A stretch of DNA of 64,000 nucleotides from Herbihabitans rhizosphaerae (lineage in GTDB: Bacteria; Actinomycetota; Actinomycetes; Mycobacteriales; Pseudonocardiaceae), in NCBI RefSeq assembly GCF_004216555.1, contig NZ_SGWQ01000002.1, forward strand, positions 91,120 through 155,119. Direction: 5' to 3'. Below are positions 1-64,000 of the stretch, one piece after another. The notes under the pieces are model-generated. The model was given only the letters and a program-made list of their open reading frames with translations, had not been told where the DNA came from and searched no databases. A program made the position numbers and the translations under genes. Every line of letters starts with the position of its first letter. Position 1 is the first letter of the stretch.

Positions 1-2
1 AG

Positions 3-1040
3 TGGGCGAAAGCGTTGGCGGACAAGGGATGGATCACTCCGCACTGGCCCACGGAGTACGGCGGCGCCGGCCTGTCGGCGCTGCTGGAGTTCGTGCTGCA
101 GGAAGAGATGATGCGCGCGCGGGTGCCCACCGTGAACGGCATCGGCGCGTTCCTGCTCGGCCCGACGCTGCTGGCGCACGGCACCGACGAGCAGAAGGCC
201 GAGCACCTGCCGAGGATCGCGCGCGGCGAGGCGACCTGGGCGCAGGGCTTCTCCGAACCCGGCGCCGGATCGGACCTCGCGAGCCTGCGCACCCGCGCGG
301 TGCGCGACGGGGACGACTACGTGGTGACCGGCCAGAAGGTGTGGACCTCACTCGGCCAGTACGCCGACTGGTTGTTCGTGCTGGTGCGCACCGACCCGGA
401 GGCGCCCAAGCACAAGGGCATCACGTTCCTGGTGCTGGACGCGAAGACCGAGGGCGTGACCGTCCGCCCGATCACCGACATTCGCGGCTCGGCCCCGTTC
501 GCGGAGATCTTCCTGGACGAGGTGCGGGTGCCGGTGGCCAACCGCGTCGGCGAGGAGAACAAGGGCTGGTACGTCGCGATGGACGCGCTGTCGTTCGAGC
601 GCGCGGGCATCGGGGCGTGCGTGAAGATGGAGCAGGCGCTCGCCGACCTGGTGACCTACCTGCGTTCGGAGGAGGGCAAGCGCTTCGTCCGCGCCGACCG
701 CGGCGCGCTTCGGCACGAGATCGCGCGCCGGTACACCGAGATCAGGGTGGCCTACAACCTCGCCAGGTACACGGTTTCCGTGCAGGCCGGCGGCGGCGTG
801 CCCGGATACGAGGCGTCGGTGAACCAGATGTACGGCGCCGAACTGCTGCAACGGCTGGCGCGCACCGGCGCGTCCGCGTTCGGCCCGTTCTCCCAGCTGT
901 GGCAACGCGACGGCGCGCCGCTGCACGCGACGTACGCGCATCTGCGGGCGGACGCGGTCGCGGCTACGTTCCTTGGTGGGACGACGGAGATCCAGCGCAA
1001 CGTGATCGCCACCCGTGGACTTGGCCTGCCCCGTAAGTAG
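3..1040 (+). CDS. Acyl-CoA dehydrogenase, 5' end outside the window
   Basis: FAD-dependent alpha,beta-dehydrogenation of an acyl-CoA ester. The frame is already open at base 3 (W-A-K-A-L-A-D-K-G-W), so the start lies upstream; the TTG at 15 is not a credible start. Family landmarks are the middle beta domain (EPGAGSDLASL, GQKVWTS) and the C-terminal GGTTEIQRN segment. It is followed after 23 bases by a hydratase gene and later by a second, shorter dehydrogenase. This pairing resembles the heteromeric (alpha2beta2) dehydrogenases known from actinobacterial steroid side-chain degradation; the heteromer is inference. Substrate unknown. Confidence 0.9.
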   Translation, partial: WAKALADKGWITPHWPTEYGGAGLSALLEFVLQEEMMRARVPTVNGIGAFLLGPTLLAHGTDEQKAEHLPRIARGEATWAQGFSEPGAGSDLASLRTRAVRDGDDYVVTGQKVWTSLGQYADWLFVLVRTDPEAPKHKGITFLVLDAKTEGVTVRPITDIRGSAPFAEIFLDEVRVPVANRVGEENKGWYVAMDALSFERAGIGACVKMEQALADLVTYLRSEEGKRFVRADRGALRHEIARRYTEIRVAYNLARYTVSVQAGGGVPGYEASVNQMYGAELLQRLARTGASAFGPFSQLWQRDGAPLHATYAHLRADAVAATFLGGTTEIQRNVIATRGLGLPRK

Positions 1041-1063
1041 CGGAAGAGAAAGAGAAGGAGCAC

Positions 1064-1810
1064 ATGTACGAGACCCTTGACGTACAGATCAAAGACCGAG
1101 TCGCCTGGCTGACGCTCAACCGCCCGGACAAGCTGAACGCGCTGACTCCGGGCACCATGGAGGAGCTTCGCCGGGCGTTCACCGAGATCGATGACGACGA
1201 GGACGTCTGCGTTGCCGTGCTCAGAGGCGCGGGGGAGAGGGCCTTCTGCGCCGGGATGGACCTGGACTGGTCCGAGGGGCTGACCAAGAAGGACCGGATC
1301 GAGCAGGGCCGGCTCGGCGAGAAGACGTTCGCGATGATGTCGCGGCTGTCCATTCCGGTCTTCGCCGCGGTGCACGGCTACGCCGTGGGCGGCGGGCTGG
1401 AGCTGGCGCTGGGCGCGGACTTCATCGTGGCGCACGAGAACGCGAAGATGGGGCTGGTGGAGATCACCCTGTCCGCGAAGCCGCCGTACCAGCCGAAGTT
1501 CATGGACGGCAAGGAGGACCCGGACCAGCCCGAGTTCGGCGGGTCCGCGCCCGGCTGGGGCGGGGTGAAGCGGCTGCCGCAGCGGATCGGCAAGGCCCGC
1601 GCGATGGAGATGCTGTTCACCGGCGTGCGGCTGGACGCCGAGCGCGCGCTGAAACTGGGTCTGATCAACGACATCTACGCCGCCGACGAGTTCGACTCGC
1701 GGGTGGAGGAGCTGGCAACGCGGATCGCCGCGATGAACCGGTACAACCTGCGCCTGGTCAAGGAACTCGTGCAGAGCGGCTATGACTGGATCGAACCCCA
1801 CCCATCCTGA
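1064..1810 (+). CDS. Enoyl-CoA hydratase/isomerase (crotonase) family protein
   Basis: A 248-residue crotonase-fold protein that probably hydrates the enoyl-CoA made by the neighbouring dehydrogenases. Both oxyanion-hole regions are present (AFCAGMDLDW at about 60-69 and GYAVGGGLELALGAD at 105-119), and both hydratase glutamates appear retained (Glu113 and Glu133 by pattern). Odd feature: about 25 extra residues at 138-163 (KPPYQPKFMDGKEDPDQPEFG) sit between the second glutamate and the GGVKRLP helix, where typical hydratases have a short IPGAGGTQRL loop. A good ribosome site (AGAAGGAG) precedes the ATG. Middle gene of the acyl-CoA operon. Confidence 0.88.
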   Translation: MYETLDVQIKDRVAWLTLNRPDKLNALTPGTMEELRRAFTEIDDDEDVCVAVLRGAGERAFCAGMDLDWSEGLTKKDRIEQGRLGEKTFAMMSRLSIPVFAAVHGYAVGGGLELALGADFIVAHENAKMGLVEITLSAKPPYQPKFMDGKEDPDQPEFGGSAPGWGGVKRLPQRIGKARAMEMLFTGVRLDAERALKLGLINDIYAADEFDSRVEELATRIAAMNRYNLRLVKELVQSGYDWIEPHPS

Positions 1811-1825
1811 GGAAGGAGTCACTCC

Positions 1826-2767
1826 ATGCGGATCTATCGGATCGACCACGTCGCACAGGTGACGCCCGACCTGGACGGCCAGGTTTCCTTGCTGCGCAAC
1901 GTCTTCGGGTTCCGGCCGACGAGTCGCTGGGACAACCCGGAGCAGGGTGTCAAGGGCGTGCGGCTCGCCGTGCCCGGCAGTTGGGGTCAGGACTGGGTGG
2001 TGCTCGCCCCGTCCGGCGAGAACTCGCCGTTGCAGTCCACTTTGGACGAACAGAAGGGCAGGCCGGGGTTCCACCACGTCGGCGCCGAGGTGCCCGATCT
2101 GGACGCGGTGCGCGCCGAGCTGGACAAGCGCGGGCTGTCCTATGTGGACTCCGGGCACGGCTGGATCGAGACGTCGCTGACCCCGCCGGAGCACGGGCCT
2201 GGGGTGCGCTTTCGGTTGCGCGGCATCGGAAGTCTGGCGCTCGCCGGTGACGAGAACGCGGTGCCGGTCAGCGATTCTGATGTGTCCGAAGTGGACGGTC
2301 CGGCGGTCGGGATCGTCACCATGGATCACATCTGCCAGGCCTACCCGGACCGTGAGGCGCTCGCCCAGTGGTACGCGGACCTGGCCGGGTTCCTGCCGAT
2401 CTGGAAGACGCCGATCGACGAGCTGCCCGACATGGCCGACCTGGTGCTGAACATTCCAGGGTCCTCGGTGTGCTGGGAGATCATCATGCCGCGCGGTGAG
2501 GACTCGTTCATCGACCGGTTCCTGGCCAAGAACGGCACGGCGGTGCACCACATCACGTTCCAGGTCGCCGACTGGGACGCGGCGCGCGCTGCCCTTGCCC
2601 AGCACGGGATCGAGCCGTTCGACGACGAGGAGGGTGTCACCGACGGCGCGGCCTGGAAGCACACGTTCGTGCACCCGAAGCAGACCGGCGGTGTGCTGGT
2701 GCAGCTGTTCTGGGAGGAGAAGCCGGGCGTGTGGGTCCGGTCCGACAAGATCCCGGTGGACGCCTAG
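1826..2767 (+). CDS. Two-domain VOC (glyoxalase/dioxygenase superfamily) protein
   Basis: A 313-residue protein made of two vicinal-oxygen-chelate halves (about 4-135 and 163-297). The second half resembles methylmalonyl-CoA epimerase (DHICQ near 167, AVHHITFQV at 239-247, FVHPKQTGGVLVQLF at 281-295); the two-module layout also recalls 4-hydroxyphenylpyruvate dioxygenase. Metal-ligand candidates are His8, His83/84, His168 and His241. By my alignment the usual C-terminal Glu ligand is Gln293, so metal chemistry is uncertain. It starts 15 bases after the hydratase gene behind GGAAGGAG. Probably acts on the pathway's CoA ester or a ring-derived product; the reaction is unknown. Confidence 0.75.
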   Translation: MRIYRIDHVAQVTPDLDGQVSLLRNVFGFRPTSRWDNPEQGVKGVRLAVPGSWGQDWVVLAPSGENSPLQSTLDEQKGRPGFHHVGAEVPDLDAVRAELDKRGLSYVDSGHGWIETSLTPPEHGPGVRFRLRGIGSLALAGDENAVPVSDSDVSEVDGPAVGIVTMDHICQAYPDREALAQWYADLAGFLPIWKTPIDELPDMADLVLNIPGSSVCWEIIMPRGEDSFIDRFLAKNGTAVHHITFQVADWDAARAALAQHGIEPFDDEEGVTDGAAWKHTFVHPKQTGGVLVQLFWEEKPGVWVRSDKIPVDA

Positions 2768-3798
2768 TGGACCTCACACTCACCGAGGACCAACAGCTGG
2801 TCCAATCCACGGCACGGGAGTTCCTCGCCGGGCGCGCCGGCGCGGACGGATCCGAGCTGTGGAAGGAGATCGTCGACCTCGGCTGGACCGGGCTGGCGCT
2901 GCCGGAGGACTCCGGCGGCGTCGGCTCGGACTTCCTGGACGTGTGCCTGCTCGCCGAGGAGTTGGGTCGCGCCGGGGTGGCCACGCCGTTCACGCCGACC
3001 GTCGCGGCCGCGCTGGCGATCGCTGAATTCGGTACCCCGCAACAGAAGCAGGACGTGCTGCCGGCGATCGTGGAAGGCCGGACGATCGCCCTCGCGCGCG
3101 GGCACTGGGGTGCCGAGGGGTCCGACCTGACCGCGACACCGGCCGGCGACGGGTACACGGTGGACGGTCGTGCGCTGTTCGTTCCGTTCGCCGGCGAGGC
3201 TGCCGAGCTGCTGGTGATCGCCGGCACGGTGGTTGCTCTGGTCGACGTCAGCACGCCGGGGATCACCCGCGAGCGCCTCGACGTGGTCGGCAACGAGCCA
3301 ATGTACTCGGTCACGTTCGACGGTGTTTCCGTTGCGGCACAACGGGTTCTCGCCGACGGTGTGGACGCGGTGACGGCGTACGCCACCGTGCTCACTTGCG
3401 CGGAGATGGTCGGCGGCGCGCAGGCCGTGCTGGACATGACGGTGGACTACGCCACGCAGCGCCGCCAGTTCGACAAGCCGATCGGCACGTTCCAGGCGGT
3501 GCAGCACCACTGCGCGAACATGGCGATCGACGTGTTGGGCTCGCGGTTCGCCACCTACGAGGCGGCGTGGAAACTCGACACCGGGCAAGATGCCGGCACC
3601 GAGATCAACACGGCGAAGGCATTCGTCAGCGACGCCTACGAGCGGGTGTGCGCGCTCGGCCACCAGGTGCACGGTGCCATCGGGTTCACCGCCGAGCACG
3701 AGCTGCACCGGTATCTTCGACATGCCACGGCCGCCGCGCTCAACCACGGCGACGCCGATTTCCATCTCGACCAGCTCGCCACCCGGCTGGGTTTGTAG
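2767..3798 (+). CDS. Acyl-CoA dehydrogenase, short type
   Basis: A 343-residue acyl-CoA dehydrogenase fold starting at GTG 2767, whose first base is the last base of the preceding TAG stop (TAGTG), so translation is probably coupled. N-terminal helical domain LTEDQQLVQSTAREF, middle domain LARGHWGAEGSDL, C-terminal RRQFDKPIGTFQAVQHH and QVHGAIGFTAEHELHRY. The middle region lacks the strong FAD-contact motifs of standard family members. This is typical of the partner subunit in heteromeric dehydrogenases, so it may pair with the first gene of the window (inference). Confidence 0.85.
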   Translation: MDLTLTEDQQLVQSTAREFLAGRAGADGSELWKEIVDLGWTGLALPEDSGGVGSDFLDVCLLAEELGRAGVATPFTPTVAAALAIAEFGTPQQKQDVLPAIVEGRTIALARGHWGAEGSDLTATPAGDGYTVDGRALFVPFAGEAAELLVIAGTVVALVDVSTPGITRERLDVVGNEPMYSVTFDGVSVAAQRVLADGVDAVTAYATVLTCAEMVGGAQAVLDMTVDYATQRRQFDKPIGTFQAVQHHCANMAIDVLGSRFATYEAAWKLDTGQDAGTEINTAKAFVSDAYERVCALGHQVHGAIGFTAEHELHRYLRHATAAALNHGDADFHLDQLATRLGL

Positions 3799-3805
3799 GA
3801 GCACG

Positions 3806-4885
3806 ATGCGGGAACCTTTTTCGCGGTTCGGCCTGTCGGCGGAACCGGGAAGTGATGAATTCTGGAATGCCGTGCACGGGCCGGTGCCGGTTCCCGATTC
3901 CGACGGCTGGTCGACGTTGTTTCTGTGGCGCGGATCACCGGCCACGCTGTGGTTCGAGTCCTGGTCGGACACGATAAAACTCCGGCAATGGGAAGATTCG
4001 GACTGCTGGTACGCGGAAGTGCCGATGCCCGCGCGATTGCGGGTGACCTACCAGTACCGGACCGACGACGGCCACGACGCCGACCCGTTGAACCCGGCCG
4101 CCGCCGGGATCGACCGTTCGATCTTCGCCACGCCCGACGCGCAGGAGCAGCCGCACTGGCCGGTGGTCGGGCCGGACGACGTGCTTCCCTTGCCACGGAC
4201 CAGAATTCGCTGGATCAGCACCCTGTTTGGTGGTCGCCGCACCGTCCGCGTCCACCAGCCGGACGGCGCCGGTCCGCATCCGACCGTGCTCCTGCTGGAC
4301 GGCGACGACTGGATGCACGTGCACCCGGCGATGACCGCGTTCGAATCGGCCGTGACCGCCGGAGAAATGCCGCCCGCGACGCTCGTTTTCCTGCCCACCC
4401 CGAACTCTCGCGAGGCAGAATTCGCGTGCAACCCGACATTGTGGAAAGCGATTCGCGACGAGCTGATGCCGCTTCTGTCGGAAAACGGCGTGGCGATCGA
4501 TCGGGAAAAGCTGGTGGTCGCCGGCCAGAGTTACGGCGGGCTCAGCGCGTTCTATGCCGCACTGGAATTCCCGGACCTCGTTTCCCGCGTCGCCTGCCAG
4601 TCGGGTTCGTTCTGGTGGCGAGCGAATCGCCAGGACGACTCATTCGACGGCCCACTCGGCGGTGACATCGCCGAGCGCCTCACGAAGGTGGACCTGTCCC
4701 GGCTGCGCGTCGCCTTCGATGTGGGGGAGCACGAGACCGAGATGCTGCCGCACTGCGAACTCGTCGAGAAGCTGACCGAAGAGGCGGGTGCCACCGTGCG
4801 CGTGTCCCGATCGACCTCGGCCCACGACCGCGCCGGCTGGCGGCACCCACTCGTCCGCGACGTCGCCTGGGCGCTGCGGGACTGA
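3806..4885 (+). CDS. Fes-like siderophore esterase (alpha/beta hydrolase)
   Basis: A 359-residue protein with the two-part layout of enterochelin esterase: an N-terminal beta domain (about 10-120) and a C-terminal D/EstA-type alpha/beta hydrolase. The nucleophile elbow is GQSYGG with Ser242; His340 in SAHDRAGWRHP is the probable catalytic His. The ATG at 3806 has AGGAGCACG upstream and is 7 bases after the dehydrogenase stop, so it is co-transcribed with the CoA operon. Coelichelin clusters contain an esterase (CchJ) thought to act in release or hydrolysis. This gene lies about 2.2 kb beyond the siderophore exporter and may fill that role here, although no iron box is visible in front of it. 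Confidence 0.78.
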   Translation: MREPFSRFGLSAEPGSDEFWNAVHGPVPVPDSDGWSTLFLWRGSPATLWFESWSDTIKLRQWEDSDCWYAEVPMPARLRVTYQYRTDDGHDADPLNPAAAGIDRSIFATPDAQEQPHWPVVGPDDVLPLPRTRIRWISTLFGGRRTVRVHQPDGAGPHPTVLLLDGDDWMHVHPAMTAFESAVTAGEMPPATLVFLPTPNSREAEFACNPTLWKAIRDELMPLLSENGVAIDREKLVVAGQSYGGLSAFYAALEFPDLVSRVACQSGSFWWRANRQDDSFDGPLGGDIAERLTKVDLSRLRVAFDVGEHETEMLPHCELVEKLTEEAGATVRVSRSTSAHDRAGWRHPLVRDVAWALRD

Positions 4886-4899
4886 CAGTTGGAGGCGGC

Positions 4900-5661
4900 A
4901 TGGAGAAGATCGACTACGACGCACGGCTGCACGCGGTTTACACCGCCGGCCGGCGGATGTCGCCCGACGCACTACGAACCTGGATGGAGGCGTTCGCCCG
5001 CCACCTGCCGCAGTCACGACCACTGGCCTGGCTCGACCTGGGCTCGGGTGCCGGCCGGCTGACCCCCTCGTTGGCGAATGCGTTCGGCGGCCCTGTGCAC
5101 GGGGTCGAGCCGTCGGACAAGATGCGTGCTCGAGCCCTTGCCGAAGCCGGCCATCCCGACGTCACGTATTCGGCCGGGTCCGCCGAGCACATTCCGTTGC
5201 CGGATGCCTCGTGCGACGCGGCGTTGCTGTTCTTCGTCTGGCACCACGTAGCCGATCACGAGCGCGCCGCTCAGGAATTGCGCCGGGTCGTCAAGCCAGG
5301 CGGCACGCTGCTCGTGCAGGTCAACTTTTCCGACCGGATGCCGGACACCTGGTGGTTCCGGGTCGTGCCCGAATGGAAGAAGGTCGACACGGCGCAGTTC
5401 CGGTCCCAGGACGAGGTGATAGCCGACTTCGCCGGCGCCGGGTGGACGCTCGCCTCTCGTGACGAAGTCACCTGGCCTCGTTCGGCGAGCTTGGCCGAGG
5501 ATCTCGAGCGGCTGAAGCTGCGTGCCGTCTCGCTCTTCGAGCACATGAGCGAGGAGGCCGTCGAAGAGGGCTTCGCCCGGATCGAGGCGGCGCTGCCCTC
5601 ACTCGACGACGGACCGCAATACGAGACCAACCACCTGCTCGTCTTCCAGAACGGTGCTTAA
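4900..5661 (+). CDS. Class I SAM-dependent methyltransferase
   Basis: A 253-residue Rossmann methyltransferase. Motif I is LDLGSGAGRLTPSL (about 44-57), the acidic residue after beta2 is in GVEPSDKM, and motif IV is CDAALLFFVWHHV followed by LRRVVKPGGTLLVQV. This is the Methyltransf_11/25-type layout used on small molecules. It begins 14 bases after the esterase gene behind GGAGG, so it is the last gene of the plus-strand operon, converging on the small secreted protein gene. Substrate cannot be read from sequence. Confidence 0.85.
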   Translation: MEKIDYDARLHAVYTAGRRMSPDALRTWMEAFARHLPQSRPLAWLDLGSGAGRLTPSLANAFGGPVHGVEPSDKMRARALAEAGHPDVTYSAGSAEHIPLPDASCDAALLFFVWHHVADHERAAQELRRVVKPGGTLLVQVNFSDRMPDTWWFRVVPEWKKVDTAQFRSQDEVIADFAGAGWTLASRDEVTWPRSASLAEDLERLKLRAVSLFEHMSEEAVEEGFARIEAALPSLDDGPQYETNHLLVFQNGA

Positions 5662-5680
5662 ATCGACCACTAAGCCACTG

Positions 5681-6034
5681 CTAACAACTGCCAGACCTCA
5701 GGATCCACAGATAGAATCTCCAGTCGCTGGGAAATTCACGCCTAACCGTTCCCCTGGGTGGCGCACACGCATTACTGTGCCAGGTGACCTCACCGGTATG
5801 GACATTCCGAACGTACAGCTCCAGGGGGATGTTTCTTCCGCAAGATCTGTTAAAAAGCGTTGCCCAGCCGATGCCGCTGTCCCAATTAGTGCAGCCAGGC
5901 CATGCATCAGAAGCATCTGCCAACCCGTTGACAGGACCGGTTGCGGTGTCCGCGCCTGCTGGAGAAACATTGAGTCCTACCAGCAGCGCTACACCCGCTA
6001 GTGTGGACGTAGCCACTCTCATCAAATTTCTCAT
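5681..6034 (-). CDS. Small secreted cysteine-containing protein, unknown function
   Basis: A 117-residue protein starting at the ATG at 6034 (MRNLMRVATSTLAG). It has a clear Sec signal peptide (basic start, hydrophobic ALLVGLNV, AGA cleavage box near residue 29). The mature part of about 88 residues has four cysteines (in PGCTNW, RSCGRN, NACAPP and the C-terminal SGSC), suggesting two disulfides, and is rich in Trp. I recognise no family. Base composition is lower in GC than the flanking genes, which fits an accessory gene. A longer reading frame upstream of 6034 lacks a signal-like start and was not used. Confidence 0.55.
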   Translation of the reverse strand: MRNLMRVATSTLAGVALLVGLNVSPAGADTATGPVNGLADASDAWPGCTNWDSGIGWATLFNRSCGRNIPLELYVRNVHTGEVTWHSNACAPPRGTVRREFPSDWRFYLWILRSGSC

Positions 6035-6269
6035 CGTAATACCATCGCTTCCGATTTCGGTCGCGGCCCTGGTGCGGCATCCACCCCCTGGCCGCAAAAC
6101 GTCTTACCCCTGAACATGCTCACACAGCCCCCTTGCAAAAAGCTTGTGGCGCTGGTCCGGACCAAGCTTGGCCGCCAGTTGGCAGGGCACAGTTGGTCTG
6201 CACCTTCAATCCGGCAAGGGCCTCGGCGCTGACCGTGGCCGCCGTTCTGCCACACGGTCGATACCAACT

Positions 6270-6332
6270 GAACTCCAGGCAGGGCGGGCTGGTGATGATC
6301 ACGATGGTGGTTCTGCCGGTGCGCAGCTTGTG
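6270..6332 (-). pseudogene. Scrap resembling the end of an ABC ATPase
   Basis: The minus strand encodes HKLRTGRTTIVIITSPPCLEF directly after the phosphatase stop. This is very close to [20 protein letters not shown] in the siderophore ABC transporter gene about 1 kb away (near 7205-7258), including at DNA level. After this block the similarity fades and the frame closes. It looks like a fragment left by duplication or recombination. The rest of 6035-6334 shows no convincing gene. Confidence 0.35.
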
Positions 6333-6334
6333 GT

Positions 6335-7054
6335 TCAGGTAGTCAAGCGGGTCCGCAGGGCGGCGAGTTCAGTGTCGGACAGACCGTTCTCGAGGAGGAA
6401 GTCGGGCATCGTCAGCGATGCGATCGTCGAGGTCAGCGACGCCTCGATGGTGGTGTTGTGCTTCGCGACGATCTCGCTCACCGCGGCGAGTTGGTCGCGG
6501 AAGCCGAGTTCGTCGTACCGTTGTTTCATCCGGTCGTAGGTCAGCAGATAGTCGGCGATGATCTCTTCCGACGTCGCTCCGGCCAGCGTAAGCAACACCA
6601 AGGCGAGTAGCCCGGTTCGGTCTTTGCCGCCGGCGCAGTGGAATACGACGCATCCCGGCGCGGCGGTGGCGATAGCCCGGAGGGCGATGACCACCGGCTC
6701 CGGGTGCTCGGCCAGCATCTCCGGGAAGTACAGCGGCGAGGCCAGGTTGTCGATCTTTTCCCAGTGCTCGTAGAACGGCGTGCCGATTGGATCCAGCGGT
6801 ACCCGCACGGTCGTGATCCCCGCAGGTCTCGGCGCGCGGTCCTGCCCGCACTCGTCAGCGTGGCGCAGATCGATGACGGTGCGGACCCCGTACGCCCAGG
6901 CCGCCGCCCACCCAGCCTCGCTCAAGCGCGCTGGCGCCTCCATCCGGACCACCGCACCCAGTCGGACCCGCCCCAGCCCGCCCAGATCACGAACGTTGAC
7001 GCATCCGTCCCATGCAAGCTCTCTGCCACCAGCCACATCCACCAGACGCGGCAC
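6335..7054 (-). CDS. Protein-tyrosine/serine phosphatase (Y_phosphatase3 type)
   Basis: A 239-residue phosphatase of the bacterial tyrosine phosphatase family related to MptpB. The P-loop is HCAGGKDRTG with catalytic Cys140 and Arg146, the general-acid region is TTVRVPLDP, and an N-terminal NVRDLGGL block is characteristic of the family. No signal peptide, so it acts in the cytoplasm or is exported by another route. It lies downstream of the siderophore exporter on the same strand, separated by 36 bases. A link to siderophore function is not evident. Confidence 0.85.
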   Translation of the reverse strand: MPRLVDVAGGRELAWDGCVNVRDLGGLGRVRLGAVVRMEAPARLSEAGWAAAWAYGVRTVIDLRHADECGQDRAPRPAGITTVRVPLDPIGTPFYEHWEKIDNLASPLYFPEMLAEHPEPVVIALRAIATAAPGCVVFHCAGGKDRTGLLALVLLTLAGATSEEIIADYLLTYDRMKQRYDELGFRDQLAAVSEIVAKHNTTIEASLTSTIASLTMPDFLLENGLSDTELAALRTRLTT

Positions 7055-7090
7055 CCCGCTCCCGGGTTGGTTCGTGCGCCCAGTGGGCGC

Positions 7091-8777
7091 TCAGCGCGCG
7101 ACGGCGAGGCGGTAGGCGTCGTCGGTGGTGAGCAGGTCGCGGTGCACGCCTTCGGTGGCGACCGCGCCGTCGTCGAGCACGATCACGCGGTCGGCGACGT
7201 CCAGCAGTGCCGGGCTCGTGGTGATCACGATGGTGGTGCGGCCGGCTCGAAGCTTCGCCACGCGCTGGGCGATCAGTTGCTCGGTGACCGCGTCGACCGC
7301 TGTGGTCGGATCGTGCAGCACGAGGATGTCGGGCCCGGCGGCGAGGGCGCGGGCGAGGGCCAGCCGTTGGCGCTGGCCGCCGGAGAGGTTGGCACCGCGA
7401 TCACGGACGCCGTAGTCGAGACCGTCGCGGTGCAGTGCCACGACGTCGGTCAGCATGGCGGCCTCGACCGCTTCGGGTACCAGCTTGCTCGTGCCGGACG
7501 GGTCGATGTTGGTGCGCAGCGTGCCGGCGAAGACCTCGCTGTGGCTGGGGTTGACCAGCAGTGTCGCGCGCACGCTGTCGACGGACAGCTCGGCGATCGC
7601 CTGGCCGTTCACTCGGACCACACCGTCGTGGTCGGCCGGCGGCACCTCGACGGCGAGGATCGCGGCCAGTTCGGCGGCGGTGCGCTGGGAGTGGGCCGCG
7701 ATCGCGACGAAGGCGCCGGCCGGGACGTCGAACGTCACCTCGCGCAGCGACCCGTGGCGCACGCCGTCCAACTCGAGGCGCCCGCCCGATGGTGACGGCT
7801 GATCTCCCGGCGTCATCACGGGTGGGGCGGCGAGCACCAGCGCCATTCGGTCGGCCGAGGCGCGCGCCATCATCACGTACTTGGGCATCTCGGAGAACAG
7901 CTTGAGCGGCTCCATGATGAACTGCGCCAGCCCGACCGCCATGACGAGTTGGCCGATTGTCATCTGATTGTCGAAGGTCAACCAGCCGGCGATCAGTGTC
8001 ACCGCGGCGGCCAACACGGAGTTGAGGGCGAGCGCGGTGCCGGCGTAGGTGCCGTTGGCCCGCGCGACCGTGATCGCCTGGCTCTTGGCCTGCGTGCTCA
8101 TCTTCCGGTAGCCGACGAACGCCGCGTGGCTGCCGCCGAACCCGTGCAGCGGCCGCAGCCCGGCGATCAGGTCGGACACCTTCGCGCCGGCTCGGGCCAC
8201 GCGCGCCTGCTGTTCCTTGGTGCTCGACCCGATCCGCCGCGACATCAGGCTCAGCACGGCGAGGATCGCGGCGGTCCCGAAGATCACCAGTAGGCCGAGC
8301 CAGATGCTGGCCATGGCCAGTGCGACCGCCGTGATCAACACCGCGACCAGTGAGCTGACCAGAAGTGGGACCACTTCGATGATGTCGGCGGTCTGGTCGG
8401 CGTCTTCGGTGGCGATGGTCAGTACCTCGCCCGATTTGAGATCCACGTCCTGCGCGACGGGCTGCAGCCCGCACCCGGCCACCCGCACCCGCCACCGGTG
8501 CGCCTCGGTCGTGTTGGCCTTCTGCAGGATGCGCATGCCGAACCGCCACGACATCGACACCGTCGTGATCACCGCGGCGAGCGCGAGAACGGACAGCCCG
8601 AGCGAGCCGAGGTTCCCGCCTCGGATCGCGAACTCGACGATGGCACCGAGCACGATGGGCACAGCCGTCTCGGCGGCCTGGTACATACCCATCAGCACCG
8701 TGCCGGCGGCCATCGCGCCTCGGTTACGGCGCAGCGCCAGCCGAAGAATCGCCGAACCTGTGCGGGCGTCGTTCTGA

Positions 8778-8785
<8 letters not shown>
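7091..8785 (-). CDS. cchI: ABC exporter half-transporter with degenerate ATP site (CchI-like)
   Basis: A 564-residue fusion of a six-helix exporter domain (about 25-310) and an ATPase domain (335-564). The ATPase is unusual: where Walker A should be (361-372) it reads [12 protein letters not shown] with no GKT/S, Walker B is LHDPTTAVD (aspartate replaced by His491) and the H-loop His is Ser524, while the signature LSGGQRQR (467-474) is perfect. It therefore probably supplies only the signature half of an ATP site to a partner, presumably the exporter at 19668-21455. The ATG at 8785 overlaps the NRPS stop by 8 bases (ATGACTGA), so it is translationally coupled. Likely role: siderophore export. 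Confidence 0.85.
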
Positions 8786-19619
<10,834 letters not shown>

Positions 19620-19636
19620 TTCACGACTCCCAAATC

Positions 19637-19655
19637 CCAGGTAAGCCTTACCTAA
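19637..19655 (-). promoter_or_regulatory. Iron box (DmdR/IdeR type) before the NRPS gene
   Basis: On the minus strand this reads TTAGGTAAGGCTTACCTGG, containing a perfect 7+1+7 palindrome (AGGTAAG-C-CTTACCT). It matches the actinobacterial iron-repressor consensus TTAGGTTAGGCTAACCTAA. It lies between the exporter gene stop (19668) and the NRPS start (19619), so it should repress NRPS and downstream exporter transcription when iron is plentiful. Confidence 0.85.
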
Positions 19656-19667
19656 CCGCGATCGACA

Positions 19668-21451
<1,784 letters not shown>

Positions 21452-21455
<4 letters not shown>

Positions 21456-21661
21456 GCTCGCAGGCTGGCCGGCCGCATGTCGGTCCAGTTCGCCTCGATG
21501 TGGTCGAGGCACTCCTGGCGCGACGAGCCGCCGGTGTCACCGAAGGCGATCTCCCAGCCGGCCGGCACCTCCTTGAACGCCGGCCACAGGGAGTACTGCC
21601 GCTCCTCGTTGACCAGCGCGTAGAACCGGCCGTCCTGGTCGTCGAACGGGTTCTCCGACAT
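21452..21661 (-). CDS. MbtH-like protein
   Basis: A 69-residue MbtH family protein, the small chaperone/activator that binds NRPS adenylation domains. Family hallmarks are [15 protein letters not shown] at the start, the S-L-W-P motif (YSLWPAF, about 23-29), PAGW and a final [18 protein letters not shown] is positioned before the ATG and overlaps the stop of the binding-protein gene. The stop overlaps the exporter GTG start. Presumably required by the three A domains of the NRPS encoded downstream; corresponds to cchK of the coelichelin cluster. Confidence 0.95.
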
Positions 21662-21671
21662 CGCGAAACTC

Positions 21672-22736
21672 CTATTTGGCTGCCTTGACGATCTCGTCGA
21701 TCGCGTACGGGAGGGACAGGACGGTGCTCTGCGACATCGCCGCGCCCACGGCCGGCTCCTCGCTGTCGAGCACGTAGGACACCCGGCCTTCGCGCACCGC
21801 CGGCAGGTTGGCGAACAGCGGGAAGTTCTTCAGCGCCTGCTGGTCGGCCTGGTCGCCGATGACGAAGATGCGGTCCACGTTGATCAGGTCGACGCGCTCG
21901 GGCGACAGCGTGGTGTAGAACTTGCCGGCGGCGATCTTGTCGATCTCCGTCACGCCCTTGAAACCGAGGTTGGTGAGGATCCGGCCGCGCACGTCGGTCG
22001 TGGTGAACGGCGCGATCGAGTTCTTGTACCAGGACACGGCGACCGCGGTCTTGCTGGCGAGCTCCGGGTGCGCCTGGCGGGCGGCGGCGAACTTGTCGTC
22101 GATCGCCTTGATCGCCTTCGCGCCCTCGTCCGGCTTGCCCAGCGCCTTCGCGATCTGCAGCGCGTTGTCCTGCCACGGCGCGCTGAACGGCTCCTTCTCG
22201 GCCTTGGTGCGGCCGACCGTCGGAGCGATCTTGGTCAGCCGGTCGTAGGCGGCCTGGTCGATGTCGGAGTACACGGCGACGATCAGATCCGGACGCAGCG
22301 CGGCGATCTTCTCGTAGTTCGGCGCCGGGTCACCGTTGGTCATGATGACCTCGGGCTTGTTGGTGGCCCAGACGCCCTTCACCCACGGCCACTGGGTGTT
22401 GATGTCGGGGCTCTGGCCGGGCGGGTTGCTGTACTGGTCGACCATGCCGACGGGCCTGATGCCGTAGCCGAGGATGGCCTGGTCGTCGGTGTAGCCGAGG
22501 GACACGACCCGCTTGGGCGCCTGCTTGATCTCGGTGGTCCCGAACGCGTGCTCGACGGTCGTGGGGAAGGTGCCGGCGGTGGCGCCGGCGATGCTGAGGT
22601 TCTCGGTGTCGGCGGGTGCGCCGCCGGAGCTCTCCGATCCACATCCCGCGAGCAAACCCGCCGTGGCGGCGATGGCGGTGAGCGCGATACCAGTGCGCTT
22701 CCAGGCCGTCGTGACTCTCGTTCGGGAGGACAGCAT
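21672..22736 (-). CDS. cchF: Iron-siderophore-binding lipoprotein (FecB/CchF-like)
   Basis: A 354-residue ABC solute-binding protein that would capture the ferric siderophore outside the membrane. The ATG at 22736 has GAGAGGTG 5 bases upstream. It has a lipoprotein signal with lipobox LLAGC (Cys32) after a hydrophobic stretch. The body has the class III binding-protein layout: [23 protein letters not shown], an [13 protein letters not shown] block, a long helix and [14 protein letters not shown] in the second lobe. It is the first gene after an iron box (22803-22821) and is followed by mbtH. Confidence 0.92.
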
Positions 22737-22802
22737 GCGACACCTCTCGTCGTGCGGATCCGAAACCACCCATTTAGGGCAGGCAAACCATACAGACGCT
22801 AT

Positions 22803-22821
22803 TAAGGTAAGGCTAGCCTTT
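22803..22821 (-). promoter_or_regulatory. Iron box before the binding-protein gene
   Basis: Plus-strand sequence TAAGGTAAGGCTAGCCTTT, close to the DmdR/IdeR consensus (GGTAAGGCTAGCC core). It overlaps the last codons of the upstream ATPase gene (stop at 22813-22815), giving the binding-protein/mbtH/exporter genes their own iron-responsive promoter inside the cluster. Confidence 0.75.
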
Positions 22822-23643
22822 CAAGTCGGTGCGAAACGTCACGTGTGTGCGCCCGATGGGCACGATGAGCGGCCGGTCGCTGACCGGGTCCTCGATCACC
22901 CGCGCGCGCAGTCCGAACGCCTCGTGCAGCAGCTCGTCGGTCACCACGTCGCGCGGATGTCCTTGGGCCACAATGGATCCGGCCTTCATGACGATCAGGT
23001 TGTCGCTGTAGCGCACGGCCAGGTTCAGGTCGTGCAACACCATCACCACGGTGCGGCCCGTCTCGTGTAAGTCGTCGATGAGATCGATCACGTCGATCGC
23101 GTGCGCCAGGTCCAGATAGGTCGTCGGCTCGTCGAGCAGCAGCAGGTCGGTGCCCTGCGCGAGCGTCATCGAGATCCACACCCGCTGGCGTTGCCCGCCG
23201 GACAACGAGTCCACCGAACGGGTGGCCAGGTCGCCGACGCCGGTCATCGCCAAGGCTTTCTGGACCACCTCGGCGTCGTCGGAGGACCACTGCCGGATCC
23301 AGCTCTGGTGCGGGTGGCGGCCCCGGGCCACCAGGTCGGCGACGGTCAGCCCCTCCGGCGCGACCGGGGCCTGCGGCAGCAGCCCCAGCTTTTTGGCCAC
23401 GTCCTTGGTCTTGAGCTTGGCGATGTCGCCGCCGTCCAGCACGACCGTGCCGCGCCTCGGCTTGAGTAGCCTGGACAGGGTCCGCAGCAGCGTGGACTTG
23501 CCGCAGCCGTTGGGGCCGATCACCGTGGTGATCACACCCGGCGGGATGCTGACGTCCAGCCCGTCGAGCACGACGGTGTCGCCGTACCCGACCGTGACGC
23601 CGCGCGTCCCCAGTCGGGTGATCTCGCCGTTCTGAACGGTCAT
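22813..23643 (-). CDS. cchE: Ferric-siderophore importer ATPase (FecE/CchE-like)
   Basis: A 276-residue ABC ATPase: Walker A GPNGCGKST (about 43-51), Q-loop LLPQAPVAPEGLTV, signature [13 protein letters not shown], Walker B LLLLDEPTTYLDL and switch His in VLHDLNLA. All match the FecE/FhuC iron-chelate subfamily. The ATG at 23643 overlaps the permease stop (ATGA), so it is coupled to the two permeases upstream. Powers import of the ferric siderophore. Confidence 0.94.
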   Translation of the reverse strand: MTVQNGEITRLGTRGVTVGYGDTVVLDGLDVSIPPGVITTVIGPNGCGKSTLLRTLSRLLKPRRGTVVLDGGDIAKLKTKDVAKKLGLLPQAPVAPEGLTVADLVARGRHPHQSWIRQWSSDDAEVVQKALAMTGVGDLATRSVDSLSGGQRQRVWISMTLAQGTDLLLLDEPTTYLDLAHAIDVIDLIDDLHETGRTVVMVLHDLNLAVRYSDNLIVMKAGSIVAQGHPRDVVTDELLHEAFGLRARVIEDPVSDRPLIVPIGRTHVTFRTDLKG

Positions 23644-24719
23644 GCGTCCCTCCTCAGGTTCGCCCGGACCAGCAGGTAGACCAGGAACGGACCGCCGATC
23701 ATCGCGGTGACGATCCCGACCGGCAGCGAGATCGGCAGGACGGTCCGCGCGACCAGATCGGCACCGAGCAGCAGCAGCGCCCCGAGTACACCGGCGGCCA
23801 GCAGCGGCGGCGTGGGGGAGCGCAGCAGCCGCATGGCGACCTGCGGTGCGATCAGCGCGACGAACGGGATCGGGCCGGCCGCGCTCACCGCGACGCCGGC
23901 CAGCAGCACCGCGCACAGCAGCAGGATCGCCCGGACCAGGGCCAGCCGGATCCCGAGGCCGGACGCGACGTCGTCGCCGAAGTGCATCGGCTTGAGGTGG
24001 AACGCGACCGCGAGCACGACGGTCACCAGCGCGACCGTGCACCACAGCGCGATCCAGACCTCGTGCCAGGACCGCTCCTCCAGCGAGCCGACCAGCCACA
24101 CCTGCGCGCGGGCCACATCGCGGATGTCGGCGGTGACCAGCAGCCAGGTGGTGATCGCCTCCATCACGGCGCTGACCGAGACGCCGATCAGGATCAGCCG
24201 GAACCCGTCGATGCCGCGCCGCCACGCCAGGAAGTACACCAGCAGGCCGGTGCCGAGACCGCCGATCAGGGCCGCCGCCGGCAGGCCGATCGTGTTGGTG
24301 ATCGTGCTGGCCGCGCCGCCGGTCACGGTCACCAGGAACACCGCCACCGCGCTCGCGCCCCAGGTGATGCCGAGTACGTCCGGGCTGGCCAGCGGGTTGC
24401 GCGCGATCGACTGCGTCAGCGCGCCCGCGATGCCCAGCGCGAACCCGGTGATCAACCCGACCAGTGCGCGCGGCATCCGCAGGTCCATGATCACGAACGT
24501 GTCGAGCCGGTCGCCCTGGCCGAAGATCGTGCTGATCACCTGGGGGAGACCGATCTGGAAGTCGCCGAGCCCGATCGAGAGGCAGAACAGCAGGAACGTC
24601 GCGGCCAGCAGCAGCACGGAGACCAGCACGCCCCACGGCCGCCAGACCAGCGACAGCCGTCCCACCCGCAGGCCGGGCGGGACGTCCGCCGTGGTGTCAC
24701 GCTCCAGGTCGTCGATCAC
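23640..24719 (-). CDS. cchD: Ferric-siderophore importer permease (FecCD family)
   Basis: A 359-residue membrane protein of the FecCD/BtuC family with about ten hydrophobic segments. Signature blocks are DLRMPRALVGLITGFALGIAG, QSIARNPLASPDVLGITWGA, and GPIPFVALIAPQVAMRLL, followed by the LPVGIVTAMIGGPFLVYLL C-terminus. GTG 24719 overlaps the preceding permease stop (GTGA), and this frame lacks a better start. Forms the heterodimeric channel with the adjacent permease. Confidence 0.92.
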   Translation of the reverse strand: MIDDLERDTTADVPPGLRVGRLSLVWRPWGVLVSVLLLAATFLLFCLSIGLGDFQIGLPQVISTIFGQGDRLDTFVIMDLRMPRALVGLITGFALGIAGALTQSIARNPLASPDVLGITWGASAVAVFLVTVTGGAASTITNTIGLPAAALIGGLGTGLLVYFLAWRRGIDGFRLILIGVSVSAVMEAITTWLLVTADIRDVARAQVWLVGSLEERSWHEVWIALWCTVALVTVVLAVAFHLKPMHFGDDVASGLGIRLALVRAILLLCAVLLAGVAVSAAGPIPFVALIAPQVAMRLLRSPTPPLLAAGVLGALLLLGADLVARTVLPISLPVGIVTAMIGGPFLVYLLVRANLRRDA

Positions 24720-25801
24720 GTCCGCTTGAACCTTCCGAGCCACACCAGCGCGGCGAAGAACGGCGCGCCGATCAGCGCCACCACGATGCCCGCCTGCAGT
24801 TCGTCCGGCCGCGCCACGAGCCGGCCGATCACGTCGCAGACCAGCAGGATCACCGCGCCGAGCAGCCCGGCGTAGGGGACCAGCCAGCGAAAGTCCGGCC
24901 CGGTGCGGTACCGGGCGAGGTGCGCGACCATCAGGCCGAGGAACGTGATCGGGCCGCAGGCCGCGGTCGCGGCACCCGCCAGCAGCGTGATCGCGAGCAT
25001 GCCGATGGTCCGGCTCAGCGCGATGTTCGCGCCGAGTGCGCGTGCCACGTCGTCGCCCAGGTTGAGCAGGTTGATCGAGGGCAGGTTGACCAGCGTCAGG
25101 ATCAGACCGACGACGACGAACAGCGCGGCGATCCAGATGACGCCCCAGCCGACTCCGGCCACCGAGCCCGCGTTCCACTGCCGCAGCGCGTCCAGCGACG
25201 CCTTGTCGGCCAGCGCGACCGCGGTGGTCATCGCGGCCAGGAAGATCGCGATGCCCTGGCCGGCGAGTACGAGGGTGAGCGGGTTCCCGGCGCCCCGGCC
25301 GAGGCTGGACAGTCCGAACACGACCGTGCCGGCCGCCGCCGCGCCCAGGAACGCGAACCAGACGTACTGCACCGGGTTCTGGAAGCCGAACAGGAAGATC
25401 GCCAGCACCACGGCGAACGAGGCGCCGGCGTTGATGCCGAGCAGGCCGGTGTCGGCGATCGGGTTGCGGGTGTGCCCCTGGATCAGCGCGCCGGCGACGC
25501 CGAGCGCGATGCCGGCGACGATCGCGAGGACCGTTCTCGGTACGCGCACGGTCTGCACGATCAGCGTGATCTCGTTGGCCGCCGGGTCGTTGCCCGTATC
25601 GGCGAACAGCCCGTGCCACACCTCGGCGAGGCTGAGCCCTCGAGCGCCGACGGCCAGCGACACGGCGGCGGCGACCAGGATCGCCGCGGCCAGCACGACG
25701 ATGCCGACCACTCGGCGGCGGCGCAGGCGGGTGACCTCGGCGGCCTCGGGTCCGGAGTGCACCGGGCCGGGCTGCTCTGTCACCACACCCACGTCGGCCA
25801 C
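24716..25801 (-). CDS. cchC: Ferric-siderophore importer permease (FecCD family)
   Basis: A 361-residue FecCD-type permease: VRVPRTVLAIVAGIALGVAGALIQGHTRNPIADTGLLG block, central QWNAGSVAGV segment, and CGPITFLGLMVAHLAR with the terminal LQAGIVVALIGAPFFAALV. The start is GTG 25801 with GAGGAAGAC just upstream. First gene of the importer unit; a weaker iron box lies about 85 bases upstream, at the end of the argA-like gene. Confidence 0.92.
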   Translation of the reverse strand: MADVGVVTEQPGPVHSGPEAAEVTRLRRRRVVGIVVLAAAILVAAAVSLAVGARGLSLAEVWHGLFADTGNDPAANEITLIVQTVRVPRTVLAIVAGIALGVAGALIQGHTRNPIADTGLLGINAGASFAVVLAIFLFGFQNPVQYVWFAFLGAAAAGTVVFGLSSLGRGAGNPLTLVLAGQGIAIFLAAMTTAVALADKASLDALRQWNAGSVAGVGWGVIWIAALFVVVGLILTLVNLPSINLLNLGDDVARALGANIALSRTIGMLAITLLAGAATAACGPITFLGLMVAHLARYRTGPDFRWLVPYAGLLGAVILLVCDVIGRLVARPDELQAGIVVALIGAPFFAALVWLGRFKRT

Positions 25802-25884
25802 GTCTTCCTCGATCGACTGACGAGCCCGCCGATCACGGCCAACTCCGCATCCCGCGGGACTCTACTCGACTGAACGCCCATCCT

Positions 25885-25900
25885 GTAAGGCTAGGCTTAC
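25885..25900. promoter_or_regulatory. Candidate weak iron box before the importer genes
   Basis: GTAAG(GCTAGG)CTTAC is an inverted repeat with an AGGCT core, matching about 12 of 19 positions of the iron-box consensus when extended. It overlaps the last codon of the N-acetylglutamate synthase-like gene and lies upstream of the permease start at 25801. Weaker than the other boxes in the cluster. Confidence 0.5.
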
Positions 25901-26451
25901 TTCGCGCTGGCCAGGGTGCGGCGAGGTGCCGCGACCGCCGCGACGCCCGGCGCGCCGAGCCGCAGCAGCATCCGCGTGTTGCCCAGCGTGTTGGGCCGCA
26001 CCGACGGCAGGTCCAGGAACTGCGCGACGCCCTGGTCCGCGGACAGCCGGATCTCCTCGTAGACCTCCTCGGCCACCGGTGTGCCGTCGATCGTCACGAA
26101 GCCGTGCCGCCCGAAGAACTCCGTCTCGAAGGTGAGCACGAAGATCCGCCGGACGCCGAGCCGCCGCGCGGTGTCGATCAGCTCGCGCACGATCGCGTGC
26201 CCGGTGCCCTCGCCGCGCACGCTCGGGTGCACCGCCACCGTGCGGATCTCGGCGAGGTCCTCCCACAGCACGTGCAGCGCGCCGCACCCGACGATCTCGC
26301 CGTCCAGCTCGGCGACCCGGAACTCCTGCACGTGCTCGTACAGCGTGACCAGGTCCTTGCCGAGCAACACCTTTCCGGCGAACAGATCGACGAGCGCCTT
26401 GATCGGGCGGACGTCGCCCACCCGGGCCCGGCGGATCCGCGGGCGGCTCAC
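25897..26451 (-). CDS. argA: N-acetylglutamate synthase-like GNAT acetyltransferase
   Basis: A 184-residue GNAT enzyme matching the short actinobacterial N-acetylglutamate synthase type: RRARVGDVRPIKALVDLFAGKVLLGKDLVTLYEHV at the N-terminus, the acetyl-CoA loop VRGEGTGHAIV, and the tail QFLDLPSVRPNTLGNTRMLL. The reaction would be acetyl-CoA plus glutamate to N-acetylglutamate, the first step to ornithine. The GTG at 26451 overlaps the formyltransferase stop (GTGA), so it is coupled to siderophore biosynthesis. This fits a dedicated, iron-regulated ornithine supply for the two or three ornithine units of the product (inference). It could also acetylate another substrate. Confidence 0.75.
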   Translation of the reverse strand: MSRPRIRRARVGDVRPIKALVDLFAGKVLLGKDLVTLYEHVQEFRVAELDGEIVGCGALHVLWEDLAEIRTVAVHPSVRGEGTGHAIVRELIDTARRLGVRRIFVLTFETEFFGRHGFVTIDGTPVAEEVYEEIRLSADQGVAQFLDLPSVRPNTLGNTRMLLRLGAPGVAAVAAPRRTLASAK

Positions 26452-27395
26452 GGCCGGTTGGTGAGGTAGCCGCCCATGTTGGTGAAGTAGTCCTGCGCGG
26501 CGAACTCCTGGCCGTCCTCGGTGCGCACCCTGGTGACCAGCAGCGCGTGGTTGCGGCCGCGGCGAGCGTCCGCGCCGGCCACGATCGCGACGCCGTCACC
26601 CTCCCGGTAGAAGATCCGGCCGGGGGTGCCGCCGTACCGGTTGGCGGACACGTCGGCGGTCACGATCTCCAGCCGCTTGCCCCGGTGGTAGGTGAACGCG
26701 CTGGGGTAGGGCGAGGACTGGGCCCGCACCAGGAGTTCGAGGTCCTCGGCCGGCCAGGTCCAGTCGATCCGGATGTCCTCCTCGGCGCGCTTGTGGAAGA
26801 AGCTGGCCTGGGAGCGGTCCTGCTTGGCCCAGTCGGTCCGGCCGGAGGCGATCTCGGCGAGCCCGTCGACGGTGATCGGGCCGAACAGTTCGAGCGTCTT
26901 GTGGAACAGGTCGGTCGTGGTGTCCTTGGGGCCGACCGGGACCGCGCGCTGCAGCACGACGTCACCCGCGTCGAGTTCGTCGTTCATGATGTGCGCTGTG
27001 ACCCCGACCTCCTTCTCGCCGTTGACCAGCGCCCAGATCAGCGGGGAGAAGCCGGCGTACTTGGGCAGCAGCGAGTCGTGCACGTTGAGGGTGCCGTGCT
27101 TGGGCAGGTCGAAGATCTGCGGCGGGATCCAGGTGCGCCAGTTGGTGGCCACGATGACGTCCGGATCGACCTCTTTCAGCCTGGTCAGCAGCTCCTCGTC
27201 GTCCGGGCGGTTGCGGATCAGCACCTCGACGCCGTGCTCTGTCGCGAGGTCGGCGACCGAGTCGCTCCAGATCTTCTCGTAGGCGTGGTCGCTCTTGGGG
27301 TGGGTGACGACGAGAGCGACCTCGTGCTCGGATTCCAACAGAGCCCGCAGGGTGCGGTGACCCCAGGTCTGGTAACCGAACATCACGACCCGCAT
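26448..27395 (-). CDS. cchA: N5-hydroxyornithine formyltransferase (CchA-like)
   Basis: A 315-residue Fmt-fold formyltransferase using 10-formyltetrahydrofolate. The catalytic triad of the family is visible: Asn104 and His106 in LNVHDSLLPKYAGFSP and Asp142 in HIMNDELDAGD; the C-terminal OB-like domain follows. In coelichelin-type pathways this enzyme formylates N5-hydroxyornithine, and the A1 code of the NRPS supports that. AGGAGGACACCCCG precedes the ATG. Divergent from the monooxygenase gene, with an iron box between (27437-27455). Confidence 0.9.
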   Translation of the reverse strand: MRVVMFGYQTWGHRTLRALLESEHEVALVVTHPKSDHAYEKIWSDSVADLATEHGVEVLIRNRPDDEELLTRLKEVDPDVIVATNWRTWIPPQIFDLPKHGTLNVHDSLLPKYAGFSPLIWALVNGEKEVGVTAHIMNDELDAGDVVLQRAVPVGPKDTTTDLFHKTLELFGPITVDGLAEIASGRTDWAKQDRSQASFFHKRAEEDIRIDWTWPAEDLELLVRAQSSPYPSAFTYHRGKRLEIVTADVSANRYGGTPGRIFYREGDGVAIVAGADARRGRNHALLVTRVRTEDGQEFAAQDYFTNMGGYLTNRP

Positions 27396-27436
27396 CGGGG
27401 TGTCCTCCTTGTGGACGATTGACAGTCATTGACGAG

Positions 27437-27455
27437 TCAAGCAAGCCTTACCTAA
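27437..27455 (-). promoter_or_regulatory. Iron box before the formyltransferase gene
   Basis: Minus strand TTAGGTAAGGCTTGCTTGA agrees with about 14 of 19 consensus positions, with a perfect left half (TTAGGTAAGGCT). It lies 42 bases upstream of the formyltransferase ATG and should control the formyltransferase-argA pair. Confidence 0.75.
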
Positions 27456-27531
27456 GTGTGCAAGCCGCCGGGTGGCCGGTGATGTAGGCCATAAGGCTCG
27501 GCGGTTGACTGTCCAGGCCGGAAAGACGAAA

Positions 27532-27550
27532 TTAGGCAAGGCTGCCCTAA
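27532..27550 (+). promoter_or_regulatory. Iron box before the ornithine monooxygenase gene
   Basis: TTAGGCAAGGCTGCCCTAA agrees with about 15 of 19 positions of the DmdR/IdeR consensus and is itself nearly palindromic (TTAGG..CCTAA). It lies 38 bases upstream of the monooxygenase ATG, in the leader of that divergent unit. Confidence 0.8.
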
Positions 27551-27588
27551 AAGTTGACCCGGCAAGGACGCTGAGCGAGGGGACCGGA

Positions 27589-28938
27589 ATGACCGAGGTG
27601 TTCGACCGCGACGACGTACCCGTGTACGACATGGTGGGCGTCGGTTTCGGACCGTCGAACCTGGCCCTCGCGATCGCGCTGACCGAGCGCAACGCGAGTG
27701 CGGAAAATACCGTGACCGCGCATTTCCTGGAGCGTCAGGCCGCATTCGGCTGGCACCGGGGAATGCTGATCGACGACGCGACGATGCAGGTGTCCTTTCT
27801 CAAGGACCTGGTGACGTTGCGCGATCCGGCCAGCCGATTCAGCTTCCTGTGCTATTTGCAGGCGCACGGCCGGCTCGTCGACTTCGTGAACCACAAGAGC
27901 CTGTTCCCGCTGCGCGTGGAGTTCCACGACTATCTGGAATGGGCCGCCGCGCAGGTGGACGATCTCGTGGCCTACGAGCACGAGGTGGTCGGCGTCGAGC
28001 CGGTCCGCCGCGACGGCGTGGTGGAGATGTTCGACGTGCACGCGCGTGCCGCCGGCGCGACGGAGGTCTACCGTGCGCGGAATCTGGTGATCGGCACCGG
28101 GCTGCGGCCGATGCTCCCGGAGGGCGTGCGGTCCTCGGATGTGGTGTGGCACAACAGTGATCTGCTCACCAACGCCGAGAAGCTGACCGGTACCGAGCCG
28201 TCCCGGTTCATCGTGGTGGGCGCCGGTCAGAGTGCCGCCGAGGCGGTCGCGTACCTGCACCGGACGTTCCCCACGGCCGACGTGTGCGGGGTGTTCGCGC
28301 GGTACGGGTACAGCCCGGCCGACGACAGCCCGTTCGCGAACCGGATATTCGACCCGGGCGCGGTCGACGATTTCTACTCCTCGCCCGAGGAATTCAAGCA
28401 GCGCCTGGTCGGCTATCACGCCAACACGAACTATTCGGTGGTCGACGCCGATCTGATCGAGGAATTGTACCGGCGCGTCTATCAGGAGAAGGTGCTCGGA
28501 ATCGAGCGGCTGCGGCTGTACAACACCTCGCGGCTGGCCGATTTGGCCGAGGTCGACGGCGGTGTGCGCGGGGTAATCGAGTCGCTGGTCACCGGCGAGC
28601 GCCTCGACGTGACCGCCGACGCCGTCGTGTACGCCACCGGCTACTCCCCGGCCGACCCGCTGCCCGTGCTCGGCGACCTCGGTGAGCTGTGCCTGCGCGA
28701 CGACGCGGACCGGCTGCGGGTGGACCGCGACTACCGGGTGCGGACCGCGCCGGAACTCGGCGCCGGCGTGTACCTGCAGGGCGGCACCGAGCACACGCAC
28801 GGGATCACCTCGTCGCTGCTGTCCAACGTGGCGGTGCGCGCCGCGGAGATTCTCGACTCGATCACCGATTCGGTCGCGGACTCGGCCGCAGAACGGCCGG
28901 TCACCATTCCCGCGATGGTCAGCGCGGCACGCGGCTAG
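27589..28938 (+). CDS. cchB: L-ornithine N5-monooxygenase (CchB-like)
   Basis: A 449-residue flavin N-hydroxylating monooxygenase. FAD-binding GVGFGPSNLALA (about 17-28), NADPH-binding VVGAGQSAAEAVAYL in the middle, and the VYATGYSP substrate/cofactor motif near 345. The reaction is NADPH- and O2-dependent N5-hydroxylation of ornithine, feeding the formyltransferase and A3 of the NRPS. The ATG at 27589 (GAGGGG upstream) fits the family start; in-frame codons upstream run through the iron box and are not used. Only 9 bases separate it from the amidohydrolase gene. Confidence 0.92.
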   Translation: MTEVFDRDDVPVYDMVGVGFGPSNLALAIALTERNASAENTVTAHFLERQAAFGWHRGMLIDDATMQVSFLKDLVTLRDPASRFSFLCYLQAHGRLVDFVNHKSLFPLRVEFHDYLEWAAAQVDDLVAYEHEVVGVEPVRRDGVVEMFDVHARAAGATEVYRARNLVIGTGLRPMLPEGVRSSDVVWHNSDLLTNAEKLTGTEPSRFIVVGAGQSAAEAVAYLHRTFPTADVCGVFARYGYSPADDSPFANRIFDPGAVDDFYSSPEEFKQRLVGYHANTNYSVVDADLIEELYRRVYQEKVLGIERLRLYNTSRLADLAEVDGGVRGVIESLVTGERLDVTADAVVYATGYSPADPLPVLGDLGELCLRDDADRLRVDRDYRVRTAPELGAGVYLQGGTEHTHGITSSLLSNVAVRAAEILDSITDSVADSAAERPVTIPAMVSAARG

Positions 28939-28947
28939 GTTCGGTCC

Positions 28948-30528
28948 ATGCTGGACCTGCGGATCGTCAACGCCAATGTGATCACCATGGCCGAGGGCCG
29001 GCCGCGCGCTCGCGAGGTCGGCTTGTGGCGCGGGCGGATCGTCGGCGTGGACGAGGAGATCGCGGGGCTCCCGGCGCGCGACACGGTCGACCTGCGCGGC
29101 GCCACCGTGCTGCCCGGGTTCGTCGACGCGCACGTGCACCTGGCATGGGCCGGGCTGCGTGCCGGCGGCGTCAGCATCGCGCCGTCGGAGCGCGTGGACG
29201 ACGTGCTCGCCACGATCGGATCAGCCGTTACGGAACGGCCGTTCGGGGAGTGGGTCGACGTCCTCGGATACGACCAGCGATCGCTCGGCCGGCACCTCAC
29301 CGCCGCTGAGCTCGACACGGTGAGCGCCGGCCGGAAAGTGTTCGTGGTGCACGATTCCGGCCACGCGTGCGTGGTCAACAGCGACGTGCTGGCCATGCTG
29401 CCGGCGGGTACGACGCACCAGGACGGCGTGCTCACCGAGCGGGGCATGGCCGCCGTGCGCCGGCTGCGCCAGCCCTACGCGGTCGAGGAGCTGATCGACG
29501 CGATTGGATCGGCCGCACGGACGTGTGTGTCCGAAGGTGTCACCACGTGCGCCGAGGCGGGCATCGGCGGCGGGTTGATCAGCCACAGCCCGATCGAGCT
29601 GACCGTGTACCAGACCGCGCTGGAACGCGGCGTGCTCCCGGTTCGGGTGCAGCTGATGATCGCGGCGGACCAGTTGCGAGACGCGGCGGCGCACCCGTCC
29701 GACGGTGTCCCGCGTGCGCTGGATTTGGGGCTGCGCACCGGTTTCGGCGGTGATCGGCTGACGATCGGCGCGCTGAAGGTGTTCACCGACGGCGGCATGA
29801 TGCCGAGGACGGCCGCGCTCACCGAGCCGTACGTCGATCCGGCCGGCGCGCCGGACAACACGGGGGAGTTGTTCGCCGATCTTCGCGAGATCGAGCACGT
29901 CGTCGTGGACGCGCACCGGGCCGGCTGGCAGCTCGCCGTGCACGCGATCGGCGACCGTGCCGTGGACGTGGCACTGGACGCGCTCGACGCCGCGATCACC
30001 GCCCAGCCACGCCCGCATCGGCACCGGATCGAGCACGCCGGACTGGTGCGCCCGGATCAGCTACCGCGGTTCGCCGAGCTGGGCGTGACGGCCGTGGTTC
30101 AGCCGAACTTCCTGTGGTACCTCGGCGACGATTACGCCTCGATCATGGGACCGCGACGCGCGCCGTGGCTCTACCGGGGGCGGGGCTTCCTCGATCACGG
30201 CGTCCGGCTGGTCGGCAGTTCCGACCGCCCGGTCACAGTCGGCGCGCCGCTGCGGTCGATCCAGTTCATGGTCGAGCGGCGCACCGAGTCCGGCCTGTCG
30301 CTCGGCCCGGACGAGAGTGTCACCGTGGCGGACGCGTTGCGGGCGTTCACCATCGAGGGCGCGCACGCGTGTCATCTGGAGGACTCGCTCGGCAGCATCG
30401 AGTCCGGCAAGCACGCCGATTTCGTGGTGCTGAGCGCCGATCCGACCACGGTGGACGTGAGCGCGATCGGCGACCTCGACGTGCGCACCACCGTCGTCGC
30501 CGGCGAGATCGTCCACGGCGAGTGGTAG
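28948..30528 (+). CDS. Amidohydrolase family 3 metal-dependent hydrolase
   Basis: A 526-residue YtcJ-like amidohydrolase. N-terminal small beta domain, first metal motif DAHVHLAW (about 61-68), a long TIM-barrel body, VHAIGDRAVDVALDA and HRIEHAG His motifs, and late Asp in GSSDRPVTVGAPL. No signal peptide. Probable cytoplasmic hydrolase of an amide or imide; substrate unknown. It follows the monooxygenase gene by 9 bases and could be carried on the iron-regulated transcript, but no family knowledge ties it to the siderophore. Confidence 0.85.
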   Translation: MLDLRIVNANVITMAEGRPRAREVGLWRGRIVGVDEEIAGLPARDTVDLRGATVLPGFVDAHVHLAWAGLRAGGVSIAPSERVDDVLATIGSAVTERPFGEWVDVLGYDQRSLGRHLTAAELDTVSAGRKVFVVHDSGHACVVNSDVLAMLPAGTTHQDGVLTERGMAAVRRLRQPYAVEELIDAIGSAARTCVSEGVTTCAEAGIGGGLISHSPIELTVYQTALERGVLPVRVQLMIAADQLRDAAAHPSDGVPRALDLGLRTGFGGDRLTIGALKVFTDGGMMPRTAALTEPYVDPAGAPDNTGELFADLREIEHVVVDAHRAGWQLAVHAIGDRAVDVALDALDAAITAQPRPHRHRIEHAGLVRPDQLPRFAELGVTAVVQPNFLWYLGDDYASIMGPRRAPWLYRGRGFLDHGVRLVGSSDRPVTVGAPLRSIQFMVERRTESGLSLGPDESVTVADALRAFTIEGAHACHLEDSLGSIESGKHADFVVLSADPTTVDVSAIGDLDVRTTVVAGEIVHGEW

Positions 30529-30539
30529 CGAACCCGGGG

Positions 30540-31271
30540 TTACAGCGTCAGGTGCGCCAGCCAATGGTCGAGCAGCGCCTGGTCACCCTCGACCGTGACC
30601 CGGTCGACGGACTGGCGACGGGTCAGCACGAGCAGCAGATCGCCGGCCGGCCCGCGCACGGTCACGTCTGCCGGGCCGTCAGACCGGCTCCAGCGCACGC
30701 CGTCCGGAGTGCGGGTGATCAGCCAGCTCGCGTCGGCGGCCAGCCGCAGCGTCTGGCCGGTTCCCTTCAGCACGGCCAGATCCGGCCGCAGCGTCGGCGT
30801 GAGCGGATGGGACAGCAGCTCGAGCAGCTCGTCGATCCCGTCGGCGGCCAGGTCCGGCGCCACCGTGACGGGCGCACCGGCGGTGAGTGCCGCGTCCGCG
30901 TGGTGCACCGCGGTGTCGTGCAGCATCCTGCGCAGCCAGTACCTGGCCGGCTGCTCCCCGAAGAACGTCCACACGGGACGGTCGCCCGCGGCGAGCACGG
31001 TCTCCGCGAGCCCGTCTGCGCTGTCCCGCAGCCAGTCCGACCACGTGCTCGGCTCGCCGGGGTCCGCGTCGAACGGATCGGGCACCGCGCTCGGCCCGGA
31101 CTCGATGATGCTCCGCGCCCAGCGTTGCGCCTGGCCGACGTGCCCGACCAGCACCCGCAGTGTCCACTTGGGACAGGTGGGTACCGGCGTATTCGGATCC
31201 GCGGTGGCCGCGGCATCGGCGAGGCCCGCCGTGTGCTCGCGCAGCCCCTCGGCGAGTCGTGTGATCTCCAT
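30540..31271 (-). CDS. Maleylpyruvate isomerase/DinB-like mycothiol-dependent family protein
   Basis: A 243-residue protein starting at ATG 31271 (MEITRLAEGLREHTAGL). The N-terminal DinB-like helical bundle has the family pattern PTCPKWTLRVLVGHVGQAQRWA, and the histidines in MLHDTAVHHADAA match the metal site region. The C-terminal third is the MDMPI_C-type beta domain (VRGPAGDLLLVLTRR). Members use mycothiol, the actinobacterial thiol, as cofactor or substrate; many have no assigned reaction. Divergent from the MerR gene across 41 bases, so likely its target. Confidence 0.75.
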   Translation of the reverse strand: MEITRLAEGLREHTAGLADAAATADPNTPVPTCPKWTLRVLVGHVGQAQRWARSIIESGPSAVPDPFDADPGEPSTWSDWLRDSADGLAETVLAAGDRPVWTFFGEQPARYWLRRMLHDTAVHHADAALTAGAPVTVAPDLAADGIDELLELLSHPLTPTLRPDLAVLKGTGQTLRLAADASWLITRTPDGVRWSRSDGPADVTVRGPAGDLLLVLTRRQSVDRVTVEGDQALLDHWLAHLTL

Positions 31272-31312
31272 GGCCTTAACGTAGAAGTTCCACTCGGCTG
31301 GAGGTTCAACCG

Positions 31313-32212
31313 ATGGTGATCGGGAACACGTTCGGCATCGGCGACCTGGCACGGCACACGGGCGTCCCGGTCCGCACGATCCGCTTCTACTGCGACGAGG
31401 GCCTGCTGGAGCCGGTGCGCAGCGCGGGAGGGCACCGCCGGTTCGACGGTGCCGCGATGGACCGGCTGAACCTGATCCGGCGGCTGCGCCGGCTGGGGCT
31501 CGGGCTGCGCGCGATCACCGACGTGGTGGCCGAGCAGCTACCGCTCGCCGACGCCGTGGCGGCCGAGCGTGCCGCGTTGGACGCCGATCTCGCGCGGCTG
31601 GCCTGGCGCCGCGCCGCGCTCCGCGCCGTCGAGGAGACACCGCCGGCCGACCGTGCCGCCCGGCTCGATCTGCTCGCCGCGGTCGGGGACGGCGACGCGG
31701 CGCACGACGCGCTGATCCGCTTCTGGCGTCCGATGACCGCCGGCCCGATCCCGTCCGACACGGTGCGGATGTTCCTCGACATCAGCGCGCCGCGACCGCC
31801 CGAGCAGCCCAGTGCCGCGCAGGTGGTCGCCTACGCCGAACTCGTGGTGCTGGTCGCCGACAAGACTTTGGCCACCGATCTGCGGGCCAGCACGCTGGTC
31901 AACCGGGAGCGGATCGCCGACCTGGGTGCGCTGCACGCGGCGGTCGGGGCGGCGTGCGAGCTGGCGCTGCCGCTGGTGGCGGCCGGCGCGCCACCGGCGG
32001 GCGGGCCCGCGCTGGACCGGTTCGTCGCGGCGCACGCAGCCGCGCTGAAAACCGGTGACACACCGGAGTTTCGGCGGGAGTTGACCGTCCGCACCGCCGC
32101 CGATCGCGGGCCGCGGATGCGCCGCTACTGGCATCTTGTCGGTGAGGTCACCGGCGAGCAGGCGCCGATGGGTGTCACGCACACCTGGTTGCTGGACGCC
32201 CTTTCGGGTTGA
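31313..32212 (+). CDS. MerR-family transcriptional regulator
   Basis: A 299-residue regulator. The N-terminal MerR helix-turn-helix is clear: FGIGDLARHTGVPVRTIRFYCDEGLLEPVRS and GGHRRFDGAAMDRLNLIRRLRRLGLGL, followed by a coiled helix and a long alpha-helical C-terminal domain (about 120-299) of unknown ligand. Divergent from the DinB-like gene; the 41-base gap must hold both promoters, so it probably controls both. GGAGG upstream of the ATG. Confidence 0.88.
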   Translation: MVIGNTFGIGDLARHTGVPVRTIRFYCDEGLLEPVRSAGGHRRFDGAAMDRLNLIRRLRRLGLGLRAITDVVAEQLPLADAVAAERAALDADLARLAWRRAALRAVEETPPADRAARLDLLAAVGDGDAAHDALIRFWRPMTAGPIPSDTVRMFLDISAPRPPEQPSAAQVVAYAELVVLVADKTLATDLRASTLVNRERIADLGALHAAVGAACELALPLVAAGAPPAGGPALDRFVAAHAAALKTGDTPEFRRELTVRTAADRGPRMRRYWHLVGEVTGEQAPMGVTHTWLLDALSG

Positions 32213-32270
32213 CTGGCGGGTTGTCCAGACCATAGCGTTCACTTTATTGAACACTGGAGGGAGATTCCGC

Positions 32271-33671
32271 ATGGCCCGCCCTGCTCGGCGCGATCCGTAC
32301 AAGCTCACTGAGGCGCCAGGGTTTCGCGAATACATCAAGGGGAACTGGGGAGACGCCGACCGTGGGGTCCAGCTGACCGACGGCGCCGCGTCCGCCGCGG
32401 CCGACCACCGGCGGCGGCTCGTGGAAGCCTTGCCCGGCAGGCGAATCGCGGTCGCCTCCGGGTGGGCGCCGGTGCGTTCCAACGACACCGACTACGGCTT
32501 CCGGCCGGACAGCGACTTCTCCTGGCTCACCGGATCGAGCGCCGAGGGCGCGGTGCTGGTGTTGGGGCCGGACGGCGACGCCGAGTTGTTCATGCGCGAG
32601 CCCGCCGGTCCGGACGAGGTCGACTTCTTCGCCAGTGCGCGCGACGGCGAGCTGTGGGTCGGGCCGGTGCCCGGACTGCGTGAGTGGAGCGCCGCGCTCG
32701 GACTGACCTGCCGGCCGATCGAGGACCTGGCCTCGGCACTGCGCGGCCGCGACCCGGAGATCATCGCGACCTCCGGCGTGGACCCGGTGCTGGACGCGCT
32801 GGCCGGCGGGCCGGACGTGGAGCTGCGCCAGACGCTCGGTGAGTTGCGGCGGATCAAGGACGACTGGGAGATCGGCCAACTGCGGTCCGCGGTCGACGCC
32901 ACGATCCTCGGGTTCGCCGACGTGGCGGGCGAGCTGCCGGCCGCGATCAAGGGCGGCGGCGAGCGGTGGCTGGAGGGCACCTTCGACCGCAGGGCGCGCG
33001 CCGAGGGCAACGGCGTCGGGTACGCCTCGATCGTCGGGGCCGGCGAGCACGCGCCGGTGCTGCACTGGGTGCGCAACGACGGTCGGGTGCCCGAGGACGC
33101 GCTGCTGCTGCTCGACGCCGGGGTGGAGATGAACACCCTCTACACCGCCGACATCACCCGGACGATGCCCACGACGGGTGCCTACACCGAGGCGCAGCGG
33201 CAGGTCTACGACCTGGTGCTGACCGCCCACCGTGCGGCGCTGGACGCGGTCCGGCCAGGTGCGGAATACCGCGCGTTCCACAAGGCGGCCATGCCCGTGC
33301 TGGCTCAGGGCCTGCACGATTGGGGCCTGTTGCCGGTCTCCGTGGACGAGGCGCTGGAGCTGCACAACCAGCACCACCGGCGCTACATCTGTTGCGGCGT
33401 AGGACATTTCGTCGGTCTCGACGTGCACGACTGCGCCCGCGCGTCGGCCGAGATGTACCACGAAGGGACGCTCGAGGCGGGCATGGTGCTGGCCGTGGAG
33501 CCGGGCCTGTACTTCCACCCGAACGACCTGACCGTGCCGCCGGAGTTGCGCGGGATCGGCATCCGGATCGAGGACAACGTGCTGGTCACCGGCGGAGGCA
33601 ACGAGGTGCTGTCGACCGAGCTGCCGATCGAACCCGACGAACTGGAGCGCTGGGTCCAGTCGCGATTCTGA
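32271..33671 (+). CDS. pepP: Xaa-Pro aminopeptidase (aminopeptidase P)
   Basis: A 466-residue pita-bread metallopeptidase removing N-terminal residues that precede proline. N-terminal creatinase-like domain (about 40-185), then the catalytic domain with all five metal ligands visible by pattern: Asp282, Asp294, His379 (GVGHFVGLDVHD), Glu410 (AVEPGLYF) and Glu434 (IRIEDNVLVT). Start at ATG 32271 with GGAGGGAG upstream. Cytoplasmic; housekeeping peptide turnover. Confidence 0.92.
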   Translation: MARPARRDPYKLTEAPGFREYIKGNWGDADRGVQLTDGAASAAADHRRRLVEALPGRRIAVASGWAPVRSNDTDYGFRPDSDFSWLTGSSAEGAVLVLGPDGDAELFMREPAGPDEVDFFASARDGELWVGPVPGLREWSAALGLTCRPIEDLASALRGRDPEIIATSGVDPVLDALAGGPDVELRQTLGELRRIKDDWEIGQLRSAVDATILGFADVAGELPAAIKGGGERWLEGTFDRRARAEGNGVGYASIVGAGEHAPVLHWVRNDGRVPEDALLLLDAGVEMNTLYTADITRTMPTTGAYTEAQRQVYDLVLTAHRAALDAVRPGAEYRAFHKAAMPVLAQGLHDWGLLPVSVDEALELHNQHHRRYICCGVGHFVGLDVHDCARASAEMYHEGTLEAGMVLAVEPGLYFHPNDLTVPPELRGIGIRIEDNVLVTGGGNEVLSTELPIEPDELERWVQSRF

Positions 33672-33748
33672 CGTGGATTCCGTTTAACAATTGACTCGGG
33701 ATAATCGTGGCTTGACCGCGGGAACCGGGCAATCTTATTGTCGATTCG

Positions 33749-33943
33749 AATTGTCCTAACCACCAGTCCTGTGACGGCGTGCTGCTCGCGCCGAATGTGG
33801 TGGCCACGGCCGGCCACTGCACCGTGCAGATGGAGCCGTGGAACGAGCGCACCGTGATCGTCGGCCGCACCGATCTGAGCACCACTGACCTGCCAAGGAC
33901 CGCAGACCGGAATGCGGACCCGTCCCGTACGCCGACGCGATGA
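33749..33943 (+). pseudogene. Trypsin-like serine protease fragment
   Basis: The frame encodes CDGVLLAPNVVATAGHCTVQ and then about 40 further residues, containing the catalytic-histidine motif TAGHC of S1 proteases with the upstream CxGVLLAPxxV strand. There is no start, no signal peptide and no Asp or Ser catalytic block; the frame stops at 33941-33943. A short frame after it (ADAMNKILQGNGAETNWKHL) may be another remnant. The remaining bases from 33672 to 33988 hold nothing I recognise. Confidence 0.6.
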
Positions 33944-33988
33944 ACAAGATTCTTCAGGGCAACGGTGCCGAGACGAACTGGAAGCACC

Positions 33989-34498
33989 TCACTCGTCCGG
34001 CAGTTCGGAATTGAGCCGCACCTCGTCTCTGCCGTCGAACCGGTAGCCCACCCCGCGCACCGTGGTGATCAGCTCGCCGTACGGGCCGAGCTTCTTGCGC
34101 AGGCGGCGAATGTGCACGTCCAGCGTCCGGCTCACGATCGGCGCGGTGATGCCCCACACCTCGGCCAGCACCGCCTCGCGCCGCTGCACCCGGTTCGGCC
34201 GCGCCGCGAGGAACCACAGCAGGTCGAACTCCAGGCGGGTCAGGCCGATCGGCACGCCCTCGCGGCGCACCGTGCGCGCCACCGGATCGATGTACAGGTG
34301 TTCGCCCGGCCCCTCGAACGGCGCGGGCCGGGGCGACGGGATGGCCGCCGCTGCCCAGGGCGCGTCGCCGTGGGTGGACACGATCACGCCGGGCATCTCG
34401 GCGACGTCGCCGAGCATCTCGTTGACGGCGGTGACCACCGTCGGGGTGTACGGAAGATCGATGTTCAGTCGGAGCACGAATCGGGTCGCGGTCTGCAT
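33989..34498 (-). CDS. OmpR/PhoB-type winged-helix DNA-binding protein without receiver domain
   Basis: A 169-residue protein starting at ATG 34498 (GAGGAAAC upstream). The C-terminal half is a Trans_reg_C winged helix: GEHLYIDPVARTVRREG, LTRLEFDLLWFLAARPNRVQRREAVLAEVWG, SRTLDVHIRRLRKKLG and ITTVRGVGYRF. The N-terminal 75 residues (RFVLRLNIDLPYTPTVVTAVNEMLGDV) are not a receiver domain and have no phospho-acceptor pattern, so the input signal is unknown. Single gene with no obvious partner kinase nearby. Confidence 0.85.
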   Translation of the reverse strand: MQTATRFVLRLNIDLPYTPTVVTAVNEMLGDVAEMPGVIVSTHGDAPWAAAAIPSPRPAPFEGPGEHLYIDPVARTVRREGVPIGLTRLEFDLLWFLAARPNRVQRREAVLAEVWGITAPIVSRTLDVHIRRLRKKLGPYGELITTVRGVGYRFDGRDEVRLNSELPDE

Positions 34499-34749
34499 GG
34501 TTTCCTCGCCTCGCTGGTGGACTGGTCCTGGTCGCGGTGGACCGGACACCCTTGGGCGCCCACGAGCGCGTAGTCCACGTGGCGTCGCCTGGTCAGTCCG
34601 TTTCGAGGCACGCGATCATCGGACCCGACCGGACACGGCGGCGTCAACGGCGTCCGCATGCTGGTTGCCACCCAAGAGGCCTCACACCGGGAGGGGTCCC
34701 GCCCGCCGGCGGCTAGCGTCGGCCTCGTGTCGATCGCTGGGAGGAATCG

Positions 34750-35099
34750 ATGAGGCGTCGAGTCGTGTTGGGGGTGCTGGTCGCGATCCTGGTGGCCGCC
34801 GGGGTGGTGGCCGGTGTCGTGGACGCCCGTCCGCCGGGGCGCAGCCGAAGGTCGAGCGGCTGACGCTGGCGTCCGGGGCGACGCTTCCGTACTACGGCAA
34901 CCATTCGCTCACCGGTGGGGCGCCGGTGACCCGTGCGGTCGTGGTGGTGCACGGAACCGGTCGCAACGCCGACGAGTACTACGACTCGATGCTGCGCACG
35001 GCGACCGACGCCGGCGCCGAGCGGGACACGGTGATCATCGCGCCGCGGTTCCAGACCGACGAGGACAGTCCGGCCGACAGTGATGCCTGTTCGGCCTAA
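34750..35099 (+). pseudogene. Frameshifted, truncated secreted alpha/beta hydrolase
   Basis: The ATG at 34750 (GGAGGAA upstream) opens a signal-peptide frame, RVVLGVLVAILVAAGVVAGVV. It then shifts frame near 34838 in a CCGGGGCGC stretch. The other frame continues as a hydrolase N-terminus: VERLTLASGATLPYYGNHSL and AVVVVHGTGRNADEYYDSML (oxyanion-loop HGTG), then IIAPRFQTDEDSPADSD. It stops at 35097-35099, before any nucleophile elbow, so even corrected it lacks most of the catalytic domain. Confidence 0.65.
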
Positions 35100-35149
35100 T
35101 ACATTTCACCCTAATCTGACCAGGCAAAATCAGCCGAACGTCGTCGCGG

Positions 35150-35614
35150 TCAGTCGAAAGAGGGATCGTCCAGAAGTCGGAAGTCAGCGAAATCGAAGCC
35201 GGGGGAGACGACACAGCTCACGAGTACTTCGGAGTCGTTCAGTGGACGGGCCGACTGCCACGTGCCCGGCGGCACGACCGCCTGCGGACGCTGACCTGCG
35301 GCGAGATCCGACCCGAGCACGACTGTGTCCGGCTCGGCGGACGGCTGATCACCGTCGCCGCCGAGTTGGAGCACCAGCGGGCCGCCGGCGTGCCACAGCC
35401 ACAACTCGGCCGAGCGCACGACGTGCCAGCGGGAACGCTCGCCAGGACACAGCAGGAAGTAGATCGCCGTGGCGGCGGCGCGCTCGCCGGGATAGCCGGC
35501 CGGGTGCACGGTCGTGTCGCTGCGCCAGGTCTGCCGGTACCAGCCGCCCTCGGGATGCGGTGCGAGATCGAGAATTCTGGCCGTCTCGGGTACGGCCGGA
35601 CTTTCACTGGCCAT
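35150..35614 (-). CDS. Cupin family protein (DUF985/Cupin_5 type)
   Basis: A 154-residue single-domain cupin. Family pattern: LDLAPHPEGGWYRQTWRSD at the start, then ATAIYFLLCPGERSRWHVVRSAELWLWHAGGPL, and VVPPGTWQSARPL with the C-terminal VVSPGFDFADFRLLDD. Members bind small molecules or metals and have no firm general function. The ATG at 35614 overlaps the end of an upstream small membrane-protein gene by 11 bases, so the two are probably co-translated. Confidence 0.88.
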   Translation of the reverse strand: MASESPAVPETARILDLAPHPEGGWYRQTWRSDTTVHPAGYPGERAAATAIYFLLCPGERSRWHVVRSAELWLWHAGGPLVLQLGGDGDQPSAEPDTVVLGSDLAAGQRPQAVVPPGTWQSARPLNDSEVLVSCVVSPGFDFADFRLLDDPSFD

Positions 35615-35777
35615 AGGAATCCCGGGTGATGTCGGCCTGCCGCCGCGCCAGGATCCGGTCGGTCACCGCTCTCGGGTTGCCCCGCTTCCGGTCCGGCACC
35701 AGTCGGCGTGAACGGCGGTCGAAACCCCACGCCACGAGCAGCAACGCAACGAAGATTCCAGCGATGATCCACCCCAT
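35604..35777 (-). CDS. Small single-pass membrane protein, unknown function
   Basis: A 57-residue protein starting at ATG 35777 behind a strong GGAGG. One N-terminal transmembrane helix (GWIIAGIFVALLLVAWGF), then a highly basic cytoplasmic tail (DRRSRRLVPDRKRGNPRA) ending DITRDSYGQ. Its stop overlaps the cupin gene start, indicating a two-gene operon. I recognise no family. The good ribosome site, the helix and the overlap make it credible despite its size. Confidence 0.6.
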   Translation of the reverse strand: MGWIIAGIFVALLLVAWGFDRRSRRLVPDRKRGNPRAVTDRILARRQADITRDSYGQ

Positions 35778-35861
35778 GTCGAACCTCCCCAGTCACCACC
35801 ACGGTGCCACAGGTGGTGGCGATCATGCCACCGGCCGTGCCCGCAGCTCCTTGATCAACAG

Positions 35862-36526
35862 CTACAGCAGGTAGCAGCCGCCGACCGCGGTCGTGATCAC
35901 GCCGACCGGGAGCGCGACCGGCGCCAGCAGAAGCTGTGCGAGCAGATCGGCCGTGGCCAGCAGCACCGCGCCGGTGAGGGCGGCCGGCAGCAGCGGAATC
36001 CTCGACGAGCCGGCCAGTCACCGGCCGATTTGCGGCGCCGCGAGCGCGATGAACACGATCGGACCGGTGACCGCGGTGACGGTGGCCGTGCACCCGACGG
36101 CGGCCAGTACGAGGATCACCGCGAACGGCAACAGCACGTCCGACCAGTCGAGCCCGTTCAGCGAGCCCGCGCTCCACCCGGTCGCGGCGATCGCCACCTC
36201 CAACTCGGCGCGCAGCACGATCCACGAGTTGATCGCGGTCAGCACGACGAGCGCGCCCGCGTCCAGGCCGATCACGTCCGCGCTGCGGAGCGGGGTTGCG
36301 GGTCAGGCCCTGGAGCACCGCGCCGGCCAGTGCCAGCGCCGCGCCCGAACACCAGCGCGGCGGCCACCCTCGGCAGCCGCCACTGCATGATCACGAACGT
36401 CTCCTCGCCCCGCCCGACGATCGCGGCCAGCACCTCCGACGGCGTGGACCAGGTGCTGCCGTGGCACAACCCGACGAACATCAGCGCGAGCGCGAGGAGC
36501 ACCGGACCGCCGAGCGCCGCCGTCAC
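35862..36526 (-). pseudogene. Broken FecCD-family siderophore permease
   Basis: Read on the minus strand from GTG 36526, the family pattern is recognisable across frames. It starts VLLALALMFVGLC and MQWRLPRVAAALVFG, shifts frame to LQGLTRNP, then shifts again to DVIGLDAGALVVLTAINSWI and GPIVFIALAAPQIGR. A TGA follows, then in frame LAGSSRIPLLPAALTG and LPVGVITTAVGGCYLL. At least two frameshifts and one internal stop make it non-functional. No binding protein or ATPase lies beside it, so this is a relic of a second iron-siderophore importer. The 136 bases before the next gene hold nothing I recognise. Confidence 0.75.
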
Positions 36527-36662
36527 GATCCCGGCAGCGTGCGGCCAGCCCCCGGGCGCCTTCGCCGCATCCGGTGGCGGGGAACGGGCAACGGGCTGAG
36601 ACTGTGTGCGCGGTCACACCTGGTGCCCCGCTCCGGTCCCCGTTCCCGCCCGAGGAGTTCCC

Positions 36663-38984
36663 ATGTCGGACGAACCCTCAGCCGACCCCACCACAGCACC
36701 GCGCCAGGTCAGCCGGCGCAGTTTCGTCGGCTACCTGTTGGCCGGCAGCACCGTCGTCGCCGCGGCCGAGATCGGGCTGGGCAACACCCCCAGCGCCGAG
36801 GCCGCGCTGCCGACCGTCGCGGTGCCGGCCGACATCTACGACCTGACCGACGCGCAGGGCGACGCGGCGCTGCCCACCCAAGGCCTGATCAAGGTCCAGG
36901 TGAACAAGGACGGCACCGCGTCGTTCGAGTTGCCCAGGGCGGAGGTCGGCCAGGGCATCGAGACCGCGTTCGCGATGATCGTCGCCGAAGAGCTGGACCT
37001 GCCGGTGGAGAAGGTCCACGTCACGCTCGCGCCGGCGCGTCCCGAGCTGCTGATGAACCAGATCACCGGCGGCTCGGCGTCCATCTTCGTGCTGTTCACC
37101 CCGGTTCGGGTGGCCGCCGCGATCGCACGGCAGGCGCTGCTGCGGGCGGCGGCGATCCAGCTCGGCTCGGTGGTCGACCGACTGCGCAGCAAGGCCGGCG
37201 AGATCATCGCGCCGGACGGTCGCACGCTGTCCTACGGCGAACTCGCCGAGAAGGCGGCCGGCGTGGACACCACGGCGATTCGGGTGACCCTCAAGGACAC
37301 CTCCGACTTCACCGTGATCGGCACCCGGCAGCGCCGGCTGGACGCCCGCGACGCGATCACCGGGCGCAAGCGGTACGCCATGGACCTCGACGTCCCCGGC
37401 GCGCTGCCGGCGATGATCTGCCGCCCGCCGACGCTCAACGGCACCGTCCGCGCGATCCGCAACGCCGCCGAGGTGAAGGCGATGCCGGGTGTCACGCACG
37501 TGGTGACCGTGCCGACCGGTGTCGCCGTGCGGGCGAAGACCTTCGGACAGTGCATCGACGCGATCCGGGCGCTGAAGGTGGACTGGAACGCGGGCCTGGT
37601 GGCGAGCGCGTCCGACGAGTCGGTGCTGGTCGAGCTGAAGCGCGCCGAACTGCCGCTGCTGGTGCCCTCGGTGCCACTGCTGACCAAGGTGCGGGACTTC
37701 GACTTCACGTTCTACTTCCGCAGCGGCTCGCCGCTGGAGCCGAACTGCGCGGTCGCCGACGTGCGCGCGGACCGGGCCACGATCTGGGCGTCGGCCAAGG
37801 TCCCGGTCGTCGCCGTCCAGGAGATCGCCGGGAAGCTCGGCCTGCCGATGAGCAAGGTCAGGTTCAACGTCGTGGAGGGCGGCGGCTCGTTCGGCCGCAA
37901 GCTCTTCCATGACGGGGCACTGGAGGCGGCGCGGGTGTCCAAGGCGTGCGGCGCGCCGGTGCGGCTGATGTGGCACCGGGCCGACGAGCCGCGCCAGGGG
38001 CGCCAGCACCCGATCGCCACCTCGCGCATCCGGGTGGCTCATCTCGCCGGCAACATCCTGAGCTTCGAGCAGCGGCACACCAGCGTGGTGACCGACTTCA
38101 AGCACGGCTTCGGCGACGTGATCACCGCGACCGCGGCGCGGCTCCCGTTCGGCGATGTCGCGCTGTCCCAGGCGATCTTCCTGCTCACCCAGTTCGTGCC
38201 GTACGACTTCGGGCTTGTGACCCAGACGCTGACCGAGAGCAACCAGCACTTCAACACCAGCGCGGTGCGCAACATCTACTCGCCGGACGTGCGCGCGGCC
38301 AGCGAGCTGGTGATCGACCAGCTGGCCAAGGAGACGGGCAAGGACCCGGTGGTGTTCCGCCGCGAGCACCTGCGCAAGCCGAGGGTTCGCCGGGTGCTGG
38401 ACAAGGTCGTGGCCGAAGGGAAGTGGGGCCGGCCCATGCCGGCCGGCACCGCGCAGGGCGTGGCCATCCACGAGGAGTACAAGGGCGCGTCGGCCTGTCT
38501 GGTCGAGATCGACTGCCGGCCGGAGACGGTGAACCGGCCGATCCGGGACGGCGTCGGCGGGCCGAGGGTGACCAAGGTGGTGTACGCCATCGACCCCGGC
38601 GTGGCGGTCAACCCGCTCGGGCTGGAGGCGCAGATGCACGGCGGGATCATGGACGGCATCGCGCTCGCGCTGACCGCCTCGTGCCACCTCGAGGACGGGC
38701 ACTTCCTGGAGGCGAGCTGGGACAACTACCCGTACACCCGGCAGTGGAACGTGCCGGGCGACGTGAAGGTGTTCGTGATGCCGTCGGACAACCCGCCGGG
38801 TGGCGGCGGTGAGGCCGGTGTGGCGGCGGCGTTCTCCGCGGTGGCGTGCGCGTACACCCGCGCGGTCGGCGCGCTGCCGAAGTACTTCCCGATCAACCAC
38901 AAGGATCCGCTGTTCTGGGAACCCAAGCCGTTCGTCCCGCCGGTTCCCGCCTCGCCCACCGACGGCCTCGAGCACCTGATCTGA
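36663..38984 (+). CDS. Molybdopterin-binding large subunit of a xanthine-oxidase-family dehydrogenase (IorB-like)
   Basis: A 773-residue subunit of the aldehyde oxidase/xanthine dehydrogenase family, of the one-subunit-plus-[2Fe-2S] type typified by isoquinoline 1-oxidoreductase. A twin-arginine export signal (SRRSFVGYLLAGSTVVAA, about 17-34) places it outside the membrane. Molybdopterin motifs GGGSFGRKLFHDGALEAA and PPGGGGEAGVAAAF are present; Glu717 in GEAGV is the expected catalytic base. The repeated AIDPGVAVNPLGLEAQMHGG block is also typical. Followed after 10 bases by its [2Fe-2S] subunit. It hydroxylates or dehydrogenates an N-heterocycle or aldehyde; substrate unknown. Confidence 0.85.
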   Translation: MSDEPSADPTTAPRQVSRRSFVGYLLAGSTVVAAAEIGLGNTPSAEAALPTVAVPADIYDLTDAQGDAALPTQGLIKVQVNKDGTASFELPRAEVGQGIETAFAMIVAEELDLPVEKVHVTLAPARPELLMNQITGGSASIFVLFTPVRVAAAIARQALLRAAAIQLGSVVDRLRSKAGEIIAPDGRTLSYGELAEKAAGVDTTAIRVTLKDTSDFTVIGTRQRRLDARDAITGRKRYAMDLDVPGALPAMICRPPTLNGTVRAIRNAAEVKAMPGVTHVVTVPTGVAVRAKTFGQCIDAIRALKVDWNAGLVASASDESVLVELKRAELPLLVPSVPLLTKVRDFDFTFYFRSGSPLEPNCAVADVRADRATIWASAKVPVVAVQEIAGKLGLPMSKVRFNVVEGGGSFGRKLFHDGALEAARVSKACGAPVRLMWHRADEPRQGRQHPIATSRIRVAHLAGNILSFEQRHTSVVTDFKHGFGDVITATAARLPFGDVALSQAIFLLTQFVPYDFGLVTQTLTESNQHFNTSAVRNIYSPDVRAASELVIDQLAKETGKDPVVFRREHLRKPRVRRVLDKVVAEGKWGRPMPAGTAQGVAIHEEYKGASACLVEIDCRPETVNRPIRDGVGGPRVTKVVYAIDPGVAVNPLGLEAQMHGGIMDGIALALTASCHLEDGHFLEASWDNYPYTRQWNVPGDVKVFVMPSDNPPGGGGEAGVAAAFSAVACAYTRAVGALPKYFPINHKDPLFWEPKPFVPPVPASPTDGLEHLI

Positions 38985-38994
38985 GGAGACCGAC

Positions 38995-39480
38995 ATGCCC
39001 ACTCACACCTTCGTGCTCAACGGGAAGTCGGTAACCGTGGACGTCGCCGACGAGGAGCGGCTGCTCTGGGTGCTGCGCGACGTGCTCGGGGTGCGCGGCC
39101 CGAAATACGGCTGCGGGATCAACGTGTGCAAGGCGTGCACGTCGCACTTCAACGGCCGAGGCTTCAACCCGTGTGCGGTGCCGGTCGGCGCGCTGAAACC
39201 GACCGACGAGGTGACGACCATCGAAGGGCTCGCCGGGTCGGTCGGGCGCGACCTGCACCCGATGCAGGAGGCCTGGCTGGAACACGATGTCGCGCAGTGC
39301 GGCTACTGCCAGCCGGGTCAGATCATGATGGCCGTCGCCGTGGTGAACCGGGCGAAGCGGGCGGGCCGGGAGATCACCGAGGCGGACCTGGACAACATCC
39401 GCAACGTCTGCCGGTGCGGCACGTACAGCAAGATTCGGGACGCGATCGAGGACGGCGCTCAGCGAATGGGCGCGGGGTGA
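38995..39480 (+). CDS. [2Fe-2S] small subunit of the molybdenum hydroxylase (IorA-like)
   Basis: A 161-residue electron-transfer subunit with two [2Fe-2S] clusters. All eight cysteines are present: Cys40, Cys45, Cys48 and Cys60 (plant-ferredoxin domain, GCGINVCKAC) and Cys102, Cys105, Cys139 and Cys141 (helical domain, QCGYCQPGQ and CRCGTY). GAGGAG precedes the ATG. It pairs with the Tat-exported large subunit and is presumably carried out with it, as it has no signal of its own. Confidence 0.93.
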   Translation: MPTHTFVLNGKSVTVDVADEERLLWVLRDVLGVRGPKYGCGINVCKACTSHFNGRGFNPCAVPVGALKPTDEVTTIEGLAGSVGRDLHPMQEAWLEHDVAQCGYCQPGQIMMAVAVVNRAKRAGREITEADLDNIRNVCRCGTYSKIRDAIEDGAQRMGAG

Positions 39481-39492
39481 CGGAAACGCGGA

Positions 39493-40293
39493 TCAGGCTG
39501 TGCGCGTCGCGGCGACCGCGGCGGTGGTGTAGCGCATGGTGAAGCTGCCGCCCACGGCGTCGATCGCGGCGCCGACGTCCTGCTGCAATACGGCCAGCTT
39601 GTCCTTGCGGAGCCGGGTGGCCGGGCCGAATGTGGGGAGTTGGTCCAGCCAGGCGTCGCGGGTGTAGACGTGCTCCCACTCGAACCGCCACTGGTCCGGC
39701 GCGTCGAACCCGCCCACGTCGCCGATCGCGTCGGCTGCTCGGGTGAGCATCACCTGGTAGACGTCCGCGCCACGGATCGCGCCGGGGTCGAACCGCGTGT
39801 CGGGTTCCACTCGCCGGTAGGCCTCGGCGAAGGCGTCGGTCACCTCGGCGGGCGGATCGAACACGTGCCAGAACACCGACAGCAGGCCGCCGGGGCGCAG
39901 CACGCCGGCCGCCTTCGCGGCGCCGGCCGCGGGGTCGACCCAGTGCCAGGCCTGGCCGGCGACGACCGCGTCGAAGGTGCGGCCGGCGCTGTCCCAGTCC
40001 TCGAACGTGGCCACCTCGACGTCGAGCCCGTCGCGGCGCGCGAACTCGGCCATGCGCGCGTCCGGCTCGACGCCGAGCACGGTGCACCCGGCGGCGCGGA
40101 ACTGGCGGGCCGCGATCCCCGTTCCGCAGCCGACGTCCAGCACGTCGGTGCCGGGACTGGCGGCGACGATCCGGTCGATCAGGGCCGACGGGTAGCGGGG
40201 GCGGGCCCGGTCGTAGCGGGCCGCGTCGGTGCCGAACGACTCGGCGACGTCTCGGTGCCGGTGCGGCTCGGGGTCGGGCGGTAGAGTGGGCAT
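39493..40293 (-). CDS. Class I SAM-dependent methyltransferase
   Basis: A 266-residue methyltransferase of the Methyltransf_11 type, related to trans-aconitate or polyketide-type small-molecule enzymes. Motif I VLDVGCGTGIAARQF (about 50-64), acidic GVEPDARM, motif IV FDAVVAGQAWHWVD and motif V VLRPGGLLSVFWH. Its start codon lies inside a doubled inverted repeat shared with the divergent TetR gene, so it is probably repressed by that regulator and may be a self-protection or detoxification enzyme (inference). Confidence 0.87.
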   Translation of the reverse strand: MPTLPPDPEPHRHRDVAESFGTDAARYDRARPRYPSALIDRIVAASPGTDVLDVGCGTGIAARQFRAAGCTVLGVEPDARMAEFARRDGLDVEVATFEDWDSAGRTFDAVVAGQAWHWVDPAAGAAKAAGVLRPGGLLSVFWHVFDPPAEVTDAFAEAYRRVEPDTRFDPGAIRGADVYQVMLTRAADAIGDVGGFDAPDQWRFEWEHVYTRDAWLDQLPTFGPATRLRKDKLAVLQQDVGAAIDAVGGSFTMRYTTAAVAATRTA

Positions 40294-40322
40294 GCGCCCA
40301 CCATAGTGGGCGAGTGCCCACT
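40285..40322. promoter_or_regulatory. Doubled TetR-type operator
   Basis: Two near-identical palindromes occur side by side: GTGGGCATGCGCCCAC at 40286-40301 and GTGGGCGAGTGCCCAC at 40306-40321, centres 20 bases apart and flanked by A/T to extend the symmetry (AGTGGGC..GCCCACT). It covers the methyltransferase start and precedes the TetR gene. The two-turn spacing suits cooperative binding of two regulator dimers. Confidence 0.75.
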
Positions 40323-40338
40323 CCGGGAAGGGAGTTCA

Positions 40339-40926
40339 GTGCCGACCGGCGTGCACCTCCGTGACGTGCGCAAACAGCTCTTCGATGCCGCCGAGCGAGT
40401 CCTGCTGCGGGACGGGCCGAGCGCGCTGACCAGCCGTGCCGTCACCACCGAGGCGGGCTGCGCCAAGGGCGTGCTGCACCGGCACTTCGAGGACTTCGAC
40501 GCGTTCCTCGCCGAGTTCGTGCTGGACCGCGTCGACCAGCTCGCCCCGCGCGCCGTCGCGCTGCGCGAGTCCGCGGGCGCCGGCACGGTCGTGGACAACG
40601 TGGCCGACGCGCTGACCGCCGTATTCGGATCGGTCGCCGTCGCGATCGTCCCGCTGGTGACGTTCCGGGACGAGCTGCGCGCCCGGCTGCGGCAGGACTG
40701 GCCGGCCGGCGTGCCGGTGCTCACCGAAGCCGTGCTGATGATCGCCGGCTACCTCACCGCCGAGCGGGACCTCGGCCGGATCACGCAGGATGCCGAGGTC
40801 GACATGCTGGCACCCACCCTGATCGGGTCCGCGCACCTGCTGTTCGCCGACCGGAACGGCACCCCGCCCGACGCCGAGGCCGTCCGCCGGACGGTGACCG
40901 CCGTGCTGGCCGGCGTCACGCCTTAG
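40339..40926 (+). CDS. TetR-family transcriptional regulator
   Basis: A 195-residue repressor starting at GTG 40339 (GGGAAGGGAG upstream). N-terminal helix-turn-helix: DVRKQLFDAAERVLLRDGPSALTSRAVTTEAGCAKGVLHRHFEDFDAFLAEFV. Ligand-binding helical C-terminus. Divergent from the methyltransferase gene with the doubled operator between them, so it probably represses itself and that gene. It converges on and overlaps the end of the ABC relic by 11 bases. Confidence 0.88.
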   Translation: MPTGVHLRDVRKQLFDAAERVLLRDGPSALTSRAVTTEAGCAKGVLHRHFEDFDAFLAEFVLDRVDQLAPRAVALRESAGAGTVVDNVADALTAVFGSVAVAIVPLVTFRDELRARLRQDWPAGVPVLTEAVLMIAGYLTAERDLGRITQDAEVDMLAPTLIGSAHLLFADRNGTPPDAEAVRRTVTAVLAGVTP

Positions 40927-41398
40927 CGCGCGTCGCCGACCAGGCCGACCACAGCTCGGCGTAGTGGCCGCCGGAGGTCAGCAACTCCTGGTGCGTGCCG
41001 ATCTCGACGATCCGCCCGCCGTCCATGACCGCGATCCGGTCCGCCGTCGCCGCCTGCGACAACCGGTGCGCGACGACCAGCGCGGTGCGCCCGCGCAGCA
41101 CCTGCCGGACCGCCTGCTCGAGCGTGCGCGCGCGTCCGCCGTCGCCTCGTCCAAGATCACGACCGGGGTGTCGGCCAACAGCAGGCGGGCCAGCGCGAGC
41201 TGCTGCGCCTGCTGGGCGGTGAGCGGGTGCGCGCCGTGTCCGACCTGGGTCTCCAGACTGTCGGCCAACGCGTCCGCCCAGGTCAGCGCGCCCATCTCGG
41301 CGAGCGCGGCGCGAAGATCGCCGTCGCTCGCCTCCGGCCGGGCCAGCCGCAGATCGTCGGCCAGCGTGCCGGCGAAGACGTGCGTTTCCTGACTCCGG

Positions 41399-41400
<2 letters not shown>
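40916..41400 (-). pseudogene. C-terminal relic of an ABC exporter ATPase
   Basis: Minus-strand reading gives the second half of an ATPase domain. It runs ETHVFAGTLADDLRLARPEA, then a degenerate signature LTAQQAQQLALARLLL and Walker B VVILDEATADA. A frameshift near 41131 in a GCGCGCGC run follows, then RGRTALVVAHRLSQAATADR and the usual C-terminus. Walker A and the entire membrane domain are missing; the homology starts exactly at the 3' end of the geosmin synthase gene. It resembles the siderophore exporter CchG, which has the same QETHVFAGTL-type block and also a degenerate signature. Confidence 0.75.
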
Positions 41401-47302
<5,902 letters not shown>

Positions 47303-47316
47303 GGAGCGGCACACCG

Positions 47317-49803
47317 ATGGCACGCCGTAAGGGCAGCATCACCAAGATCGACCCGGCCGCGTTCGACAAGCCCGGCGCGACCGTGATCGACAACTCGCTC
47401 AAGACCGAGATCGAGGACTCCTATCTGGAGTACGCGTACTCGGTGATCCACTCGCGCGCCCTGCCGGACGCGCGGGACGGATTGAAGCCGGTACACCGTC
47501 GCATTCTGTATTCGATGAACGAGGCGGGATATCGGCCGACACATGCGTACGTGAAGTCTTCTCGCGTCGTCGGCGACACAATGGGCAAGTTTCATCCACA
47601 CGGCGACACCGCTATTTATGACGCCATGGTCAGAATGGCGCAGGACTTCTCGCTGAATGTGCCGCTGATTGACGGGCACGGTAACTTTGGAAGCCCAGAC
47701 GACGGTCCGGCCGCGAGCAGGTACACCGAGGCTCGAATGTCGCCCGCCGCAATGCGGCTGGTCGGCGAGCTGGGTGAGGACACCGTCGATTTCCGGCCCA
47801 ACTACGACGGTTCGCTGCAGGAGCCGTCGGTGCTTCCCGCGGCGTTTCCGAACCTGTTGGTGAACGGCTCGTCCGGAATCGCCGTCGGCATGGCGACCAA
47901 CATGATTCCGCACAATCTCGGCGAGGTGGTCGAGGCCACCCGCTGGCTGATCACCCACCCGGACGCCTCGCTGGACAAGCTGATGGAGTTCGTGCCGGGC
48001 CCCGACCTGCCCACCGGCGGCATGCTGCTCGGGCTGGACGAGGTGCGCCGCGCCTACGAGACCGGCCGTGGCGTCGTGCGCATGCGCGCCAAGGTGGAGA
48101 TCGGCCCGCTGGAGGGCAGCCGGGGCCGCCAGGCGATCACCCTGGTGGAGCTGCCGTACGCGGTCGGCCCGGAGAAGATCATCGAGAAGATCACCGACGA
48201 GGTCACCAAGTCCAAGCGGCTGTCCGGGATCGCCGACGTGAAGGACCTGACCGACCGGGAGAACGGCACCCGGCTGGTGATCGAGTGCAAGGTCGGCGTG
48301 AACCCGCAGGCGCTGCTCGCCGACCTGTACCGCCTCACGCCGATGGAGCAGTCCTTCGGCATCAACAACCTCGTGCTGGTCGACGGGCAGCCGCGAACCC
48401 TTGGCCTGAAAGAACTTCTGCAAGTGTTCCTGCGGCACCGCTACGAGGTCGTGACCCGGCGCACCCGCTACCGGCGGCGCAAGCGGGAGGAGCGGCTGCA
48501 CCTGGTCGAGGGCCTGCTGATCGCACTGCTGGACATCGACAAGGTGATCAAGCTGATTCGCGGCAGCGAGAACGCGGCCGCCGCGAAGGAAGGCTTGATG
48601 AAGCAGTTCAAGCTCTCCGAGATCCAGGCCACCTACATCCTCGACACGCCGCTGCGCCGCCTCACCAAGTACGACAAGCTCGAGCTGGAGACCGAGCAGG
48701 AGACGCTGCGCAAGGAGATCGCCGAGCTGACCGCGATCCTGGACGACGAGGGCGTGCTCAAGAAGCTCGTGTCCAAGGAGTTGGCCGCGGTCTCCAAGGA
48801 GTTGGCCACCGAGCGGCGCACCGCGCTGATCGACGGCGACCTCAAGGAGGTGCTCGCCGCGTCCAAGCCGGCCGGGCCGCTCGAGGTGGCCGACGATCCG
48901 TGCCAGGTGATCCTGTCCGCGACCGGCCTGGTGGCCAGGACGGCCGCCGACTCCGAGGAGGCCACCGACGCGCGCCGGCGCAGCGGCCGGGCCAAGCACG
49001 ACGCGGTGACCGCGGTCGTGCACTCCACCGCGCGCGGGCAAGTGCTGCTGGTGACTAACCGGGGGCGCGCGTTCAAGACGGACGTATTGCCGCTGCCGGT
49101 ACTGCCCGAGGCGGCCGGCACGGTGTCGCTGTCCGGTGGCATGGCCGCCGGTGAGCTGGTCGACCTCCAGTCGGGGGAGCGGGTGGTCGGTATCGCGCCC
49201 CTCGGCGAGCGGGCCGAGGGATCACCGGGGCTGGCACTGGGCACCCGGCAGGGGGTGGTGAAGGTGTGCTCGCCGGACTGGCCGGTGCGCTCCGACGAGT
49301 TCGACGTGATCACGCTGGCCGACGGCGACGAGGTGGTCGGCGTCGGCTGGCTCACCGACGGCGAGGAGACGCTGGTGTTCATGTCCTCGGACTCGTCGCT
49401 GTTGCGCTACGCCGCGTCGCTGGTGCGGCCGCAGGGTCTGCGCGGCGGCGGCATGGCCGGCATCAAGCTGGCCGCCGGTGCGGGGGCGGTGCACTTCGGC
49501 GCGGTGCGGGTGGACGACAACGAGCACGGCGAGCCGATGGTGGTCACCTCGACCGGGCAGAGCGTGAAGGTGACACCGTTCGCGGAGTACCCGGCGAAGG
49601 GGCGGGCGACCGGCGGGGTGCGATCGCACCGGTTCCTCAAGGGCGAGTCGGCGGTCACGCTGGCCTGGGTCGGGCCACAGCCGGTCGGCGCGTCGCGCAC
49701 CGGATCGGCGGTCGAACTGCCCGAGGTGGACCAGCGTCGTGACGGCTCCGGCGCCGCGCACCCCGGTCCCGACGTCATCGGTCACCAGATCCAGCGAGAC
49801 TAA
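47317..49803 (+). CDS. parC: DNA topoisomerase IV subunit A
   Basis: An 828-residue type IIA topoisomerase breakage-reunion subunit. Winged-helix region with [18 protein letters not shown], catalytic Tyr136 in [11 protein letters not shown], tower and coiled-coil gate (residues about 380-520), then a C-terminal beta-pinwheel-like domain with degenerate blade repeats ([62 protein letters not shown]). No canonical GyrA box is evident, supporting topoisomerase IV. It starts 14 bases after parE behind GAGGAGCGG, so subunits are made together. Decatenates replicated chromosomes. Confidence 0.93.
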
Positions 49804-50170
49804 CGCTGGGTGGTCGCCGGCCGCGATCGTTTCCCTCTTGGGGGTGCGACGCGGCCGGCACGATCGCGTCGGCGCGCACGTGAGGTGATCGCGGGTACCC
49901 CGAAATGGTAGGACGAATTGTCGAGCCATTCCGTGACGCCACCCGCAAATGGGTCGCGGTCCCTCGGACGGGTGCCGTCCGCGCACGCATAGTGTGGCCG
50001 GTGCGAGCCGCGTCGACGGATCGGCCTAATGCGCGACACCTACCGTATGACGGCCGCTGGTCCACCCATTCGAGCGCTTGCGGACGCTGTCGCGAGCACT
50101 AGCGTCGAATGTGCATGGACGAACGATTTCCAGGTCAGATCATCTTCCCCGGTTCGCATGGAAATTGGCG
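49804..50170. other. Intergenic region between parC and the encapsulin operon
   Basis: This stretch of 367 bases separates two plus-strand transcription units. Its first 65 bases hold two overlapping inverted repeats (separate entry). The remainder, 49869-50170, shows no convincing gene; small frames there lack ribosome sites and good codon use. It must contain the promoter of the shell genes, but I cannot point to a clear -35/-10 pair. Confidence 0.5.
49816..49868 (+). terminator. Candidate terminator with two mutually exclusive hairpins
   Basis: Two perfect 9-bp complements share three bases. GCCGGCCGC (49816-49824) pairs with GCGGCCGGC (49851-49859), and CGCGATCGT (49822-49830) pairs with ACGATCGCG (49860-49868). 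Only one full stem can form at a time. The position 13 bases after the parC stop suits transcription termination, although there is no T-run. Confidence 0.45.
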
Positions 50171-51592
50171 GTGTCGACTGTGACCGATGTGCTGGAACCC
50201 GCGACTACCAATGAGGAAAAACAGCAGCAGAGTCTGAGTACCGGAGCGGCACGGAATTTGGCGACAACGACCAAATCCGTGCCGCAAATGCAGGGTGTCA
50301 CTTCCCGTTGGCTTTTGAAGATGTTGCCCTGGGTGCAGGTTTCCGGTGGTACTTACCGAGTCAACCGGCGCCTGAGTTACACCGTGGGCGACGGCCGCGT
50401 GACGTTCACCGGAACCGGATCGGACGTGCGCGTCATTCCCCAGGAACTCGGCGAGCTGCCGTTGTTGCGCGGGTTCGACGACATCGAGTCGCTCGAGGCG
50501 CTCGCCGGCCGGTTCGAATACCACGAGTACGAACCGGGTGAGGTGATCGCCGAGTTCGGCCACCAAGCCGAGCAGCTGTACCTGATCGTGCACGGCAAGA
50601 TCGGCCGGGTCGGCGTCGGCAAGTACGGCGACCAGACCGAGCTCGGCGTGAAGGCCGACGGCGACTACTTCGGCGACCAGGCCCTCACCGACGACCGGAA
50701 CATGTGGGAGTTCACCGCGAAGGCGGTCACCTCGTGCACCGTACTCACCTTGCGGCGCACACAGTTCGACCAGGTGCTCGAGCAGTCCGACGCGATGCGC
50801 GAGCACGTCGAACGGGTGCTGGCCAGCCCGAAGAAGCGGCACAACCCGCACGGTGAGGCGGAGATCGAGGTGGCCTCCGGGCACGCCGGCGAGGTGGACC
50901 TGCCGAGCACGTTCGTGGACTACGAGGTCGCGCCGCGCGAGTACGAGCTGAGCGTCGCGCAGACCGTGCTGCGGGTGCACAGCCGGGTCGCCGATCTCTA
51001 CAACAAGCCGATGGACCAGGTCGAGCAGCAGTTGCGGCTGACGATCGAGGCATTGCGGGAGCGGCAGGAGAACGAACTCGTCAACAATCGCGAGTTCGGC
51101 CTTCTGCACAATGCCGACTTCTCGCAGCGAATTCACACCAGGAATGGCCCGCCGACGCCGGACGACCTGGACGACCTGTTGGCGATGGTGTGGAAGAATC
51201 CGGGATTCTTCCTGGCCCACCCGAAAACGATCGCGGCCATCGGTCAGGAATTCAACAAGGCCGGCGTGTATCCGAACAGTGTCGACATGAATGGGCACAT
51301 GGTGCCGGCGTGGCGCGGAGTTCCGATCCTGCCGTGCAACAAGATCGGCGTCAGCGAGAAGCGGACCAGCTCTATTCTGCTGATGCGCACTGGTGAGGAG
51401 GCGCAGGGTGTCGTCGGGCTGCACCAGATTGGTATCCCCGATGAGTATCAGCCGGGCCTTTCGGTTCGCTTCATGAACATCAGCGAGCAGGCGATCCTGT
51501 CCTACCTGGTGAGCGCCTACTACTCGATCGCCGTGCTGGTTCCGGACGCGCTGGCCGTTCTGGAGAACGTCGAGATCGGCAGGGCGAGCTGA
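50171..51592 (+). CDS. Family 2B encapsulin shell protein with inserted cNMP-binding-like domain (first of two)
   Basis: A 473-residue EshA-type protein: an HK97-fold encapsulin shell protomer split by a cyclic-nucleotide-binding-like domain. The N-terminal arm ([22 protein letters not shown], about 20-41) and [11 protein letters not shown] precede the insert; the cNMP-like domain spans about 103-220 (GDYFGDQAL at 164-172). The C-terminal shell part has [65 protein letters not shown] and a final [22 protein letters not shown]. By alignment to CAP the phosphate-contacting Arg is Trp179. GTG 50171 (GGAAA upstream) is chosen; GTG 50180 is an alternative. Its stop overlaps the second shell gene. 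Confidence 0.92.
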
Positions 51593-52989
51593 TGACGGCG
51601 GTCGAGACGGTCGTCGAGACGGAGCCACCCCAGCAGAGCCTCAGCACCGGTGCGGCGCGAAAACTGGCCAACACCACCAAGTCGGTGCCGCAGATGCGGG
51701 GCGTCACCCCGCGCTGGCTGTCCAGGATGCTGCCGTGGGTCGAGGCCGAGGGTGCGGCGTACCGGGTCAACCGCAGGCTCAGCTACGCCGTGGGTGACGG
51801 CAGGGTGACCTTCGTCAGCACCGGCAGCGAGGTCCGGGTGATCCCGCGCGAACTGGGCGAACTGGCGCCGCTGCGCGGATTCGACGACGAGGAGGTGCTC
51901 ACCGAACTGGCCAACCGGTTCACCCAACAGGAGATCGAGGCCGGCGAGGTGATCGTCCGAGCCGGCCGCCCGGTCGACTCGGTGTTCCTGCTCGCGCACG
52001 GTAGGGCGGAGAAGCTCGGCGAGGGGCCGTACGGCGACGCGACGCTGCTTCGCGGGCTGGCCGACGGCGACTACTTCGGGGAACAGGCGCTCACCGAGGA
52101 GTCCTCGGTGTGGGACTGCACGGTCAAGGCCGTCACCCCGTGCACCGTGCTGGTGCTGCCGGCGCGCGTGGTGCGGGAGCTGAACGGGCACTCCGACCGG
52201 CTGCGCGACCACGTCCAGCGGGTGCTGTCGCAGGCGGGCAAGCCGCAGAACAAGCACAGCGAGGCCGAGATCGACATCGCGTCGGGTCACGCCGGCGAGG
52301 CCGATCTGCCGGCCACGTTCGTGGACTACGACACCGCGCCGCGCGAGTACGAATTGGGTGCCGCGCAGACCCGGCTGCGGATCCACACCCGCGTCGCCGA
52401 TCTCTACAACGACCCGATGGACCAGGTCGACCAACAAGTGCGGCTCACCGTTTCCGCATTGCGCGAACGCCGGGAGTACGAGCTGGTCAACAATCCCGAC
52501 TTCGGGCTGCTGCACAACGCCGACCTGAAACAGCGCATCTATTCCCGGACCGGCCCGCCGACTCCGGAGGACATGGACGAACTGCTGTCCCGGCGGCGGA
52601 AGACGCGGTTCTTCCTCGCGCATCCGAAGACGATCGCGGCGATCGGCCGGGAGTGCACCAAGCGCGGCATCTACCCGCAGGACGTCGAGGTCGACGGCAC
52701 CATGGTACGCGCGTGGCGGGGTGTCCCGATCCTCCCGTGCGACAAGATCCCGGTTACCGAGAACAACACCAGCTCCATTCTGGCGATGCGCACCGGGCGA
52801 GAGGACGAAGGTGTCATCGGACTGCACCAGACCGGTATTCCGGACGAGTACGAGCCGGGCCTTTCCGTGCGGTTCACCGGAATCGGCGACAACGCGATCA
52901 TGACATATCTGGTCAGCACGTATTTCTCCGCCGCGGTGCTCGTTCCCGACGCACTCGGCGTTCTCGAGCACGTCGACATCGGCCGCTAG
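51592..52989 (+). CDS. Family 2B encapsulin shell protein with inserted cNMP-binding-like domain (second of two)
   Basis: A 465-residue paralogue of the preceding protein with the same order: N-arm ([22 protein letters not shown]), [12 protein letters not shown], cNMP-like insert (about 95-215, GDYFGEQAL at 159-167, Trp174 where CAP has its phosphate Arg), then the HK97 shell ([83 protein letters not shown]). The insert is the most divergent part. TGATG overlap with the first gene implies matched synthesis, as for a two-component shell. The cargo candidate gene starts 10 bases downstream. Confidence 0.92.
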
Positions 52990-52998
52990 GAGAGGTAA

Positions 52999-54042
52999 AT
53001 GACGACCATGCGTGAGGCGCCGACGGGGGCCCGGTCGGCCCGTGAAGTACTCGACTGGAGCAGGGAGGTGGTCGACTCCGGCATGCGTGCCGCCGTGGAC
53101 ACGCTGCCGGAGTCGGTGCGCCACATCGCCGGCTACCACCTCGGCTGGTGGGACGTGCGCGGCCGGCCGGAGTCGGCCGATCGCGGCAAGGCCCTGCGCC
53201 CGGCGCTCACGCTGCTGTGCACACGGGCGGTCGGTGCCGACTCGTCGGTCGGGCTGCCGGCCGCCGTGGCGGTCGAGCTGACGCACAATTTCTCGTTGCT
53301 GCACGACGACGTGATGGACGGCGATCGCACCCGCCGGCACCGGCTGACCGCGTGGAGCGCGTTCGGCGTCGGCCCGGCCATCCTCGCCGGGGACGCGCTG
53401 CTCACCCTCGCGCTCGACGTGCTGACCACCAGCGGTCACCCCGAATGCCGGCTGGCCGCGCACAGCCTGAGCGACGCGGTGCAGGAGCTGTTACACGGCC
53501 AGATGCTCGACCTGGAGTTCGAGCGGCGCGACTCGGTAAGCCTGGACGAGTGCCTCACCATGGCGGAGGGCAAGACCGCCGCGTTGCTCGGGCGGGCGTG
53601 CGCACTCGGCGCGCTGTTCGGCGGCGGCCGGCCGGCGCAGGTGCAGCTGCTGCGCAGCTACGGCGAGCGGCTCGGTCTGGCGTTCCAGCTCGTCGACGAT
53701 CTGCTCGGGATCTGGGGCGATCCGAGGCGCACCGGCAAACCGGTCTACTCCGATGTGATCAGCCGCAAGAAGTCGCTGCCGGTGGTGGCCGCGCTGACCT
53801 CCGGCACCGACGCCGGGCGTGAGCTGGCCGATCTGTACGGCCGGCCGGATCCGTTGTCCGGTCCCCAACTGGCCCGCGCCGGGGAGCTGATCGAGTTGGC
53901 CGGCGGGCGCGCGTGGAGCGCCGACCACGCCGAGGAGATGCTGACCGAGGCGCTGCGGCACCTGAACGCGTCCGGCCCGGACCCGGAGTCGGCCGCCGAG
54001 CTGACCGCCGTGGCCCGGCTCGTCGTCGCCAGGGACCGGTGA
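52999..54042 (+). CDS. Polyprenyl diphosphate synthase, probable encapsulin cargo
   Basis: A 347-residue all-helical trans-isoprenyl diphosphate synthase. First aspartate-rich motif DDVMD (103-107, bacterial short form), GKALRPAL upstream, GQMLDLEFE (167-175), and second motif DDLLGIWGD (233-241) followed by a KKSLP block. Chain length cannot be set with confidence. AGGAGAGG precedes the ATG, 10 bases after the second shell gene. Polyprenyl transferases are a recognised cargo class of Family 2B encapsulins. Unlike cargos with a long disordered N-terminal tail, this one has only about 12 flexible residues (MTTMREAPTGAR), so the loading determinant is unclear. Confidence 0.88.
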   Translation: MTTMREAPTGARSAREVLDWSREVVDSGMRAAVDTLPESVRHIAGYHLGWWDVRGRPESADRGKALRPALTLLCTRAVGADSSVGLPAAVAVELTHNFSLLHDDVMDGDRTRRHRLTAWSAFGVGPAILAGDALLTLALDVLTTSGHPECRLAAHSLSDAVQELLHGQMLDLEFERRDSVSLDECLTMAEGKTAALLGRACALGALFGGGRPAQVQLLRSYGERLGLAFQLVDDLLGIWGDPRRTGKPVYSDVISRKKSLPVVAALTSGTDAGRELADLYGRPDPLSGPQLARAGELIELAGGRAWSADHAEEMLTEALRHLNASGPDPESAAELTAVARLVVARDR

Positions 54043-54045
54043 GCC

Positions 54046-55026
54046 GTGGACCCGCGAGATCCCGCGTGGCGGGCGGCCGCCGGTTCGCGCACTGTGCTGC
54101 TGGCCGCGCCGCGCTCGTTCTGCGCCGGCGTGGAGCGCGCGATCGAGATCGTGCGCCGGGTGCTGGCCACCGCCGGCCCACCGGTGTACGTGCGCCGCCA
54201 GATCGTGCACAACGCGCACGTGGTGGCCGAGCTGGAGCGCGACGGGGCGGTGTTCGTGGAGGAGTTGAACGCCGTGCCGGACGGTGCGACCGTGGTCTTC
54301 TCCGCGCACGGCGTCTCGCCGGCCGTGCGTGCCGAGGCGGCCGAGCGTGGGCTGGACGTGGTGGACGCGACCTGTCCGCTGGTGGCCAAGGTGCACGTCG
54401 AGGCGACCCGGTTCGCCACGCGCGGCGACACCGTTCTGCTGATCGGGCACGCCGGGCACGACGAGGTGGAGGGCACGCTCGGCGAGGCGCCGCAGTCGAC
54501 CATTCTGGTGGAGGACGTCGAGGCGGTGCCGCACATCGAGGTGCCCGACCCGCGGCGCGTCTCCTACCTGACGCAGACCACGCTCGCGGTGGACGAGACC
54601 GCGGAGATCGTGGACGCCCTGCGCGCGCGGTTCCCCGAGATGCGCGGGCCGGCGTCGGAGGACATCTGCTACGCGACCACCAACCGGCAGCAGGCGCTCG
54701 CGGCGGTCGCCGCCGACGCCGATCTCGTGCTGGTGGTCGGCTCGGCCAACTCGTCCAACTCGGTGCGGCTGGTGGAGGTGGCCGAGCGGGGCGGCACTCC
54801 GGCACGGCTGATCGAGGACGCCGACGCGATCGATCCGGCCTGGCTCGCCGGCACGTCGGTGATCGGCCTGACCGCCGGCGCGTCGGCCCCGCCGCCGTTG
54901 GTCGACGGCGTGGTGTCGGCGCTGCGCGCGCTCGGCGAGGTCACCGTCGTGGAGCGGGAGACGGCGCGCGAGACCGTCGAGTTCGCCCTCCCGCTGGGGT
55001 TGCGGTCGGGATCGGCCGATGGCTGA
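54046..55026 (+). CDS. ispH: 4-hydroxy-3-methylbut-2-enyl diphosphate reductase
   Basis: A 326-residue [4Fe-4S] enzyme, last step of the MEP pathway, producing IPP and DMAPP. The three cluster cysteines are Cys26 ([10 protein letters not shown]), Cys110 (VDATCPLV) and Cys208 ([11 protein letters not shown]). His56 in IVHNAHVV and the SAHG block are also present. GTG 54046 lies 3 bases after the polyprenyl synthase stop, so the two are co-translated. It supplies the C5 units used by the neighbouring prenyl synthase; possibly a second, cluster-specific copy beside a housekeeping one elsewhere. Confidence 0.95.
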
Positions 55027-55234
55027 CAACGTCGTTCTCGAGGGTGTCCTGTTCGTCGGCGGCACGGTCGTGGGTCAGCGTCGTGCTGTTGGTGGCGTTC
55101 AACAGGTTCGTCTCGCGCAATCGGCGCTCGGCGTACAACGAGGTGTCCTCGCGGTTCTTCGCCGCGGCGAGATCCGAATCGAGCCGGACACCTACCGGAC
55201 CACCCCGGTCCAGATGGGTCAGACACCCCCGTAG
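55019..55234 (+). pseudogene. Small membrane-protein frame with two compensating frameshifts
   Basis: The ATG at 55019 overlaps the ispH end. Its frame begins [15 protein letters not shown] and ends EIRIEPDTYRTTPVQMGQTPP, both with high-GC third positions. The middle of that frame has poor codon use, while the +1 frame there reads SVVLLVAFNRFVSRNRRSAYNEVSSRFFAAA with excellent codon use. A shift near 55075 and a return near 55165 would give one protein of about 70 residues with a membrane helix and a polar tail. Either a damaged gene or sequencing error. Last gene of the encapsulin operon. Confidence 0.4.
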
Positions 55235-55251
55235 GAACAGGAAGGCATGCC

Positions 55252-55758
55252 ATGTCAACCACGATGCGCAGAACGCTGGCTGTCGGGATCACCGGTGTGG
55301 CGGCGGCCGCGCTGCTCACCGCCGCGTCGGCGCCGGCCTCGGGAGACTCACCGAGGGACACACTGGAACTGGTGGCCAAGCGGACGGTGTTCAGCGTGCC
55401 GCAGGTGCCGGCCGTCGGAATCGGGTTCATCGGCGGCGGCGACCTGTTCGACTCCACCGGCGTGAACAAGGTGGGCGAGGGCTACTCCAGTTGCGCCATC
55501 GCGAAACTGGGTGTCGAGGTGCCGCCGACGTTCACCGCACAGTGCGGCAGCACCTACCGCCTGGCCGACGGCGAGCTGCACCTGTCCAGCCTGCGGCAGT
55601 ACAAGGCGGGTCAGGCCGGGTTCAACGAGGGCGCGATCGCGATCCTCGGCGGCACCGGGAAGTACGCCACCGCGAGAGGCGAGGGGAAGAGCGCGCCGGC
55701 CGCGCCCGGCAAGGCGAACGTGGGCTACCGGTTCACGTTCACCATCGTCACCGGGTGA
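55252..55758 (+). CDS. Secreted dirigent/allene-oxide-cyclase-barrel-like protein
   Basis: A 168-residue exported protein. Signal peptide with hydrophobic GVAAAALLTAAS and an ASA/PAS cleavage zone near 28-30. The mature part has the eight-stranded AOC-barrel pattern: VGIGFIGGGDLFDS, EGYSSCAIAKLGV, FNEGAIAILGGTGKYATARGEG (the GTGxYxxARG motif of dirigent-like proteins) and a terminal VGYRFTFTIV. In plants such barrels steer terpenoid or phenolic couplings; bacterial ones have no assigned role. AGGAAGG lies ahead of the ATG. It follows the isoprenoid operon directly, so a link to terpenoids is possible but not shown. Confidence 0.68.
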   Translation: MSTTMRRTLAVGITGVAAAALLTAASAPASGDSPRDTLELVAKRTVFSVPQVPAVGIGFIGGGDLFDSTGVNKVGEGYSSCAIAKLGVEVPPTFTAQCGSTYRLADGELHLSSLRQYKAGQAGFNEGAIAILGGTGKYATARGEGKSAPAAPGKANVGYRFTFTIVTG

Positions 55759-56878
55759 CCAGCGCGGCGTCCGGCGCCACGGCCGGGATTCGGGAGCGCA
55801 CAACGGAAAGCCGGCGATCGCCCTGCCACTGACCGCCGGCCAGCGCGATCCGGGCGATGCCGGGCGCCGGGCCGCCGGACAGGTCGAACCGGCCGGCCAT
55901 GGTGTCCAGCCGCAGCGTGCGCACGGCGTCGGCGACGGCCGCCGGATCGTCCGGGTCGGCCGCCGCGGCCAGCGCGTGCGCGGCGATCTCGAACACCGCG
56001 TAGGCGAGGCCGAGCGGCTGCGCCCACGGCCGGCCGGTGGCCAGTTCGTACGCCGACGCGAGCTGTGCCGGCGTGCTTCCGTCCACAGTGGACAGATAGC
56101 GGTGCGACGGCGTCCAGGACACGATCGTGGCCACGCCGTCGAGCTCGTGCCGGCCGCGCCAGAACGGGTAGGTGAGCCAGCGTGAGCAGGTCACCAGTGC
56201 CGGACGCAGCCCTGATTCCGTTGCCCTGTCAAGGAAAGCGCCGAGATCGCTCGCGGACGCCGCGCTGGTGATCACCGCGACGTCGCGGAACGTCTCGACC
56301 TGCGCGGCGAAGTCGGCGGTGCCCTCGGAGTAGGCCGGCTGGTGCACCACGTCGTGCCCGCGCAGCCGCGCGACCGGAAGGAAGCCGCACCGGTCCTCGC
56401 GCAGCGCGCGCCCCTGCGACCCGTCGTTCCACAGGCAGCCGACGGTGGTCCGGCCGGCTGCTCGCTCCCACATGTCGGCGAACACCGACGCGACGTCGTC
56501 GAGCCCCCAACAGAAGTGGAACGCCCGGTCCGACGGCGGGCACGAGTCGCGGTACACCTGCCACGGCAGGGTGGTCGACACGCACGGCGTGCCGAGCCGG
56601 TGGCAGGTGCCGGCCACCGCAGGCAGCACGGCCGACCCGCCGACGGTGATCACGATCCGCGCGCCGTCCTCGGTGATCAGGCGCTCGGTGGCCGCCCGTG
56701 CGCCGGCGACCGTGGAGGCACTGTCCCTCACGGCGATCTCGATCGGGATGCCCACCAGGCCCGCCCGCAACTTGGGCGCGAGCAGGTCGGCGACGAAGTC
56801 CACCGGCTCGCCGAGCGGCGCCAGCCGGCCGGTGCGTGCGAGCACCACCCCGATGATCAACTGTCGATCCGCTGCCAC
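55748..56878 (-). CDS. Periplasmic-binding-protein-like (Peripla_BP_6 type) protein without export signal
   Basis: A 376-residue type I solute-binding fold like branched-chain amino acid or urea receptors: IIGVVLARTGRLAPLGEP start, ARAATERLITEDGARIVITVGGSAVLPAVA, the DNDGSQ-like CLWNDGSQG, and FGLAYAVFEIAAHALAAA with a DTMAGRFDLSG C-terminus. The N-terminus (MAADRQLIIGVV) has no signal peptide or lipobox, so it is probably cytoplasmic, like AmiC-type ligand sensors. No permease genes adjoin it. GTG start at 56878. Its 3' end overlaps the dirigent-like gene by 11 bases, convergently. Confidence 0.72.
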   Translation of the reverse strand: MAADRQLIIGVVLARTGRLAPLGEPVDFVADLLAPKLRAGLVGIPIEIAVRDSASTVAGARAATERLITEDGARIVITVGGSAVLPAVAGTCHRLGTPCVSTTLPWQVYRDSCPPSDRAFHFCWGLDDVASVFADMWERAAGRTTVGCLWNDGSQGRALREDRCGFLPVARLRGHDVVHQPAYSEGTADFAAQVETFRDVAVITSAASASDLGAFLDRATESGLRPALVTCSRWLTYPFWRGRHELDGVATIVSWTPSHRYLSTVDGSTPAQLASAYELATGRPWAQPLGLAYAVFEIAAHALAAAADPDDPAAVADAVRTLRLDTMAGRFDLSGGPAPGIARIALAGGQWQGDRRLSVVRSRIPAVAPDAALVTR

Positions 56879-57195
56879 CGGAACAACTGTGGTGCCTCGC
56901 CGGCTCGTGCGGGCGGATTCACGCCGACACGTTCGGGTGAAACTGTCTTGTCTATCGAGGGCAAGGTCGCGGAGTCGGCTTCGCCGACGGCCTGTGGTCT
57001 TTTTGCTTTGGTGGTTGGGGGCCGCGAGGTGGGTGGCTGGGTTGATGGGGTGGTCCAGTCACGCCACCTCCACGACAGCGGGCTCGTTCCTCGCCCGCTG
57101 TCCCTCCGGCGTCGTCAGGGCGACCGCCCTCGACAATGAATGCGACCTCAGCGTGGCTTTCGCTCGGTGCGGTCAAGCTGGCCGGGCGGCTGAAG
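56879..57195. other. Gene-free stretch with hairpins and a G-rich tract
   Basis: No credible gene in 317 bases. Structures: GTCGGC-ttc-GCCGAC at 56974-56988 with a T-run at 57000-57005; a G-rich tract on the plus strand at 57011-57054 with repeated GG/GGG/GGGG runs; and a perfect 9-bp hairpin ACAGCGGGC/GCCCGCTGT at 57075-57101 with a 9-base loop. The last one lies downstream of the patatin gene and may end that transcript. Confidence 0.5.
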
Positions 57196-58092
57196 TCACG
57201 GCAGGACGGCGGCGATCCGCCCCGGTCCGGTGCGCAGGGCGGTCTCGAAGGTGGCGATCCGGTGGCGCGGGTCGAGCGGGTTGCGGCCCATCGCGGTGCG
57301 GTCCTCGCTCGTCGGGGTGAGCAGGTGGATCCGCGTGCCGGTGCGGCGGACCTGACGTGCTTCGGAGTCCAGCCCGCGCTGGATCAACCGGCGCGTCAGG
57401 CTCCCTGTGCCGGCCATCGGCGCGAGCACGTACACCTCGTCGAGTTCGAGCGGGGTCAGCAGATCGAGCGAGGTGGTGGAGTGCACGCCGCCGTCGACGT
57501 AGCGGCGCCGGCCGATCGTGGTCGCCGGGTAGACGCCGGGCACCGTGCAGGAGGCCCGGACGGCGTCCAGGACTCCGGTCCTCGGCGCGCTCGCGGTGCC
57601 GAACGCGGTGCGCGCGCCGCTGTCGTAGTCGACCGCGACGATCATCGTGTGCTCGTGCGGCACCCATCCGTCCGGCTCGGCGAGCACGGTCAGCGGCGCG
57701 ACGAACGCGTCAAGCGATCGGGTGCCCGTCGGCAGCAACCCGGACAGCGCGACGGTGGCCGGCACGCGGCCGGGCGGCATCAGCGCGCGGAGGGGGAGCA
57801 GCGGCGATGCCGGCACCGGTAGCCGGCGGCGCGTGGTCGGACGGTCGGCCGACGGCTTGGTGCGCAGCGGATGGCCGTCCGGCAGCTCGCGGCGGTACCA
57901 GCCGGTGAGGTCGGCCGTGCCGATCTCGCAGGCGAGCAGTGACGCCAGCAGCGCGCCCTGCGAGGTGCCGAGCAGCACGTCGGCCTCCCTCGGATCCCAT
58001 CCGGTGGCCTGTTCCAGTGCCGCCAGGGTGGCCGACGACCAGGCCAGTCCGGTGACGCCGCCGGCGCCGATCACGATTCCGCGAGTGGTCAC
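57196..58092 (-). CDS. Patatin-like phospholipase
   Basis: A 298-residue serine acyl hydrolase. N-terminal VIGAGGVTGLAW supplies the glycine-rich oxyanion loop, the nucleophile elbow is GTSQG with Ser44, and the catalytic dyad Asp200 is in YVDGGVHS. No signal peptide; probably cytoplasmic or membrane-associated lipase. GTG 58092 overlaps the TetR stop (GTGA), so it is translated with the regulator and forms a two-gene operon with it. Confidence 0.88.
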   Translation of the reverse strand: MTTRGIVIGAGGVTGLAWSSATLAALEQATGWDPREADVLLGTSQGALLASLLACEIGTADLTGWYRRELPDGHPLRTKPSADRPTTRRRLPVPASPLLPLRALMPPGRVPATVALSGLLPTGTRSLDAFVAPLTVLAEPDGWVPHEHTMIVAVDYDSGARTAFGTASAPRTGVLDAVRASCTVPGVYPATTIGRRRYVDGGVHSTTSLDLLTPLELDEVYVLAPMAGTGSLTRRLIQRGLDSEARQVRRTGTRIHLLTPTSEDRTAMGRNPLDPRHRIATFETALRTGPGRIAAVLP

Positions 58093-58757
58093 GCGCCGTC
58101 CTTTCCGTTGCGCCGCCTGGCTTTGCGGCGCGATTCGATCAGCTCGTACTGGCGGGCCAGACCGTCCAGGAACGCGGTCAGCGCGAACTCGAAGCTGGCC
58201 CGGTCGATCTCGTCGGCCCGGCCGCGCAGCAGGTGCGCGCGGTCCAGGCTGGGGTAGCGGTCGGCGTAGACCGTCAGGTCGTCGACGAACCCGCGGGAGA
58301 ACGAGCCCATGGCCGCGCCGAGCACCAGGTACTTGGTGGACGCACCGATCATGGTGGCCTCCCGGGGCGGCCAGCCGGCGCGGGTGAGCCCGCCGTGCAC
58401 GGCGTCGGCGCCGCGCAGGGAGGCGTCGCGCTGGCCGGGGCCGGTGGCCAGGAACGGCACGATGTTCGGATGCGCGGCGAGTGCCGCCCGGTAGGAGCGC
58501 GCCCAGCGGCGCAGCGCGGCCCGCCACTCGTCACCGTCGAAGCCGCTGACGTCGACTTCCGCCATGATCTCGTTCGCCACGTCGTCGAGCAGCTCGTCCT
58601 TGGTGGCGTAGTGGAAGTACAGCGACGCGGCCTTCACGTCCAGCGCGGTGGCGAGCTTGCGCATGGAGAACCCGGCCAGACCGACCTCGTCGACCAGCCC
58701 GAGCGCCTCGCGGCGGATCTTCTCCCGGCTGAGCAGCGTCGTGCTCGGACGTCCCAC
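58089..58757 (-). CDS. TetR/AcrR-family regulator
   Basis: A 222-residue repressor: STTLLSREKIRREALGLVDEVGLAGFSMRKLATALDVKAASLYFHYATKDELLDDVA is the helix-turn-helix domain, followed by a TetR_C-type ligand domain rich in helices and a basic tail (ESRRKARRRNGKDGA). Divergent from an acyl-CoA dehydrogenase gene with a palindromic operator between (58797-58837), so it likely controls lipid or acyl-CoA genes on both sides. Confidence 0.9.
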   Translation of the reverse strand: MGRPSTTLLSREKIRREALGLVDEVGLAGFSMRKLATALDVKAASLYFHYATKDELLDDVANEIMAEVDVSGFDGDEWRAALRRWARSYRAALAAHPNIVPFLATGPGQRDASLRGADAVHGGLTRAGWPPREATMIGASTKYLVLGAAMGSFSRGFVDDLTVYADRYPSLDRAHLLRGRADEIDRASFEFALTAFLDGLARQYELIESRRKARRRNGKDGA

Positions 58758-58796
58758 CCGTTACCTCCGCATGCGCCGGATCACGTTGCCTGGCCT

Positions 58797-58837
58797 AACG
58801 CTGTTAGTTTACCTTTGACGGTAAATCTAACACTGTT
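58797..58837. promoter_or_regulatory. Palindromic operator between TetR and acyl-CoA dehydrogenase genes
   Basis: AACGCTGTTAGTTTACC (58797-58813), a 6-base spacer TTTGAC, then GGTAAATCTAACACTGTT (58820-58837). The halves are inverted copies with a few mismatches; the core TTTACC-N6-GGTAAA is perfect. It lies 17 bases before the dehydrogenase ATG and 40 bases before the TetR start, and is AT-rich for this genome, as expected for overlapping divergent promoters. Confidence 0.8.
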
Positions 58838-58854
58838 CGGTTAGGAGGCTCGCG

Positions 58855-60012
58855 ATGGAGCGCACCGTTTTCGGCGAGGACCACGAGGCGTTCCGGAAGA
58901 CCTTTCGCGCCTTCCTGGAGGCCGAGGTCGTGCCGGTGTTCGACGAGTGGTTCGCCGCCGGCCAGGCGCCGCGCGACTTCTACTACAAGCTCGGCGAACT
59001 GGGCGTGTTCGGCATCGAGGTGCCGGAGGAGTACGGCGGCGCCGGCGAGGAGTCGTTCAAGTATCAGGCGGTCGTCTACGAAGAGGTGGCGCGAGCCGGT
59101 GTGGCGCTGGGCGGCAGCGGGGTGCACGTCGGGCTGTGCCTGCCGTACCTGAAGGCGTACGCCAGCGAGGAGCAGCGCCGCCGCTGGCTGCCCGGATTCG
59201 TCACCGGCGAGATCATGTTCGCCATCGCGATGACCGAGCCCGGCACCGGGTCCGACCTCGCCGGCATGAAGACCACCGCGACGCTGTCCGAGGACGGCAC
59301 GCACTATGTGCTCAACGGCGCCAAGACGTTCATCACCGGCGGGGTGCACGCCGATCGGGTGATCGTGTGCGCCCGCACCGCGCCGCCGCGCGAGGACGAC
59401 CGCCGTTACGGGATCTCGCTGCTGGTCGTGGACACCAAGTCCGAGGGTTACACCGTCGGCCGCAAGCTGGACAAGCTCGGGCTGCGCACCTCCGACACCG
59501 CCGAACTGTCCTTTGTGGACGTTCGGGTGCCGGTGGAGGATCGGCTCGGTGAGGAGAACCGGGGCTTCGCCTACCTCGGGCAGAACCTGCCGCAGGAGCG
59601 GCTCGGCATCGCGCTCGGCGCGTACTCGCAGGCCAAGGCGGCGGTCCGGTTCGCGGCCGAGTACGTGCGCGAGCGCACGGTGTTCGGCAAGACCGTCGCG
59701 TCGTTCCAGAACACCAAGTTCGAGCTGGCCGCGTGCCAGTCGGAAGTAGACGCCATCGAGGCCGTGGTGGACCGCGCGCTGCAGGCACTGGACGACAAGA
59801 AGCTCACGGCCGCCGACGCCGCGTCGGCGAAGCTCTTCTGCACCGAGACGGCGGCCCGGGTGATCGACCGGTGCCTGCAACTGCACGGCGGCTACGGCTA
59901 CATCAACGAGTACCCGATCGCCCGCCTGTACGCCGACAACCGGGTCACCCGCATCTACGGCGGCACCAGCGAGGTGATGAAGATGATCATCGCCAAGGAC
60001 ATGGGCCTGTAG
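58855..60012 (+). CDS. Acyl-CoA dehydrogenase
   Basis: A 385-residue full-length enzyme. N-terminal helices FGEDHEAFRKTFRAFLEAEV, the FAD/substrate motif AMTEPGTGSDLAGMKTTA (about 124-141), GAKTFITGG, the FGKTVASFQNTKFELA helix, and the C-terminal RIYGGTSEVMKMIIAKDMGL. GGAGG precedes the ATG. It oxidises an acyl-CoA, probably medium to long chain; controlled by the divergent TetR regulator through the adjoining operator. Confidence 0.92.
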   Translation: MERTVFGEDHEAFRKTFRAFLEAEVVPVFDEWFAAGQAPRDFYYKLGELGVFGIEVPEEYGGAGEESFKYQAVVYEEVARAGVALGGSGVHVGLCLPYLKAYASEEQRRRWLPGFVTGEIMFAIAMTEPGTGSDLAGMKTTATLSEDGTHYVLNGAKTFITGGVHADRVIVCARTAPPREDDRRYGISLLVVDTKSEGYTVGRKLDKLGLRTSDTAELSFVDVRVPVEDRLGEENRGFAYLGQNLPQERLGIALGAYSQAKAAVRFAAEYVRERTVFGKTVASFQNTKFELAACQSEVDAIEAVVDRALQALDDKKLTAADAASAKLFCTETAARVIDRCLQLHGGYGYINEYPIARLYADNRVTRIYGGTSEVMKMIIAKDMGL

Positions 60013-60015
60013 CGC

Positions 60016-60033
60016 GCCCCGCCTGTGCGGGGC
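60016..60033 (+). terminator. Hairpin after the acyl-CoA dehydrogenase gene
   Basis: GCCCCGC-CTGT-GCGGGGC: a perfect 7-bp GC stem with a 4-base loop, 4 bases after the dehydrogenase stop. No T-run follows, as is usual for actinobacterial terminators. Confidence 0.6.
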
Positions 60034-60058
60034 TTGCGCCGCGAGTACGTTGGCATGC

Positions 60059-60643
60059 ATGCCGAGGGGTACCCGTGAGCGGATCATGGATGTCGCGCTG
60101 GAGCTGTTCGTCGAGCGGGGTGCCGCGGCGACACCGGTGACCACGATCGAGGCCGCCGCCGGGCTGTCACCCGGAAGTGGCAGCTTCTACCGCCATTTCA
60201 AGGACAAAGAGGCGTTGCTCGCCGCCGTGGTGGAGCGCGAGGTGACCCGGGTCGGCAAGGATCCCGACGCGCAGGTCGAGAACACCGACGGCGCCGGCGA
60301 GCAACGACTGGCCACGCAGTTGCGGTCCGACCTGGACTATCTCGGGGAACTCCGGTCGCTGATCATGATCCTGCTGTGGGAGCGCAACCGGGCGCCGGAG
60401 CTGGCCGAATGGGTGCGCAAAACCTCGGCCGATCGCGGTATCGAACTCGGTGTCGAGGCGCTGCGTCTGGCCGGCCCGTCGGCCGCCGTCGAGGAGGACG
60501 AGGTCGCCGCGGCGACGGTCATGCAGTCGGCGATGATCGGGTACTTCCTGGCGGCCGAGTATTTCGGCGCGTCGCCGGCGGACGTCGACCCCGACCGGTT
60601 CACCGCCGCGCTGGCCAGGCTGCTGACCAATCGCGACGCCTGA
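60059..60643 (+). CDS. TetR-family regulator
   Basis: A 194-residue regulator from ATG 60059 (MPRGTRERIMDVALELF). Helix-turn-helix: VALELFVERGAAATPVTTIEAAAGLSPGSGSFYRHFKDKEALLAAVVEREV. The C-terminal helical ligand domain has the TetR_C pattern (AATVMQSAMIGYFLAAEYFG). It stands alone between the dehydrogenase terminator and the STAND ATPase gene; target unknown. Confidence 0.87.
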   Translation: MPRGTRERIMDVALELFVERGAAATPVTTIEAAAGLSPGSGSFYRHFKDKEALLAAVVEREVTRVGKDPDAQVENTDGAGEQRLATQLRSDLDYLGELRSLIMILLWERNRAPELAEWVRKTSADRGIELGVEALRLAGPSAAVEEDEVAAATVMQSAMIGYFLAAEYFGASPADVDPDRFTAALARLLTNRDA

Positions 60644-60714
60644 CCACCTGGCGTGGCTGATCGGCTACAGGTCGCGCTATCGTCGGACTGCCCGAGCCTG
60701 GGGAGGGTCGAGAA

Positions 60715-62659
60715 GTGAGCATCGCCTATGAGCCACAGCGCGCGTTTCCGTTCCTGGACCGAGACGGTCCTCGGCGTGAGATGGCCGAGGTGCTCGACGC
60801 ACCGGTCGGCGATCGTGCGCGATCAATGTTCCTGACCGGCCCGATCGGGATCGGCACCACCGCTCTCGCATCGGAATTCTGCGCCGAGCGCGCCACCGAG
60901 TTCCAGACCGTCGTGTGGGTGCCGGCGAGCGATCTGGACGGCAATCCAGTGCCGTTCGGCGAGTTGCTCGGGTCGATTCTGGCCAGGCTCGGCGTTCCGG
61001 TGGCGGACCAGAGCCCGGACGTCGCCGGGCGACTCAGCCAGATAAGCCACCGCGTGTGGAACCAGCGCGCGCTGTTCGTATTCGACGACGTCGACCCGCT
61101 CGATTCGGTCAAACCGCTGCTGGACAGCCTGCCGGCCGAGGCCGTCGTCGTCGTCACCACGAGCGTGAAACCAGCGACCAGGGGGCGTCTCGGTTTCGTC
61201 GCGATCACGCTGGATGCCTTGCCGGACAAGGAGTCCCGGGAGAAGTTCGACCATTGTCTCGGTGACACGGCCGCGGAGATCGACGCGAGCGTGCGGAAGC
61301 AGCTCGTCGAACGGTGCCACGGATCGCCCCTGCTGATCGAGATGCTCGCCGCGCAGCTCGTCGGACGCGCCTACCTGGCCGAAGCGCTACTTGAGGAGTT
61401 GCCGGAGTCCGCCGAGCCGATCAGCCCGTTCCTGGACGCGGCGTACCGAAGGTTGGACGGGCCACTGCGAGCGACCTACCGATGGCTCGCCCAAGTGCCC
61501 GGACCGGACTTCGACATCGATACGGCCGCGTTCGTCCTCGGGCAGACCCGGGCAGCGACCGCGCTGGCGCTCGCCAGGCTCGACGAATTGAACCTGCTGA
61601 CGGAGTACGGAGGGCGGTTCGCGTTCCACGGTTTCGTTCGCGCGGACGCCCGTCAGCGTGCCCGTGACGAGGACGATCCCGGCGAGCTGAAAGTGCTGCG
61701 GCGGCGGATCGCCGTGCGCTTTCTGGACGAGACACAGTCGCGCGATCACGCGATTTCGGATCGCTGGAGGGTCGGCGACTCCGGTGCGCGCTCCGAGGTG
61801 CCGTCGCGGGAGACGGCGTTGACCTGGTTCCATCGCGAGTGGCGTGGTGTCGCGACGTGTGTGCGGCTCGCTCACGAGATCGGCGAGCACGAGGTGTGCT
61901 GGCGCCTGTGTGTCGCGTTGTACAAGTACCTGCACATGAACGGCCATGTCGATGTGTGGATCGACGTTCACGAGATCGCGCTGGAGTCGGCTCGGGATAC
62001 CGGCGCGACCGAGGCCGTCATGCAGCTCAGCTCCCAACTCGGCGCAGGCCATCTCGCGGTCGGTGAACTCGAGAGAGCGCGGCAATGCTTCACCGAGTCG
62101 CTGGAGGCAGCCGGCGCGGTGGGCAGTGCGATCGGTCGGCAGAGCGCGCTGGAGTGGCTTGGCAAGGTCGACTTCAAGGCGGGCGACGTGCGTTCGGCGC
62201 TGGCCCGCTATGACGAATCCGATCGCGCGATCAGCGAGGTGCAGGACCCCGACCAGGCGCTGCGGGCCCGGGCCACGGTGGGCCTGCAGCGGGCGCGTGC
62301 GTTCGCGCACCTGAAGTCGTGGCAGGAGGCGTTGGACGCCGCGGCCGCCGCCCGTGCCGAGTTCGCCGGGCGCGCCGCGGACGCGGAGAACGTGGCGAAA
62401 TGCGACCAGGAGCGGGCCAGGGCTCTGGTTGGGCTCGGCCGCATGGACGAGGCGTTGACGGTGGCTCGCGCGGCTGCTGATCAGTTCGAGCGGGATCGGG
62501 CGCGGCGGCTGCACGGCGGGACGCTGATGTTGGTGGGCGACATCGCGGTCGCCATCGACGATCTTGACACCGCGGAGCGGGCCTACGAGACGGCGGCTGA
62601 CCTGTTCGAGGCGATCGGCGACGCGCGCGAACTGGAGGCGCGAGCCAAGCTGGCTGAGG

Positions 62660-62679
<20 letters not shown>
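60715..62679 (+). CDS. STAND-type NTPase with TPR repeats and a lysine-less P-loop
   Basis: A 654-residue protein of the NB-ARC/AfsR-like ATPase plus TPR type but lacking a DNA-binding domain. The P-loop reads GPIGIGTT (42-49), with Thr where the Walker A Lys should be; Walker B LFVFDDVD (about 118-125) is intact. A winged-helix-like segment follows (LARLDELNLLTEYGGRFAFHGFVRA, about 280-305). From about 375 to the end there are at least six TPR-like helix pairs. GTG 60715 with GGGAGG upstream. Likely a signalling scaffold; ATP hydrolysis is doubtful. Its 3' end overlaps the convergent gene by 20 bases. Confidence 0.78.

Positions 62680-64000
<1,321 letters not shown>

Follow-up and report, generated by a model that had tools for sequence, protein, structure and literature searches.

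The 64,000-nucleotide stretch of Herbihabitans rhizosphaerae DNA that we analysed (the window) carries an operon for two encapsulin shell proteins, a prenyl synthase and an IspH, and, separately, a gene for a geosmin synthase homologue bearing two tag-like motifs. We propose, with a probability of roughly 60%, that the two shell proteins build a predicted mixed shell whose main cargo is the tagged cyclase from outside the operon, the prenyl synthase and IspH feeding precursors. This reading starts from what is directly observed, namely gene content, gene order, motifs, a second IspH copy, co-occurrence across genomes and a likeness between the tags and the N-terminal arm (N-arm) of the shell proteins. 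The relevant features are as follows.

50171..51592, + strand: Enc1, Family 2B encapsulin shell protein, upstream type, 473 aa (NF041163; PF19307 + PF00027)
50231..50263, + strand: N-arm core of Enc1, 11 residues, strongly conserved across 167 aligned shells
51185..51196, + strand: diagnostic motif 1 of Enc1, MVWK, W-K type
51592..52989, + strand: Enc2, Family 2B encapsulin shell protein, downstream type, 465 aa (NF041163)
51637..51669, + strand: N-arm core of Enc2, 11 residues, conserved as in Enc1
52591..52602, + strand: diagnostic motif 1 of Enc2, RRRK, RR type
52999..54042, + strand: PT, all-trans polyprenyl diphosphate synthase (NF041169, PF00348)
54046..55026, + strand: IspH, GTG start, second genomic copy (TIGR00216, PF02401)
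41399..43600, − strand: GS, two-domain germacradienol/geosmin synthase homologue, 733 aa (NF041168, 5dw7, PF19086)
42548..42580, − strand: inter-domain tag-like motif of GS, 11 residues, position and motif as in the accessible text of PMC8346489
41423..41455, − strand: C-terminal tag-like motif of GS, 11 residues, from sequence and N-arm profile

The order shell–shell–PT–ispH with a TGATG overlap (51590–51594), described in an earlier note on this DNA, is borne out by the ORF coordinates. The spacing given there holds for ispH, 3 bases after PT; the gap between Enc2 and PT is 9 bases rather than 10. A promoter and terminator scan gave nothing beyond chance: promoter-like sites were absent, and the single terminator-like site was on the wrong strand. 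The four-gene order recurs in relatives: ispH lies downstream of PT in 33 of 80 PT loci of other genomes, more than expected by chance, and two shells, PT and ispH occur together in 29 of the 65 PT loci with enough flank. Two-shell loci carry ispH in 29/48 cases versus 2/10 for one-shell loci (Fisher's test, p 0.034, uncorrected for phylogeny), which is only suggestive of ispH as a mark of two-shell loci. At one of these two one-shell loci (L094), the shell match spans 174 residues at 35%, and its genome holds no shell match at E ≤ 1e-60. Two entries, L082 and L214, are the same locus, and shell counts are given without the duplicate.

Both shell proteins exceed the 400-bit cut-off of the NCBIfam family 2B profile NF041163 (Enc1 778 bits, Enc2 749 bits), and both contain PF19307 and PF00027, that is, the HK97-type SrpI-like domain with an inserted cNMP-like domain that defines Family 2B. 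The assignment as paired Family 2B shells is thereby confirmed. Enc1 also matches the solved chains 9bje, 9bix and 9bhu with 649–676 bits. The phosphate-binding cassette of a canonical cyclic-nucleotide-binding domain has an arginine; this residue was sought in the cNMP-like domains of Enc1 and Enc2 and is absent from their cassettes, which read MWEFT and VWDCT. The corresponding column is W in 163 of 167 aligned shells.

GS begins with an ATG at 43598–43600 and lies 6.6 kb upstream of the shell operon, on the opposite strand and beyond gyrBA. It matches the NCBIfam profile for the family 2 encapsulin cargo protein terpene cyclase (NF041168) over its full length with 1164 bits, just below the cut-off of 1200, and has two PF19086 stretches. 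According to the accessible text of PMC8346489, Family 2 cargo of the GS type has two cyclase domains with tag-like motifs between them and at the C-terminus; GS has both domains and carries such motifs at both published sites. GS is predicted from its homology to make germacradienol and the earthy-smelling geosmin from farnesyl diphosphate (FPP), and is the probable main cargo of the shell. The earlier note had chosen the prenyl synthase as cargo, and the tagged GS, outside 50171..55026, is the better candidate. We rejected the idea that a conserved gyrBA links GS to the operon: it had no match beside GS in 12/12 relatives examined, nor beside the shells in 28/28 loci. The window's genome is the sole one seen with GS and operon flanking gyrBA, so their nearness here reflects no conserved link.

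The N-arm core of Enc1 resembles the GS tag, as seen when the cyclase peptide GLGTSAAR is compared with the shell peptide SLGTAAARNL. A profile built solely from shell N-arms finds tags in GS, and neither in PT nor in IspH; it scores the C-terminal motif of GS at 18.9 bits. The seven-residue N-arm core profile finds 39 of 52 GS sequences, versus 2/52 when these are reversed. Tags are present in all 22 full-length GS of relatives, window included, and in all but one of the 29 GS read from named genomes. In a class-wide sample, 8 of 29 GS read (from 67 genomes) have no GLGT tag, all from one genus (g78) whose genomes carry shells. These untagged enzymes, together with the one from a named genome, mean that co-occurrence does not always signify cargo. 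From the likeness of the peptides, GS tags may dock at the N-arm's own docking site. In the open literature searched, neither this likeness nor a rule of cargo encoded in trans was found in print.

An unlikely alternative makes PT the principal cargo, housed in the mixed shell, fed by IspH and yielding a linear prenyl diphosphate for another pathway, with GS a free neighbour. PT lies directly behind the shells and reaches 475 bits with NF041169 (family 2 encapsulin cargo protein polyprenyl transferase; cut-off 450), PTs were counted as a cargo class in a 2021 survey, and a PT over cut-off is found in 20 of 23 shell genomes. However, among 37 genomes without intact shells, 12 still have PT-family matches (one over cut-off), whereas just one, with fragments of both shell and GS, has GS, and it is GS that carries the tags. 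A disordered N-terminal domain of 50–100 residues is described for Family 2 PT cargo in the accessible text of PMC8346489. It was not found in the AlphaFold2 model of PT (pLDDT 91.8), where only residues 1–8 fall under pLDDT 50 and a helix starts at 14. Most PT relatives look equally short, judged by putative start codons; among 120 listed homologues, a few have 389–395 residues, about 45 more. The seven-residue core turns up in PTs as often as in reversed PTs at 10 bits (3/102 each) and less often at 8 bits (7 versus 15 reversed), counts in which the L082/L214 locus is included twice, as it is for IspHs. The full 11-position profile gives 6/102 at ≥10 bits versus 0 reversed, with all six sites inside the folded body; of the 18 listed PT sites at ≥6 bits, one is N-terminal (L063). 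A conserved RSARE-ML stretch is present too in PTs without shells nearby. A hidden general tag in PT was rejected on these grounds. The proposal of PT as shell cargo is thereby weakened, though PT may also be inside.

PT matches PF00348, has DDVMD at residue 103, with F at −5 and S at −4, and its nearest solved folds are among GGPP synthases (closest 3nf2); we take these features, by the chain-length rule, to fit C15 or C20. The database record of P0083, a protein 64% identical to PT, gives it the name farnesyl diphosphate synthase. The predicted product is most likely C15, FPP, and possibly C20; FPP is preferred because GS needs it.

IspH scores 309 bits with TIGR00216 (cut-off 188), matches PF02401, and has the three conserved LytB-family cysteines (26, 110 and 208) in the expected motifs. 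The window's genome encodes another IspH at G000:C1:247465, 56% identical, and a further IspH was present in 24/24 genomes tested from the 33 loci with PT-linked ispH. In a tree, PT-linked IspHs group apart from housekeeping IspHs. The suggestion that IspH supplies IPP and DMAPP near or inside the shell is therefore strengthened as regards a dedicated copy, while a site inside is improbable. IspH requires an electron donor, and the N-arm core profile found 0/44 IspHs, versus 0 reversed; for both reasons the enzyme is probably outside the shell. An extra alpha/beta domain of about 100–130 residues is present in 12 of 33 PT-linked IspHs. It was rejected as a cargo tag, since the window copy has no N-terminal extension and related ones are found in secondary IspHs that are not near shells, clearly in L152 and weakly in L147, L149, L150 and L159 (E 6e-4 to 8e-3).

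Among 60 relatives, shells over cut-off were found in 23, and GS in all 23 of those; one further genome (G016) has fragments of both and the other 36 have neither. Of 296 genomes of the class, 67 have GS and every one of these has a Family 2 shell match (64 full 2B, 1 HK97 part only, 2 fragments), and six 2B-shell genomes are without GS. We also inspected 40 named genomes in which GS is missing from the PT locus, after setting aside two of 42 (L100, L105) whose loci show a GS-related cyclase; GS is encoded elsewhere in 39, and the exception (G391) also has no shell match at E ≤ 1e-60. All these counts are raw, without correction for phylogeny, and the co-occurrence may stem from a filamentous life style. 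We regard as more doubtful still than PT as principal cargo the idea that a filamentous, sporulating life style alone unites GS and shells, with GS unencapsulated here and the GLGT tags serving another role. The uncorrected counts and the untagged GS in eight genomes of shell-bearing g78 would suit it, as would the 16 of 22 GS of relatives that share no contig with the shells or sit 49 kb or more away from them; yet all 16 retain the GLGT tag, which matches the shell N-arm. Moreover, 21 of 48 two-shell PT loci have a GS-related cyclase inside the shell operon, between both shells, and in G016 only fragments remain of shell and GS alike.

Enc1 and Enc2 are 64% identical (BLASTP), with 48.8% in the cNMP-like insert and about 69% in the rest. 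The window pair shows the two-component arrangement of diagnostic motif 1, Enc1 upstream and Enc2 downstream. At two-shell loci, counting the window, the W-K type is found in 73/73 different upstream shells and the RR type in 72/73 different downstream shells, the remaining one being unaligned at the site. The corresponding motifs of Streptomyces lydicus are TVWK in Enc1 and RRRK in Enc2 (accessible text of PMC12407261). These motifs and the published S. lydicus pair support the mixed two-component shell predicted earlier, and co-assembly of Enc1 and Enc2 is likely. That they form separate homo-shells, or that Enc2 alone forms the shell, is very improbable: S. lydicus Enc2 does build shells on its own and lone shell genes are Enc2-type in 18/19 cases, but Enc1 of that species does not build a shell by itself and enters mixed shells with Enc2 (same text), and the upstream genes of pairs are uniformly Enc1-type.

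For the tagged GS as main cargo of a mixed shell, we envisage four steps. The dedicated second IspH would provide additional IPP and DMAPP; PT would join these, most likely into FPP, with a C20 product as the alternative. The two GLGT(S)AAR-like tags of GS, with their likeness to the shell N-arm, would retain it in the shell. FPP would pass through large two-fold pores beneath the cNMP-like domains and then be converted into germacradienol and geosmin; the pore size is taken from the S. lydicus shell (accessible text of PMC12407261) and the cyclisation from homologues. The evidence points to many operons of the PT type being one and the same system, its cyclase supplied in trans. More tentatively, and with less confidence than in the cargo assignment itself, we hypothesise that PT operons form no cargo class of their own and are the shell-and-precursor arm of a geosmin nanocompartment with a trans cyclase, that GLGTSAAR, by self-mimicry of the N-arm SLGTAAARNL, takes its docking site, and that the state of the N-arm, the opening of the pores and the loading of cargo act as one switch.

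If this holds, an operon class hitherto sorted by its prenyl synthase gains a product, geosmin or a close sesquiterpenoid, and the second IspH beside shells in many actinobacteria is explained. Cargo would then be found genome-wide and not by adjacency, following an in-trans rule that operon-based surveys would miss, and cargo loading would become a precise hypothesis, testable by peptide swaps.

The statement that few such systems have been characterised agrees with the open literature searched. The two-component Family 2B system of S. lydicus likewise has adjacent shell genes, Enc1 (WK) and Enc2 (RR) motifs and cNMP-like inserts; its operon is of the xylulose-kinase type, with no cargo shown in the accessible text of PMC12407261, whereas in the window PT and ispH follow the shells and a tagged GS homologue is nearby. 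In the PT and TC/PT two-component operons described in the accessible parts of PMC12407261 and PMC8346489, PT is directly downstream of Enc2, as in the window, and precursor-biosynthesis genes are reported in PT operons. TC/PT operons have the TC between Enc1 and Enc2, unlike the GS of the window. Germacradienol/geosmin synthase (5dw7, 5dz2) shares the two terpene-synthase domains of GS, the first domain and linker matching 5dw7 with 523 bits; compared with these entries, GS has GLGT tags in linker and C-terminus, as do most GS read except the eight of g78. In Myxococcota, geosmin genes are clustered with encapsulins (accessible text of PMC12224551), whereas GS and shells often lie far apart in the actinobacterial relatives. 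Each part of the system is thus of a known kind, and it is the matching of cargo and shell that becomes testable.

The likeliest cargo of the two Family 2B shells, judged from sequence, would be a tagged geosmin synthase homologue encoded outside the region covered by the earlier note. A terpene-cyclase search of the window's own genome led to this two-domain enzyme (GS) within the window itself. GS matches the germacradienol/geosmin synthase 5dw7 over its first domain and linker (523 bits) and, over its full length, the family 2 encapsulin terpene-cyclase cargo model NF041168 with 1164 bits, below the cut-off of 1200. GS-like cargo is reported to carry an 11-residue consensus between its domains, repeated at the C-terminus and proposed as a targeting signal (PMC8346489). 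The GS of the window has tag-like 11-residue motifs at both the inter-domain and the C-terminal site.

Features of the window
41399-43600, minus strand: GS, 733 aa; 6,570 bases before Enc1, beyond gyrBA
43772-47302, plus strand: gyrB-like gene with an intein (Intein_splicing, residues 534-964)
47317-49803: gyrA/topoisomerase IV A gene, beside the intein-bearing gyrB-like gene
50171-51592, plus strand: shell gene Enc1
51592-52989, plus strand: shell gene Enc2
52999-54042, plus strand: polyprenyl diphosphate synthase (PT)
54046-55026, plus strand: ispH
55252-55758, plus strand: just 3' of ispH; signal-peptide-like start (by eye), sub-threshold allene-oxide-cyclase-like barrel match
63906-64000, window end: perfect 7-base tandem repeat CGGTTTC, 13.6 copies, within an open frame

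The operon described in the earlier note is real and conserved. Its four genes lie where they had been placed, with the TGATG overlap at 51590-51594 and 3 bases before ispH; the gap before PT measures 9 bases, not 10. The Family 2B assignment is borne out by NCBIfam scores of 778 bits for Enc1 and 749 for Enc2 (cut-off 400). A scan with PT as query gave at least 80 loci, and ispH follows PT in 33 of the closest 80 listed. Leaving out 15 with short flanks, 65 loci were used to count gene content. Among these listed matches, 48 have two shells (29 with ispH, which is the arrangement of the window, and 19 without), 10 have one shell (two with ispH) and seven, all lacking ispH, have no shell nearby; 21 of the two-shell loci place a GS-related cyclase between their shells, single-domain relatives counted. 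All seven loci without nearby shells belong to genomes that encode shells elsewhere, and a shell match was found in 16 of the 17 genomes having one or no shell near PT. That GS lies close to the operon is not a conserved feature; no gyrBA match was found beside the shells in 28 loci or beside GS in 12 relatives.

GS and shells occur together across genomes. Among 60 relatives from 58 genera (GS threshold E ≤ 1e-40), all 23 with a 2B shell over the cut-off have GS, and 36 have neither. The remaining relative holds fragments of both; at G016:C16:104094-105202 (L030, L254) these fragmentary genes are adjacent, as would fit a joint loss. In a class sample of 296 genomes (E ≤ 1e-60), 70 have a full 2B shell, 67 have GS and 64 have both. 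Six have a full shell without GS, three GS genomes have merely a partial or HK97-part shell match, and no GS genome among the 296 lacks any Family 2 match. The co-occurrence p values, 1e-15 and 8e-54, were both computed without regard to phylogeny. The association of the shells with PT is looser than that with GS: PT passes its cut-off in 20 of the 23 shell-bearing relatives versus 1 of the 37 others, 11 more of which have weaker matches.

On the idea that PT-type operons serve a GS from another place in the genome, a GS should be present even where the PT locus has none. We searched 42 named genomes and set aside L100 and L105, which have a GS-related cyclase at the locus. GS was found in 39 of the remaining 40: 23/23 with two shells near PT, 9/10 with one and 7/7 with none. 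The exception, G391, has no shell match at E ≤ 1e-60, and its locus shows just a partial match of 35%. For at least four of the seven genomes without nearby shells (G393, G395, G398, G399), the GS gene sits next to or between shell genes away from PT. At least two of these genomes, G393 and G395, share their places with class-sample members G232 and G109.

A GLGT-type tag stands in the linker or at the C-terminus of 28 of 29 GS read from the 40 genomes (L330 is without), and also in a thirtieth, from the L100 genome. Among relatives it is present in 22/22 full-length GS, window included; 16 of these are unlinked to shells (seven on another contig, nine at least 49 kb off), five are linked, and that of the window is near. 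The expectation for GLGT is 0.04 per 732 residues, measured on other ORFs of the 80 PT loci. Among loci listed from the 67 class-sample GS genomes, 8 of 29 GS lack the tag, all in shell-bearing genomes of one genus, g78 (L277, L279, L281-L284, L286, L288), and a ninth (L267) has merely a degenerate one. This weighs against the GS-cargo reading, as GS and shells can co-occur without loading; the untagged g78 enzymes offer a natural control for tag function.

The tag resembles the N-arm of the shells, whose consensus in the shell alignment is mostly a single 16-residue sequence. A profile built from shells alone (core LGTAAAR) matched 39/52 GS versus 2/52 reversed GS at ≥10 bits, with a background of 0.10 matches per 732 residues; at ≥8 bits, 60 GS matches divided into 29 in the linker, 29 at the C-terminus and two elsewhere. 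An 11-position profile at ≥10 bits matched 12/52 GS and 6/102 PT, with no reversed matches; its PT sites sit within the folded body. In the open literature searched, the string GPTGLGT was found in PMC8346489 alone, and the N-arm goes unmentioned in that paper's passages on the string.

While the shell reading stood, PT gave way to GS as the likeliest cargo. PT has the NCBIfam label of a cargo, scoring 475 bits against family 2 cargo model NF041169 (cut-off 450). At ≥10 bits the core profile matched 3/102 PT versus 3 reversed. Reported PT cargo has a disordered domain of 50-100 residues (PMC8346489); the predicted model of the window PT differs in lacking it (pLDDT 91.8, <50 in residues 1-8 only, first helix from 14). 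It is about 45 residues shorter than a few of its homologues. The closest fold is 3nf2, with GGPP synthases next, and a homologue 64% identical to PT (P0083) bears the name farnesyl diphosphate synthase; a C15 product is preferred and C20 possible. Elsewhere in this genome, G000:C10:102057-106172 holds a pair of adjoining polyprenyl synthase genes and, 2-3 kb further, a weak terpene-synthase match, perhaps a separate terpenoid cluster.

The placing of IspH inside the shell found no support, the tag core matching 0/44 IspHs and 0 reversed. The PT-linked IspH, a TIGR00216 member, is a dedicated copy. At least one further IspH is present in the window's genome and in all 24 genomes tested of the 33 with a PT-linked IspH, versus a single IspH in 6 of 11 genomes without one. 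A tree of 85 rows places every one of the 33 PT-linked copies (32 loci and the window; L056 left out) in one supported set (97/90), away from housekeeping copies, together with three copies lacking a shell within about 10 kb. Twelve of the 33 carry an N-terminal alpha/beta extension of about 100-130 residues (e.g. L057:11121-11516, L074:11055-11396), with a cysteine invariant in the eight aligned; it also occurs on some IspHs distant from shells, and NCBIfam scans of two extended IspHs matched the IspH part only.

Enc1 and Enc2 are 64% identical overall; identity is 48.8% within the cNMP-like insert, against about 69% for the N-terminal and HK97 parts. We aligned 167 shells from 93 sources, window included (165 different, L082 and L214 being the same locus). 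The canonical cyclic-nucleotide cassette motif includes an arginine; this is absent from the aligned cNMP-like domains, 163/167 shells having W at that column. Domains of this kind are reported not to bind cyclic nucleotides (PMC12407261).

In the portions consulted of the open literature on prenyl or geosmin encapsulins (subscription journals and most preprints lying outside), we found no statement of a rule of trans-encoded cargo. The component parts are of already known kinds, and 2-methylisoborneol encapsulation is reportedly the subject of a preprint. In S. lydicus, Enc1 and Enc2 co-assemble, Enc1 alone forms no shells, and motif 1 reads TVWK in Enc1 and RRRK in Enc2 (PMC12407261). The window has MVWK and RRRK. 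With the duplicate locus removed, upstream shells of two-shell loci have the W-K form in 73/73 and downstream shells the RR form in 72/73, the remaining one not aligning at that site. Of the 19 lone shells, some of which are lone only through a contig end, 18 are Enc2-type. This pattern is compatible with the mixed assembly predicted for the window.
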